A stretch of 40,465 bases of DNA from Dehalococcoidia bacterium (lineage in GTDB: Bacteria > Chloroflexota > Dehalococcoidia > GIF9 > AB-539-J10): contig JAUWQY010000012.1 of NCBI GenBank assembly GCA_030610855.1, positions 1-40,465 on the forward strand. The letters run 5' to 3'. The notes below the pieces were generated by a model that worked only from the letters and a program-made list of their open reading frames with translations, was not told the origin of the DNA and did no database searches. The translations under genes were made by a program, and so were the position numbers. Positions 1-40,465 of this stretch are shown here, in pieces (the first letter of the stretch is position 1; the number at the start of each line of letters is the position of its first letter).

Positions 1-44
1 GGTGTGATATCAAATAGTACTAACTTCTCATTACTCACGGGTGA

Positions 45-73
45 TTGACGCTGACGAAGCTGAGCCTTATACT
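45..73 (+). promoter_or_regulatory. Sigma-70-type promoter for first pilin gene
   Basis: TTGACG (45-50) and TATACT (68-73) are separated by 17 bp, which places transcription start near 80 and gives a leader of about 115 nt before the prepilin ATG. The leader contains a strong Shine-Dalgarno-like AGAAGGAGGTGA around 108-119 with no start codon at normal distance, and a second AGGAGG at 176-181 that serves the pilin gene. Confidence 0.55.
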
Positions 74-195
74 GGAAACTATTGAAGCTAAAACCGAGAA
101 GACATTCAGAAGGAGGTGAAGGCGCGCAATACGAAAAGCAGATTAATGGGCAGAAACCTGAAGGAAACAAATATAGGAGGTAACAAAGCAAAACA

Positions 196-585
196 ATGAA
201 AAGGTTTATGAAAAGGATGCACAAAGGACAGAAGGGCTTGACCCTGATCGAGCTCCTCATCGTGGTTGCCATTCTGGGCATCATCGCCGCTGTGGTTATC
301 CCCAATCTAGGGTCCTTTATGATCACGGGGAGACTGAGCGCAGCCAATACCGAGGTCGAGAACGTAAAGACATCGTCGCTGGCTTACTACGCCGAGAACG
401 AAGCATGGCCGTCAAGCTCAGGTGACATTGACCACTTGATTGCAGGAACCCTTACGGGTAACTACACGTTCGACGAAGACTATGGCTGGGTTATGACCGG
501 TGTGGCTGACTGGGACGGGATCGTGTTTGATCCGGGCGATGCGGGAATAAGCGGCGGCCATGGCACGTGGGTGAGAGAGTCATAA
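196..585 (+). CDS. Type IV prepilin-like protein (pilin paralogue 1)
   Basis: Small type IV pilin-like or pseudopilin protein of 129 aa. After a short basic leader comes the class III signal/cleavage motif KG-LTLIELLIVVAILGIIAA at about residues 13-33, followed by VIPN, the hallmark N-terminal methylation and alpha-1 assembly helix of prepilins cut by a PilD-type peptidase. The remaining ~90 residues form a short, acidic, Trp- and Gly-containing globular part ending in TWVRES. AGGAGG at 176-181 precedes the ATG; an internal ATG at 208 is possible. The next gene encodes a paralogue with the same leader, helix and a similar WVR-E ending, so the two probably arose by tandem duplication. No PilD, PilB or PilC genes are nearby, so its secretion machinery lies elsewhere. 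Whether it forms a pilus or a minor pseudopilin cannot be told. Confidence 0.85.
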   Translation: MKRFMKRMHKGQKGLTLIELLIVVAILGIIAAVVIPNLGSFMITGRLSAANTEVENVKTSSLAYYAENEAWPSSSGDIDHLIAGTLTGNYTFDEDYGWVMTGVADWDGIVFDPGDAGISGGHGTWVRES

Positions 586-661
586 GGAGGAGGCTAGATA
601 GATAGTTTGGAACAGGTTGCCGGCGGAGTTAGTTAGTTTGTGGAATCTGCCGGAAAACCGA

Positions 662-700
662 GGAATTGATTCGTCCCGATAGACGGGACGAATCAATTTC
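662..700 (+). terminator. Hairpin, probable terminator after pilin 1
   Basis: Stem ATTGATTCGTCCCG (665-678) pairs exactly with 684-697 around a 5-nt loop (ATAGA), and the stem can be extended to 662/700. It is followed by a modest T-rich stretch (TTTCGTTT). The position about 75 bp after the pilin stop fits a terminator, though the U-tract is weak. Confidence 0.5.
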
Positions 701-715
701 GTTTGTGGGCGACGG

Positions 716-755
716 GATTGCCACGCCCCGATTGCATCGGGCCTCGCAATGACAA
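716..755. repeat. Dispersed palindromic repeat, partial copy
   Basis: Starts GATTGCCACG and ends CTCGCAATGACAA, the same ends seen at 785-885 and 1549-1652. This copy is short and internally altered. Open frames across it on the minus strand are by-products of the repeat. Confidence 0.5.
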
Positions 756-784
756 CCGGCGAACGAGGCCATGACTCCCATCCT

Positions 785-885
785 GTCATTGCGGCAGACC
801 CCAAGCCTGTCATCGTGAGGCACGACAGTGCCGAAGCAATCTCCTGGCAGCACCACGAGATTGCCGCGCTTCGCTCGCAATGACA
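785..885. repeat. Dispersed palindromic (MITE-like) repeat
   Basis: About 100 bp bounded by GTCATTGCG on the left and CTCGCAATGACA on the right (inverted ends). Inside are GAAGCAATCTC and GAGATTGCC, which are also inverted with respect to each other. The whole unit can fold into a long imperfect hairpin. It has no coding capacity of its own. Confidence 0.65.
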
Positions 886-894
886 TGCCCTCCG

Positions 895-980
895 TCTTTG
901 CGAGGAGCCGTAGGCGACGAAGCAATCTAGGTGGGGGAGGGGGATTGCGACGCCCGGGTTTATCGGGAGCATGGCAATCC
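895..980. repeat. Dispersed palindromic repeat, degenerate copy
   Basis: Begins GTCTTTGCGAGGAG, carries GACGAAGCAATCT and a right part GGATTGCGACGCCCGGG, so it is a diverged member of the family seen at 785-885. It runs into the upstream region of the second pilin gene. Confidence 0.45.
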
Positions 981-1036
981 CGGGAGATGATGAACCACTG
1001 AAACTGAAGGCCGAAGAGAAAGGAAGGTTACAGAGA

Positions 1037-1435
1037 ATGAGAAGGTTTATGAGCGAGGTCAGGCGGCGGTTTTGCTATGGAGAGAAGGGCTTCACCTTGA
1101 TTGAGCTGTTCATCGTGGTCGCCATCCTGGGTATCATTGCCGCCGTTATTATCCCGAATGTAAGCACCTTTCGCGTGACGGGAACACTGGCCGCAGCTAA
1201 CAGCGAGGCGTCCAATGTCAAGACGGCCGCCATTGGTTTCTATGCCAGGGAAGAGGTGTGGCCTGGCAGCTCAGGCAATCTGACACCTGAGTTCCTTTCA
1301 GGAAGCTTGCGAGCAGACTATTACTTCGACATTGCCACCGGTCTCATTGTCCATGGTGACGCGTTGATTGAAGATGGATGGGGAGATTCGGTCAGGTGGG
1401 ATAGACCGGGGCAGAAGTGGGTGAGGAATGAGTAG
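1037..1435 (+). CDS. Type IV prepilin-like protein (pilin paralogue 2)
   Basis: A 132-aa prepilin paralogue of the upstream gene. It has a basic leader, then EKG-FTLIELFIVVAILGIIAA and VIIPN, and a short soluble part ending KWVRNE. The open frame extends back to 971, but the ATG at 1037 is preferred because AGGAAGG at 1021-1027 sits 9 nt upstream, and because translation from 971 would include repeat-derived sequence and place 22 extra residues before the leader. Like pilin 1 it would be cleaved after the KG and inserted in the membrane through the hydrophobic helix. The 450 bp separating the two pilins are filled by palindromic repeats, so co-transcription is uncertain. Confidence 0.82.
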   Translation: MRRFMSEVRRRFCYGEKGFTLIELFIVVAILGIIAAVIIPNVSTFRVTGTLAAANSEASNVKTAAIGFYAREEVWPGSSGNLTPEFLSGSLRADYYFDIATGLIVHGDALIEDGWGDSVRWDRPGQKWVRNE

Positions 1436-1487
1436 GACTCCGCTCCGGGCTTCAGCTTGAGGGGGGCATGTGACACAGGCATGCAAC

Positions 1488-1510
1488 AGGCGGCACGTTA
1501 GGTGCCGCCT
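1488..1510 (+). terminator. Hairpin after pilin 2
   Basis: AGGCGGCAC (1488-1496) pairs perfectly with GTGCCGCCT (1502-1510) around a 5-nt loop, 50 bp after the pilin stop. There is only a weak T-rich tail, so this may be a terminator or an RNA-stabilising hairpin. Confidence 0.45.
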
Positions 1511-1548
1511 TGCGGTATTACTTTCAGGTGCGATGACACCGCCACCCT

Positions 1549-1652
1549 GTCATTGCGAGGCACACCCTCCCCTGTCTTTGCGAGGTTGACGAAGTCAGCC
1601 GAAGCAATCTCGTGAAGGGGCCCGAGATTGCCACGCTTCGCTCGCAATGACA
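1549..1652. repeat. Dispersed palindromic (MITE-like) repeat, best-preserved copy
   Basis: Bounded by GTCATTGCGAGG and CTCGCAATGAC as inverted ends. It contains GAAGCAATCTC and GAGATTGCCACGC, as in the copies at 716-980. It lies between the pilin terminator and the ilvD promoter. Short frames crossing it are not genes. Confidence 0.7.
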
Positions 1653-1714
1653 AAAAACGAGGGCTGGCGATGACAACTGAACAATTGCCAGGCAACTCCA
1701 AAAAGACATCTCAA

Positions 1715-1743
1715 TTGACGCTAGTCAGGCATTGTGCTATTTT
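1715..1743 (+). promoter_or_regulatory. Promoter of the ilvDBNC operon
   Basis: TTGACG (1715-1720), 17-bp spacer and TATTTT (1738-1743), giving a start near 1750 and a leader of about 29 nt before ilvD. The leader is too short for a T-box or a leader-peptide attenuator. Confidence 0.55.
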
Positions 1744-1778
1744 ATGCGACATAATTCATTTGAGGAAGTATAAGTTAA

Positions 1779-3446
1779 ATGCGAAGCGACTTGGTGAAGA
1801 AGGGAATCGAGCGGGCACCTCACAGGTCGTTGCTGCGGGCTGTAGGTTGCTCTTCAGAGGACTGGGATAAGCCATTTATTGGAGTAATCAATAGCTTCAG
1901 TGAGATTGTCCCCGGTCATATCCATCTGCAAACAATTGCCAAGGCAGTAAAAGAGGGTATCCGCAGTCGGGGTGGAGTGCCTTTTGAAGTTAATACCATA
2001 GCTGTTTGCGATGGTATCGCTATGAACCACCCGGGAATGAAATACAGCTTACCCAGCCGGGAACTCATTGCTGATTCAGTTGAAATCCTGGCTCAGGCCC
2101 ATGCCTTCGATGGCCTGGTATTTATCCCTAATTGCGACAAGGTCGTGCCGGGTATGCTGATGGGCTCAATCAGGCTTAATTTACCCTGCGTTTTTGTGAG
2201 CGGTGGCCCCATGCTAGCCGGGAAGTTTGTCCAGGGAAACGCTGCCAGGTCCGTTGACCTTATCACGGTCTTTCAGGCAGTAGGCGAAGTAGCTAGAGGG
2301 AAGATGACCGAGGCTGAGTTGCAGGAGCTGGAGATGGTCGCCTGTCCCGGTTGTGGGAGCTGTGCCGGGATGTTCACTGCTAATACTATGAATTGTCTCA
2401 GCGAAGCCTTGGGGATGGCCTTGCCGGGTAACGGCACTATACCCGCGGTGGAAGAACGGCGGGTCCAACTTGCCTATAAAGCCGGGCAGCAAATCATGGA
2501 AGCATTGGCTAAAGATATTCGCCCTGAAGGCGTTATCACCAGGGATTCTTTTTACAATGCCTTTGCCGTGGACATGGCCCTGGGTGGCAGCACAAATTCC
2601 GTGTTGCATCTTACCGCCATAGCGCACGAGGCTGGGATAGATTTTCCCTTGTCCTGGATAAACGAGATTAGCGACTCCGTTCCTCATATCTGCAAATTAA
2701 GCCCGGCCAGTGATTATCATATTGAGGACCTGGACTTAGCCGGTGGCATTTCTGCGATAATGCATGAACTATCGGGATTGCTGAAGCTTGGGGAACACAC
2801 CATTTTGGGCAAGTCCTTGGGGGAAATAATTGCGGGGGCAAAAGTTAAAAATAGAGAAGTAATCCGCTCCCTGTCACAACCGTATACTCCTACTGGTGGT
2901 ATCAGCATATTATTTGGCAATTTGGCGCCTGATGGCAGCGTGGTGAAAAGCGCTGCAGTAGATTCTGAGATGTTGGTTCATCGGGGTCCAGCGCGAGTTT
3001 TCAATAATGAAGAAGAGGCTACGGCGGCGATAATGAAAGGCGAATTTAAGTCAGGTGAGGTAATCGTCATTCGCTATGAAGGCCCCAAGGGAGGGCCAGG
3101 AATGCGGGAGATGTTGGCAGCCACTTCCCTCCTCAGCGGTATGGGTATGGATAAAGAGGTGGCTCTAATTACAGATGGACGCTTTTCTGGAGGCACGCGA
3201 GGAGCAGCCATTGGTCATGTCTCTCCAGAGGCGGCAGAGAAAGGTCCTATAGCGGCTTTACGGGAAGGTGATATGATTAGCATAAACATACCTGACCACA
3301 AATTGGAAGTGGAATTAAGCCAAAAAGAGCTAGGGCAACGATTGGCTTCATTACCTTCCTTTGAACCCAAGATTAAGACTGGCTATCTCAAAAGGTATAG
3401 TGATATAGTAAGCTCAGCCAGCACTGGGGCGGTGTTTGCCGGGTAA
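1779..3446 (+). CDS. ilvD: Dihydroxy-acid dehydratase
   Basis: Converts 2,3-dihydroxy-isovalerate and 2,3-dihydroxy-3-methylvalerate to the 2-oxo acids in valine and isoleucine synthesis, using an Fe-S cluster and Mg2+. At 555 aa it has the usual IlvD/Edd length. The N-terminus [18 protein letters not shown] is typical. Cluster cysteines are in VCDGIAMNH (near 77), [12 protein letters not shown] and [16 protein letters not shown] (near 190-205). The C-terminal part carries [11 protein letters not shown] and [11 protein letters not shown]. The ATG is preceded by GAGGAAG about 10 nt upstream. It is first in ilvD-ilvB-ilvN-ilvC and is followed by ilvB after 11 bp. Catalysis and family are firm. 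Confidence 0.97.
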
Positions 3447-3457
3447 GGAGCTATTCT

Positions 3458-5155
3458 ATGAAGAAAACTGGTGCACAGATTCTCTGTGAGAGTTTAATTA
3501 AAGAAGGGGTAGAGGTTGTTTTTGGCATCATCGGTGGTGCTGTCTTACCGATATATGATACCTTCCCCCAATATCCTCAACTCCGCCATATATTAGTTCG
3601 CCATGAGCAGGGAGCGGCTCATGCCGCCGATGGCTATGCTCGAGTTACACATAGGGCGGGAGTATGTCTTGCTACTTCGGGGCCTGGAGCTACTAATCTG
3701 GTTACCGGCATTGCCTGTGCTTATATGGATTCAGCACCTATGGTAGCTATAACTGGCCAGGTAGCCAGACCTTTTATTGGCAAGGATGCTTTTCAGGAGA
3801 CGGATATCACAGGCATCACCCTACCAATCACCAAACATAACTATATTGTTACCGATGTTACTGAACTGGCTAAAACGGTTAAAGAAGCCTTCCACATTGC
3901 CCAGACGGGGAGGCCGGGCCCTGTGCTTATTGACATACCGCGAGATGTCCAGCAAGAGCAAACGGACTTTGTTTATCCCGATAAGCTTGATTTGCTGAGC
4001 TATAAGGTTGTCTCTCGCGGGCACCCAGTTCAAATTAAGAAAGCAGCAAAACTCATTAATGAAGCTGAGCAGCCTGTTATCATCGCTGGCAGGGGGATAA
4101 TTATTTCCCAAGCCTACGATGAGCTTAAGGAATTTGCCGAGAAAGCACAATTACCAGTGGCTCACACTCTACTTGGTCTGAGCTCCTTCCCCGGAAACCA
4201 TATACTTGACCTTGGCATGCTGGGGATGCATGGCACAGGTTGCGCCAATATGGCAGTGCAAGAAGCCGACCTTATTATCGCTATTGGCATGAGATTTGAT
4301 GACCGGGCTACAGCAAATACCAGGGAGTTTGCTCCCCATGCCCGCATCATTCACATCGATATTGACCCCGCAGAGATTGGAAAGAATGTACCAACAGAGG
4401 TTCCGGTAGTCGGGGATGTAAAAAGCGTGCTCACAGCCATGAATAAGGAGATTGAAAGAAGGGAGCATGTGGATTGGCTTTCTCAAATAGAACAGTGGAG
4501 GTATGAGCATCCATCGCTAGAAATCAGGCAAAGCGATGAGCTCTTGCCTCAATATATTGTTCACCAGATATACGAGGCCACGCAAGGTGATGCTTTAGTG
4601 GTTAGTGGGGTGGGGCAGAATCAAATGTGGGCGGCACGATACTTCGTTTATACCAAGCCAAATAGTTTTATTTCTGGGGGGGGATTGGGTCCCATGGGTT
4701 TCGAACTACCTGCGGCCATGGGAGTCAAAGTCGGTCGCCCCGAGGAGGTGGTATGGTGTGTTGCCGGTGACGGCGGCTTTCAGATGACTATCCAGGAATT
4801 AGCTACCCTGACACAGGAAAACATTGCTGTGAAAATAGCTATTATGAACAACGGGTATTTAGGCATGGTAAGACAGTGGCAAGAGCTATTCTATGGACGG
4901 CGCTACGTTGACACGAAACTTTGGAATCCCGATTTTGTCAAAGTTGCCGAAGCGTATGACATTCCTGGTATCAGGGTGAAACGCAGAGAGGAAGTCATCC
5001 CGGCTATACAAAAGGCCATGGAGTACCCTGGAGCTTTTCTCATTGATTTTCTTATTGAACCCGAGGAGAACATCTATCCAATAGTGCCACCAGGGGAAAG
5101 CCTGGCCAGATTTTTCGAGCCATCAAGGCCGGAAGTACTGGAGGGAAAAATCTAA
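3458..5155 (+). CDS. ilvB: Acetolactate synthase, large catalytic subunit
   Basis: ThDP-dependent enzyme making 2-acetolactate or 2-aceto-2-hydroxybutyrate from pyruvate (and 2-oxobutyrate), the first common step of branched-chain amino acid synthesis. The 565 aa show the three-domain order of the family: an N-terminal PYR domain with the catalytic glutamate in RHEQGAAHAADGYAR (near 50), a central FAD-binding domain (about 190-330), and a C-terminal ThDP domain with GDGGFQMTIQEL and the NNGYLGMVRQWQ stretch near 435-480. A ribosome site (AAGGAG) overlaps the intergenic gap after ilvD. The regulatory subunit follows, as expected for an anabolic AHAS. Confidence 0.96.
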   Translation: MKKTGAQILCESLIKEGVEVVFGIIGGAVLPIYDTFPQYPQLRHILVRHEQGAAHAADGYARVTHRAGVCLATSGPGATNLVTGIACAYMDSAPMVAITGQVARPFIGKDAFQETDITGITLPITKHNYIVTDVTELAKTVKEAFHIAQTGRPGPVLIDIPRDVQQEQTDFVYPDKLDLLSYKVVSRGHPVQIKKAAKLINEAEQPVIIAGRGIIISQAYDELKEFAEKAQLPVAHTLLGLSSFPGNHILDLGMLGMHGTGCANMAVQEADLIIAIGMRFDDRATANTREFAPHARIIHIDIDPAEIGKNVPTEVPVVGDVKSVLTAMNKEIERREHVDWLSQIEQWRYEHPSLEIRQSDELLPQYIVHQIYEATQGDALVVSGVGQNQMWAARYFVYTKPNSFISGGGLGPMGFELPAAMGVKVGRPEEVVWCVAGDGGFQMTIQELATLTQENIAVKIAIMNNGYLGMVRQWQELFYGRRYVDTKLWNPDFVKVAEAYDIPGIRVKRREEVIPAIQKAMEYPGAFLIDFLIEPEENIYPIVPPGESLARFFEPSRPEVLEGKI

Positions 5156-5259
5156 GCATCAATTACAAAATGCCAAAAAGTCAAAAAGGAATTCCCATGA
5201 CAGAAAGATGAGTTTTTGAATTTATATTATGATTTGGAATTTATCTATTGGGGGGCAAA

Positions 5260-5751
5260 TTGACTGATACAAAACATACTTTAATAGCGTTAGTTGAGGA
5301 TAAACCAGGGGTGCTTAATCGAATAGCTAGTTTATTCCGACGGCGCGCCTTTAATATTCAAAGCCTTGCTGTGGGGGGTAGCGAACAGCCTGGCTTGTCT
5401 CGCATGACCATTGTTACTGGCGGTGATGCTGCCCAGGTAGAGCAGGTGAGAAAGCAATTGGAAAAACTAATCAATGTGGTAAAAGTCTCTGATATAACCG
5501 AAGAAGACATGGTGACCAGAGAATTGGCCTTAATTAAAGTGAAGGCTACCGCCTCGACAAGAAGCGAGATTATCCAAATAGTTGACATTTTCCGCGCTAA
5601 CATAGTTGATGTTGCTCCAGGTTCGCTGACAGTGGAGGTAACTGGCGATGAAAACAAGCTGAATTCTCTACTCGGGCTGCTTCGTGATTTTGGTATTAAG
5701 GAGCTTTCACGGACTGGCAGGATAGCCTTAACTCGCGGAGGCAGTCCTTAA
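5260..5751 (+). CDS. ilvN: Acetolactate synthase, small regulatory subunit
   Basis: Regulatory subunit that stimulates the large subunit and confers valine feedback. About 163 aa with an N-terminal ACT domain (TLIALVEDKPGVLNRIASLF, then RAFNIQSLAVG) and a C-terminal ALS small-subunit domain (ELALIKVKA, RTGRIALTRG), matching the short IlvN/IlvH form. Start choice: a TTG at 5260 lies just behind the G-rich ribosome site GGGGGG at 5250-5255; another TTG at 5248 would put the ribosome site inside the coding sequence. The 104 bp separating it from ilvB are AT-rich and contain no gene. It belongs to the operon and is followed by ilvC after 51 bp. Confidence 0.93.
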   Translation: MTDTKHTLIALVEDKPGVLNRIASLFRRRAFNIQSLAVGGSEQPGLSRMTIVTGGDAAQVEQVRKQLEKLINVVKVSDITEEDMVTRELALIKVKATASTRSEIIQIVDIFRANIVDVAPGSLTVEVTGDENKLNSLLGLLRDFGIKELSRTGRIALTRGGSP

Positions 5752-5802
5752 ATGACTGTCGATAGATGATAACTGATAACTGAAGATTAACAGGGAGGGA
5801 TT

Positions 5803-6795
5803 ATGGCTAAAATCTACTACGACAAGGATGCTAACCTGGATTTGCTCAAAGGAAAGACAATCGGCATTATCGGCTTTGGGAGTCAGGGACACGCCCATGC
5901 CCAGAATCTAAGGGACAGCGGCTGCCAGGTCATTATTGCCGAGCTACCGGGCACTGGAGTCTGGGAGGAGGCAAAGAAAGCTGGTTTTGAAGTGGCAACT
6001 GCCGCTGAAGTAGCCAGGAAGGCAAATATAATTGTCATGCTGGCTCCGGATACTGTGCAGCCCAGAATCTATCGAGAGTCAATTGAAAAGGAGATGGCTC
6101 AGGGCAAGACACTTATGTTTGCTCATGGTTTTAGTATCCACTTTTCTCAAATCGTGCCTCCAGTTGAGGTTGATGTTAGCATGATAGCGCCTAAATGTCC
6201 GGGACATATGCTCAGAAGACTTTATACGGAAAGTTCAGGAGCTCCAGCCCTGGTGGCTGTTCATCAAGATGCCTCGGGAAAAGCAAAAGACACAGCTCTG
6301 GCCTATGCCAAGGGTATTGGTTGCGCTAGAGCCGGGGTGCTGGAAACGACTTTTGCTGAAGAGACTGAGACCGACCTCTTTGGCGAGCAAACGGTGCTTT
6401 GCGGAGGAATCTCCTCTCTGATAGAGGCTGGCTTTGAAACATTGGTAGAGGCTGGCTATCAACCGGAGATTGCCTATTTCGAGGTTTGTCACGAATTAAA
6501 GCTCATTATTGACCTGATTTATCAAGGCGGGTTGAGTTATATGCGCTATTCGGTAAGCGATACGGCAGAGTATGGAGATTATACGCGGGGCCCACGAGTG
6601 ATTGATGATTTGGTCAAGGAAGAAATGGAGCAAATTTTAGCAGAGATTCAGAATGGCAGCTTTGCTACAGAGTGGATTCTGGAAAATCAAGCTGGCCGCC
6701 CCGGCTTTAATGCTATGAGGCGGATGGAAGCAGAGCATCCCATCGAAATTGTGGGCAAAAAGCTCAGGGACATGATGCCCTGGCTGAAAGGCTAG
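5803..6795 (+). CDS. ilvC: Ketol-acid reductoisomerase (class I)
   Basis: Isomerises and reduces acetolactate with NAD(P)H to dihydroxy-isovalerate. 330 aa is the normal class I length. The Rossmann loop is [17 protein letters not shown] (about 23-39). Metal-binding acidic residues are in [16 protein letters not shown] and in the EVCHELKLI helix, and the C-terminal knotted domain ends [20 protein letters not shown]. The usual APKGPGH catalytic-domain stretch reads [13 protein letters not shown] here, a small departure noted separately. The ribosome site AGGGAGGG lies 6-7 nt before the ATG. It is the last gene of the operon; no clear terminator is seen in the AT-rich tail. Confidence 0.97.
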
Positions 6796-6917
6796 ATATT
6801 ATTAAAAAAGTTTGCTGCTGATATACTACTGCGGGCGCTATAAAATTTTTATAAGACTCTGTAATAATCTCCTGGCACAAGCCAGCCGAAGATGGTGAAA
6901 TTTGGTTAGTTTTATCG

Positions 6918-6923
6918 TATAAT
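6918..6923 (+). promoter_or_regulatory. -10-like TATAAT before zinc-ribbon membrane gene
   Basis: A perfect TATAAT lies 28 bp before the ATG at 6951, with start expected near 6930. No good -35 is present at 16-18 bp, so the promoter assignment is partial. Confidence 0.35.
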
Positions 6924-6950
6924 ATTGATAAGAGATTGGGAGGTGCGGCT

Positions 6951-7283
6951 ATGCCATACTGTCAATATTGTGGAGGAAAAACAGGTTATGATGCAGTATC
7001 TTGCCCTAGGTGTGGGGAAAGTCTAGTTGAGGAGGGTACAGGATGGGATGAGTTTCAGATTCAGGAGGAAATTGATAAAGCGAAGCATAGGGCAAATATT
7101 TATACTATTTTAACGATAGTCCTTGCAACGGTGGGAATGATGGTTGGCGCTATCCTTTGTATTTCATTGTATCTGGTTGGGCTTTTCGGAATCGCGTTTG
7201 TTTGCTTAGGCGTTGGATGTTCTGCGTGGGCTGGTCGACATGAACGCAAAGCCAGGAATTTGAAGAAACAACTCAGTCGGTGA
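6951..7283 (+). CDS. Small zinc-ribbon protein with two membrane helices
   Basis: Unrecognised protein of 110 aa. The N-terminus is a zinc ribbon, MPYCQYCGGKTGYDAVSCPRCG, with two CxxC pairs at about residues 4-7 and 18-21. An acidic/basic linker (about 25-50) follows, then two hydrophobic segments (about 51-72 and 75-95) and a basic tail (RHERKARNLKKQLSR). The open frame extends to a TTG at 6936, but GGGAGG at 6938-6943 overlaps that start and correctly serves the ATG at 6951. Zinc-ribbon plus double-TM proteins of this kind are common and mostly uncharacterised; a membrane sensor or chaperone role would be guesswork. It stands alone, 155 bp after ilvC. Confidence 0.75.
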   Translation: MPYCQYCGGKTGYDAVSCPRCGESLVEEGTGWDEFQIQEEIDKAKHRANIYTILTIVLATVGMMVGAILCISLYLVGLFGIAFVCLGVGCSAWAGRHERKARNLKKQLSR

Positions 7284-7444
7284 AACTAATCTGAAGCTGC
7301 ATTAGTGATATTAGCACCTGGACATATAATATCTTCTGGTTGGGCCCCGCAAAGTATTTCTATCATATGCTTCCTGAAATTGCGCTTTGCTCAGCCGGGT
7401 AGCCCTGGTTTAGTCTTAGATTCAAAAAGGCCCGTATTATCTCA

Positions 7445-7702
7445 TTAAGGTAAAGTGTGCCTTAGTTCAAACACTACAGGGTTTTCTGGGTCAGGACAGG
7501 CAACAGTAGTCTTGTTACGGTCTTGCTCCTAGGGGAACGAACCGCCGAATTTCAGGACTTGGGCAAAAGGAAAAAGGGAGTAGAAAGCCCATGAACAAAG
7601 GTTAGGCGGAGTCTGTTGTCCGATGACAAACTCGTCACCAACCTTGTGTTGAGCTGCACAAGTCCCCTTCTGGGATATTATCCTGGCTATAACATCAGAC
7701 AT
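7445..7702 (-). pseudogene. TIGR04076-type small protein interrupted by an in-frame TAG
   Basis: Minus-strand gene of 85 codons with an excellent ribosome site (AGGAGG at 7708-7713, 5 nt before the ATG). The first 57 codons read from MSDVIARIISQKGTCAAQ, through HKVGDEFVIG and LCSWAFYSLFPFAQVLKFGG, to SFP. A TAG stop follows at 7529-7531, and the same frame continues EQDRNKTTVACPDPENPVV and FELRHTLP to a TAA at 7445. Both halves match, as I recall, the TIGR04076 family pattern (KxGDEF, LCSWAF, P...LRFGGxFPW, ACPDPxNPV). The amber codon sits where that pattern has tryptophan, one base from TGG. TAG is an ordinary stop elsewhere (ilvC, the 8464 gene), so a recent nonsense mutation is likeliest; readthrough cannot be excluded. 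Confidence 0.7.
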
Positions 7703-7713
7703 TTCAACCTCCT

Positions 7714-8001
7714 ATTTCACTGCCGATTTGACTAACACTTCTTGCCTCCGATTTTAATTAGGTCGACTTGAGGTGTCTATATTATATATGATATGGCTAG
7801 ATACAAGCGAGTAGTGGATGTACAGGATGTGCGTCGTCAGGGGAAATTATATACCTGGTAACTATGTTCCAGCGAAAATGGAACACGGGTGTTAAATAAC
7901 CTATTCCTCAAGATCTTCCCGTGGCATACCGCGTTTCGGACTCTTGGTATATCGTCGTTGATGACTAGGTGCACAAGTTAGGCCAAAGAGGCCAGAAACC
8001 A
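7714..8001. other. Intergenic stretch without a recognisable gene
   Basis: No coding pattern is visible on either strand. It holds a minus-strand TATAAT at 7781-7786 that could serve the TIGR04076-type gene, and an inverted repeat TGTTCCA (7865-7871) / TGGAACA (7879-7885) with a 7-nt loop that could be an operator or hairpin. Confidence 0.4.
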
Positions 8002-8029
8002 TTGACAATTCCTTCGCTGGTGATATAAT
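8002..8029 (+). promoter_or_regulatory. Perfect consensus promoter TTGACA-16-TATAAT
   Basis: TTGACA at 8002-8007 and TATAAT at 8024-8029 with a 16-bp spacer, the only full 6/6 + 6/6 match I noticed in the window. Start is expected near 8036. The next substantial gene on this strand begins at 8464, so transcripts would carry about 430 nt of leader, including a short hairpin (CCTGAT/ATCAGG at 8241-8254) and a candidate 31-aa ORF at 8286. Confidence 0.65.
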
Positions 8030-8285
8030 CATACTGTAAGGCGCATATGGGGTTGGTGGTCAAGTGTATGCATTAGAGGGTTGTCATAGTGCCGATCTTG
8101 TTCGATCCATCACGTATAGACATGTGACCTCGGTTCCTTTTTCTTGCTACAGTAAAATCTACCATGCCTTCCGAAATCCAGGGTTGTTCAGAAATGTAGT
8201 TCCCCATGTTATTGGGCTCACAATGGTAAAAAGCGAAGTGCCTGATAAATCAGGAAGCTAGAAAATGTGAAGAAGAGGGAAATTG

Positions 8286-8381
8286 ATGGGTAAAGCCTTT
8301 AGGATTGTGCTTGTGTCTGTGTTGGTTGGGGCGATGTTTGATGGTGGAACTTTGACAACAAAGGGAGGTGATGCACTATGA
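8286..8381 (+). CDS. Candidate 31-aa hydrophobic leader peptide
   Basis: Short ORF MGKAFRIVLVSVLVGAMFDG followed by a polar tail ending GGDAL. A GAGGG ribosome site lies about 7 nt before the ATG. It resembles a signal-anchor segment (basic start, about 12 hydrophobic residues). It lies inside the long leader from the promoter at 8002 and ends 82 bp before the next gene, whose expression it might influence. There is no family support, so it may be chance. Confidence 0.3.
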   Translation: MGKAFRIVLVSVLVGAMFDGGTLTTKGGDAL

Positions 8382-8463
8382 ACTAAGATTTTGGAAAAAC
8401 TAAAATGGTACATATGAAGGCGCAGCTGTAAAACTAGAATCAATAACAAGGAGGTGTATAAGG

Positions 8464-9423
8464 ATGAATTGGGATAGCATAATAGAGCCTTTCCAGGGTT
8501 TCTTTGAAATTCTCATAGCTTATTTACCCACTATCCTCGCCGTCCTGGTCCTATTGCTCTTGGCCTGGATTTTAGCAAAAGTCCTCAGGGCAGGCATCCG
8601 AAAACTTCTGCGGGCCAGTGGCATCGATAAGAGACTGGGTAAGGGCTTAGATCCCCAAGATGAAAGCCAGTATCCGGTGGCCCAAGGAGCGGGCACAACA
8701 GTTTTCTGGATCGTGTGGATATTGTTTATACTGGCCATACTGCAAGTACTAGGCGTAGAAGGTCTTTTTGACTCAATTGTGGTCATATTTGAAAGAATCT
8801 TTGCCGCCATTCCGCTCATTCTCGGCGCTATAATAGTCCTTGTCGTCTTTTACTTCGTAGGTCGTCTCTTAGCCAAGCTGGTTACCAAAATTTTAACCAG
8901 AGTTCGCTTTGATGAGTTGCCAGTCAAGTTAGGTCTAACAAAAAAGCCCGCTGAAGGCGCCGGCTCTCCTTCCAATGTGGTTGGCTATATTGTTATGGTA
9001 TTCATAATGCTCTTTGCCATAATGATGGCAGCGGACTTGCTTGGTTTTACCATTCTGAACGAGCTAATCGCCGTCTTGACCCAATTCCTGGGTATGGTTA
9101 TCCTGGGTGTTGTTATTATTGGCATCGGCATTTTTGTCGCCAATTTCGTAGCGAATATTCTGCGGGCAAGCGGCAGGGCAGAATCTATGATTTCCTTCGT
9201 CAAGATCGCCATTGTCGTCTTGAGTGTCGTGCTAGGAATACGGGCAATGGGTTTTGCCGATGATCTAATTCTGCTCGGATTTGGGCTGGCCTTGGGCGCA
9301 GTTGCAATAGCAGCCGCTATTGCCTTTGGACTGGGCGGTCGCCAGGTTGCCGGTGAGCTTCTGGCTCGCTGGACTAAAACTAGCTCCAGGCGCGGTAAGA
9401 CCGGTGATAAGGCCGATAAATAG
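8464..9423 (+). CDS. Multi-pass membrane protein with conserved TM-helix repeats (MscS-related, no pore beta-domain)
   Basis: 319-aa integral membrane protein. Segments at about 17-40, 72-92, 108-135, 170-195, 203-228, 240-258 and 262-285 are strongly hydrophobic. The repeated pattern of a long hydrophobic helix ending in basic residues followed by a soluble linker (ILAKVLRAGIRKLLR, FVGRLLAKLVTKILTR, FVANFVANILRAS) matches the conserved TM-helix family associated with mechanosensitive channels. Unlike MscS it lacks the cytoplasmic beta-domain and ends soon after a Gly/Ala-rich helix (FGLGGRQVAGELLARW) in a basic tail. AAGGAGGTG at 8448-8456 gives a strong ribosome site. An ion-channel or osmotic role is inferred only from family resemblance. 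A terminator follows at 9485. Confidence 0.8.
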   Translation: MNWDSIIEPFQGFFEILIAYLPTILAVLVLLLLAWILAKVLRAGIRKLLRASGIDKRLGKGLDPQDESQYPVAQGAGTTVFWIVWILFILAILQVLGVEGLFDSIVVIFERIFAAIPLILGAIIVLVVFYFVGRLLAKLVTKILTRVRFDELPVKLGLTKKPAEGAGSPSNVVGYIVMVFIMLFAIMMAADLLGFTILNELIAVLTQFLGMVILGVVIIGIGIFVANFVANILRASGRAESMISFVKIAIVVLSVVLGIRAMGFADDLILLGFGLALGAVAIAAAIAFGLGGRQVAGELLARWTKTSSRRGKTGDKADK

Positions 9424-9484
9424 CAAGCAAATGATAGATATAGAAAGCGTGCTAACTTACGAGATCGCGGTGCTGTAGGGCTAG

Positions 9485-9530
9485 AAGGGGCCGGGTGGTC
9501 CTATCTCACTACCTGGCCTCTTTTCTTTAT
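9485..9530 (+). terminator. Rho-independent terminator
   Basis: Stem 9485-9499 pairs with 9508-9522 (GGCCGGGTGGT against ACTACCTGGCC with G:U wobbles, extended by A/G-T/C pairs) around an 8-nt loop, followed by CTCTTTTCTTTATTT. It sits about 60 bp after the stop of the TM-helix gene. Confidence 0.75.
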
Positions 9531-9933
9531 TTCTACCTGCCCAAAGACGATGGTACATCTGTTAATTCCATTTTGGCTCGCGGTCAAATTCTGAGTAATC
9601 ATTCACCATGAGAAGACAATAGAGTGAATTCAATCCAGCATGAGGATACTTTACCCAGTGGAGTTTAGGCTTGATGTTTATTTTGCGGTATGGTTAGTGG
9701 CCCTTCGAAGCATAGTGACACAGGCTGAATCCACTGATTGGGGGTAATAGCGTGGCTGGACTAATGACTCCTCTCGGTTTAGTAATCTGCTGTGTCGCGG
9801 TATCATTTCCTTACACAATTAGTGAACAAGCAGTATCACGTCCACAGGCGTAGCGGGCTATTCGAGTCCCACACGTCCATATTGTTCGATATCCAACATT
9901 TGCTCGGATTGTTGCTCAGTTGCGCACTAAGAT
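9531..9933. other. Intergenic stretch, no gene recognised
   Basis: Both strands are broken by stops. A T-arm-like string (GGGCTATTCGAGTCCCAC near 9858-9875) was checked for a tRNA, but no matching acceptor or anticodon arm was found. The right end leads into the transposase remnant, so part of this may be decayed insertion-sequence DNA. Confidence 0.35.
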
Positions 9934-10068
9934 GCAACATGTCAGCTGAACTTTCTTACTGACTGGGTATTATCCAACCACCAGCAGCAATTTCTTGCCT
10001 ATCTTACTCCTGTAGAGTATATTAAAAAGGAACTTGCTAAAATCCGTAGTCTAGTGTTACCTATGTGA
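9934..10068 (+). pseudogene. C-terminal remnant of an integrase-core transposase
   Basis: The frame ending at TGA 10066-10068 reads LNFLTDWVLSNHQQQFLAYL and then TPVEYIKKELAKIRSLVLPM. This is the classic end of DDE integrase-core transposases (IS3/IS481-like), where family members have FLxDWxxFYNxxRPHxxLxYLTPxEYI. Only about 40 residues are recognisable, the YNxxRPH part is altered (SNHQQQ), and no catalytic DDE residues or terminal inverted repeats are seen. It is a degenerate footprint of an insertion sequence just upstream of the 5S gene. Confidence 0.65.
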
Positions 10069-10085
10069 TCAGCCAACACAACAAG

Positions 10086-10115
10086 TTGCACATTTTTTAT
10101 AGAATAGGCTATACT
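10086..10115 (+). promoter_or_regulatory. Promoter of the 5S rRNA gene
   Basis: TTGCAC (10086-10091), 18-bp AT-rich spacer and TATACT (10110-10115). The expected start, about 10122, coincides with the beginning of the 5S terminal helix, supporting an independently transcribed 5S gene. Confidence 0.6.
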
Positions 10116-10121
10116 TAATGA

Positions 10122-10253
10122 GAGAGCTTTTTGGTGACTCTAGCGGTGTGGAACCACCCGTTCCCGTCCCGAACACGGAAGTGAAACGCTCCAGCGCAGA
10201 CGATACTTGAGGGGCAACTTTCCGGGAAAATATGTCGTTGCCAGGAAGCTCTC
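10122..10253 (+). rRNA. rrf: 5S ribosomal RNA, solitary
   Basis: The conserved 5S core CCGTTCCCGTCCCGAACACG (10158-10177), then GGAAGTGAAACGCTCCAGCGC, GATACTTG and GTCGTTGCCAGG, is collinear with bacterial 5S. The flanks GAGAGCTT (10122-10129) and AAGCTCTC (10246-10253) form an extended terminal stem around TTTGGTGAC / GTCGTTGCCAGG. The mature molecule is probably trimmed slightly inside these limits. No 16S or 23S lies in the window, so the rRNA genes are unlinked or this is an extra copy. The last two bases overlap the convergent MBL-fold gene. Confidence 0.92.
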
Positions 10254-11025
10254 ATTCTAGCTGCGCCAGGTCAAACTTCAGTCCGTCCCTGGCAGCAATG
10301 ACCGCGATTCCCGTTTCCTCGCTCAGCCTCTTAGCTAAGTCCCATGGTCTAGCCCGCCACATAGTCATACCAAAATGAGTGAGTATAGCTATCCTTGGTC
10401 TTAGCGCCTCGATTATGGTCTTTGCCTCAGGAAGAGATAAGTGGTCAATAGGAGCACCCGGACTCAAGCGGACCACATTAATAATCAGCAGCTCACCCCT
10501 ATATTGATTGGCCAAATCCTCAAAATACCTGGTATCAGAAATCCAGGAGAAAGTATGCCGCGGCGTTTGAAAGACAAAGCCGTATGTTTCGACAGAATGT
10601 CTGTGCCTGACCGGGGTCGTGAAAGAAACATCGTTAATTACGTAAGACCCTCCCTCAATCAAGAGCCTTATGTCCCGGGGATAAGACTGCAAATAAGATA
10701 AGATAACAGGGTCTTGGCTCAGAGCATCGGCGGGAACAAAAACCGTGCCGCGCTTCTTTGTACCTCCGTCGGTCATAGCTTCAATCATGATATTAATATC
10801 CCCGCTGTGGTCTAAATGTCTATGAGATAAAATAATAGCATCCAGTTTCGTAGGGTCAAGTTTTCTCCTGGCAGCCTGAACCAAGGAGCCGGGACCAGGG
10901 TCAAGGAGAATTCGAGTATTACCAAGGCTGAGCCAGGCACCCCCTGAAGCCAGAAGTTGACGGGCTACTACAAACCTCGCGCCGGCAGTACCCAGGAAAG
11001 TGATGGTGTCGCTCAATTCAGCCAT
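10252..11025 (-). CDS. MBL-fold metallo-hydrolase (RNase Z/PhnP-like)
   Basis: 257-aa metallo-beta-lactamase-fold protein. After GTAGAR and LDPGPGSL comes the metal motif LSHRHLDHSGD (near 65-75). Further ligands are RHRHS (near 140), SDTRYF (near 163) and THFG (near 217). The arrangement suits a small-molecule or phosphodiester hydrolase of the RNase Z/PhnP/AttM type; the substrate cannot be inferred. Its stop codon lies within the terminal helix of the convergent 5S gene. No Shine-Dalgarno is visible; a TATAAT lies 6 bp before the ATG, so the mRNA may be leaderless. It is divergent from the ABC transporter genes. Confidence 0.85.
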   Translation of the reverse strand: MAELSDTITFLGTAGARFVVARQLLASGGAWLSLGNTRILLDPGPGSLVQAARRKLDPTKLDAIILSHRHLDHSGDINIMIEAMTDGGTKKRGTVFVPADALSQDPVILSYLQSYPRDIRLLIEGGSYVINDVSFTTPVRHRHSVETYGFVFQTPRHTFSWISDTRYFEDLANQYRGELLIINVVRLSPGAPIDHLSLPEAKTIIEALRPRIAILTHFGMTMWRARPWDLAKRLSEETGIAVIAARDGLKFDLAQLE

Positions 11026-11031
11026 CTGCGA

Positions 11032-11037
11032 ATTATA
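11032..11037 (-). promoter_or_regulatory. -10 element immediately before the MBL-fold gene
   Basis: TATAAT on the minus strand ends 6 bp before the ATG at 11025, so transcription would start at or next to the A of the start codon. The -35 is poor (ATTATT-like). A second minus-strand TATAAT occurs about 40 bp further upstream. Confidence 0.4.
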
Positions 11038-11115
11038 GCAAGGAAAGCTGCTAAAATAATAAAGGGGAATTATAGCGGAGATCTATAAAGGGTAGAGAAT
11101 GAAAGGAGAATGGAT

Positions 11116-12093
11116 ATGAAGAAAGGCACAGAAATAAATAGGGGAACTAGGAGCTACGCGACAAAAGACAATCGTTTTGCCATTCAAACGTTTAGCCTTT
11201 CCAGGAAATTCGGGGATTTGGTAGCGGTAAATAGCATAGATTTATCTATTGAGGAAGGAGAGCTATTCTCAGTGCTAGGACCAAATGGTGCCGGCAAAAC
11301 AACCACTATCAAGATGCTGTGCTGTCTGCTCAGACCGAGCAGCGGTACAGCCACGATCATGGGTCATGATATACAGAAGGATACCATAGCGGTCAAAAAA
11401 GTGATAGACGTCTCGCCACAGGAGACAGCAATCGCTGAGCATCTTAACGCCTGGGAGAACCTGAGCTTGATGGGAGGGATATACGGATTGGAGAAAGAAG
11501 AGGTGAAAAAGAGGTCAGAGGAGCTCCTGGAGATGATGGGCCTAACTAAGCGGGCAAAAGACAAAGTGAGGAAGTATTCAGGGGGCATGAAAAGAAGGCT
11601 TAGCATCGTTATGGCTCTTGTTTCTGACCCTCAGGTGCTATTTCTGGACGAACCCACCCTTGGCCTGGATCCTCAGTCAAGAAGGAGCATATGGGAACAT
11701 ATAGCAGAGCTTAAGGGGAAAAAGACGATAGTGCTTACAACCCACTACCTGGAAGAAGCCGACGCTCTGGCAGATAGAGTAGCGATAATAGACGAGGGCA
11801 AGATAGTAGCCCTGGGAACTCCACAGGAATTAAAAGATAGCATCTCCGATATACAGGTTATGGTAGTCAAGGCAAAGAACCTGACCATTGATGTCATTGA
11901 GGGTCTGAGGGAGAAATACCCGGAAGTAAAAGAAGTGGAGGACGGGATTGAGATTAAAGCCAAAGAGTTCAGTTTCGACGAGGTAGTAGATTATTTGCGA
12001 CCCAGGGGAGTTGTCATCGAATCTACATCTCGAAAACAACCTACTTTGGACGATGTATTTCTGCATCTTACCAGGAAGGAGCTGAGAGAATGA
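11116..12093 (+). CDS. ABC-2 type exporter, ATP-binding subunit (DrrA-like)
   Basis: ATPase of a two-gene ABC-2 exporter. About 325 aa: Walker A GPNGAGKTTT (near 60), Q-loop in VSPQETAIAEH, signature YSGGMKRRLS, Walker B VLFLDEPTLGLDPQSR and H-loop LTTHYLEE, followed by a C-terminal domain of about 90 residues ending TLDDVFLHLTRKELRE, as in drug and polysaccharide exporters of the DrrA/CcmA-like group. The ATG at 11116 has AAGGAG at the right distance; an ATG at 11110 is too close to it. The next gene overlaps by 4 bp (ATGA), indicating translational coupling with the permease. Substrate unknown. Confidence 0.92.
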   Translation: MKKGTEINRGTRSYATKDNRFAIQTFSLSRKFGDLVAVNSIDLSIEEGELFSVLGPNGAGKTTTIKMLCCLLRPSSGTATIMGHDIQKDTIAVKKVIDVSPQETAIAEHLNAWENLSLMGGIYGLEKEEVKKRSEELLEMMGLTKRAKDKVRKYSGGMKRRLSIVMALVSDPQVLFLDEPTLGLDPQSRRSIWEHIAELKGKKTIVLTTHYLEEADALADRVAIIDEGKIVALGTPQELKDSISDIQVMVVKAKNLTIDVIEGLREKYPEVKEVEDGIEIKAKEFSFDEVVDYLRPRGVVIESTSRKQPTLDDVFLHLTRKELRE

Positions 12094-12812
12094 GATTCAT
12101 GATATTGGCTAAAAGAAACTTCAAAGAAGTATGGTTGGACCCTTTATCCATAGGTCTCGTAATAGGGTTGCCTGTAGGTTTGCTGCTTATGTTCCAACCT
12201 ATTGGGAGGCTTAATCCTTTTTTCACTCCTACCATATTAGCACCCGGAATAGCTGTATATGCCTTTACCATGCTAACATTCAGTTCGGGTATGATCCTTG
12301 CTCGAGATAGAGAAAGCGCACTTTTATCAAGGCTACTGACTGCCCCACTCAGGGCAAACGACTTCATTTCAGCCTATTCCTTGCCATACATACCAGTAGC
12401 GATCATCCAAATCGCTTTGGTCTTTGGCATAGGACGTTTGCTTGGACTTGAGATATCCGGGAATGCAGGTCTCGTTTTTCTCGTCATTTTCGTCATGTCT
12501 ATAGGCTACATAGGATTGGGAATGATCTTGGGATCGCTTCTTACTTCGAAACAGGTACCAATCGTTTGGACAGCAGTAAACCTCCTAACCATATTCGGAG
12601 GAGCCTGGGTGCCTTTGGAAGCGCTAGGAGGCGCGTTCCAAAGGGCAATGAAGGCTCTTCCTTTCGCCCATGCTATTGATGCAGCGAGAGCTGTTATGGT
12701 GCATGGTGTTGGTTTCAGTGACATCGCAGTAGATTTCTACTGGGTTCTTGGCTATACCTTGGTGTTCTTTGCTTTAGGTACTATCTTATTCAGGAGGAGG
12801 ATGGTGGAATGA
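12090..12812 (+). CDS. ABC-2 type exporter, permease subunit
   Basis: 240-aa membrane protein with about six hydrophobic segments (roughly 20-40, 48-68, 98-120, 128-152, 160-178, 215-235), the size and topology of ABC-2 permeases. The ABC-2 pattern near the C-terminal half is visible as WTAVNLLTIFGGAWVPLEAL followed by LPFAHAIDAARA. It overlaps the ATPase gene by ATGA and forms a heteromeric exporter with it. The direction is most likely efflux, inferred from the family. Confidence 0.9.
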   Translation: MRFMILAKRNFKEVWLDPLSIGLVIGLPVGLLLMFQPIGRLNPFFTPTILAPGIAVYAFTMLTFSSGMILARDRESALLSRLLTAPLRANDFISAYSLPYIPVAIIQIALVFGIGRLLGLEISGNAGLVFLVIFVMSIGYIGLGMILGSLLTSKQVPIVWTAVNLLTIFGGAWVPLEALGGAFQRAMKALPFAHAIDAARAVMVHGVGFSDIAVDFYWVLGYTLVFFALGTILFRRRMVE

Positions 12813-12849
12813 ATAAGATTGAAACGCACTTAGCAGATAAGAGAGAATA

Positions 12850-13359
12850 ATGGCAGAACCGGAAACAGAAATCGCCAGGCTCATCAGGGCGCACCAAGCC
12901 AAAACCGGAGAACTGCTAACCATTGGCGCCGCCGAATCGGCTACGGGGGGCAGGATCTCCGACAGGCTGACCGACATCCCCGGTAGCTCAGATTACTTCA
13001 AGGGCTCTGTGGTGGCTTACAGTAACCGCGTGAAGACTGCCTTGCTCGGAGTAGAAAGAACGACCATCGACAGTCATGGTTCCGTGAGCGAGCAAACAGC
13101 TCAGGAAATGGCTCAAGGTGGCAGGAAGCTCCTGGATGTGGACATATGCGTCTCCGATACCGGGATTGCCGGCCCCTCAGGCGCTACTCCTGAAAAACCG
13201 CTGGGGCTGTTTTACCTCGGCCTGGCAGCCGAAGATGAAAGCTTGAGTCAGAAGCATGCCTTTTCGGGAAATCGAGAGAAAAACAAGCGAGATGCTGCTG
13301 AGGCCGCGCTGATTATGCTGAAGCAATACTTATCGCGGCGCTTCAAAGCCAAAGACTGA
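12850..13359 (+). CDS. pncC: CinA-type nicotinamide-nucleotide amidohydrolase
   Basis: 169-aa single-domain CinA C-terminal protein (PncC), which deamidates nicotinamide mononucleotide to nicotinate mononucleotide in NAD recycling. Family motifs: GAAESATGG near residue 27, GSSDYFKGSVVAYSNRVK, and the active-site loop DTGIAGPSGATPEKPLGL near 105-122. The fused N-terminal COG1058 domain of full-length CinA is absent, as in stand-alone PncC. It begins 37 bp after the permease and is probably co-transcribed. Homologues usually read ECTGG in the first motif; ESATGG here is a familiar variant. Confidence 0.9.
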   Translation: MAEPETEIARLIRAHQAKTGELLTIGAAESATGGRISDRLTDIPGSSDYFKGSVVAYSNRVKTALLGVERTTIDSHGSVSEQTAQEMAQGGRKLLDVDICVSDTGIAGPSGATPEKPLGLFYLGLAAEDESLSQKHAFSGNREKNKRDAAEAALIMLKQYLSRRFKAKD

Positions 13360-13402
13360 AGACAAGGGTGTAAAGATTAGGAGTGAAAGGAGGTTAAGAA
13401 CA

Positions 13403-13678
13403 ATGACAACCGAGAAGTTCACTGTAGATGGAAGCCAGGTGGTCGAGAAGATCAAGGAGCTAATACATCAAGGAAATATCAGAAGAGTCCGTTTGATACA
13501 TAAGGGGCGTCCCTTGATAGACATCCCGCTGACAGTAGGCGTTGGTGTGGCTGCGGTAACGGCCCTGGCAGTTCCACTACTGGCTGCGCTCGGAGCAATT
13601 GCCGCACTAGTCACAGAATGCACTATCGAGGTGGAAAGGGTAGGAGATACCCCGGAAGAGAAGGACGAAAAACAGTAG
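13403..13678 (+). CDS. DUF4342 family protein
   Basis: 91-aa protein with the DUF4342 pattern: an N-terminal KVKELIHxGNxRR-like helix (VEKIKELIHQGNIRRVRLI), an IDIPLTVGVGV strand, a hydrophobic Ala/Leu-rich stretch (about 47-72) and the terminal ALVTECTIEVERV. In other bacteria these proteins are small and uncharacterised, with a single central hydrophobic hairpin. The ribosome site AAAGGAGG lies 8 nt before the ATG. It precedes a 45-aa ORF in the same orientation. The family is recognised with good confidence; the function is unknown. Confidence 0.82.
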   Translation: MTTEKFTVDGSQVVEKIKELIHQGNIRRVRLIHKGRPLIDIPLTVGVGVAAVTALAVPLLAALGAIAALVTECTIEVERVGDTPEEKDEKQ

Positions 13679-13783
13679 AAAGGTAGCTACTCCCTGTGTA
13701 ATGGTTCGGGTACTGAAATCGCTGCCGACCCGAACGACTTGCATTCCATACAGGGTCTTGGGGACAAGAAGGAGGTGTCAAGA

Positions 13784-13921
13784 GTGAAAATCGAGGAAAC
13801 TAGGATTACAGACAGGATACGAATGCGGGGACTTAGGAACAAGGGTGTGATAGAGATTTCCCAGGACCCTGAGACGAGGAATTTCGTTCTCATCTTGGGC
13901 AAGGGGATTCACAGGAAGTGA
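13784..13921 (+). CDS. Small hypothetical protein (45 aa)
   Basis: GTG start behind AAGGAGGTG (ribosome site at 13769-13777, about 7 nt spacing). The product (VKIEETRITDRIRMRGLRN, then a mixed beta-like C-terminus ending LILGKGIHRK) is basic with no motif I recognise. The frame is open further upstream to 13739, but the strong ribosome site selects the GTG. It could form a short operon with the DUF4342 gene. Confidence 0.5.
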   Translation: MKIEETRITDRIRMRGLRNKGVIEISQDPETRNFVLILGKGIHRK

Positions 13922-13945
13922 CTGCTCCTCAACTTGCTGGAGGGG

Positions 13946-14026
13946 ATGTGGAGAGCCGAGTGTTCAAGAGAGGAAGTCTTGGGCATAGTGAAGGATTTCT
14001 TGGCTGGGAGAATTCCAAGTGATTGA
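13946..14026 (+). CDS. Candidate 26-aa small ORF
   Basis: Reads MWRAECSREEVLGIVKDFLA and GRIPSD, an amphipathic-looking peptide 24 bp after the 45-aa gene. The GGAGGGG upstream is too close to the ATG to be a convincing ribosome site. A small hairpin (CACCCT/AGGGTG at 14032-14049) follows. Weak candidate. Confidence 0.22.
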   Translation: MWRAECSREEVLGIVKDFLAGRIPSD

Positions 14027-14134
14027 AGTCCCACCCTCAAAACAGGGTGAAAGGGTAATCCTTTTCCGAACTAAAAGAAGAACATAATATAGATGATGCC
14101 CCTGACATTGAACGGTGACATATGAACCTCCAGC

Positions 14135-15178
14135 CTAATCCTCTTCGTCAGTTTCTTCTTCAATAAGGGTCGTTAGGTCCCGCGGTAAAGGACGACTGCG
14201 GTGTGGCCTTCGGCGAAGAAAGCCATAGAAGCTCGACAAGTTAGCCGCTATCCGTGCTGGGGAAAGCTCTCGAGGGTGAACAAGAAAAATGAGCTGGAAG
14301 CCTACTTGAGCAATCCGAAACAGGCTTCGAAAGGAAAACTGCCGGAGGTACACTGACCAGTAGACCACCCCAACTAGAAGACTCCCACCGATTATATTGC
14401 CCAAGGTGACCGGTAGTAAGTTCTTAACCAAAAAGCCAGCTATAGTTAAGTTGCCCAGCATTACTGACTGCCCTGCCATACCTTGGGCAGCAGCCAGAAC
14501 CTCAGGTTGCCCCTTTAATGCCAATCCCATAGGGATGAAGTACATGTTTGCTACGCTATGTTCAAAACCAGATGCTACGAATGCTGTAATGGGGAAAATG
14601 ACCGCCACAATCTTGTCGATTGTGCTGCGACCACTGAAAGCAAGCCAGATTGCAAGACAGACCAAAACATTACAGAGAATGCCCCTCACAAATGCTTCAA
14701 GGAAGCTCATGTTGACCTTGGCGTTAGCGATGAGTAGAGCCTTCCCACCGACCATAGCATCATGGAAACCCCACTGCGCTGCATAATACATAAGCAATAC
14801 GATTACCAGTGCCCCTGCAAAATTGCCAAGATATACTATGCTCCAGCCTCTTAGAAGTTGACGCGCGTTGACTTTTCCTTCGATAAAACCCATAACCACA
14901 AGGGTATTGCCGGTAAAGAGCTCTGCCCCAGCGACTACAACCAAAATGAGCCCAAGGCAAAAAGCAAGCCCACCAATCAGACTGTTCAAACCAAAGGCAA
15001 GTCCGCTATCATGCACTACCAAGGTATAAAACTCGGCACCAAATGCAATGAAAACCCCTGCCAGGATGGCAAGTACAAACATCCTGAAGAAGTCAAGGCC
15101 AGACTTCTTTTCAGCAACTGCGGCAATTCTTTTGGCGATTTCGGCGGGAGAGTAGGCATCTACTCGTAGTTCTTCCAT
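14135..15178 (-). CDS. Formate/nitrite transporter (FNT/FocA family) with C-terminal extension
   Basis: 347-aa FNT-family channel moving formate, nitrite or related small anions across the membrane. Six hydrophobic helices within about residues 28-275. Typical features are GNFAGA in the third-helix region, ELFTGN in the first half, and ASGFEHSVANMYFIP and LGNIIGG in the second half, matching the FNT signatures. Beyond the channel there is a basic extension of about 65 residues ending in an acidic tail (LIEEETDEED), absent from the 280-aa FocA/NirC forms. It lies 16 bp downstream of a cyclic-nucleotide-binding protein gene, suggesting co-regulation. Formate as substrate would suit an anaerobe but is inferred. 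Confidence 0.92.
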   Translation of the reverse strand: MEELRVDAYSPAEIAKRIAAVAEKKSGLDFFRMFVLAILAGVFIAFGAEFYTLVVHDSGLAFGLNSLIGGLAFCLGLILVVVAGAELFTGNTLVVMGFIEGKVNARQLLRGWSIVYLGNFAGALVIVLLMYYAAQWGFHDAMVGGKALLIANAKVNMSFLEAFVRGILCNVLVCLAIWLAFSGRSTIDKIVAVIFPITAFVASGFEHSVANMYFIPMGLALKGQPEVLAAAQGMAGQSVMLGNLTIAGFLVKNLLPVTLGNIIGGSLLVGVVYWSVYLRQFSFRSLFRIAQVGFQLIFLVHPRELSPARIAANLSSFYGFLRRRPHRSRPLPRDLTTLIEEETDEED

Positions 15179-15194
15179 AGCTCAGACCCCTTGG

Positions 15195-15653
15195 CTATTC
15201 CCACAGGACGCTTGCTACTAACATTAAATCGGTCCTGCGCAGCCGCCCGGCTAGTAGTTGAGCCAGATTCCTCATAACTACATAACCAAGCGGACCATCT
15301 CGCTCAAAAAGCTCATTGAGCTTATCTCTATCAATAGCTATTATCTCGCAGTCCTTCTCACAGATAGCAGTCGCAGAACGGTTTCTTCTGTCCACCAGTG
15401 CTAACTCACCAAAAACCTGCCCCACTCCCAGCCGTTGTATAGTGGCTGTGTTGGACTTGCCTTTTAACCCCAACTCTATGCACACTTTGCCCTTTTTGAT
15501 GATGTAGACCTCAGCGCCTGAGCTATGCTCAGTAAACACCGCCTCACCCCCACGATATTTCCTTTCTTCTGAGACCTGTGCAAGAGATTCAAGCTGGCGT
15601 GGGCTCAGACCACGAAATATGTCGACCTTCTCCAAAATCCTTATACTATCCAT
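15195..15653 (-). CDS. Stand-alone cyclic-nucleotide-binding domain protein
   Basis: 152-aa protein that is essentially one cNMP-binding (CAP-like) domain: FRGLSPRQLESLAQVSEERK at the start, EVYIIKKGKVCIEL, and the phosphate-binding cassette FGELALVDRRNRSATA near 95-110, followed by the C-helix. No helix-turn-helix follows, so it is not a complete Crp/Fnr regulator. It precedes the FNT gene with a 16-bp gap on the same strand, so it may control channel activity or act through a partner. Ligand unknown. Confidence 0.85.
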   Translation of the reverse strand: MDSIRILEKVDIFRGLSPRQLESLAQVSEERKYRGGEAVFTEHSSGAEVYIIKKGKVCIELGLKGKSNTATIQRLGVGQVFGELALVDRRNRSATAICEKDCEIIAIDRDKLNELFERDGPLGYVVMRNLAQLLAGRLRRTDLMLVASVLWE

Positions 15654-16093
15654 GGCAGCCTCCCGAACAAATGACTTTCCAATTCACCCGCTACTTTGTG
15701 AACACCCTCCAAATCTATGCACTTTACTGACAGGTTTGAGAACGAAGCCATTGTAATAATCTTGGCGCTCGCCGTCAAGGAGGACAATGCTTGTCCCCCT
15801 GAAGCCACATAAGCAACCCACTTCAAGACGAACTGCCATTGGAGCACTGGCTGGGGTTGGTTTCTGTACCTTTGAGCCAGATAGAATTCTTAACAATGTG
15901 TTGCTGGTGCTCAAGTATTCAGTATGGCGCAACTTTAGGTCTTGACTCGTATTAGTTGCAGCACTACTCACACCTATAAATGACCGGGTTAGCGAAGAAA
16001 AGTCAATGTCAAGGTGGAGAATAGAGAACCAAGATGAATTACTCCTCACCTAGTGGAAGAAAGTTATGTCTTTAGGATATACTTCACAATACA
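15654..16093. other. Intergenic stretch, no gene supported
   Basis: Open frames on the minus strand here (for example across 15684-16049) have no recognisable motif and no ribosome site. The stretch separates the FNT/cNMP pair from decayed coding sequence on the plus strand. Confidence 0.35.
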
Positions 16094-16411
16094 ATGATGG
16101 CTTTCGATTTGGATGCTATAAAGGCGCAGGCAAAAGAAATTTCACGGAGGCTTGCGCAGCTACGGCAAAGCTTGTTCCGACACACACCAAAATATCTCTG
16201 CAAAGGAAAGTCAGACCCCATCTTGTACGCGAATTAGTTCAAAAATCTCGCCAGATTCTACTGAACCTGGGCTTTGAAGAGGTTGAGAATCCCACAATCT
16301 TGCCCGATGGCAATTATGGAAATCTCCGTGACGCCAGAAGCCTAGGAGAGACCGCTCAAGAATACAGCATTCCCTACATACTTGATGGGGCACATGCAGG
16401 AGATAGGAGCT
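16094..16411 (+). pseudogene. Decayed class II aminoacyl-tRNA synthetase-like gene (possibly SepRS/PheS-like)
   Basis: An ATG at 16094 begins a frame (AFDLDAIKAQAKEISRRLAQ, then LFRHTPKYLCKGKSDPIL) that stops at TAG 16235. The adjacent frame continues smoothly with ELVQKSRQILLNLGFEEVEN and PTILPD. The latter string resembles the first class II region (R.xFLxxGFEEVxxP) of phenylalanyl- and O-phosphoseryl-tRNA synthetases. The two parts look like one gene split by a frameshift near 16215-16235, with the rest lost. A third frame near 16361-16490 (YLMGHMQEIGADPIIGGGHK) also looks coding-like but was not recognised. Several decayed pieces may be mixed here. Family assignment is tentative. Confidence 0.35.
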
Positions 16412-16602
16412 GACCCCATTATTGGCGGCGGGCACAAGAGCATGGCCTCTGCCGGACCTGCCGGGGTATTGGGAATGAAGAAGAGATGGGAAGAGACAGT
16501 GTTGAGGAAATCCAGCACGCATAGCAATAAAGAGGTTGAGCTTCTTGGCCGTAGTATAAGGGGAATCCCTCTGATAACACTCATGACTTTCTTTCCCTAT
16601 GT

Positions 16603-16637
16603 GAAAGAAGGAGTTAGCCACTCCTTCTTTCGTTTCT
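16603..16637 (+). terminator. Strong hairpin terminator after decayed region
   Basis: GAAAGAAGGAGT (16603-16614) pairs perfectly with ACTCCTTCTTTC (16620-16631) around a 5-nt loop, followed by GTTTCT. It probably once ended the gene or genes now decayed upstream. Confidence 0.65.
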
Positions 16638-16720
16638 AAACCCGAAAGCCAGGGAGCACTAGCTACTGAGCGAAGGCATCTGGCTGATGCCGTGTTTCAT
16701 CTAGCCCCGCGGATTCGTCA

Positions 16721-17920
16721 CTACGTGATGGCCTCGCGCGCTGGCTTCACTGACAGTAGCAATAGCGAGGAGATTACTGCCAGAGTAAGGCCGTAGACAA
16801 AAGTCGCTTCCGGGCCTATCGTGTCCCACAGCATACCGGCAATATAACCACCAGGCAAAGCCACCAAACCTACGGCAGCATGAAACGTACCCAGAGCTGT
16901 AGCTCGTAGGTGTTCCGGGGCGAAATCAACTACATACGCCCTCTGCACGCTGTCAAACATGGCAAATGATATGCCATAGATGGCAAAGAACGGCAGAACA
17001 CTGTGGAGGCTGTCACTAAATATCAGACCCAGAGAGACGATGGCGAATATCAAGTAACTTGCCATCAAAACTGGCTTTCTCCCCACTCTATCCGACAGCA
17101 TTCCTGCCGGTATTGCCGCGATAACATAGACAACGTAGAACAACACGTATAAGAGTATCGCTGTCTGGTCAGTCAGCCCGATGTCCTTGGCTCGCAACAG
17201 AAGGAAGGCATATCCGAAATGACCAAGGTAGAAAACTGAACCCGCGACAATCAGCAGTCTTAGATTCGCAGGTAATGCCCTGAAGCTCACCCTCATTGAT
17301 GTTGGTTTGACCTGTTGGCCTTCCCTTCCCTCTGGTTCTTTGATGAACAAGATGAACAACACCGCCGCTATTCCGGGGATACCGGCCAGAAGAAAAATCC
17401 TGGCATAATCTGAATTCGTAGTCGATAATAGAATAAATGCCAGGAATGCCCCCAAAACTGAGCCAAGTCCGTCCATAGCCCTGTGAAATCCGTAGGCCTT
17501 GCCCCTAACACTCCTGTTCACTGATTCCGCCACAATAGCATCCCTGGGGGCGCTTCTTATACCTTTCCCAACTCTCTCAATCATTCTGATGGTAAGAACA
17601 AGAGGCCAAGCTCCAGCCAAAGCGAATAACGGTTTTGTTATTGCCGAAAGAGAATAGCCAATAAAGATAAACGGTTTTCTCCTTTTCAATCTATCAGACC
17701 AATAACCAGAAAATACTTTTATGAGTGAAGCAGTTGTTTCGGCAGCCCCCTCGCAAATGCCCACCACAAGAGCTCCGGTACCGAGGACGCTAACCAGGTA
17801 TAAAGGAATCAAGGGGAAGATCATCTGGCTGCTAAGGTCGGTAAAAAGACTGACCAGGCCCAACAGGAATATGTTCCTCGTAATACCCTTGAAAATGCTA
17901 GTCTTCCTGTCTCGATTCAT
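16721..17920 (-). CDS. MFS transporter (multidrug/tetracycline-type)
   Basis: 399-aa major facilitator with 12 predicted membrane segments. The conserved loop between TM2 and TM3 is visible as GYWSDRLKRRKPFIFIGY and repeated in the second half as GMLSDRVGRKPVLMASY. The motif IERVGKGIRSAPRDAIVAES lies near TM4/5, a pattern of the subgroup often annotated as drug or sugar efflux. It is the downstream partner of a PadR repressor gene (25-bp gap), which suggests ligand-induced efflux. GAAGGGGAAG precedes the ATG. Substrate unknown. Confidence 0.9.
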   Translation of the reverse strand: MNRDRKTSIFKGITRNIFLLGLVSLFTDLSSQMIFPLIPLYLVSVLGTGALVVGICEGAAETTASLIKVFSGYWSDRLKRRKPFIFIGYSLSAITKPLFALAGAWPLVLTIRMIERVGKGIRSAPRDAIVAESVNRSVRGKAYGFHRAMDGLGSVLGAFLAFILLSTTNSDYARIFLLAGIPGIAAVLFILFIKEPEGREGQQVKPTSMRVSFRALPANLRLLIVAGSVFYLGHFGYAFLLLRAKDIGLTDQTAILLYVLFYVVYVIAAIPAGMLSDRVGRKPVLMASYLIFAIVSLGLIFSDSLHSVLPFFAIYGISFAMFDSVQRAYVVDFAPEHLRATALGTFHAAVGLVALPGGYIAGMLWDTIGPEATFVYGLTLAVISSLLLLSVKPAREAIT

Positions 17921-17945
17921 CTTCCCCTTCTTTCATATGAGCTCT

Positions 17946-18272
17946 TCACAAATGGACAGGATTGTTGTTGCAGTCGTCCAGCACCTCATCTACGAGCTCA
18001 CTGATTTTGTCTCTTGCTCTCTTGAGTACCTCCAGACCGCCGTCAGTTATCGTGTAGTACTTCCTCACTTTCCCCGCGACCAATTTCGAGTCCTGCTTCA
18101 GATAGCCTTCCTCTGCCAGACGGTGCAGAGTCGGGTAAAGAGTACCCGGACTAAGGTAGTAGCCATGCCGACTCAATTCCTCGATTATCCCAACCCCGAA
18201 GATTGGTTCTTTGGAAGCATGATACAGGATGTGGATTTTCACAAATCCGAGAAAGAACTCTCTGTCTATCAC
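17946..18272 (-). CDS. PadR family transcriptional regulator
   Basis: 108-aa PadR-like winged-helix protein: HILYHASKEPIFGVGIIEEL, then SPGTLYPTLHRLAEEGYL (the recognition helix and wing region near 40-58) and KYYTITDGGLEVLKRAR. This order (H..S..PxxGxxI, L..GTLYPxLxRLExxGL, YxIT) defines the family. A short C-terminal helix would dimerise. It begins the operon with the MFS transporter, so it most likely represses its own promoter and responds to a transported compound. Direct repeats CGATATT in the promoter region are candidate operator parts. Confidence 0.92.
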   Translation of the reverse strand: MIDREFFLGFVKIHILYHASKEPIFGVGIIEELSRHGYYLSPGTLYPTLHRLAEEGYLKQDSKLVAGKVRKYYTITDGGLEVLKRARDKISELVDEVLDDCNNNPVHL

Positions 18273-18284
18273 GATAGCACCTAC

Positions 18285-18331
18285 CGATATTGCAATGCGA
18301 TATTATATCCTGCAGTTACATCCCTTATCAA
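18285..18331 (-). promoter_or_regulatory. Promoter and candidate operator of padR-MFS operon
   Basis: On the minus strand TTGATA (18326-18331), 18-bp spacer and TATAAT (18302-18307), with a start near 18295. Two direct repeats, CGATATT at 18285-18291 and 18298-18304, overlap the -10 and start region, where a PadR repressor would block initiation. A classic PadR ATGT-N8-ACAT site is not seen. Confidence 0.5.
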
Positions 18332-18498
18332 CCGCTCATCTCTCAAAACTCAGTAGGTCCGTAACCGGGATGACGTTAAGCAGGATGGCTGTCGAGTGCT
18401 TTCATCACTGGATTGCGAACGGGCTGCCCGGCATGTATGGCAAATGTGCCCCGGTTCAGTTCTGGATTTCGCCTAACAAAGAGCCCCCCCCCAAGGTC

Positions 18499-18527
18499 TT
18501 GACAAGAACGGGGGAGGCTTGTAGCAT
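18499..18527 (+). promoter_or_regulatory. Promoter of the glycosyltransferase-methyltransferase run
   Basis: TTGACA (18499-18504), 17-bp G-rich spacer and TAGCAT (18522-18527), with a start near 18534 and about 40 nt of leader. The -10 is weak (4/6), so activation may be needed. Confidence 0.42.
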
Positions 18528-18574
18528 TGTGAGATTGTCAGTTTCTCCGGAAACGACCGAACCCGTACAGAGAT

Positions 18575-19801
18575 ATGAAAATCTGCCTCCTGTCCTATCG
18601 TGGGAATCCTTATTGCGGTGGACAGGGCATCTATATCTACTATCTCTCCAGGGCTCTGCGTGACCTGGGGCACGAGGTTGAGGTGATGTCCGGCCCGCCC
18701 TACCCTGACGTCGCCGATGGCATAAAGCTACACCGTCTTGCTAGCCTCAATCTCTACGAAACTGAGGACTCGATGTGGACAATTCTCTCTCGCCTGTACG
18801 ATCTGCTCAACCTCTACGAGGTCATGTCAGTCTGTACGGGAACATTTCCTGAACCCCTTACTTTTAGCCTTCGGGCCTACCGCCGGATAAAGAAACTCCT
18901 GCCTGAAACCCGGTTTGACATCGTTCATGATAACCAGTGCTTGGGTTACGGCCTGCTCTTGCTCAAGCGCCTGGGAATCCCGGTGGTGGCTACCGTCCAT
19001 CATCCGATTCCTATCGACCGTCATCTGGCGATCGCTCAGGCTAGACGCCTGTGGCGGAAGCTCCTCCTCCAACGATGGTACGCCTTCTGCGGCATGCAGG
19101 GTCGCGTAGCCCGGCGATTAGAGAGGGTGATAACCGTCTCACAGAGTTCGGCTAAGTCAATCGAGCAAGCTCACGGGGTTAACCGGAGCCGGATCAGGGT
19201 GATACATAATGGGATTGATACCGACCTTTTCAGGAAAACCGATGGTGTGCCGAAAGAGCCAAACAGCCTGGTTCTGGTGAATAGCGGGGAGCAGTCAGTG
19301 AAGGGCGTCCCTTACCTATTCCACGCACTCCGGCTGCTCAAAGATGGAACCAACATAAAACTAACGGTTGTCGGTAGTCCCGCTCCAGACGGTCAATACC
19401 TAAAATTGATAAGAAAATACGGCATTGAAGATATGGTTACCTTCACCGGGAGGGTAACTGCGGAAGAACTGGTGAGACGGTATTCAGCCGCTGAGATGTG
19501 CGTTGTTCCATCACTCTACGAAGGTTTTGGCCTGCCGGCGGCAGAAGCGATGGCCTGCGAGCTTCCCGTAGTGTCTACCACCGGAGGTGCCCTTCCCGAG
19601 GTAGTGGGGAGAGATGGCGAAGCCGGGCTTCTGATACCACCTGCGCACCCTGAGGCACTTGCAGCAGCCATCAGAAGACTGATGACCGATGCCGCTTTGC
19701 GCCGGAAGATGGGTGAAGCCGGACGGAAGAGAGTAGAAAGAGAGTTCACCTGGCAGCGGGCAGCTCAGAAGACTGTGGAAGTATACCGAGAGGTAATGTG
19801 A
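18575..19801 (+). CDS. Glycosyltransferase family 4 protein
   Basis: 408-aa GT-B fold transferase. The N-terminal Rossmann half starts MKICLLSYRGNPYCGGQGIY (acceptor-side Gly loop), with FDIVHDNQ and ATVHHPIPID in the middle. The C-terminal half has IRVIHNGIDTDLF near 210, VGSPAPDG, VTFTGRV and the nucleotide-sugar motif VPSLYEGFGLPAAEAMACEL near 310-330 containing the EGFGLPxxEAMA signature. It transfers a sugar from an NDP or GDP donor; the acceptor is unknown. It is first in a run of four genes with methyltransferases and an alpha/alpha-toroid protein, and its stop codon directly abuts the next ATG. Confidence 0.93.
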   Translation: MKICLLSYRGNPYCGGQGIYIYYLSRALRDLGHEVEVMSGPPYPDVADGIKLHRLASLNLYETEDSMWTILSRLYDLLNLYEVMSVCTGTFPEPLTFSLRAYRRIKKLLPETRFDIVHDNQCLGYGLLLLKRLGIPVVATVHHPIPIDRHLAIAQARRLWRKLLLQRWYAFCGMQGRVARRLERVITVSQSSAKSIEQAHGVNRSRIRVIHNGIDTDLFRKTDGVPKEPNSLVLVNSGEQSVKGVPYLFHALRLLKDGTNIKLTVVGSPAPDGQYLKLIRKYGIEDMVTFTGRVTAEELVRRYSAAEMCVVPSLYEGFGLPAAEAMACELPVVSTTGGALPEVVGRDGEAGLLIPPAHPEALAAAIRRLMTDAALRRKMGEAGRKRVEREFTWQRAAQKTVEVYREVM

Positions 19802-20515
19802 ATGCTGACTATCGACTACAACCTCCTGGGAATCAAGGACGGTGAGCGGGTCCTGGACGTTGGGTGCGGAACGGGCCGGCACAGCTGGGAGGCCTGCCGA
19901 CAGTCCCGCTGCGTCGTCTATGCTCTGGACATCGACGCTGAGGAACTCATGCGGGCTAAGGGGATGTTTCGCGCGATGGATGAGCAAGGGGAGTCCAGAG
20001 GGCAATGGAGCTTGCTTCAGGCGAGCACAATGAGCCTTCCTTTCAAAGAGGCCTCCTTCGACAAGATCATCTGTTCCGAGGTGCTGGAGCACGTCCCTGA
20101 TGACTGGCACACTATAAGAGAGATGGCCAGGGTGCTGAAGGATGAAGGCATCCTTGCTATCAGCGTACCCAATTATCTCCCGGAAGCAATTTGCTGGAGG
20201 ATATCATCTCGGTACCATAACCGTGCCGGCGGCCATGTCCGAATATACAAACCCGGTCAGCTTCTTGCACCCCTGCGCGAGACTAATCTGCATGTCTATG
20301 CTACCCGTCGCAAGCACGCTCTTCATTCCGTTTACTGGATATGCCGCTGCCTTTTCGGAGTGGATAATGAAAAGGCTCTCATCCCCTCGCTTTATCATAA
20401 GTTTCTGGTCTGGGACATAAAGACCAACAGCAGACCGGTTCGCTGGCTCGAGGGCTTCCTCAATCGGTTCTTCCCAAAGAGTATGGTCGTCTACGCCGGC
20501 AAGAATGAGAGGTAG
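19802..20515 (+). CDS. Class I SAM-dependent methyltransferase
   Basis: 237 aa with SAM motif I VLDVGCGTGRHSWE (near 18-31), acidic loop ALDIDAEEL, motif for residue selection LPFKEASFDKIICSEVLEH (near 80-98) and post-motif VLKDEGILAISVPNY. This is the Methyltransf_11 type, acting on a small or lipid-linked acceptor. The ATG follows the glycosyltransferase stop with no gap, so the two are translationally coupled. Likely modifies the product of the glycosyltransferase; substrate unknown. Confidence 0.9.
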   Translation: MLTIDYNLLGIKDGERVLDVGCGTGRHSWEACRQSRCVVYALDIDAEELMRAKGMFRAMDEQGESRGQWSLLQASTMSLPFKEASFDKIICSEVLEHVPDDWHTIREMARVLKDEGILAISVPNYLPEAICWRISSRYHNRAGGHVRIYKPGQLLAPLRETNLHVYATRRKHALHSVYWICRCLFGVDNEKALIPSLYHKFLVWDIKTNSRPVRWLEGFLNRFFPKSMVVYAGKNER

Positions 20516-20519
20516 TACA

Positions 20520-21563
20520 GTGAATCTGAGACAAGAGTTAACACTGTCAGAAATAGAAGAACTGATACAGCAACAAGCAGACCATATCAGCCAGACTCAG
20601 CTCTTGTCCGGTGCCATACCCTGGTATCACAACGGCATTGCCGACCCATGGGACCACGTTGAATGCGCCATAGCCCTGGATGCATCCGGGAGATTCGAGG
20701 AGGCGGAGAAGGCGTACCGTTGGCTGCGCAATTCCCAGAATCCCGACGGCAGCTGGTGGTCCAGCTACATGAACGACCGGCCTGAGGACTTGACCAGAGA
20801 TACGAACTACAGCTCATATCCGGCCGTCGGGCTGTGGTATCACTACCTGTTCACGGGAGATGTCGACTTCATAGCTGAAATGTGGTCCACAGTGGAAAGG
20901 GGCATCGGCTTTGCCCTGGAACTGCAACAGCCAACCGGCGAGATCTACTGGGCTCGGGATAAACGCGGGGTGGTTTATCCGTTGGCACTAATGGCGGCAT
21001 CGAGTTGCATCTTTCAGAGTCTTCGCTGCGGAATCAAGATGGCCAAACTGCTAGGTCTGCGCAGGCCGGAGTGGATCGCATCCAGCCGCAGACTGGCCCG
21101 CGCCATAAGTGAGCGCCCAGAGCTCTTCCACAACTCTGTGGATAGTCAGTATGATTATGCCATGAGCTGGTATTATCCCGTTCTTACCGGAATAGTCAGG
21201 AGAGAGAAGGCAAGAGAGCGCATCTTTGGCAAGTGGTCGGACTTCGTTCTGGATGGCTGGGGATGCAAGTGCGTCGCGGAGGAACCCTGGTGGATAACGG
21301 TGGCGGAGACCTGTGAACTGGTCCTGACATTGACGCGCATCGGCGAACACGACAGAGCGGGGCTCTTGCTGGACTGGGTACTTGAGCTCAAGGATGACGA
21401 TGGGCACTTCTGGACGGGGATGAAGATGCCTGAGGAGGAAATCTGGCCCCCCGAGGAAAAGCCGAGTTGGGTGTCGGCAGCCGTGATTATCGCGTTGAAA
21501 GGCCAGACTGAAACCAGGAAACCTGGAGGGGACAGACGCCGCGTTTTCAGCAGGTTTCTGTGA
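20520..21563 (+). CDS. Alpha/alpha-toroid protein (prenyltransferase/cyclase- or six-hairpin-like)
   Basis: 347-aa protein built from repeated paired helices: ECAIALDASGRFEEAEKAYR and WLRNSQNPDGSWWSSYM resemble the QxxDGSW repeats of terpene cyclases and protein prenyltransferases. DTNYSSYPAVGLWYHYLFTG and MSWYYPVLTGIV look like the walls of an (alpha/alpha)6 barrel. Annotations such as prenyltransferase or phenyltransferase-domain protein are usual for such sequences, but the DxDD cyclase acid motif is not evident, so catalysis is uncertain. A GTG at 20520 has GAGAGG 7 nt upstream; an ATG at 20505 overlaps the previous gene. It sits in a glycosyltransferase/methyltransferase run. Confidence 0.75.
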   Translation: MNLRQELTLSEIEELIQQQADHISQTQLLSGAIPWYHNGIADPWDHVECAIALDASGRFEEAEKAYRWLRNSQNPDGSWWSSYMNDRPEDLTRDTNYSSYPAVGLWYHYLFTGDVDFIAEMWSTVERGIGFALELQQPTGEIYWARDKRGVVYPLALMAASSCIFQSLRCGIKMAKLLGLRRPEWIASSRRLARAISERPELFHNSVDSQYDYAMSWYYPVLTGIVRREKARERIFGKWSDFVLDGWGCKCVAEEPWWITVAETCELVLTLTRIGEHDRAGLLLDWVLELKDDDGHFWTGMKMPEEEIWPPEEKPSWVSAAVIIALKGQTETRKPGGDRRRVFSRFL

Positions 21564-21572
21564 GAAGGTCCC

Positions 21573-22214
21573 TTGGTAAATGCTGGCCGAATCTGGCGAA
21601 ACATACTGGGCCTCAAGGCCTCCCCGGCTGAGTTTGTCGGCTACGAAAACCTGGTTCGCTTCATGAGAGAACAGGCTTTGCTGGAACTTGAGGGCGATCT
21701 GATTGAGATTGGTGCCTACATGGGCGGAGGCACAGTTAAGCTCGCCAGACTGGCCCGCCGGCACGGTAAGAAGCTCTATGTCATCGATACTTTCGACCCC
21801 GCTTCCGACAAGGCTATCAGTAAGAGCGCAGTCAGAGCAACCGAGGTTTACCGAGCATTCCTTGAAGGGCGCTCCATGTGGGAGGTATACCGAGAAGCAA
21901 CCAGGCGCTTCCGTAATATCATTACCATTATAGAGGACTCCAGGAAGGTCATGTTTGATGAGGAGAAGAAGTTTGCCTTCGGCTTTGTTGACGGTTGCCA
22001 TGAGAAAGCCTGTGTGGAGAACGATTTCTACCTTATCTGGGGGCACCTTGTTCCGGGAGGCGTCGTTGGGTTTCATGATTACAAATATGACGACTGGCCG
22101 GATGTGACTGAGGCTCTCGACGGTTTGATGGACAAACACAAAGACGAGATCAGGGAAACCCATGAAATAGTGGGGAGCTACGGTATATCGTCTATTCTGC
22201 TGACCAAGAAGTAG
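21573..22214 (+). CDS. Class I SAM-dependent methyltransferase (Methyltransf_24/TylF-like)
   Basis: 213 aa with motif I LIEIGAYMGGGTVKLA (near 43-58), the acidic strand-2 end YVIDTFDP, FGFVDGCHEK (near 130, where TylF-type enzymes have DGxH) and GGVVGFHDYKYDDWPDV. These are marks of macrocin-O-methyltransferase-like or cephalosporin-hydroxylase-like enzymes acting on sugars or small acceptors. It begins with TTG behind GAGAAGG just after the toroid gene stop and ends the plus-strand run. Its last 23 bp overlap the convergent methyltransferase gene. Confidence 0.85.
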   Translation: MVNAGRIWRNILGLKASPAEFVGYENLVRFMREQALLELEGDLIEIGAYMGGGTVKLARLARRHGKKLYVIDTFDPASDKAISKSAVRATEVYRAFLEGRSMWEVYREATRRFRNIITIIEDSRKVMFDEEKKFAFGFVDGCHEKACVENDFYLIWGHLVPGGVVGFHDYKYDDWPDVTEALDGLMDKHKDEIRETHEIVGSYGISSILLTKK

Positions 22215-23073
22215 ACTTGTCCCTGGGCGCGCATCTTATCACAATAACGTTACTTAGCGAGGGCAGGTGACTCGCCAGTTTGTCAAGGGCGCTCAAGGAC
22301 GTGGCAGAGACTCTTACCGGCAGTTTCTCCAGCAGTGAACTCCAGCCTGGCAGGCCAACCAGCAATGATATACCGGTGGATCGCTCTATTCTAAAATGGG
22401 GTCTCACCAGGCGCCTTAAGGTTCCATAGTCCAGCTTGATAGTATGGTCCTCGGGTATTCTCCAGAAATCGCCATCGTCTGTCTTGCCCCCGCACAGAAA
22501 CCGTGTCAGAGCAAATACCCTTCTACCCGCCCTGAAACCAAGGCTTTCAAAATTGGCAATGGCAATGACAGCCCTTCCCTGCGGCTTGAGCACCCTGGCC
22601 ATTTCCGCTATCGCTTGCTCTGGACGCGAGAAGTGGTCGAGGGCTCCCTTGCAGATCACCTTGTCGAAGGAGTTGCTCTTAAACGGCAAATGCGCACTCA
22701 CTCCCCGAGCAAGGTTTACCACAGTCCCATTCTGAGCGATGTGTTCCCGGGCATGAGATATCATCCTGCTTGAAGGTTCAAGCCCTGCGCATTGCCCGCC
22801 CCTCGCGGCAAGTTCTATAGCATCAACGGCGCGACCGCACCCGATATCCAGCACCAATTCCCGGTCAGCCACAGCAACAGCCCCGATGGTGACATCGGTC
22901 ATCCTTCTGAAGAGATGAGCTATATCCGGGTAGATCTTGGACGGGAGCACATGATCGTCATCCCAATCCAGGTCAATCTTGTTGTCATTGTCTTGCATAA
23001 CATCAGGATAGTGCTGGCGGGGCAGTTTACGGCAAACCCGCTTCTTCTCCGGCTGGCTGGCGTCCCGTGTCAC
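22192..23073 (-). CDS. Class I SAM-dependent methyltransferase (Methyltransf_11)
   Basis: Up to 293 aa. SAM motif I is VLDIGCGRAVDAIELA near 75, then GLEPSSRMI, LPFKSNSFDKVICKGALDHF (near 128-147) and VLKPQGRAVIAIANFES. The C-terminal 100 residues carry a variable acceptor lid. The start is uncertain: a GTG at 23073 gives the full frame but lacks a ribosome site, and the ATG 25 codons inside (MQDNDNK) is an alternative. The gene is convergent with the preceding methyltransferase and overlaps it by 23 bp, so it is probably regulated separately though functionally related. Confidence 0.82.
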   Translation of the reverse strand: MTRDASQPEKKRVCRKLPRQHYPDVMQDNDNKIDLDWDDDHVLPSKIYPDIAHLFRRMTDVTIGAVAVADRELVLDIGCGRAVDAIELAARGGQCAGLEPSSRMISHAREHIAQNGTVVNLARGVSAHLPFKSNSFDKVICKGALDHFSRPEQAIAEMARVLKPQGRAVIAIANFESLGFRAGRRVFALTRFLCGGKTDDGDFWRIPEDHTIKLDYGTLRRLVRPHFRIERSTGISLLVGLPGWSSLLEKLPVRVSATSLSALDKLASHLPSLSNVIVIRCAPRDKSTSWSAE

Positions 23074-23286
23074 ACTGAGATGCCATTTTAGTTCATTGTA
23101 TCTAATAGGTCAATAGGTCAGGTATGATCCATAAGCAGTCAGTCTCCTGTACGACGACAAGCCTGTTATCCGTCTCTAAGAAACCCGTTACTCCCAGGCT
23201 ACCGCAACAAGACGCCGGTCATTCACCGATACCAGGTTGATACGGGACGTGAGAACGGTAGAGACGCCACGCGATTTACCGCAACC

Positions 23287-24192
23287 CTACTGCTCGGTAA
23301 CTACATCAATTCCGGCATTTTGAAACAGTGTGGAGATATTCACCAGGTCTTCTGCACTCACTTCGCTTAGGTCTAGCGGTTTCAATCGACTGTCAACCTT
23401 CTCTAGTTTGCTCTCGCCCATCCCATGATAGGGAAGAAGCGTCACTTCGACGATCTTGCTTTCTCTGAGAAAACGGATGATATCCCTAACATTCTCATCA
23501 GTCGTTGTCAAGGAACGGATGAGGGGCACTCTGACTCTCAATTTCAGCGCATCTTCCTTAAGAATCATCTTGAGATTGTCGAGGATTATCTCATTGCCCT
23601 TCCCCGTCAGGTTTCGGTGCAAGGCAGACTTTATGGCTTTGATATTAAAGAGAGCTAAGTCTACAAGGGGAAGAAGCGTCTGAAGTTTGGCACGCGCAAC
23701 GTAACCACAAGTCTCGAGCGCAATACGGACTCCTCTGTCTCTGCACAAAGGGAGAAAGCTAGTCAGGAATTCAGCCTGATATGTGGGCTCGCCTCCCGAT
23801 AGGGTGATGCCCCCATCTGAGCTTACAAGAAAGGGCATATCATCCAGAGCTTCCTCCAATAGCTCCGCCGGAGTGTAGGACTTGCCGATAATCTGGAGAG
23901 CTTCGGCATAGCAAACGTCAACGCATCTGCCACAGCGGTCACAAAGCCGGCGGTCTATCCGCTTCATCCCCTCAAACATGATTGCCTCAACGGGGCAGAC
24001 TTTCCAGCACTCCCGGCAACCAAGGCATTTCTCTTTAGAAAAGCTTGTCTCGGGCTCGGGGTCCAGACCTTCAGGATTCTGGCACCACTGACAACAAAGA
24101 GGACAGCCCTTGAAGAAGATAACGGTTCGGATGCCTGGGCCATCATGGATAGAAAAGCGCTGAAGGTCAAAAACAATGCCCTTTGTGCGCAT
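23287..24192 (-). CDS. Glycyl-radical enzyme activating enzyme (radical SAM)
   Basis: 301-aa activase that uses a [4Fe-4S] cluster and SAM to install a glycyl radical. The radical SAM motif CxxxCxxC is present in FFKGCPLCCQWCQNPEG (near 27-43). Two ferredoxin-type clusters follow, CLGCRECWKVCPVEAI (near 57-72) and CDRCGRCVDVCYAEAL (near 84-99), then GGITLSGGEPTYQ near 127. This layout matches activases of benzylsuccinate synthase-, glycerol dehydratase- and choline lyase-type enzymes rather than the short PflA. It starts 11 bp after the stop of a glycyl-radical enzyme fragment on the same strand, its natural partner, which is now truncated. With the partner broken, this gene may be on its way to loss, yet it looks intact. 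Confidence 0.92.
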   Translation of the reverse strand: MRTKGIVFDLQRFSIHDGPGIRTVIFFKGCPLCCQWCQNPEGLDPEPETSFSKEKCLGCRECWKVCPVEAIMFEGMKRIDRRLCDRCGRCVDVCYAEALQIIGKSYTPAELLEEALDDMPFLVSSDGGITLSGGEPTYQAEFLTSFLPLCRDRGVRIALETCGYVARAKLQTLLPLVDLALFNIKAIKSALHRNLTGKGNEIILDNLKMILKEDALKLRVRVPLIRSLTTTDENVRDIIRFLRESKIVEVTLLPYHGMGESKLEKVDSRLKPLDLSEVSAEDLVNISTLFQNAGIDVVTEQ

Positions 24193-24203
24193 GACTCAGA
24201 ATC

Positions 24204-24572
24204 TCACAGGGAGCAACGCTCGGTGCGGTCAATGATCTCATCCTGCACCTCTTTAGTCAGGTCGGCGAAGTAAGCAGAGTAACCGGCCACCCTCACCATG
24301 AGTCCTCGGTATTTCCCCGGGTCTTGCTGGGCTTCCAGCAGAGTCTGTCTATCAACGAAATTCAGCTGTAAATGCATGCCACCGAGTCCGAAGTAAGTCC
24401 TGATCAGCGAACTCAGGATTTTCGTTCCCGTTGCACCTTTTAGATACGCGGGATTGAACTTCAGGTTTACTGCTACCCCATTAGTAGCCTGAGTATAATC
24501 CAGCTTGGCAACAGATTTAAGATAGGCAGTAGGTCCCCTTTTGTCCCAGCCATCGCAGGAGCAGGGGGGTGA
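24204..24572 (-). pseudogene. Glycyl-radical enzyme (PFL-like), C-terminal remnant
   Basis: The frame ending at the TGA 24204-24206 encodes only the last ~115 residues of a glycyl-radical enzyme: WDKRGPTAYLKSVAKLDYTQ, ATNGVAVNLKFNP and the radical loop VRVAGYSAYF, followed by DEIIDRTERCSL. VRVAGYSAYF is the diagnostic glycyl-radical motif (G is the radical residue). The catalytic cysteine and the other ~650-700 N-terminal residues are missing: upstream of about 24550 the DNA becomes a ThiF-like gene on the other strand. It cannot encode an active enzyme. Its neighbour at 23287 is the activase. Confidence 0.85.
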
Positions 24573-25190
24573 GGTGGCACAATAGTCGAGTTATTGGCCA
24601 GGCAAGGAGTAGGCCATCTGGTTGTCATCGATGATGACTGCTTCGCCGAGCAGGATTTGGACAGGCAAATCATGTCCGCGGAGAGAAGTCTGGGCCAGCC
24701 GAAGGTCACCGTTGCTGCCAGGAGAACCAGGGAGATAAACTCAGCGATCACAGTCACTACATGTCGCGAAAGGCTAACCAGGGAGAATGCCCGGAGGCTC
24801 CTTAACGGTGCCCAGGTAGTAGCTGACGGGCTTGATAATCTGCCATCGCGCTTTGCGGTTGAGCAAGCTTGTCGTGAGCTCGGAATACCGTATGTCTACG
24901 GAACGATAGCAGGTTTTAGCGGGCAACTCATGACTATCTTCGCTCAGGACACCGGGCTGTCCTCCATCTACGGGCCGTGCAATGCTCTTTCCGAACGGGG
25001 TATAGAGACCGCAACCGGTAATCCTGCAGCCACACCGGCAATGATTGCCGCCTTGCAGGTTCAAGAGGTAATCAAGATCATCACCGGCATAGGTACCCCC
25101 ACACACAATCAGATCCTGCTGGTGGATGCCTCCCAAGGTACCGCCGACAGGATTGAACTGACGAAGCAGAGCAAATGGCATCAGTTATAG
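24552..25190 (+). pseudogene. ThiF/MoeB/HesA-type adenylating enzyme, truncated with an in-frame TGA
   Basis: E1-like enzyme that adenylates the C-terminus of ThiS/MoaD-type sulfur carriers. The ATP-binding Gly loop reads AIAGAGG, then a TGA (24570-24572), then GGTIVELLARQGVGHLVVID; the stop replaces a residue that is leucine in homologues. Everything before the loop (usually ~30-40 residues, including RYSRQ) is missing, at the same point where the opposite-strand glycyl-radical enzyme is cut. From the TTG at 24594 the frame is open (198 aa) with QPKVTVAA, ADGLDNLPSRF and an ALQVQEVIKIITG end. The zinc CxxC pairs common in MoeB are absent, as in HesA-like forms near aldehyde:ferredoxin oxidoreductases. 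It overlaps moaD-like 25175. Confidence 0.72.
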
Positions 25191-25459
25191 TACGCTTCTA
25201 CAGCCTCTGGCGTCACCATCTGGGCACAGATAGCCTTACTTTGCAGGCCGACAACATAGATGAAGCCCTGTCCCAGCTCGAAGGGAAATTCGGTTGTCAA
25301 CTGCGAGAGAAGCTCGAGACTGATGGGATTCGCCTCGATGGAAAGATACGTGACCATTCGCTCATCCTTCTGAACGGTACCAACATGCGGAACCTGAAGA
25401 GGACCGATTTGAAGGAAGGAGATGTGTTGCATATCTTCCCTCCCGCAATGGGCAGATAA
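25175..25459 (+). CDS. MoaD/ThiS-family ubiquitin-like sulfur carrier, atypical C-terminus
   Basis: 94-aa beta-grasp protein: VIVRFYSLWRHHLGTDSLTL, LSQLEGKFG, HSLILLNGTNMRNL and LKEGDVLHIFPPAMGR. The strand order and the GDVLHIFPP ending are typical of MoaD, the sulfur carrier of molybdopterin synthesis or of tungsten-enzyme clusters. Functional carriers end in GG; this one ends MGR, so it could not form the usual thiocarboxylate unless processed. It overlaps the ThiF-like gene by 16 bp, the usual E1-carrier pairing. Together with the damaged E1 gene, the ending suggests that the locus is decaying. Confidence 0.78.
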   Translation: MASVIVRFYSLWRHHLGTDSLTLQADNIDEALSQLEGKFGCQLREKLETDGIRLDGKIRDHSLILLNGTNMRNLKRTDLKEGDVLHIFPPAMGR

Positions 25460-25634
25460 GAGCCAGAGAAGGCGTGACTAGCCTGTCTTGTTGGCGCAGC
25501 GGTCGATAGGCCTCTGAGCCTGCTCAACGGCCTCGCACTCTTGCCAGGCACGATATCCATAAGGACGCTCATGTCGGAGCTTCTATCAGGGAACGAGAGC
25601 AGCACTAGCTGTTTCGGAAGACGCGACAGAATGC

Positions 25635-25640
25635 TAGAAT
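25635..25640 (+). promoter_or_regulatory. -10 element adjoining the TGS-GTPase start codon
   Basis: TAGAAT ends 7 bp before the ATG at 25648, and no Shine-Dalgarno is present, so a leaderless transcript is likely. The -35 region (TTTCGG, 17 bp upstream) is weak. Confidence 0.35.
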
Positions 25641-25647
25641 TAGTTAT

Positions 25648-26628
25648 ATGCCAGCGAACTTACCACCGCAGTATTACGAGGCTGAGAGGAGATATCGGCT
25701 AGCCAAAGAGCCCGATGAGAAGATCGTCGCGCTACAAGCAATGCTCGCCATTATGCCCAAGCATAAAGGCACCGATAAGCTTCACGCTGGCCTGAGACGA
25801 AAGATCGCCAAGTTTTCACAGGAAGCCGAACGGAAGTACGCCACAGCCAGAAGAACAGGCTTCTATATAAAGCCGGAAGGCGCGGGACAGGTAATGCTGG
25901 TTGGTCCGGCCAATTCCGGTAAATCGCAGCTATTAGCGGCCCTGACCGACGCCCTCCCAGAGATAGCTGAGTATCCTTTCACTACTCAGACGCCGATCCC
26001 GGGGATGATGAAGTTTGAAGACACCCAAATACAACTGGTGGATACGCCGCCCATCGGGCACAAAGAAGTGAGGATACTGCTAGCAAACCCACTCAGAAAT
26101 GCCGATCTCATTGCTATTGTAATAGATTTGTCCCTGGAGCCGATAGGCCAGGTAGAGGCAACACTTCAGGGGTTAAGAGAAGCAAGAATAGAGCCCTTAA
26201 TCGACGACGCTGAACAGGCAAGTCCGGGCTCTTATCCCAGGAAGATGGTCATCGTGGGAAACAAGAATGACCTGGCAGGTTCCAACAGGAATTGTGAAAT
26301 CGTGCGTTCGCGATACGCCGGGCTGTTTCCCGTACTTGCCGTTTCAGCCAAGGAAGGTAACGGCCTCGACGAGTTCAGAACAGCGGTCTATCACGAGCTG
26401 GGCATCATTCGGGTCTACACCAAGACCCCCGGCGCCAAGGCTGACATGGCTGACCCCATGATAGTGGAGAAAGAAAGCACAGTGGAAGAAGCTGCCGAGA
26501 GCCTCCATAAGGACTTTCGCGAGAATCTAAAGTATGCTCTGGTTTGGGGATCAGGAAAGTATGACGGCCAGAGGGTTAGCAAGGGACATACACTTCAGGA
26601 TGGTGACATAGTGGAGTTCCACACGTAA
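25648..26628 (+). CDS. Obg/DRG-like GTPase with C-terminal TGS domain
   Basis: 326-aa P-loop GTPase. An N-terminal helical region (about 1-70, LRRKIAKFSQEAERK) precedes the G domain: G1 VGPANSGKSQLL near 86, G2 YPFTTQTPIPG near 112, G3 LVDTPP near 130, G4 VGNKNDLAG near 203 and G5 VSAKEGNG. The C-terminal ~75 residues are a TGS domain (VWGSGKYDGQRVSKGHTLQD and GDIVEFHT), as in the archaeal/eukaryal DRG proteins. The helix-G-TGS order is that of DRG, with ribosome association expected. G3 has DTPP rather than DTPG, seen in related sequences. Its neighbourhood is rich in RNA-binding proteins. Confidence 0.9.
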   Translation: MPANLPPQYYEAERRYRLAKEPDEKIVALQAMLAIMPKHKGTDKLHAGLRRKIAKFSQEAERKYATARRTGFYIKPEGAGQVMLVGPANSGKSQLLAALTDALPEIAEYPFTTQTPIPGMMKFEDTQIQLVDTPPIGHKEVRILLANPLRNADLIAIVIDLSLEPIGQVEATLQGLREARIEPLIDDAEQASPGSYPRKMVIVGNKNDLAGSNRNCEIVRSRYAGLFPVLAVSAKEGNGLDEFRTAVYHELGIIRVYTKTPGAKADMADPMIVEKESTVEEAAESLHKDFRENLKYALVWGSGKYDGQRVSKGHTLQDGDIVEFHT

Positions 26629-26755
26629 CTCATCTTGTCAACCGCCTCACCCGAAGGCGTGTTATGAGCGAGACCCGACCCACCGGACTGCAGTGTTGCT
26701 CGTCCCTTGCACAGTCGCGAGAATGAGCAGATGATGGGACGGTGATCTCCGCTTG

Positions 26756-26784
26756 TTGCAATTTTCGTCGTCCTTCATTATACT
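26756..26784 (+). promoter_or_regulatory. Promoter of zinc-ribbon/RRM module 1
   Basis: TTGCAA (26756-26761), 17-bp spacer and TATACT (26779-26784), with a start near 26791. The same layout (17-bp spacer, leader of about 110 nt) occurs upstream of the two other zinc-ribbon genes at 32239-32267 and 36008-36036. Confidence 0.65.
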
Positions 26785-26790
26785 TGAATC

Positions 26791-26902
26791 GGTGGTTACA
26801 GGTTTAGGTTATCGCGCCTCTGTGAAAGCTCTTTCGGGTCTATTTACAAACGTTGGATGACCGAAGCTCTAGCCAAGTATTTCATGAAAGGAGGTCATCC
26901 AG
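26791..26902 (+). ncRNA. Conserved zinc-ribbon leader RNA, copy 1 (SD-sequestering hairpin)
   Basis: 5' leader of about 110 nt. It carries the box GTTTAGGTT (26802-26810) shared by three loci, then a long-range stem: TTGGATGACC (26853-26862) against GGTCATCCA plus the G of the GTG (26893-26902), nine Watson-Crick pairs and one G:U. The loop is exactly 30 nt (26863-26892) and contains AAAGGA of the ribosome site; the last two G of AGGAGG and the start codon lie in the stem. The same geometry is found at 32124-32173 and 35892-35941. Probably a cis-acting translational switch; the signal (cold, or RRM protein binding) is inferred. Confidence 0.65.
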
Positions 26903-27207
26903 TGGGATTCACAGACAAATCGTTGCAGTGTTCTGACTGCCACGCCACTTTCACATTCACCGCTGATGAGCAGGAGTTCTACGCCAATAAGGGATATGCC
27001 AATGAACCCAAGCGCTGCCCCGCCTGCCGCGAAGCCAGGAAAACTGAGCGCAGCAGCTTCGATGGGTACAGGTCTAGCCGCCAAATGCATCCCGCAGTGT
27101 GTGCCGAGTGTGCTAAGGAATGTGAAGTGCCTTTCGAGCCTCGAGAGGGCAGGCCGGTATATTGTAGTGACTGCTACAACAAGATCAAACCGAGCAGCCG
27201 GCCGTAG
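26902..27207 (+). CDS. Zinc-ribbon protein, probable nucleic-acid-binding (module 1)
   Basis: 101-aa protein with four Cys pairs forming two zinc sites: LQCSDCHATF (near 8-17) with KRCPACREARK (near 40-50), and PAVCAECAKECEVPFEPR (near 69-86) with PVYCSDCYNKI (near 90-100). It is a paralogue of the proteins at 31825 and 35677, whose starts (MSFQEKSLQC, MSFQDKSIQC) show that the GTG at 26902 is the true start here (VGFTDKSLQC). An upstream in-frame ATG at 26857 lies in the leader stem and is out of step with the paralogues. The extended ribosome site AAAGGAGGTCATCC overlaps the leader hairpin. An RRM gene follows after 136 bp. RNA binding is inferred from context. Confidence 0.85.
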   Translation: MGFTDKSLQCSDCHATFTFTADEQEFYANKGYANEPKRCPACREARKTERSSFDGYRSSRQMHPAVCAECAKECEVPFEPREGRPVYCSDCYNKIKPSSRP

Positions 27208-27295
27208 TTTGGTGCACCTGGATTCAATGGGGACTGGAGCTGAATCTGGCCCTCGAAGGTTTAGAGGCAGGCGAGTTCACTGCATTTCGATGAGT

Positions 27296-27323
27296 TTGGC
27301 CGCAGCAAGGGTATGGTCATAAT
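27296..27323 (+). promoter_or_regulatory. Weak possible promoter before RRM gene 1
   Basis: TTGGCC (27296-27301), 16-bp spacer and CATAAT (27318-27323). It could add transcription of the RRM gene independent of the zinc-ribbon leader. Weak match. Confidence 0.3.
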
Positions 27324-27343
27324 ACGGAAAGGGGGTTAACAAT

Positions 27344-27709
27344 ATGAATATTTATGTAGGCAATGTATCTCGGGAGACCACAGAGGATGAACTGCGTAAG
27401 GCATTCGAGCCCTTTGGGCAGGTCACGTCGGTGAACATCATCAAGGATAGGTACAGCGGCGAATCCAGAGGTTTTGCGTTTGTTGAGATGGCGGTGAAAT
27501 CCGAAGCACAGACTGCGATCAACGAGCTTAACGGAAAACAATTGGGGGAGCGGACGCTCAGTCTTAATGAGGCACGCCCCCGCACCGAAGGCGGAAGAGG
27601 TGGCGGGTCGTATGGCAGAGGTGGCGGGTTCGGTGGGTCGTACGGCGGAGGAGGCGGGTCCTACGGTCGAGGTGGCGGTGGTGGAGGAAGCAAACGACGT
27701 AGATACTAA
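27344..27709 (+). CDS. Glycine-rich RRM RNA-binding protein (module 1)
   Basis: 121-aa single-RRM protein. RNP2 is NIYVGN (2-7) and RNP1 is RGFAFVEM (near 45-52), with the intervening ELRKAFEPFGQVTSVNIIKD and ERTLSLNEARPR closing the domain at about residue 78. The C-terminal 40 residues are Gly/Ser/Tyr/Arg-rich (GGGSYGRGGG repeats) and end KRRRY, the design of cyanobacterial Rbp and eukaryotic cold-inducible GRPs. It binds RNA, likely as a chaperone under stress. A ribosome site AAAGGGGG precedes the ATG. Paralogues are at 31257, 35466 (remnant) and 40071. The stop overlaps the convergent MBL gene by 4 bp. Confidence 0.94.
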   Translation: MNIYVGNVSRETTEDELRKAFEPFGQVTSVNIIKDRYSGESRGFAFVEMAVKSEAQTAINELNGKQLGERTLSLNEARPRTEGGRGGGSYGRGGGFGGSYGGGGGSYGRGGGGGGSKRRRY

Positions 27710-28605
27710 GCTGCCAGTATCTTACGGATTACAGTCCTCGTAACATCGGCCTGAAGCTCGGAACTTAGGAACGGAAGTTCATCTCTCTCCTGTATCTCAG
27801 AGAAGAGCTTCTGTGCCACTTCCTCAATGTCACCTATCTCTTGATATCGCTTGACAACATAGTTCTTGAGCCTTTCCGTCCCTTCCAGGCCCTGTTGTAA
27901 GATGTTTCTGGCTTGCTCACCGAGGAGAACACCGTGATGCTCAAAAGCACATATCTCTATATCGTAGCTAGAGAGTCTCTTCAGTGATTCCATATAGCTA
28001 GAGAAGTCGTACTGGGGTGAGGGGATGATGGTTCCCCTTCCATCGGACAGTGGACACGGGGCAGCATCGGAAGGGAACATGGCTTTCAACTCTGGAACAT
28101 ACACCGCCAGGGAGCACTTTGTATGGCCCTGCGTCTCTATGAAGTGGGCCTCGATTCCGTCGCCAAGCTCCACAACATCATTTGCGCCCACAACTCGATC
28201 GACCCGAATCCCGTCGAACTCCAAATTCAGCTCTTCGTATTCTTTCTGGAGCCCCAGCGCATCGATCGCCCCCTTGTTAGCAGTGGCAATGACATTCGCC
28301 ACCTTCGGTTTCGAGAATAGTTCGGCCGCGTACGCCGAAGCGAGTATCTGTACCTGAGGGAATTTCCTCTTCAAGTAGGGCACTGCTCCGCAATGGTCGA
28401 AATGAGAATGGGGCACGACGAGATACTTTATGTTGCCAGCGTCAAAGTCCATACCAGAAAACTGTCTTTCCAGGGCCGGGGCTATGTAGGCCATCCCCCC
28501 ACCAACAATCATGGCGTCCTTTCCTCTGATCAGATAGAGACAAATCTCCCGAGTCCCCAGGAAATCTATTCTGTCAGTGACTTTGCTCGGCTCTCCAATC
28601 CACAT
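27706..28605 (-). CDS. MBL-fold hydrolase (ODP/flavodiiron-like domain)
   Basis: 299-aa metallo-beta-lactamase-fold protein. Metal ligands are HSHFDHCGAVP (near 85-95), ETQGHTKCS (near 155-163), FPSDAA (near 177) and EHHGVL (near 223). An N-terminal strand-rich section (EICLYLIRGKDAMIVGGG) is typical of the oxygen-binding diiron or glyoxalase II-like group, but no flavodoxin domain follows; the C-terminal 70 residues are helical. The substrate is not predictable. It is convergent with the RRM gene (4-bp overlap). Immediately upstream on the same strand is an alpha/beta hydrolase gene, 28 bp away, so they may form an operon. Confidence 0.86.
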   Translation of the reverse strand: MWIGEPSKVTDRIDFLGTREICLYLIRGKDAMIVGGGMAYIAPALERQFSGMDFDAGNIKYLVVPHSHFDHCGAVPYLKRKFPQVQILASAYAAELFSKPKVANVIATANKGAIDALGLQKEYEELNLEFDGIRVDRVVGANDVVELGDGIEAHFIETQGHTKCSLAVYVPELKAMFPSDAAPCPLSDGRGTIIPSPQYDFSSYMESLKRLSSYDIEICAFEHHGVLLGEQARNILQQGLEGTERLKNYVVKRYQEIGDIEEVAQKLFSEIQERDELPFLSSELQADVTRTVIRKILAA

Positions 28606-28633
28606 GTCAAATATCTCCCTTCCTGCTACACGA

Positions 28634-29410
28634 TCAGGCAGAAACGAATTCTCTAATCGCCTGGAAGTACATCTCCCTGCCTGTCCACATTATGTCGTTG
28701 TGATCGGCTCCGGGAATCAGAACCAATCTCTTATCGCTGGCTGCTGAACTGCGAAACAGGGCTTCAGCCTCACTAGCAGGGATGATCTGGTCACACTCGC
28801 CGTGAATAATGAGTGTCGGCACTGCAATAGTACGCATCTTGGCAAGATTAGGAAACTCAGGGTCTTCCATACCGAGAGACCCGGCCGGTAATCCCAGATG
28901 CAACAAGAGGTTGATGAAACCAACAAACCCGCTCTCGAGAATCAATCCCTTTATCTTCTCTTGACAGCGGTAAGCTATTTCAACGGCGGAAATGCTTCCT
29001 AGAGAGCGACCCATGACAAAGACGTCGCTGCAGTACTGTCCCCGATGCAGAATATCATCGAATGCCTTGAATATGATGGAGGCATCGGAAACAGTGTTGC
29101 TCAGAGTAGGCTGACCCTGACCTGCGCCATAGCCACGATAATCTGCGACAAAGAGGTTGAGACCCAGCTGGTTATACGAAGGTGCAATATAATCATAATC
29201 ACTGACCACCTCGCCATTGCCATGGAAATAGAGAACGGAAGCTGAGCCCCGGCTGTGAATATAGAAGCGGCAAGAGACAGAAACGTCCTTCTCTACAGCG
29301 ATGAAATGGTCACAGGCACCGGATGGAGTTCGGGTATTATCCTTTCTTGGATAGAAGACAAAGGCGAGAATCTCAGGTCGGTCCAATGCAGAATAGTCGG
29401 TTTGCGACAT
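28634..29410 (-). CDS. Alpha/beta hydrolase (BAAT/Abhd17-like serine hydrolase)
   Basis: 258-aa cytoplasmic hydrolase. The oxyanion and nucleophile elbows are visible: YFHGNGEVVSDYD (near 78-90), VADYRGYGAGQG (near 100), then VMGRSLGSISAVE with the catalytic Ser in GRSLGS (near 138-143). The acid is in IIHGECDQIIP (near 203-212) and the histidine in PGADHND (near 235). This pattern is that of COG1073-type esterases; the substrate is unknown. It is followed on the same strand by the MBL-fold gene. A tRNA-Val fragment and terminator lie upstream. Confidence 0.9.
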   Translation of the reverse strand: MSQTDYSALDRPEILAFVFYPRKDNTRTPSGACDHFIAVEKDVSVSCRFYIHSRGSASVLYFHGNGEVVSDYDYIAPSYNQLGLNLFVADYRGYGAGQGQPTLSNTVSDASIIFKAFDDILHRGQYCSDVFVMGRSLGSISAVEIAYRCQEKIKGLILESGFVGFINLLLHLGLPAGSLGMEDPEFPNLAKMRTIAVPTLIIHGECDQIIPASEAEALFRSSAASDKRLVLIPGADHNDIMWTGREMYFQAIREFVSA

Positions 29411-29591
29411 CTCTTCTTCCGGCCTGATTTTAGCATATTCGGCAATTCTTCCATCTTGATGAAAGCCTCAACAAACATCTTAGAGTCGTTAGGATCCGTC
29501 TGACTTGACTCTAACAGCTACAATTTCCCTCCAAAGCTGGAACCGTGAGCCTGTAGCTTCGTTTTTGACCTGCCCGGAGCGATTCATGAAG

Positions 29592-29633
29592 CGGGCGGTA
29601 GAGGATTTGAACCTCTGATCTCCTCTGTGTAAG
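29592..29633 (-). tRNA. tRNA-Val(UAC) 3' fragment (attachment-site-like)
   Basis: On the minus strand the sequence from the anticodon loop CTTACAC (29627-29633) to the acceptor 3' strand CCGCCCG (29592-29598) reads as a tRNA-Val 3' half, with a proper T arm AGAGGTTCAAATCCTCT (29600-29616). The 5' half is absent: the bases before the loop (AGTGT) do not pair with AGAGG, no D arm is present, and no CGGGCGG acceptor strand is found. So homology starts within the anticodon loop, exactly as in tRNA-derived att sites left by integrases. It is not a functional tRNA. Confidence 0.7.
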
Positions 29634-29644
29634 ACACTCCTGCA

Positions 29645-29675
29645 AAAAGGCGGAGGCCGCTTGCCTCCTTTCTGA
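29645..29675 (-). terminator. Terminator of the DEAD-box helicase gene (possibly bidirectional)
   Basis: GGAGGC (29652-29657) and GCCTCC (29663-29668) pair around a 5-nt loop. On the minus strand the hairpin is followed by GCCTTTTTGC, a good U-tract, about 110 bp after the helicase stop. The plus strand has TTT after the stem. Confidence 0.65.
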
Positions 29676-29780
29676 GAGAGATCATAGCGAACACGAACTA
29701 AAGAAATCCAGTTCCCTGCCTAGCCATCTGTCCGGCGCAACAATCTAGAGGTAACACTGCGATGCAATGCCTTATGAGTA

Positions 29781-30989
29781 TCATCGGTTACGTTTCACCA
29801 ATCTCTTGCGCTCTATGTCATGCCGTCGTGGCTGTCCCGAAAGGTGTGATTGTCCGTCCGGTGCAGGCCTGGCGTAATCAAAGCCTTGCAGTGTCAACCG
29901 CTTCAGCCGCGCGTTGAGAAGCCGCTCAAGGGCGCTTATCTTATCAGTATCGGCGCTGGTGACAAAGGTAATCGCATCTCCGTTCTTCTTAACCCTTCCG
30001 GTACGGCCGCTGCGGTGGATATAGGCATCCGTATTTTCCGGCATATCGTAATTGATGACGTGGGAAATACTCAAGACATCGATACCGCGAGCGGCGATAT
30101 CGGTTGCCACCAGAATCTTGATCGAGCCGTTACGGAAACCTTCAAGCGCGGCTTGACGTCGGCTCTGAGGAAGGTCGCCCTGCAGAGAAGTCACCCGATA
30201 GCCGGCTCTTACCAGCTGCTGTGCCACGCGTTCAGCTCTGTGTTTGGTACGGGTGAAGACAAGCACCGACTCCATACTGGTTCTATTTAGAATTTCCTTC
30301 AGCAAATTCGTCTTCAGGTGCTGTTGTACCGGGTACAGAGCGTGTGACACTGTTTTTGGCGGTAGCTCGGGGTCGACCTGCACTGTGACCGGGTCATGCA
30401 GGATTTCACGCGCCAGGCGCCGGATATCCGCGGGCATGGTAGCTGAGAAAAGCAATGTCTGGTGTTTGTGAAGTATGCACCTCAGTATGTTACGTACATC
30501 AGGCAAAAAGCCCATATCGAACATACGGTCAGCCTCGTCAATGACGAGGACCTCCAGCTCTGACAAACTGATAGTTCCTTTCCAGAGGTGGTCAAGCAAA
30601 CGACCCGGGCAGGCCGTGACAATCTCAGCACCGTTGCGCAGTCCACGGATCTGCTGTTGCATGCTCACCCCGCCGTAGATAGCAATACTATGCAGCCCTG
30701 TTCTGCTCCCCAGATTGTTGACAACCTCGCAGGTCTGCTCGGCCAGTTCGCGTGTCGGTGAGATTATCAGAGCCCGGACGCCTCCTTGAGGACTTGACCG
30801 CAGCCGTTCTAGAATCGGCAGCACAAAAGCGGCGGTCTTGCCTGTGCCAGTCTGTGCAAGCCCAATGACATCACGCCCCTGCATTATGAGCGGGATGGCC
30901 TGCAATTGAACTGGTGTGGGTACGGAATAACCGAGCTCACGTACACCAGCCATGACGCTTGGATGAAGATTAAAGGTTTCGAAATTCAT
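29781..30989 (-). CDS. DEAD-box ATP-dependent RNA helicase (RhlE/CsdA-like)
   Basis: 402-aa superfamily 2 RNA helicase. Q motif region FNLHPSVMAGVRELGYSVPT PVQLQ, motif I AQTGTGKT (near 45), Ia PTRELAEQ, II VIDEADRMFDMGF (near 148), III SATM, IV VLVFTRTKHRAE, V ATDIAARGIDV and VI HRSGRTGR, all present and in order. The C-terminal extension is short (~35 residues) and basic (IERKRLVKRNR), as in RhlE. It unwinds structured RNA and typically acts with RRM or cold-shock proteins. Same strand as the zinc-ribbon/RRM pair 2, with a 267-bp gap, so the three may be co-expressed. Ribosome site AAGGAG. Confidence 0.95.
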   Translation of the reverse strand: MNFETFNLHPSVMAGVRELGYSVPTPVQLQAIPLIMQGRDVIGLAQTGTGKTAAFVLPILERLRSSPQGGVRALIISPTRELAEQTCEVVNNLGSRTGLHSIAIYGGVSMQQQIRGLRNGAEIVTACPGRLLDHLWKGTISLSELEVLVIDEADRMFDMGFLPDVRNILRCILHKHQTLLFSATMPADIRRLAREILHDPVTVQVDPELPPKTVSHALYPVQQHLKTNLLKEILNRTSMESVLVFTRTKHRAERVAQQLVRAGYRVTSLQGDLPQSRRQAALEGFRNGSIKILVATDIAARGIDVLSISHVINYDMPENTDAYIHRSGRTGRVKKNGDAITFVTSADTDKISALERLLNARLKRLTLQGFDYARPAPDGQSHLSGQPRRHDIERKRLVKRNR

Positions 30990-31256
30990 TAAACTCCTTG
31001 GTGAAATGCGAGCCCAAAGCCTGAACGATTGGTCAGATGGCTCAAATCATTTGATATTTTCTTTCTCCTCCTCTGTTACTCACCGCCTATTATTCCCACT
31101 ACCGGAAATTGCCGCCCCATCTTTATATGAAACGGGCAAGGCCTCGATAACAAACCGGTTCTTCAGTCTTTCGCCTCGGCGTTAGCGATTGCAGTTGTGC
31201 CTTCCGGCTTCGAAGGACTTCAACATATCCGTAGCTCCTTTAAGCGGCAAGGTTGT

Positions 31257-31625
31257 CTAGTATCTTCGTTGCCTGCCACCACCGGAGCGGCCCCCGCTCC
31301 TGCCACCACCATACCCACCACCATAACCGCCGCTATAGCTGCCACCTCTCCTATCGCCGTAGGAACCACCACCCCTGCTGTCCACGCGAGGACGGGACTC
31401 ATTAACAACAACGGTTCTGTCGCCAAGCGTTTTGCCGTTCAGTCCTGCAATGGCAGCTTCCGCCTCAGACTTTGATGGCATATCAACGAAGGCGAAGCCC
31501 CTGGCTTGCCCAGTTAGCCTATCAGCAGGAATAGCGACGGATTCCACCTTGCCATAAGTGCCGAATTCTGCTGCCAGTTTCTCCTCCGTAACATCAAAAG
31601 CTAGATTGCCCACATAGATCTTCAT
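31257..31625 (-). CDS. Glycine-rich RRM RNA-binding protein (module 2)
   Basis: 122-aa RRM protein. RNP2 is KIYVGN and RNP1 is RGFAFVDM. The linkers are the module's most diverged: EEKLAAEFGTYGKVESVAIP and ADRLTGQARG. The Gly/Arg/Ser/Tyr-rich tail (GGSYSGGYGGGYGGG) ends RQRRY, matching the KRRRY end of the module 1 protein. The ATG at 31625 has GGGAGG at the right distance; translation from 31700 would add 25 unrelated residues. It follows the zinc-ribbon gene (199-bp gap with a strong hairpin) and precedes the DEAD-box helicase. Confidence 0.94.
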   Translation of the reverse strand: MKIYVGNLAFDVTEEKLAAEFGTYGKVESVAIPADRLTGQARGFAFVDMPSKSEAEAAIAGLNGKTLGDRTVVVNESRPRVDSRGGGSYGDRRGGSYSGGYGGGYGGGRSGGRSGGGRQRRY

Positions 31626-31764
31626 AATCTTCCCTCCCTTATCATTGATTTTGTTCGCTGTTTCGCTTAATACCCCTGCCGCCGCTTCCGTTGAAAGCAC
31701 AGCAGCACAGACTGCCGTGATTCGCCTTCACGTCTTGACACTTCTAAGGACAAAGCTGAAATTT

Positions 31765-31814
31765 GTCATGAGCCACAGCCAGGCTAGTCGCCCAACCTGG
31801 ACGTGGCTCATGAC
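31765..31814 (-). promoter_or_regulatory. Long hairpin between zinc-ribbon 2 and RRM 2 genes
   Basis: GTCATGAGCCAC (31765-31776) and GTGGCTCATGAC (31803-31814) are perfect inverted repeats, followed inward by AG/AC mismatches and CCAGG/CCTGG (31779-31783, 31796-31800): 17 pairs around a 12-nt loop. It lies 11 bp after the zinc-ribbon stop. The tail on the minus strand (AAATTT) is not a strong U-tract, so this is better described as a processing or attenuation hairpin within the operon than as a full terminator. Confidence 0.55.
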
Positions 31815-31824
31815 CTGACCTCAC

Positions 31825-32124
31825 TTATCTGCTGGGTCGGATTTTGCGGTAGCAGTCGCTACAGTAGACGGGCTTATCACCGCGAGGTTGAAACGGGACT
31901 TCGGTGCTTTTGCCACATTCGGCGCAGGTCGCGGGGAACATCTCGCGCGGACCGCTATAGCTGTCACTGCCAAAGCGTTCTGACTTCCTTGCCCTTCGGC
32001 ATTCCGGACAACGTTTCGGCTCGTTGGTGTAGCCTTTGGACTGAAAGAACTCCTGGTCCTCAGTGCTAAAGACAAACGTCGCTCCGCAATCCAAACATTG
32101 GAGAGACTTTTCCTGAAAGCTCAT
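31825..32124 (-). CDS. Zinc-ribbon protein, probable nucleic-acid-binding (module 2)
   Basis: 99-aa paralogue of the protein at 26902 with all Cys pairs conserved: LQCLDCGATF, KRCPECRRARK, PATCAECGKSTEVPFQPR and PVYCSDCYRKIRPSR. The start MSFQEKSLQC is exact, with AAAGGAGG nearby and the ATG's A inside the conserved leader stem. It is the first gene of the zinc-ribbon, RRM, DEAD-box series on the minus strand. The two double-Cys halves suggest a pair of treble-clef/ribbon folds that could bind RNA or ribosomes; this is inferred from the repeated association with RRM genes. Confidence 0.88.
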   Translation of the reverse strand: MSFQEKSLQCLDCGATFVFSTEDQEFFQSKGYTNEPKRCPECRRARKSERFGSDSYSGPREMFPATCAECGKSTEVPFQPRGDKPVYCSDCYRKIRPSR

Positions 32125-32232
32125 TGGATGACCTCCTTTTTTCTCGAATTTTAGTCAGAGTCCGGTCATCCAATGCCAATATAGTCTGAAGTAACTTCAA
32201 AGAGCTTGCAACAACCTAAACTTGAAACTAAT
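32124..32232 (-). ncRNA. Conserved zinc-ribbon leader RNA, copy 2
   Basis: Same architecture as copy 1: the box GTTTAGGTT (complement at 32213-32221), then TTGGATGACC (32164-32173) pairing perfectly, ten Watson-Crick pairs, with GGTCATCCAA (32124-32133). The stem covers the GG of the AGGAGG ribosome site and the A of the ATG. The loop is 30 nt (32134-32163). It begins about 7 bp downstream of the -10 at 32239-32244. Confidence 0.65.
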
Positions 32233-32238
32233 AAGTGG

Positions 32239-32267
32239 ATTGTACACCGAAGGAATCTCTTTGTCAA
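32239..32267 (-). promoter_or_regulatory. Promoter of zinc-ribbon/RRM module 2
   Basis: On the minus strand TTGACA (32262-32267), 17-bp spacer and TACAAT (32239-32244), with a start near 32232. It is one of three equivalent promoters in the window and lies back to back with the plus-strand promoter at 32318. Confidence 0.68.
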
Positions 32268-32317
32268 ATGAAAGTACTCGTTCAGGCGATTAGTGACACC
32301 CGAAGGAGTACAATGTG

Positions 32318-32347
32318 TTTACTCTGATTACATGGTTTATGTATAAT
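32318..32347 (+). promoter_or_regulatory. Promoter of the UbiE-like methyltransferase gene
   Basis: TTTACT (32318-32323), 18-bp spacer and TATAAT (32342-32347), with a start near 32354 and an 80-nt leader. Confidence 0.5.
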
Positions 32348-32433
32348 CAAGATTGAACTGAGCCCCATGGTATTTCGCCCCACCACTTTCATAAGGTAGT
32401 CAGGAAAAGACACGGATTGATCGAGGATTAATA

Positions 32434-33246
32434 ATGAAGACAAAGAAGGCAGAGGACCAACGGGATTCGCAGGCTGAATCCCAGGCTACCGGCCGAGTCA
32501 GCACAACTGGGACAGCATCTCGCCATCGATCAGGGGATAGCACTGCAATCTTCGCCCAAGACCTGTTCGATGGGATTGCCCACTCGTACGACACTTGGGC
32601 ACAAGTGCTGACTTTCTTTCAGTACCTTCGCTGGCGTAGGTTCTTAGTCTCGCAAATGGCTCCTCGGCCTCGAAACCTCGTGCTTGACGTATGTACCGGT
32701 ACAGCCGGTGTTGCCCTGGAGATTGCCCGCCACCATAATGGACGCATCGTGGGGCTCGATATTTGCCACTCAATGCTGGAAGCTGGCCGTGGTGCTGTCG
32801 GGAAGACAAGCCTGGACGGCAGAATCCAACTTGTCCAGGGCCGCGCTGAGCAATTACCCTTTCCTGATGAGACCTTCGATACGGTTGTCTTCACCTACCT
32901 GTTGCGTTACGTCCAAGAGCCCGATGCAACAGTACGGGAACTGTCTCGGGTACTGAAGCCAGGCGGGGAATTGCTCTCGCTTGAGTTCGGTATTCCAGAA
33001 TCCTCCTGGATAAGAGTTCTATGGCTGATGTACAACAGGGTCGTCATGCCCGTTATGACGCTCCCTATTTCACTAGGGTGGCATCGTGTTGGCCGTTTCT
33101 TAGGTCCGAGTATCTGGGACTTTTGTCAGCGGTGTCCTGTTGACCGCATCGCCGCAATATGGCGTGAGAACGGAATTCCGCTGGTAGAAACGAGACGCCT
33201 GTTTCAAGGTGCAGCCATTGTGATGTGGGGAACGAAACGAAGATAG
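32434..33246 (+). CDS. UbiE/MenG-like SAM-dependent methyltransferase
   Basis: 270-aa class I methyltransferase. After a 45-residue polar N-terminal extension comes FDGIAHSYDTWAQVLTF, then motif I VLDVCTGTAGVALEIA (near 83-98), GLDICHSMLEAGR, LPFPDETFDTVVFTYLLRYV (near 147-166) and RVLKPGGELLSLEFG. The D-x-x-TGT motif and the FPD-F-D-V pattern are those of the UbiE/MenG quinone C-methyltransferases; menaquinone methylation is plausible, but no men genes are near. The ATG has GAGGA about 7 nt upstream. The C-terminus lacks an obvious membrane anchor. Divergent from zinc-ribbon module 2. Confidence 0.8.
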   Translation: MKTKKAEDQRDSQAESQATGRVSTTGTASRHRSGDSTAIFAQDLFDGIAHSYDTWAQVLTFFQYLRWRRFLVSQMAPRPRNLVLDVCTGTAGVALEIARHHNGRIVGLDICHSMLEAGRGAVGKTSLDGRIQLVQGRAEQLPFPDETFDTVVFTYLLRYVQEPDATVRELSRVLKPGGELLSLEFGIPESSWIRVLWLMYNRVVMPVMTLPISLGWHRVGRFLGPSIWDFCQRCPVDRIAAIWRENGIPLVETRRLFQGAAIVMWGTKRR

Positions 33247-33530
33247 AGACTGACAGCGGGCCGTAGTAGTTGATTTATGGTGGGCTTTCTCCACTCGAAT
33301 ACGGCCTCCACAGCACAGACACTTGGCTATCTCCCAGTGAACACCGAAGGGCGAAGAACCAGGATTGCCGGGTAGCTTATTCAGATTGCTTAACCCAGCC
33401 GTGGCTCTATACCAGGTCTGTGCCTGCCTCAGGTATCAATGATGCCAGAGTGAACAATCCGATGATTTGGGCAGCGCGTGAATTAGGATATCAATTCGGT
33501 ATTTCAGCCATTTTAGCTATAAGCCCTAGT
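33247..33530. other. Intergenic stretch before BipA stop, no gene recognised
   Basis: One open frame across it on the plus strand (to 33593) lacks a ribosome site and motif and runs into the 3' end of the opposite-strand typA gene. No clear terminator or RNA gene was found. Confidence 0.4.
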
Positions 33531-35363
33531 TCACTGCTTCGCGTTTCGCCTGGAAGAAGCCCTTTCCTTCGATCGTTGTGCTTGAGTGAGTAACCTTTTC
33601 CTCAGCCTGATATTCCCGGGTGTTACCTCGATTAGCTCATCATCATTTATGAAATCAATGGCTTGCTCCAGGCTCAACTGCACGCGAGGAGTCAGTTTTA
33701 TGGCGAAATCGGATGTGGACGAACGTACATTGCTCTTCTTCTTTTCTTTGCACACGTTGACGGCTATGTCCCTGGGCCGTGAATTCAGCCCTACTACCAT
33801 ACCCTCATAGACCAGCGTGCCTGGTTCAACAAAAGTGCAGCCTCGCCCCTGGGCATTATTTAAACCATAGGTAACAGCAATACCCTGTTCCGATGCTACC
33901 AGTGCTCCATTACGAGTCGAAATCATATCTCCGTGATAAGGTTCATGGCCAAGAAAAGTGCTATTCATGATGCCTTCACCACGCGTGGCGGTAGAGAAAA
34001 CAGTGCGGAAGCCAATGAGTCCTTTTGTAGGCACATGGAATATCAAACGCACATCATCATGGCCATCATTGCGCATATCCGTAAGCTGAGCTTGCCGCTT
34101 GCTCAGCATCTCGATCAAAACTCCAACATATTCATCTTTGGTATCAATGGTAAGAATCTCCACAGGTTCTACAAGGTTACCGTCAACTATTTTGGTGATA
34201 GCTTCTGGTTTGGAGACCTCAAATTCATAGCCCTCCCGGCGTATGGTCTCAATCAGTATAGCCAAATGCAGTTCTCCCCTCCCTTTCACGAGAAAGATAT
34301 CTGGGCTATCCATGCGCTGTACCCTCAGACTGAGATTAGTTTCCAACTCTCTGCAGAGTCGTGCCCACAACTGGCGTGTGGTGCAAAAGTGACCCTCACG
34401 GCCAGCAAAAGGTGAGGTGTTTACTCCGAATGTCATCTCTACCGTCGGTTCGCCAATCTCTATACGCGGTAGCGCCTCAGTCTGCTCTAGGCTAGCAATG
34501 GTATCTCCGATGTTGACCTTGTCGACACCGGTCACAGCTACTATGTCGCCAGCCTCGGCCTCCTCCACCTTTACGTGTTTCAGACCGAGATAGGTAAACA
34601 CTTCACTAATCTGATAATGAGTTACACTGCCATCAGCACCCACAACCACTACCGGTTGGTGTGGGGCAACCTTTCCTTTCCAGATTCTACCAATAGCTAT
34701 CTTACCTTTGTGGCTGTCATACGCTAGGTTAGAAACCAGCATTTGAAATGGTCCACTTTCAATTTTCGGTGGTGTTACCTTTTCCAATATGCATTCGAGG
34801 AGAGGAGTGACATCTTTGCCTTTCATGCCCAATTCAGTTACGACAGTGCCTTCCCGTGCACTGGCGTATAGTACCGGGAAGTCAAGCTGGTCAGCACTGA
34901 CAGCTAATTCTAAGAACAGGTCCTCGGTAAGTTTCTGCACCTCTGCTATGCGCGAATTTCGCCTGTCTGTTTTGTTGATAACCACAATGGGTTTTAGACC
35001 CATCTTCATTGCCAGTCGAAGCACAAACTTAGTCTGGGGCATGGGACCTTCTATAGAGTCCACCAGGAGTAGACACCCATCCGCCATACTCAGGACACGC
35101 TCCACTTCCCCGCTGAAGTCAGCGTGTCCCGGCGTGTCAATAATATTGATCTTGACAGCCCGGTAAACTACGGCCGTATTCTTGGCCATGATGGTAATCC
35201 CCTTTTCTCGCTCAAGAGCATTCTGGTCCATTATTAGTTCGCCAACCATCTGGTTATTCCGGAAAATGTTGCTTTGCTTGAGCATGGCATCTACCAGGGT
35301 AGTCTTACCGTGGTCAACATGAGCAATAATAGCTATGTTTCTTATGTCGCTGCGATAATTCAT
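33531..35363 (-). CDS. typA: Ribosome-associated translational GTPase TypA/BipA
   Basis: 610-aa translational GTPase of the EF-G-like fold. G1 AHVDHGKTTLVDAML (near 14-28), switch I with EREKGITIMAKNTAV, G3 DTPGHADF (near 76), G4 NKTDRR (near 130), then domains II (about 200-300), III and V, and the BipA-specific C-terminal domain with RGCTFVEPGTLVYEGMVVG and ending in a basic tail. The length is standard. It binds the 70S ribosome under stress, with roles in low-temperature growth and 50S assembly, which suits the neighbouring RRM and helicase genes. The ATG is followed by NYRSDIRNIAI, the usual start context. Confidence 0.97.
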   Translation of the reverse strand: MNYRSDIRNIAIIAHVDHGKTTLVDAMLKQSNIFRNNQMVGELIMDQNALEREKGITIMAKNTAVVYRAVKINIIDTPGHADFSGEVERVLSMADGCLLLVDSIEGPMPQTKFVLRLAMKMGLKPIVVINKTDRRNSRIAEVQKLTEDLFLELAVSADQLDFPVLYASAREGTVVTELGMKGKDVTPLLECILEKVTPPKIESGPFQMLVSNLAYDSHKGKIAIGRIWKGKVAPHQPVVVVGADGSVTHYQISEVFTYLGLKHVKVEEAEAGDIVAVTGVDKVNIGDTIASLEQTEALPRIEIGEPTVEMTFGVNTSPFAGREGHFCTTRQLWARLCRELETNLSLRVQRMDSPDIFLVKGRGELHLAILIETIRREGYEFEVSKPEAITKIVDGNLVEPVEILTIDTKDEYVGVLIEMLSKRQAQLTDMRNDGHDDVRLIFHVPTKGLIGFRTVFSTATRGEGIMNSTFLGHEPYHGDMISTRNGALVASEQGIAVTYGLNNAQGRGCTFVEPGTLVYEGMVVGLNSRPRDIAVNVCKEKKKSNVRSSTSDFAIKLTPRVQLSLEQAIDFINDDELIEVTPGNIRLRKRLLTQAQRSKERASSRRNAKQ

Positions 35364-35465
35364 ATCTGTTCGCGAAATCCTACAGCTTAATTACTACAAT
35401 CGGCATTATTCTGTGGCCTATGTGTGTTCTTGAATCTAGAAGACTATTGAAAGAGCCTTCCCCTC

Positions 35466-35892
35466 TCAAATCCGAGAGGCTGGAAACGCTACGCACAGAA
35501 TCTTCTCGAGAAAGGGAGCTTTCACTGCTCTCCTAGAAAAAGTGTGGGCCCGAATAACATCAATCGTCCTATTCTTCAGTGCTTTTCCATTGAGGGCAGT
35601 GATTGCGGCTTGACCTTCAGACCGTGATGGCATTTCAATAGATCCATATCCCTTAGATCGACCTCTACCAATATGCTTATTTGTATTCTCTACTGAGCAT
35701 TGCCCTACTGGCGTAGTTAGCCCAGCTACCGCACAAGCCATGACGCTGTTGTTTCTTGGCTTTTCGGCACTGAGGACAACGCCCGGGGTCGTTGGTCAAA
35801 CCTTTAGACGCAAAGAATCTCTTTTCCCCAGCAGTAAAAATGAAGGTAGTTCCACAATCGGAACACTGGATCGACTTGTCCTGAAAGCTCAT
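35466..35892 (-). pseudogene. Composite zinc-ribbon/RRM pseudogene (module 3)
   Basis: The first 50 codons from ATG 35892 match the zinc-ribbon paralogues (MSFQDKSIQCSDCGTTFIFT, then GRCPQCRKAKKQQRHG) but lose the second Cys-rich half and end early at 35677. Starting around 35675 another frame carries an RRM fragment: GRGRSKGYGSIEMPSRSEGQ (RNP1 with S for F), AAITALNGKALKNRTIDV, without RNP2. So a deletion of about one gene length joined zinc-ribbon to RRM, out of frame. The full conserved leader and promoter remain upstream. A 71-aa truncated zinc-ribbon peptide could still be made. Confidence 0.8.
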
Positions 35893-36001
35893 TAGATGAC
35901 CTCCTCTCTTTCAGATCTTAGCTAAAGTCTTGGCCATCCAATACTTGCTATGAATCTAAGGAGATTATGAGAAGCTTGTAATAACCTAAACTGAAACTAC
36001 T
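35892..36001 (-). ncRNA. Conserved zinc-ribbon leader RNA, copy 3
   Basis: The box GTTTAGGTT (complement 35983-35991) and stem TTGGATGGCC (35932-35941) pair with GGTCATCTAA (35892-35901): eight Watson-Crick pairs and two G:U wobbles that preserve the helix despite substitutions in both arms. The loop is again exactly 30 nt (35902-35931) and the ribosome site overlaps the stem, as in copies 1 and 2. Retained although the downstream gene is broken. Confidence 0.6.
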
Positions 36002-36007
36002 GAGTAA

Positions 36008-36036
36008 GTTATACACCAAAGTGAACCAGTTTGCAA
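36008..36036 (-). promoter_or_regulatory. Promoter of zinc-ribbon/RRM module 3
   Basis: On the minus strand TTGCAA (36031-36036), 17-bp spacer and TATAAC (36008-36013), with a start near 36001. Same spacing as modules 1 and 2. Confidence 0.6.
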
Positions 36037-36281
36037 ATAGATAGCCTAACCCTGTTAGCAAGAAGAACGCTACAACTGACATCCAATGACTTCGGCCGGA
36101 CACTCAGGATGTGATTTATCGCTTAGTATGGCACAATACGTGGCCCAATCAGTAACAAAACGGCTTGTTATGCAGCAACAAGAAAACGTTTTGATAAGTG
36201 CTATTGGATAAAGTACTTCTCAGGGTGTGTACCATCGTAGCTGCATGATCATATGTTTTGCTAGATGCCATCCGGGATGGC

Positions 36282-36890
36282 TCAGAATTTGACGTCGAAG
36301 TCATCCAGGAGACTCTCCCAGACTTCAATAGCTTCTAACGCAGTCTTATGGAGATCGCCGATCTTATTGCCATCTCTATCCAGAATATCACCAGTAATTA
36401 TGACTTTAGCTGTACCTGATCCCGCCATTCGTGGAACACCGTGACGATTAAACGTCAGGCTCACAAAGGAGCCTTTTTCTGATTTTGTGGTCATTTGCAT
36501 GACGGTAGTAATGTTATCGACTCTAGGTGATCTACCGGAATTCCCTGGCTTCTTAGGATCGTACCCGTGCCTGTCATTATTGGATAGGTCCTTAATGATT
36601 CTTAATGCCAATGAGTTCTTGAAGGCATCATCCACCTTAATCGTAGCTTTGCCACTCTGAACAGCCCACTTCTTGAGCAGGTCTTTCAGATTTGCTATAT
36701 TGCAAATCAATGTGTGGATAGTATTGGCTAGCTCCGCATCACTTCGTCCCCCCCTCCAGTCCTGGTAGAAACAGACACGCTTACCATCACAAGTCACTGT
36801 AGGCAGAAAGCTGCCGATATCAGTTTCCTCAGTTGCCCCAATTGCGGTATGGAGACGCTGAACCCTAGAAATCAAATCATCGCGTATCAT
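36282..36890 (-). CDS. Hypothetical protein (202 aa)
   Basis: Not recognised. It is a soluble, mixed-charge protein with no signal peptide or membrane segment. Visible features are an N-terminal helix (LISRVQRLHTAIGATEE), a central helical region (TIHTLICNIANLKDLLKKWA), a basic DRHGYDPKKPGNSGRSPR stretch near 108-126, and a strand-rich end (GTAKVIITGDILDRDGNKIG) followed by an acidic helix (ALEAIEVWESLLDDFDVKF). The frame is clean and codon use looks normal. A perfect 10-bp palindrome lies about 40 bp before the ATG and may be its operator. It lies downstream of rlmB on the same strand. Confidence 0.6.
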   Translation of the reverse strand: MIRDDLISRVQRLHTAIGATEETDIGSFLPTVTCDGKRVCFYQDWRGGRSDAELANTIHTLICNIANLKDLLKKWAVQSGKATIKVDDAFKNSLALRIIKDLSNNDRHGYDPKKPGNSGRSPRVDNITTVMQMTTKSEKGSFVSLTFNRHGVPRMAGSGTAKVIITGDILDRDGNKIGDLHKTALEAIEVWESLLDDFDVKF

Positions 36891-36930
36891 GATTTGGGCC
36901 CGTCATCTTAGGCCACCGCTGCGAATCCTT

Positions 36931-36957
36931 GTATCTGTTATTAATTGTAACAGATAC
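36931..36957. promoter_or_regulatory. Perfect inverted repeat upstream of hypothetical gene
   Basis: GTATCTGTTA (36931-36940) and TAACAGATAC (36948-36957) are exact inverted arms with a 7-nt spacer TTAATTG. It lies between the rlmB stop and the start of the hypothetical gene. The AT-rich centre and lack of a U-tract favour an operator for a dimeric regulator; a terminator for rlmB is possible. Confidence 0.5.
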
Positions 36958-37022
36958 CCCGCTTAACATTATGACGAACTGTGTGATGTATCAAATTACC
37001 ATTGAACAAAACTGACTTCTGT

Positions 37023-37781
37023 TCAGTTGGCTTTGTGGTGGGTAGCAGCCTGTCTCTGGTGGAAAGCCTCGTACATCGCGAGTGCGGCGGCAACGGAGGC
37101 GTTCAAAGAGCTGATTTTACCGCGCATCGGAATTGAAACCAGGTAATCGCATTTCTTTTTCACCAGTTCAGAGATCCCTTTTCCCTCCCCACCGACAACG
37201 ATAGCCACCGGCATGGTGAAGTCAGCCCGGCGGTAATCTTCTCTTCCGGTGGGATTGACCCCGATTATCCAGATTCCCTCTTCCTTGAGTCTGATTATTG
37301 TCTGGGCAATGTTGGCAACCTGGGCGACGGGCAGATATTCTATCGCCCCAGCGGAGGCTCTGGCCACGGCATCTGTCAATCCTGCCGCACGCCGGGTGCG
37401 GATGATGATGCCATGAGTACCGCTGGCTTCCGCAGTGCGGAGTATCGCTCCCAGATTCTGTGGGTCCTCTATTCCGTCGAGAATACAGTAAAGGGGGGGC
37501 TCGCCCTTTTCTTTGGAAATTCTGAATAAATCCTCAAGGCTGTGATACGCTTTGGCGGCAGTATAAGCGATGACACCCTGATGCCTCAACGCAACACTGT
37601 GTTTCCTAAAAGCTTCGGCGGGTACGTATTCCACGGGGATTCCTTTGCCTTTCGCCAGATGCACGATTTCCCCAATGATACTGTGCCTACTGATGTTACG
37701 GGCAAGCAGGATTTTCTGTATGGGGCGTCCCGCGCGCAGTGCTTCCACCACCGGATTACGACCAGTGATAACCTCTCCCAC
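37023..37781 (-). CDS. rlmB: 23S rRNA (guanosine-2'-O)-methyltransferase, TrmH/SpoU family
   Basis: 252-aa SPOUT methyltransferase of the RlmB type, which methylates G2251 of 23S rRNA. An N-terminal substrate-binding domain (VITGRNPVVEALRAGRPIQK at the start) is followed by the knotted domain with LDGIEDPQNLGAILRTAEA (motif 1, near 100), VVGGEGKGISELVKKKCD (motif 2, near 193) and IPMRGKISSLNASVAAALAM (motif 3, near 218-237). Length is standard. The start is GTG at 37781 behind a G-rich ribosome site (GGGGGTGGGAG). It forms part of the RNA-function group in this part of the window. Confidence 0.94.
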   Translation of the reverse strand: MGEVITGRNPVVEALRAGRPIQKILLARNISRHSIIGEIVHLAKGKGIPVEYVPAEAFRKHSVALRHQGVIAYTAAKAYHSLEDLFRISKEKGEPPLYCILDGIEDPQNLGAILRTAEASGTHGIIIRTRRAAGLTDAVARASAGAIEYLPVAQVANIAQTIIRLKEEGIWIIGVNPTGREDYRRADFTMPVAIVVGGEGKGISELVKKKCDYLVSIPMRGKISSLNASVAAALAMYEAFHQRQAATHHKAN

Positions 37782-38008
37782 CCCCTGATTTTAATGAAAA
37801 CCAGGCAGGGAAGTCCAGCAAGGTTAAATCCTGCACATTCCTGACTAAAGCGCAATCTCCTTGAAGCCAAAGCCACCAGAGTCCCGTGGAAAATAGTTGC
37901 CACATAGCTTTTCGTTGCCGAGAGACACCTCCTCTCCGACCAGAATGGGTGAGAGATTCAAGAGACACGGGCAGGGCTAGTCTACCGAAGGAGTGCGCAA
38001 TCGGCTCT

Positions 38009-38037
38009 TTGTCAAGCTACGCAGATTGTGCTACAAT
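38009..38037 (+). promoter_or_regulatory. Promoter of rpoD
   Basis: TTGTCA (38009-38014), 17-bp spacer and TACAAT (38032-38037), with a start near 38044, 112 nt before the sigma factor ATG at 38156. The position also argues that the longer frame from 37886 is not the start. Confidence 0.6.
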
Positions 38038-38155
38038 AGGAGCGGGTGGGAGGCGGTCTGGCAAGGCAAGGGCTGGATTTCCACCAACAGATCAAAGCAA
38101 CCACAGATTTCGGGCAACAACTTCAGCGGGTCTTCCTCAAGAAAGGGGAACAACA

Positions 38156-39628
38156 ATGGCTAGAGGACGGAGCATCAACCTGGATAGTGATGAGGTATTG
38201 ACTGAAGGCTCACTCAGCGATGAAGCTGAAGCTGAGGACGTCAACGCCAGAGTCGAGGAAGTTGAAGAGAAAGAAGAGGTCGACGAATCCCTCCCCGAGG
38301 AAACCGAAGAGAGCAAGCCTCACGTAACACCAGGGGAATATGAGGTAATTGACGACTCAACTCGTATGTATCTTCAGGAACTCGGCAGGGTGCCGCTGCT
38401 TACAGGTCACGAAGAGAAGGTACTATCCCGGAGGATAGAGCTGGGTAGATACGTAGAAAGGCTGAAGGATAACCACTTCAGCAAATACAAGAAATTCCCT
38501 TCACCTGTTGACATAGTTGTTCACGTGATTTCCCCATTATCCAAGGCATATCCGGTTGTGCAGATTATTGAAGAGCGCATTGGTATCGATCCCTCCAGCA
38601 ATGTGATAGACACGATCCAGAATCCTGAATTTCGCTCCGCCATCGACATTGTCATAGATCCATCGCTAATAGCTGCAATCGCTAAGGGGATAGATAAAGG
38701 GATCACTGAGGCCCAAGAAGCCACAGTAGATCTCTCCATAAACAGCCAGCTTTTGCCCCCGCAATTGCTAGTGCTCCTGGCTAGAGACAAACCTTCATGG
38801 CAAAGACTGAAGGCCCTCCTGACCGACGACAGGTTCCTGTCTCAACTCGATTCTCATAGCAGTGAGTTCAAATCCTACTTTGAGAAGGTGAGGACCGAAG
38901 CAGAAGCAGCAGAGAGGCACCTCACTGAAGCAAACCTGCGCCTGGTGGTTAGCATAGCTAAGAAGTATATCGCCCGTGGCATGTCCTTCCTTGACCTTAT
39001 CCAGGAAGGGAATGTTGGCCTCATGCGAGCTATAGATAGGTTTCAGTATAGAAGAGGCTACAAGTTCAGTACCTACGCCACCTGGTGGATCAGGCAAAGT
39101 GCCACTCGATCCATAGCTGACCAATCCCGTACCATTCGCATTCCGGTACACATGGTAGAAACAATGAACAAGCTATTACGCACAACGCGACAGCTGGTTC
39201 AGGAACTTGGACGTGAACCAAATTACGAGGAAATTGGCGAACGCCTGAATATACCCTCAGCAAAGGTTGAAGAGGGCATGGCTTTGTTTTTCCGTCAGCC
39301 AATGTCGCTGGACAAGCCCATTGGCGAAGACGGAGATAGCCGTCTCGGTGACCTTGTTGAAGATCGCGGCGCTTTAGCACCAACTGAAGCCACTTCACAG
39401 CAGCTGCTCAAAGAACAAATAGATAAAGTGCTCGATGAACTCACCGAGCGCGAAAAGAAAGTGCTCCAGCTTAGATTTGGACTTAGAGACGGATATCCTC
39501 GAACTCTGGAAGAGGTGGGTAGAGAATTCAATGTAACTCGAGAAAGAATACGGCAGATTGAAGGCAAGGCTCTACGCAAGTTACGTCATCCCTCCCGCAG
39601 TCGAAAACTCAAGGGCTATCTAGAGTGA
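38156..39628 (+). CDS. rpoD: RNA polymerase primary sigma factor (sigma-70/RpoD)
   Basis: 490-aa primary sigma factor directing RNA polymerase to TTGACA/TATAAT promoters such as those in this window. After an acidic N-terminal segment (about 1-60) comes region 1.2 ([18 protein letters not shown], near 75), a non-conserved stretch of about 120 residues, region 2 ([16 protein letters not shown], then [18 protein letters not shown] and [20 protein letters not shown]), region 3 and region 4 ([13 protein letters not shown], then [32 protein letters not shown]). The ATG at 38156 follows AAAGGGG; the frame is open to 37886 but the promoter at 38009 excludes it. Confidence 0.95.
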
Positions 39629-39751
39629 TTTGCCTGAATGGTATGTAAGGGATAGTACCCATCTTTCCAGGCAGCTTGGCTTTCTGTCCAGAATAGGAGA
39701 GTATGGAGAGCAAGAATGATCGATTCCGAAATACAATGAGGAGAACAAGCA

Positions 39752-39820
39752 ATGGGAACTAAAGGCAGAAGGAATGTGAAAAAACCCAAGAAGGAGCAAA
39801 AAAAGCCCGTAACCAAATAG
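39752..39820 (+). CDS. Very small basic peptide (22 aa)
   Basis: MGTKGRRNVKKPKKEQKKPV plus TK, with GAGGAGA 7-8 nt before the ATG. Nearly half the residues are Lys or Arg and there are no hydrophobic stretches, so it would be a nucleic-acid- or ribosome-binding peptide if made. It lies 123 bp after rpoD and before the fourth RRM gene. I believe similar lysine-rich micro-peptides exist in related genomes but cannot check that here. Confidence 0.45.
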   Translation: MGTKGRRNVKKPKKEQKKPVTK

Positions 39821-40021
39821 GAAGCAGGAAGATAGGAAGTGCGAAGCCTCTCTGATCCTCTCTTTCCCGCCCTCCGCAAAGCGTGAGAGAGGAACTAACC
39901 CTCCAAAGGGGATTGCACATTCCTCGGTTTTGTTCACTCGCCGCACCAGAGAGTTCATTCCTTATAGCGTCGAGATTCGCTAGCCACATAGGTGGCCCAT
40001 TGCTGGCTTCACGACGCTTGT

Positions 40022-40050
40022 TTGCAGGTTGTTCCATCGCCCTGTATACT
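40022..40050 (+). promoter_or_regulatory. Promoter of RRM gene 4
   Basis: TTGCAG (40022-40027), 17-bp spacer and TATACT (40045-40050), with a start near 40057. That leaves only about 14 nt of leader, starting at the ribosome site GGAGGGAGGG. Unlike the zinc-ribbon loci there is no conserved leader here. Confidence 0.6.
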
Positions 40051-40070
40051 GCATACGGAGGGAGGGTTTT

Positions 40071-40346
40071 ATGAATATCTATGTAGGCAATCTACCCCAC
40101 GAAGTCACAGATGAGGAATTGCGGGAGGCATTTGAAGCTTTCGGGCAAGTTACGTCAGTGAACATCATCAAGGACAAGTATAGTGGCCAGCCTAGGGGAT
40201 TTGGGTTCGTGGAGATGCCAGCCAATGCTGAAGGCCAGGCCGCAATCAGTGGCCTGAACGGCAAGGAGATGAAAGGGAGAGCACTGACCGTAAGTGAGGC
40301 GCGCCCGCGCTCTGAAGGCGATCGAGGCGGTGGGAGGCGTTCTTAG
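40071..40346 (+). CDS. RRM RNA-binding protein with short Gly/Arg tail
   Basis: 91-aa RRM protein: RNP2 NIYVGN, EELREAFEAFGQVTSVNIIKD, RNP1 RGFGFVEM, and GRALTVSEARPR. It is closest to the module 1 protein at 27344 (shares FGQVTSVNIIKD and SEARPR). The tail is only about 12 residues (SEGDRGGGRRS) instead of the 40-residue Gly-rich tails of modules 1 and 2. It has a strong GGAGGGAGGG ribosome site and its own promoter, and no zinc-ribbon partner in the window (the sequence ends 119 bp after the stop). Confidence 0.94.
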   Translation: MNIYVGNLPHEVTDEELREAFEAFGQVTSVNIIKDKYSGQPRGFGFVEMPANAEGQAAISGLNGKEMKGRALTVSEARPRSEGDRGGGRRS

Positions 40347-40465
40347 TAAGCAGCGAGCAAATATAACAGATTCACAATAGAGCTTTGTCCAACAGCACGT
40401 AAAAGACTATGCGTTGCCCCATCCAAATTCGGCTTCGCTTAACTTCTCACTGACAGGGCGCACTC

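Follow-up and report, generated by a model that had tools for sequence, protein, structure and literature searches.

The window analysed here is an entire contig (C67, 40,465 bases) of a host genome (G000), a Dehalococcoidia MAG assembled in 76 contigs and 1.63 Mb. On its minus strand, GTGT is followed by CTTACACAGAGGAGATCAGAGGTTCAAATCCTCTACCGCCCG (29592–29633), which comprises an anticodon loop with TAC, the 3′ anticodon strand, a variable loop, a T arm paired as AGAGG/CCTCT, and the 3′ acceptor strand. The 5′ tRNA half is missing, and the minus-strand sequence bears out the preliminary description of a partial tRNA-Val(UAC) running from the anticodon loop to the 3′ acceptor strand. ARAGORN called no tRNAs over the window, an Rfam scan of 28500–31500 gave no family with E ≤ 1, and the Rfam tRNA model scored the fragment at only 14.4 bits, below its cut-off, in the T arm. 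The fragment matches tRNA-Val(UAC) of sister species at 93–95% over 44 bp, with a best match of 95% over 44 bp (E = 6.6e-14 within that genome); this similarity is far beyond chance. Its 40-bp core occurs once in the host genome when up to three mismatches are allowed. The features of the locus are listed in Table 1.

Table 1 Features around the tRNA-Val(UAC) fragment in the window
Feature	Position	Strand	Basis
3′ half of tRNA-Val(UAC), attR-type duplicate	29592..29633	−	Anticodon loop to acceptor strand; tRNA-Val(UAC) matches
End module common to other elements	29634..29764	−	71–79% DNA matches in G005, G008, G012, G015, G018
11-nt spacer, left arm of presumed crossover site, TGCAGGAGTGT	29634..29644	−	Position as CTACNNGCTACA and similar spacers elsewhere
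Conserved block GAAAGGAGGCAAGCGGCCTCCGCCTTTT	29645..29672	−	0 mismatches to pattern
Hairpin GGAGGC-AAGCG-GCCTCC within block	29652..29668	−	Local folding
Sigma70-like promoter (predicted)	29681..29710	−	TGGATT 29705–29710, 18 nt, TATGAT 29681–29686; score 8/12
DEAD-box helicase abutting module; relocated core gene	29781..30989	−	Pfam DEAD, Helicase_C; across tRNA cluster in G007, G004
RRM RNA-binding protein, moved with helicase	31257..31700	−	Pfam RRM_1
UbiE-type methyltransferase, moved with helicase	32434..33246	+	Pfam PF01209; 91% homologue beside tRNA cluster, G007:C50
Alpha/beta hydrolase, first gene of conserved downstream flank	28634..29410	−	95% G007, 71% G003; Pfam
Metallo-beta-lactamase-fold protein, conserved flank	27706..28605	−	94% G007, 66% G003; Pfam
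TGS/MMR_HSR1 GTPase, conserved flank	25648..26628	+	75–82% in six relatives; Pfam

Directly upstream of the fragment lies an end module that the preliminary description missed. It consists, in this order, of a sigma70-like promoter, a GAAAGGAGGCAAGCGGYCTCC-type hairpin, and approximately 12 nt, and its upper edge at approximately 29760 is the junction with the 3′ flank of the helicase gene. The module leader is GAAAGGAGGC. The predicted promoter reads outward through the conserved block and the fragment. At the fixed place, a promoter scoring at least 9/12 is present in 39 of 67 module copies, some of which share ancestry, compared with 10 of 268 shifted controls (three of 70 contexts were dropped for having fewer than 250 upstream bases). 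Folding of the hairpin in 38 distinct blocks gave a mean of −8.7 kcal/mol, versus −4.6 for composition shuffles. Covariation is weak, with a nearly constant 5′ arm, a 3′ arm whose changes are chiefly G-U, and paired changes on both sides in enlarged-loop copies only. We therefore do not claim a covariation-proven RNA, and since the 5′ arm hardly varies, sequence recognition is just as probable as RNA structure. A reading of the block as a plain helicase terminator was ruled out, since this block and its promoter are found together beside tRNA halves in many unrelated contexts.

The intact tRNA-Val(UAC) of the host is located at C33:434-509; a partial 3′ copy and an intact tRNA of the same kind are present in one genome, as for an attR scar. 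The preliminary description regarded the fragment as an integrase-made duplicate in a tRNA gene. An attachment-type duplicate is supported by the orthology of the flank (see below) and by an integrase near the intact gene, where one had been anticipated: a tyrosine-integrase frame lies directly behind tRNA-Val(UAC) (C33:458-258), interrupted by an IS3-like sequence that reaches the contig end (C33:1-509; the IS3 label comes from reading the translation). The expected identity of the 3′ 42–45 bp with the full gene did not hold, as the host tRNA-Val(UAC) matches at only 86% over 44 bp. Two T-stem alleles, AGAGG/CCTCT and ACTGG/CCAGT, are found in the genus pool of tRNA-Val(UAC); the fragment has the former and the resident host gene the latter. 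This mismatch is expected if an incoming unit swapped in its own 3′ half, and it would be equally well explained if an old copy had drifted. The fragment is a real scar of DNA insertion into a valine tRNA gene.

The genes below the fragment are also found behind tRNA-Val(UAC) in relatives. The GTPase gene is downstream of this tRNA on the same contig in G001, G003, G005, G012, G017, and G019, the hydrolase and lactamase-fold genes are also downstream of it in G003, and a different gene, spoU, occupies that position in G004; the remaining genus-mates had contigs that were too short or lay outside the comparison. The interval from tRNA-Val to the flank gene in the six relatives is approximately 2–10 kb, and none of them is a clean empty site for the insertion. 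Because the host tRNA-Val contig and the window contig are not joined, their relative orientation is deduced from the flank orthology. In G007, the fragment is preserved together with the whole sequence below it (93.4% over 1944 bp), on a contig that ends just above the fragment. The fragment is absent at the orthologous place in G003 (all four G003 matches inspected) and is therefore not anciently conserved; the persistence in place among distant relatives that the preliminary description had named as contrary to its reading is not the case. The flank orthology and the retention in G007 indicate that the fragment marks where a hot spot for insertions behind tRNA-Val ends and that it predates the G000–G007 split. 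An odd tRNA fragment thus becomes a scar with a relative age, formed before the G007 split and later drawn into a rearrangement.

Contrary to the earlier suggestion of accessory genes on both sides, most genes on either side of the fragment resemble core genes (DEAD helicase, RRM protein, UbiE-like methyltransferase, and TypA). The start of the RRM gene has an 89% match over 38 amino acids beside the tRNA cluster in G007:C50. The helicase gene is followed by a moeA-type region in G007 (C36) and adjoins the tRNA cluster in G004; the host tRNA cluster is followed directly by the moeA-type region (C33:1572-3229). Within the window, the genes for the helicase, the RRM protein, and the methyltransferase stand inverted against the module; similarity of the helicase to G007 runs out at 29760, and similarity of the module to other elements sets in at 29764. 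Since G007 and G004 carry these genes across the tRNA cluster, the helicase side was brought by a rearrangement, and the joint at approximately 29760 records that event or, with lower probability, chimerism of the MAG contig. The interval toward tRNA-Val, previously considered a possible island, is not a simple one, as the three genes were moved in by rearrangement. The sequence above 29764 is core genes and not cargo, which counts against the cassette reading discussed below.

In the genus genomes, the module was found joined to the 3′ halves of tRNA-Pro(GGG), tRNA-Pro(UGG), tRNA-Val(CAC), and tRNA-Met(CAU), each of which begins at the anticodon stem-loop. The core pattern is present at 21 places in 10 of 20 genus genomes and at 24 places in 12 of 52 family genomes, and a reversed control pattern at none in either set. 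Among GTDB genomes, 37 stretches have the pattern, versus approximately 0.06 expected from base odds (the genus, family, and GTDB match sets overlap). The majority of these (34) are titled Dehalococcoidia, Dehalococcoidales, or Chloroflexi/Chloroflexota, and three are titled Deltaproteobacteria (two) or WOR-3 (one). Loci L188 and L197, with Deltaproteobacteria and WOR-3 titles, have the module with the same metF-like flank as Dehalococcoidia loci. The WOR-3 stretch and one Deltaproteobacteria stretch may be mis-binned, and we therefore do not claim spread to other phyla. Viral contigs gave no module match, so nothing points to the module being part of known viral contigs. The module-bearing bacteria are an uncultured sediment and groundwater group.

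We gathered 70 module contexts, one of which is a repeat (L183 = L066). The T arm in the 69 classified contexts (one was too short) is exact in 32, absent in 21, and weak in the remainder. With the short context counted, the 33 exact T arms are 97% paired, compared with at most 87% in 1000 re-dealt shuffles. About half of the module copies have no recognisable T arm, which also counts against the cassette reading. Interpretations as a guide RNA or a transposon right end were dropped because no matching protein was found. Literature searches, with most subscription papers beyond reach, returned no description of this module.

The modules repeat head-to-tail, 0.5–2 kb apart, mostly around single genes without an integrase, behind intact tRNA genes. 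In several of the 21 loci examined, between two and five modules occur, with a single orientation per series. Between well-scoring modules (hits scoring 18–23 were not taken as modules), we delimited 15 units of 0.5–2.2 kb, mostly with one good reading frame each; their arrangement as head-to-tail series of mostly single-gene units with a common end site is one that integrons also have. Larger units of 9.8, 11.7, and 12.2 kb are also present, and in the 12.2-kb unit, which lies between two modules, a XerC/D-like integrase is right behind the first tRNA half. A Pfam analysis of ten proteins selected from all unit reading frames identified a nitronate monooxygenase, a glyoxalase-fold protein, and B-repeat proteins among them; none of the ten is an integrase, and four had no match. 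The series are headed by intact tRNA-Pro(GGG) in CP070842.1, W589, and G017, and by tRNA-Pro(UGG) in G015, and no integrase was found within the series headed by either gene.

Related series differ in their units. A 962-bp one-gene unit is present in G008 and missing in G017, with flanks that are 94.8% and 92.9% identical. CP070842.1 and W589 agree in sequence as far as the 3′ end of tRNA-Pro(GGG); past it, they have only module copies in common. W156 and CP070842.1 have a glyoxalase unit and the far flank in common (90% and 82%), with one unit between them in W156 and four in CP070842.1. Both series anchors are likewise common to W156 and bin10, and the intervening units differ. The flank beyond the module is common to G015, G018, and G008 (86–91%), and the pre-module genes differ between G015 and G018. 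The unit genes are oriented both ways; the promoter is therefore not just a driver of the gene that follows it, and the idea that each promoter has this role was dropped. At L254:16754 and 17412, the crossover-core ATGGGG can start a frame running into the next gene, and a strong Shine-Dalgarno-like AAAGGAGG is present approximately 30 nt upstream of ATGGGG. Two places in CP070842.1 do not fit the simple picture of a tRNA head: an array at 1311–1316 kb (L255) has no tRNA gene near it, and a second place follows tRNA-Arg(UCU), to which the crossover core does not match. L255 has three modules with an enlarged hairpin, whose inner stem varies among copies by paired changes.

The host genome is rich in tRNA-targeted insertions. 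The integrase behind tRNA-Val is 57–65% identical to two other host integrases, an intact one behind tRNA-Arg and a frame-shifted one behind tRNA-Ala, and another tyrosine integrase follows tRNA-Pro(GGG). The tRNA-Arg(UCU) element is complete (C49:323-8667, approximately 8.2 kb), with the integrase at one end and a tRNA-Arg 3′ half at the other; the end module is absent from it, its integrase notwithstanding. Seven more tRNA 3′ halves are present elsewhere in the host genome, most of them beginning near the anticodon. Apart from the one in the tRNA-Arg element, such halves lie at C31 ~4345-4395, C48 ~172-211, C51:5396, C51:8026, C29:11948, and C65:27055. The latter include Val-GAC, Lys, Met-like, and Ala-like copies, one of them just upstream of thrS. 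Matches to the tRNA-Val/Ala/Arg integrase family occur in 11 of the 20 genus genomes; G008 and G017, both of which have a unit series, are without one at E ≤ 1e-15. A tie between the module and this one integrase family therefore fails. In L075:434-1348, L144, and L145, the integrase continues in one frame, with no stop, into the tRNA 3′ half, and in that frame the T loop reads GSNP.

We consider it likely that the fragment is an attR-type duplicate from a mobile unit in tRNA-Val(UAC), one of the module-ended units that stand in tRNA-anchored series. In our proposed scheme, a site-specific tyrosine recombinase would insert the unit at the anticodon stem-loop of tRNA-Val(UAC), presumably by a crossover in the anticodon loop. 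The incoming unit would supply its own tRNA 3′ half, so that the resident gene would stay functional; the original 3′ half would be pushed to the far end of the unit and persist there as the fragment. The adjacent 130 bp would represent the conserved unit end, with an outward sigma70-type promoter, the leader GAAAGGAGGCAAGCGG with its small hairpin, and the left arm of the crossover site. Such units would line up head-to-tail behind tRNA-Pro(GGG), tRNA-Pro(UGG), and, by extension to the present locus, tRNA-Val(UAC), with gain and loss of units at the module. A tRNA-associated integrase possibly acts in trans on the integrase-less units, and the module promoter may be used in a circular unit or for reading into the next unit. 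In some conjugative elements, integrase promoters are active only in the circular form. In the host, the tRNA-Val series would have decayed, its integrase cut by the IS element and the helicase/RRM/methyltransferase segment moved against the module. The sequence anatomy, the joints, the tRNA heads, and the differing units are directly observed. The repeated module (approximately 48 bp) would also allow unit loss by ordinary homologous recombination.

A broader proposal, which we offer tentatively and at somewhat less than an even chance, is that Dehalococcoidia have an integron-like form of cassette capture. Its heads would be the anticodon stem-loops of tRNA genes, its tyrosine integrase would act in trans, its single-gene units would mostly lack a recombinase and would end in an outward promoter and a conserved hairpin site, and the head unit would supply the functional tRNA 3′ half; the fragment would be one such site. 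Competing with the attR-type duplicate reading is an account that we regard as possible, if doubtful, in which an ordinary genomic island or prophage has decayed at tRNA-Val. The module would then do no more than terminate one integrative-element family on the right, and the series would be nested remains of such elements after loss of their integrases. The module does bound an integrase-bearing element, host integrases are broken behind tRNA-Val and tRNA-Ala, and a complete integrase element is present at tRNA-Arg; the accessible text on Dehalococcoides likewise describes islands stacked in tandem at a single RNA gene, with members that are mobilizable in cis (PMC3146451). Random decay of large islands can hardly have produced many units of 0.5–2 kb with a single intact gene, including the 962-bp unit of the filled and empty pair, and the end sequence is nearly base-perfect across units that otherwise share nothing.

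The module and the tRNA half could also form a functional RNA gene, in which the promoter drives a short transcript carrying a hairpin at the 5′ end and a tRNA-like half at the 3′ end, the copies being kept for the RNA. The fixed distance of the promoter, the near-invariant leader, T arms that stay paired despite changed stems, and the CCA retained in many copies are consistent with this idea. We nevertheless consider it unlikely: the recognisable T arm is missing in about half of the copies, past service in an intact tRNA accounts for the T-arm changes, and the region has no Rfam family at E ≤ 1. Far less probable still is simple degeneration of a tRNA-Val gene in which a deletion removed the 5′ half, without any mobile element. 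Although the fragment is a single copy with no 5′ half and no adjoining integrase, its 5′ half is replaced by an end module known from many other tRNA halves, and most of the seven further 3′ halves in the host genome also start near the anticodon.

If the series are mobile, they represent a gene-trading system in widespread uncultured bacteria that is based on essential tRNA genes and not on an integron platform. The module provides an exact 27-base search key, with which metagenomes can be surveyed for the number of units, the genes they contain, and how they move.

The units share with integrons a one-directional series, mostly single-gene units, a conserved hairpin end site, and a fixed head site. 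They differ in that the head is a tRNA gene and most series have no integrase. The heads seen are the tRNA-Pro(GGG) and tRNA-Pro(UGG) genes and not an attI beside intI, and the three tRNA-adjacent integrases score only 39.2, 38.2, and 61.1 bits on TIGR02249 (integrase_gron), for which the cut-off is 265. The site sequence of the module appears unlike attC. Tycheposons are elements of 4–200 kb, according to the available part of one report (PMC10872708). The likeness to them lies in tyrosine-recombinase elements at tRNA genes that carry cargo. We know of no module of the promoter-hairpin kind in tycheposons.

The tRNA-anchored units most resemble tRNA-associated additive islands and are not an integron. 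As described in the accessible portions of two papers, fGI1 of 'Ca. Actinomarinales' (PMC7771536) and fGI-2 of 'Ca. Methylopumilus' (PMC10872708) contain short cassettes located at tRNA genes, with repeats made of part of the tRNA, and the fGI-2 cassettes go down to 330 bp and one gene, with content varying among close strains (PMC10872708). These islands are in other phyla, and those portions mention neither a conserved promoter-hairpin end module nor one module across different tRNA targets (PMC7771536, PMC10872708). For Dehalococcoides, which belongs to the same class as the host, the available excerpts describe tandem islands behind one RNA gene, ssrA (PMC3146451), and high-plasticity regions with tRNA-flanked islands, in which tRNA 3′ fragments are the far ends (PMC2764846). 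Single-gene units with such a module are not mentioned in these excerpts (PMC3146451, PMC2764846). The ssrA islands, as presented there, rely on a serine recombinase resembling CcrB and on a 20-bp repeat (PMC3146451), whereas the target here is a tRNA and the neighbouring recombinases are of the tyrosine type. In the part of their report available, McMurdie and colleagues place the start of Dehalococcoides high-plasticity region 2 after tRNA-Leu, Arg, and Val (PMC2764846), and the present locus is headed by the same trio. If the series are mobile, this would also help to explain why tRNA-Leu-Arg-Val borders this high-plasticity region.
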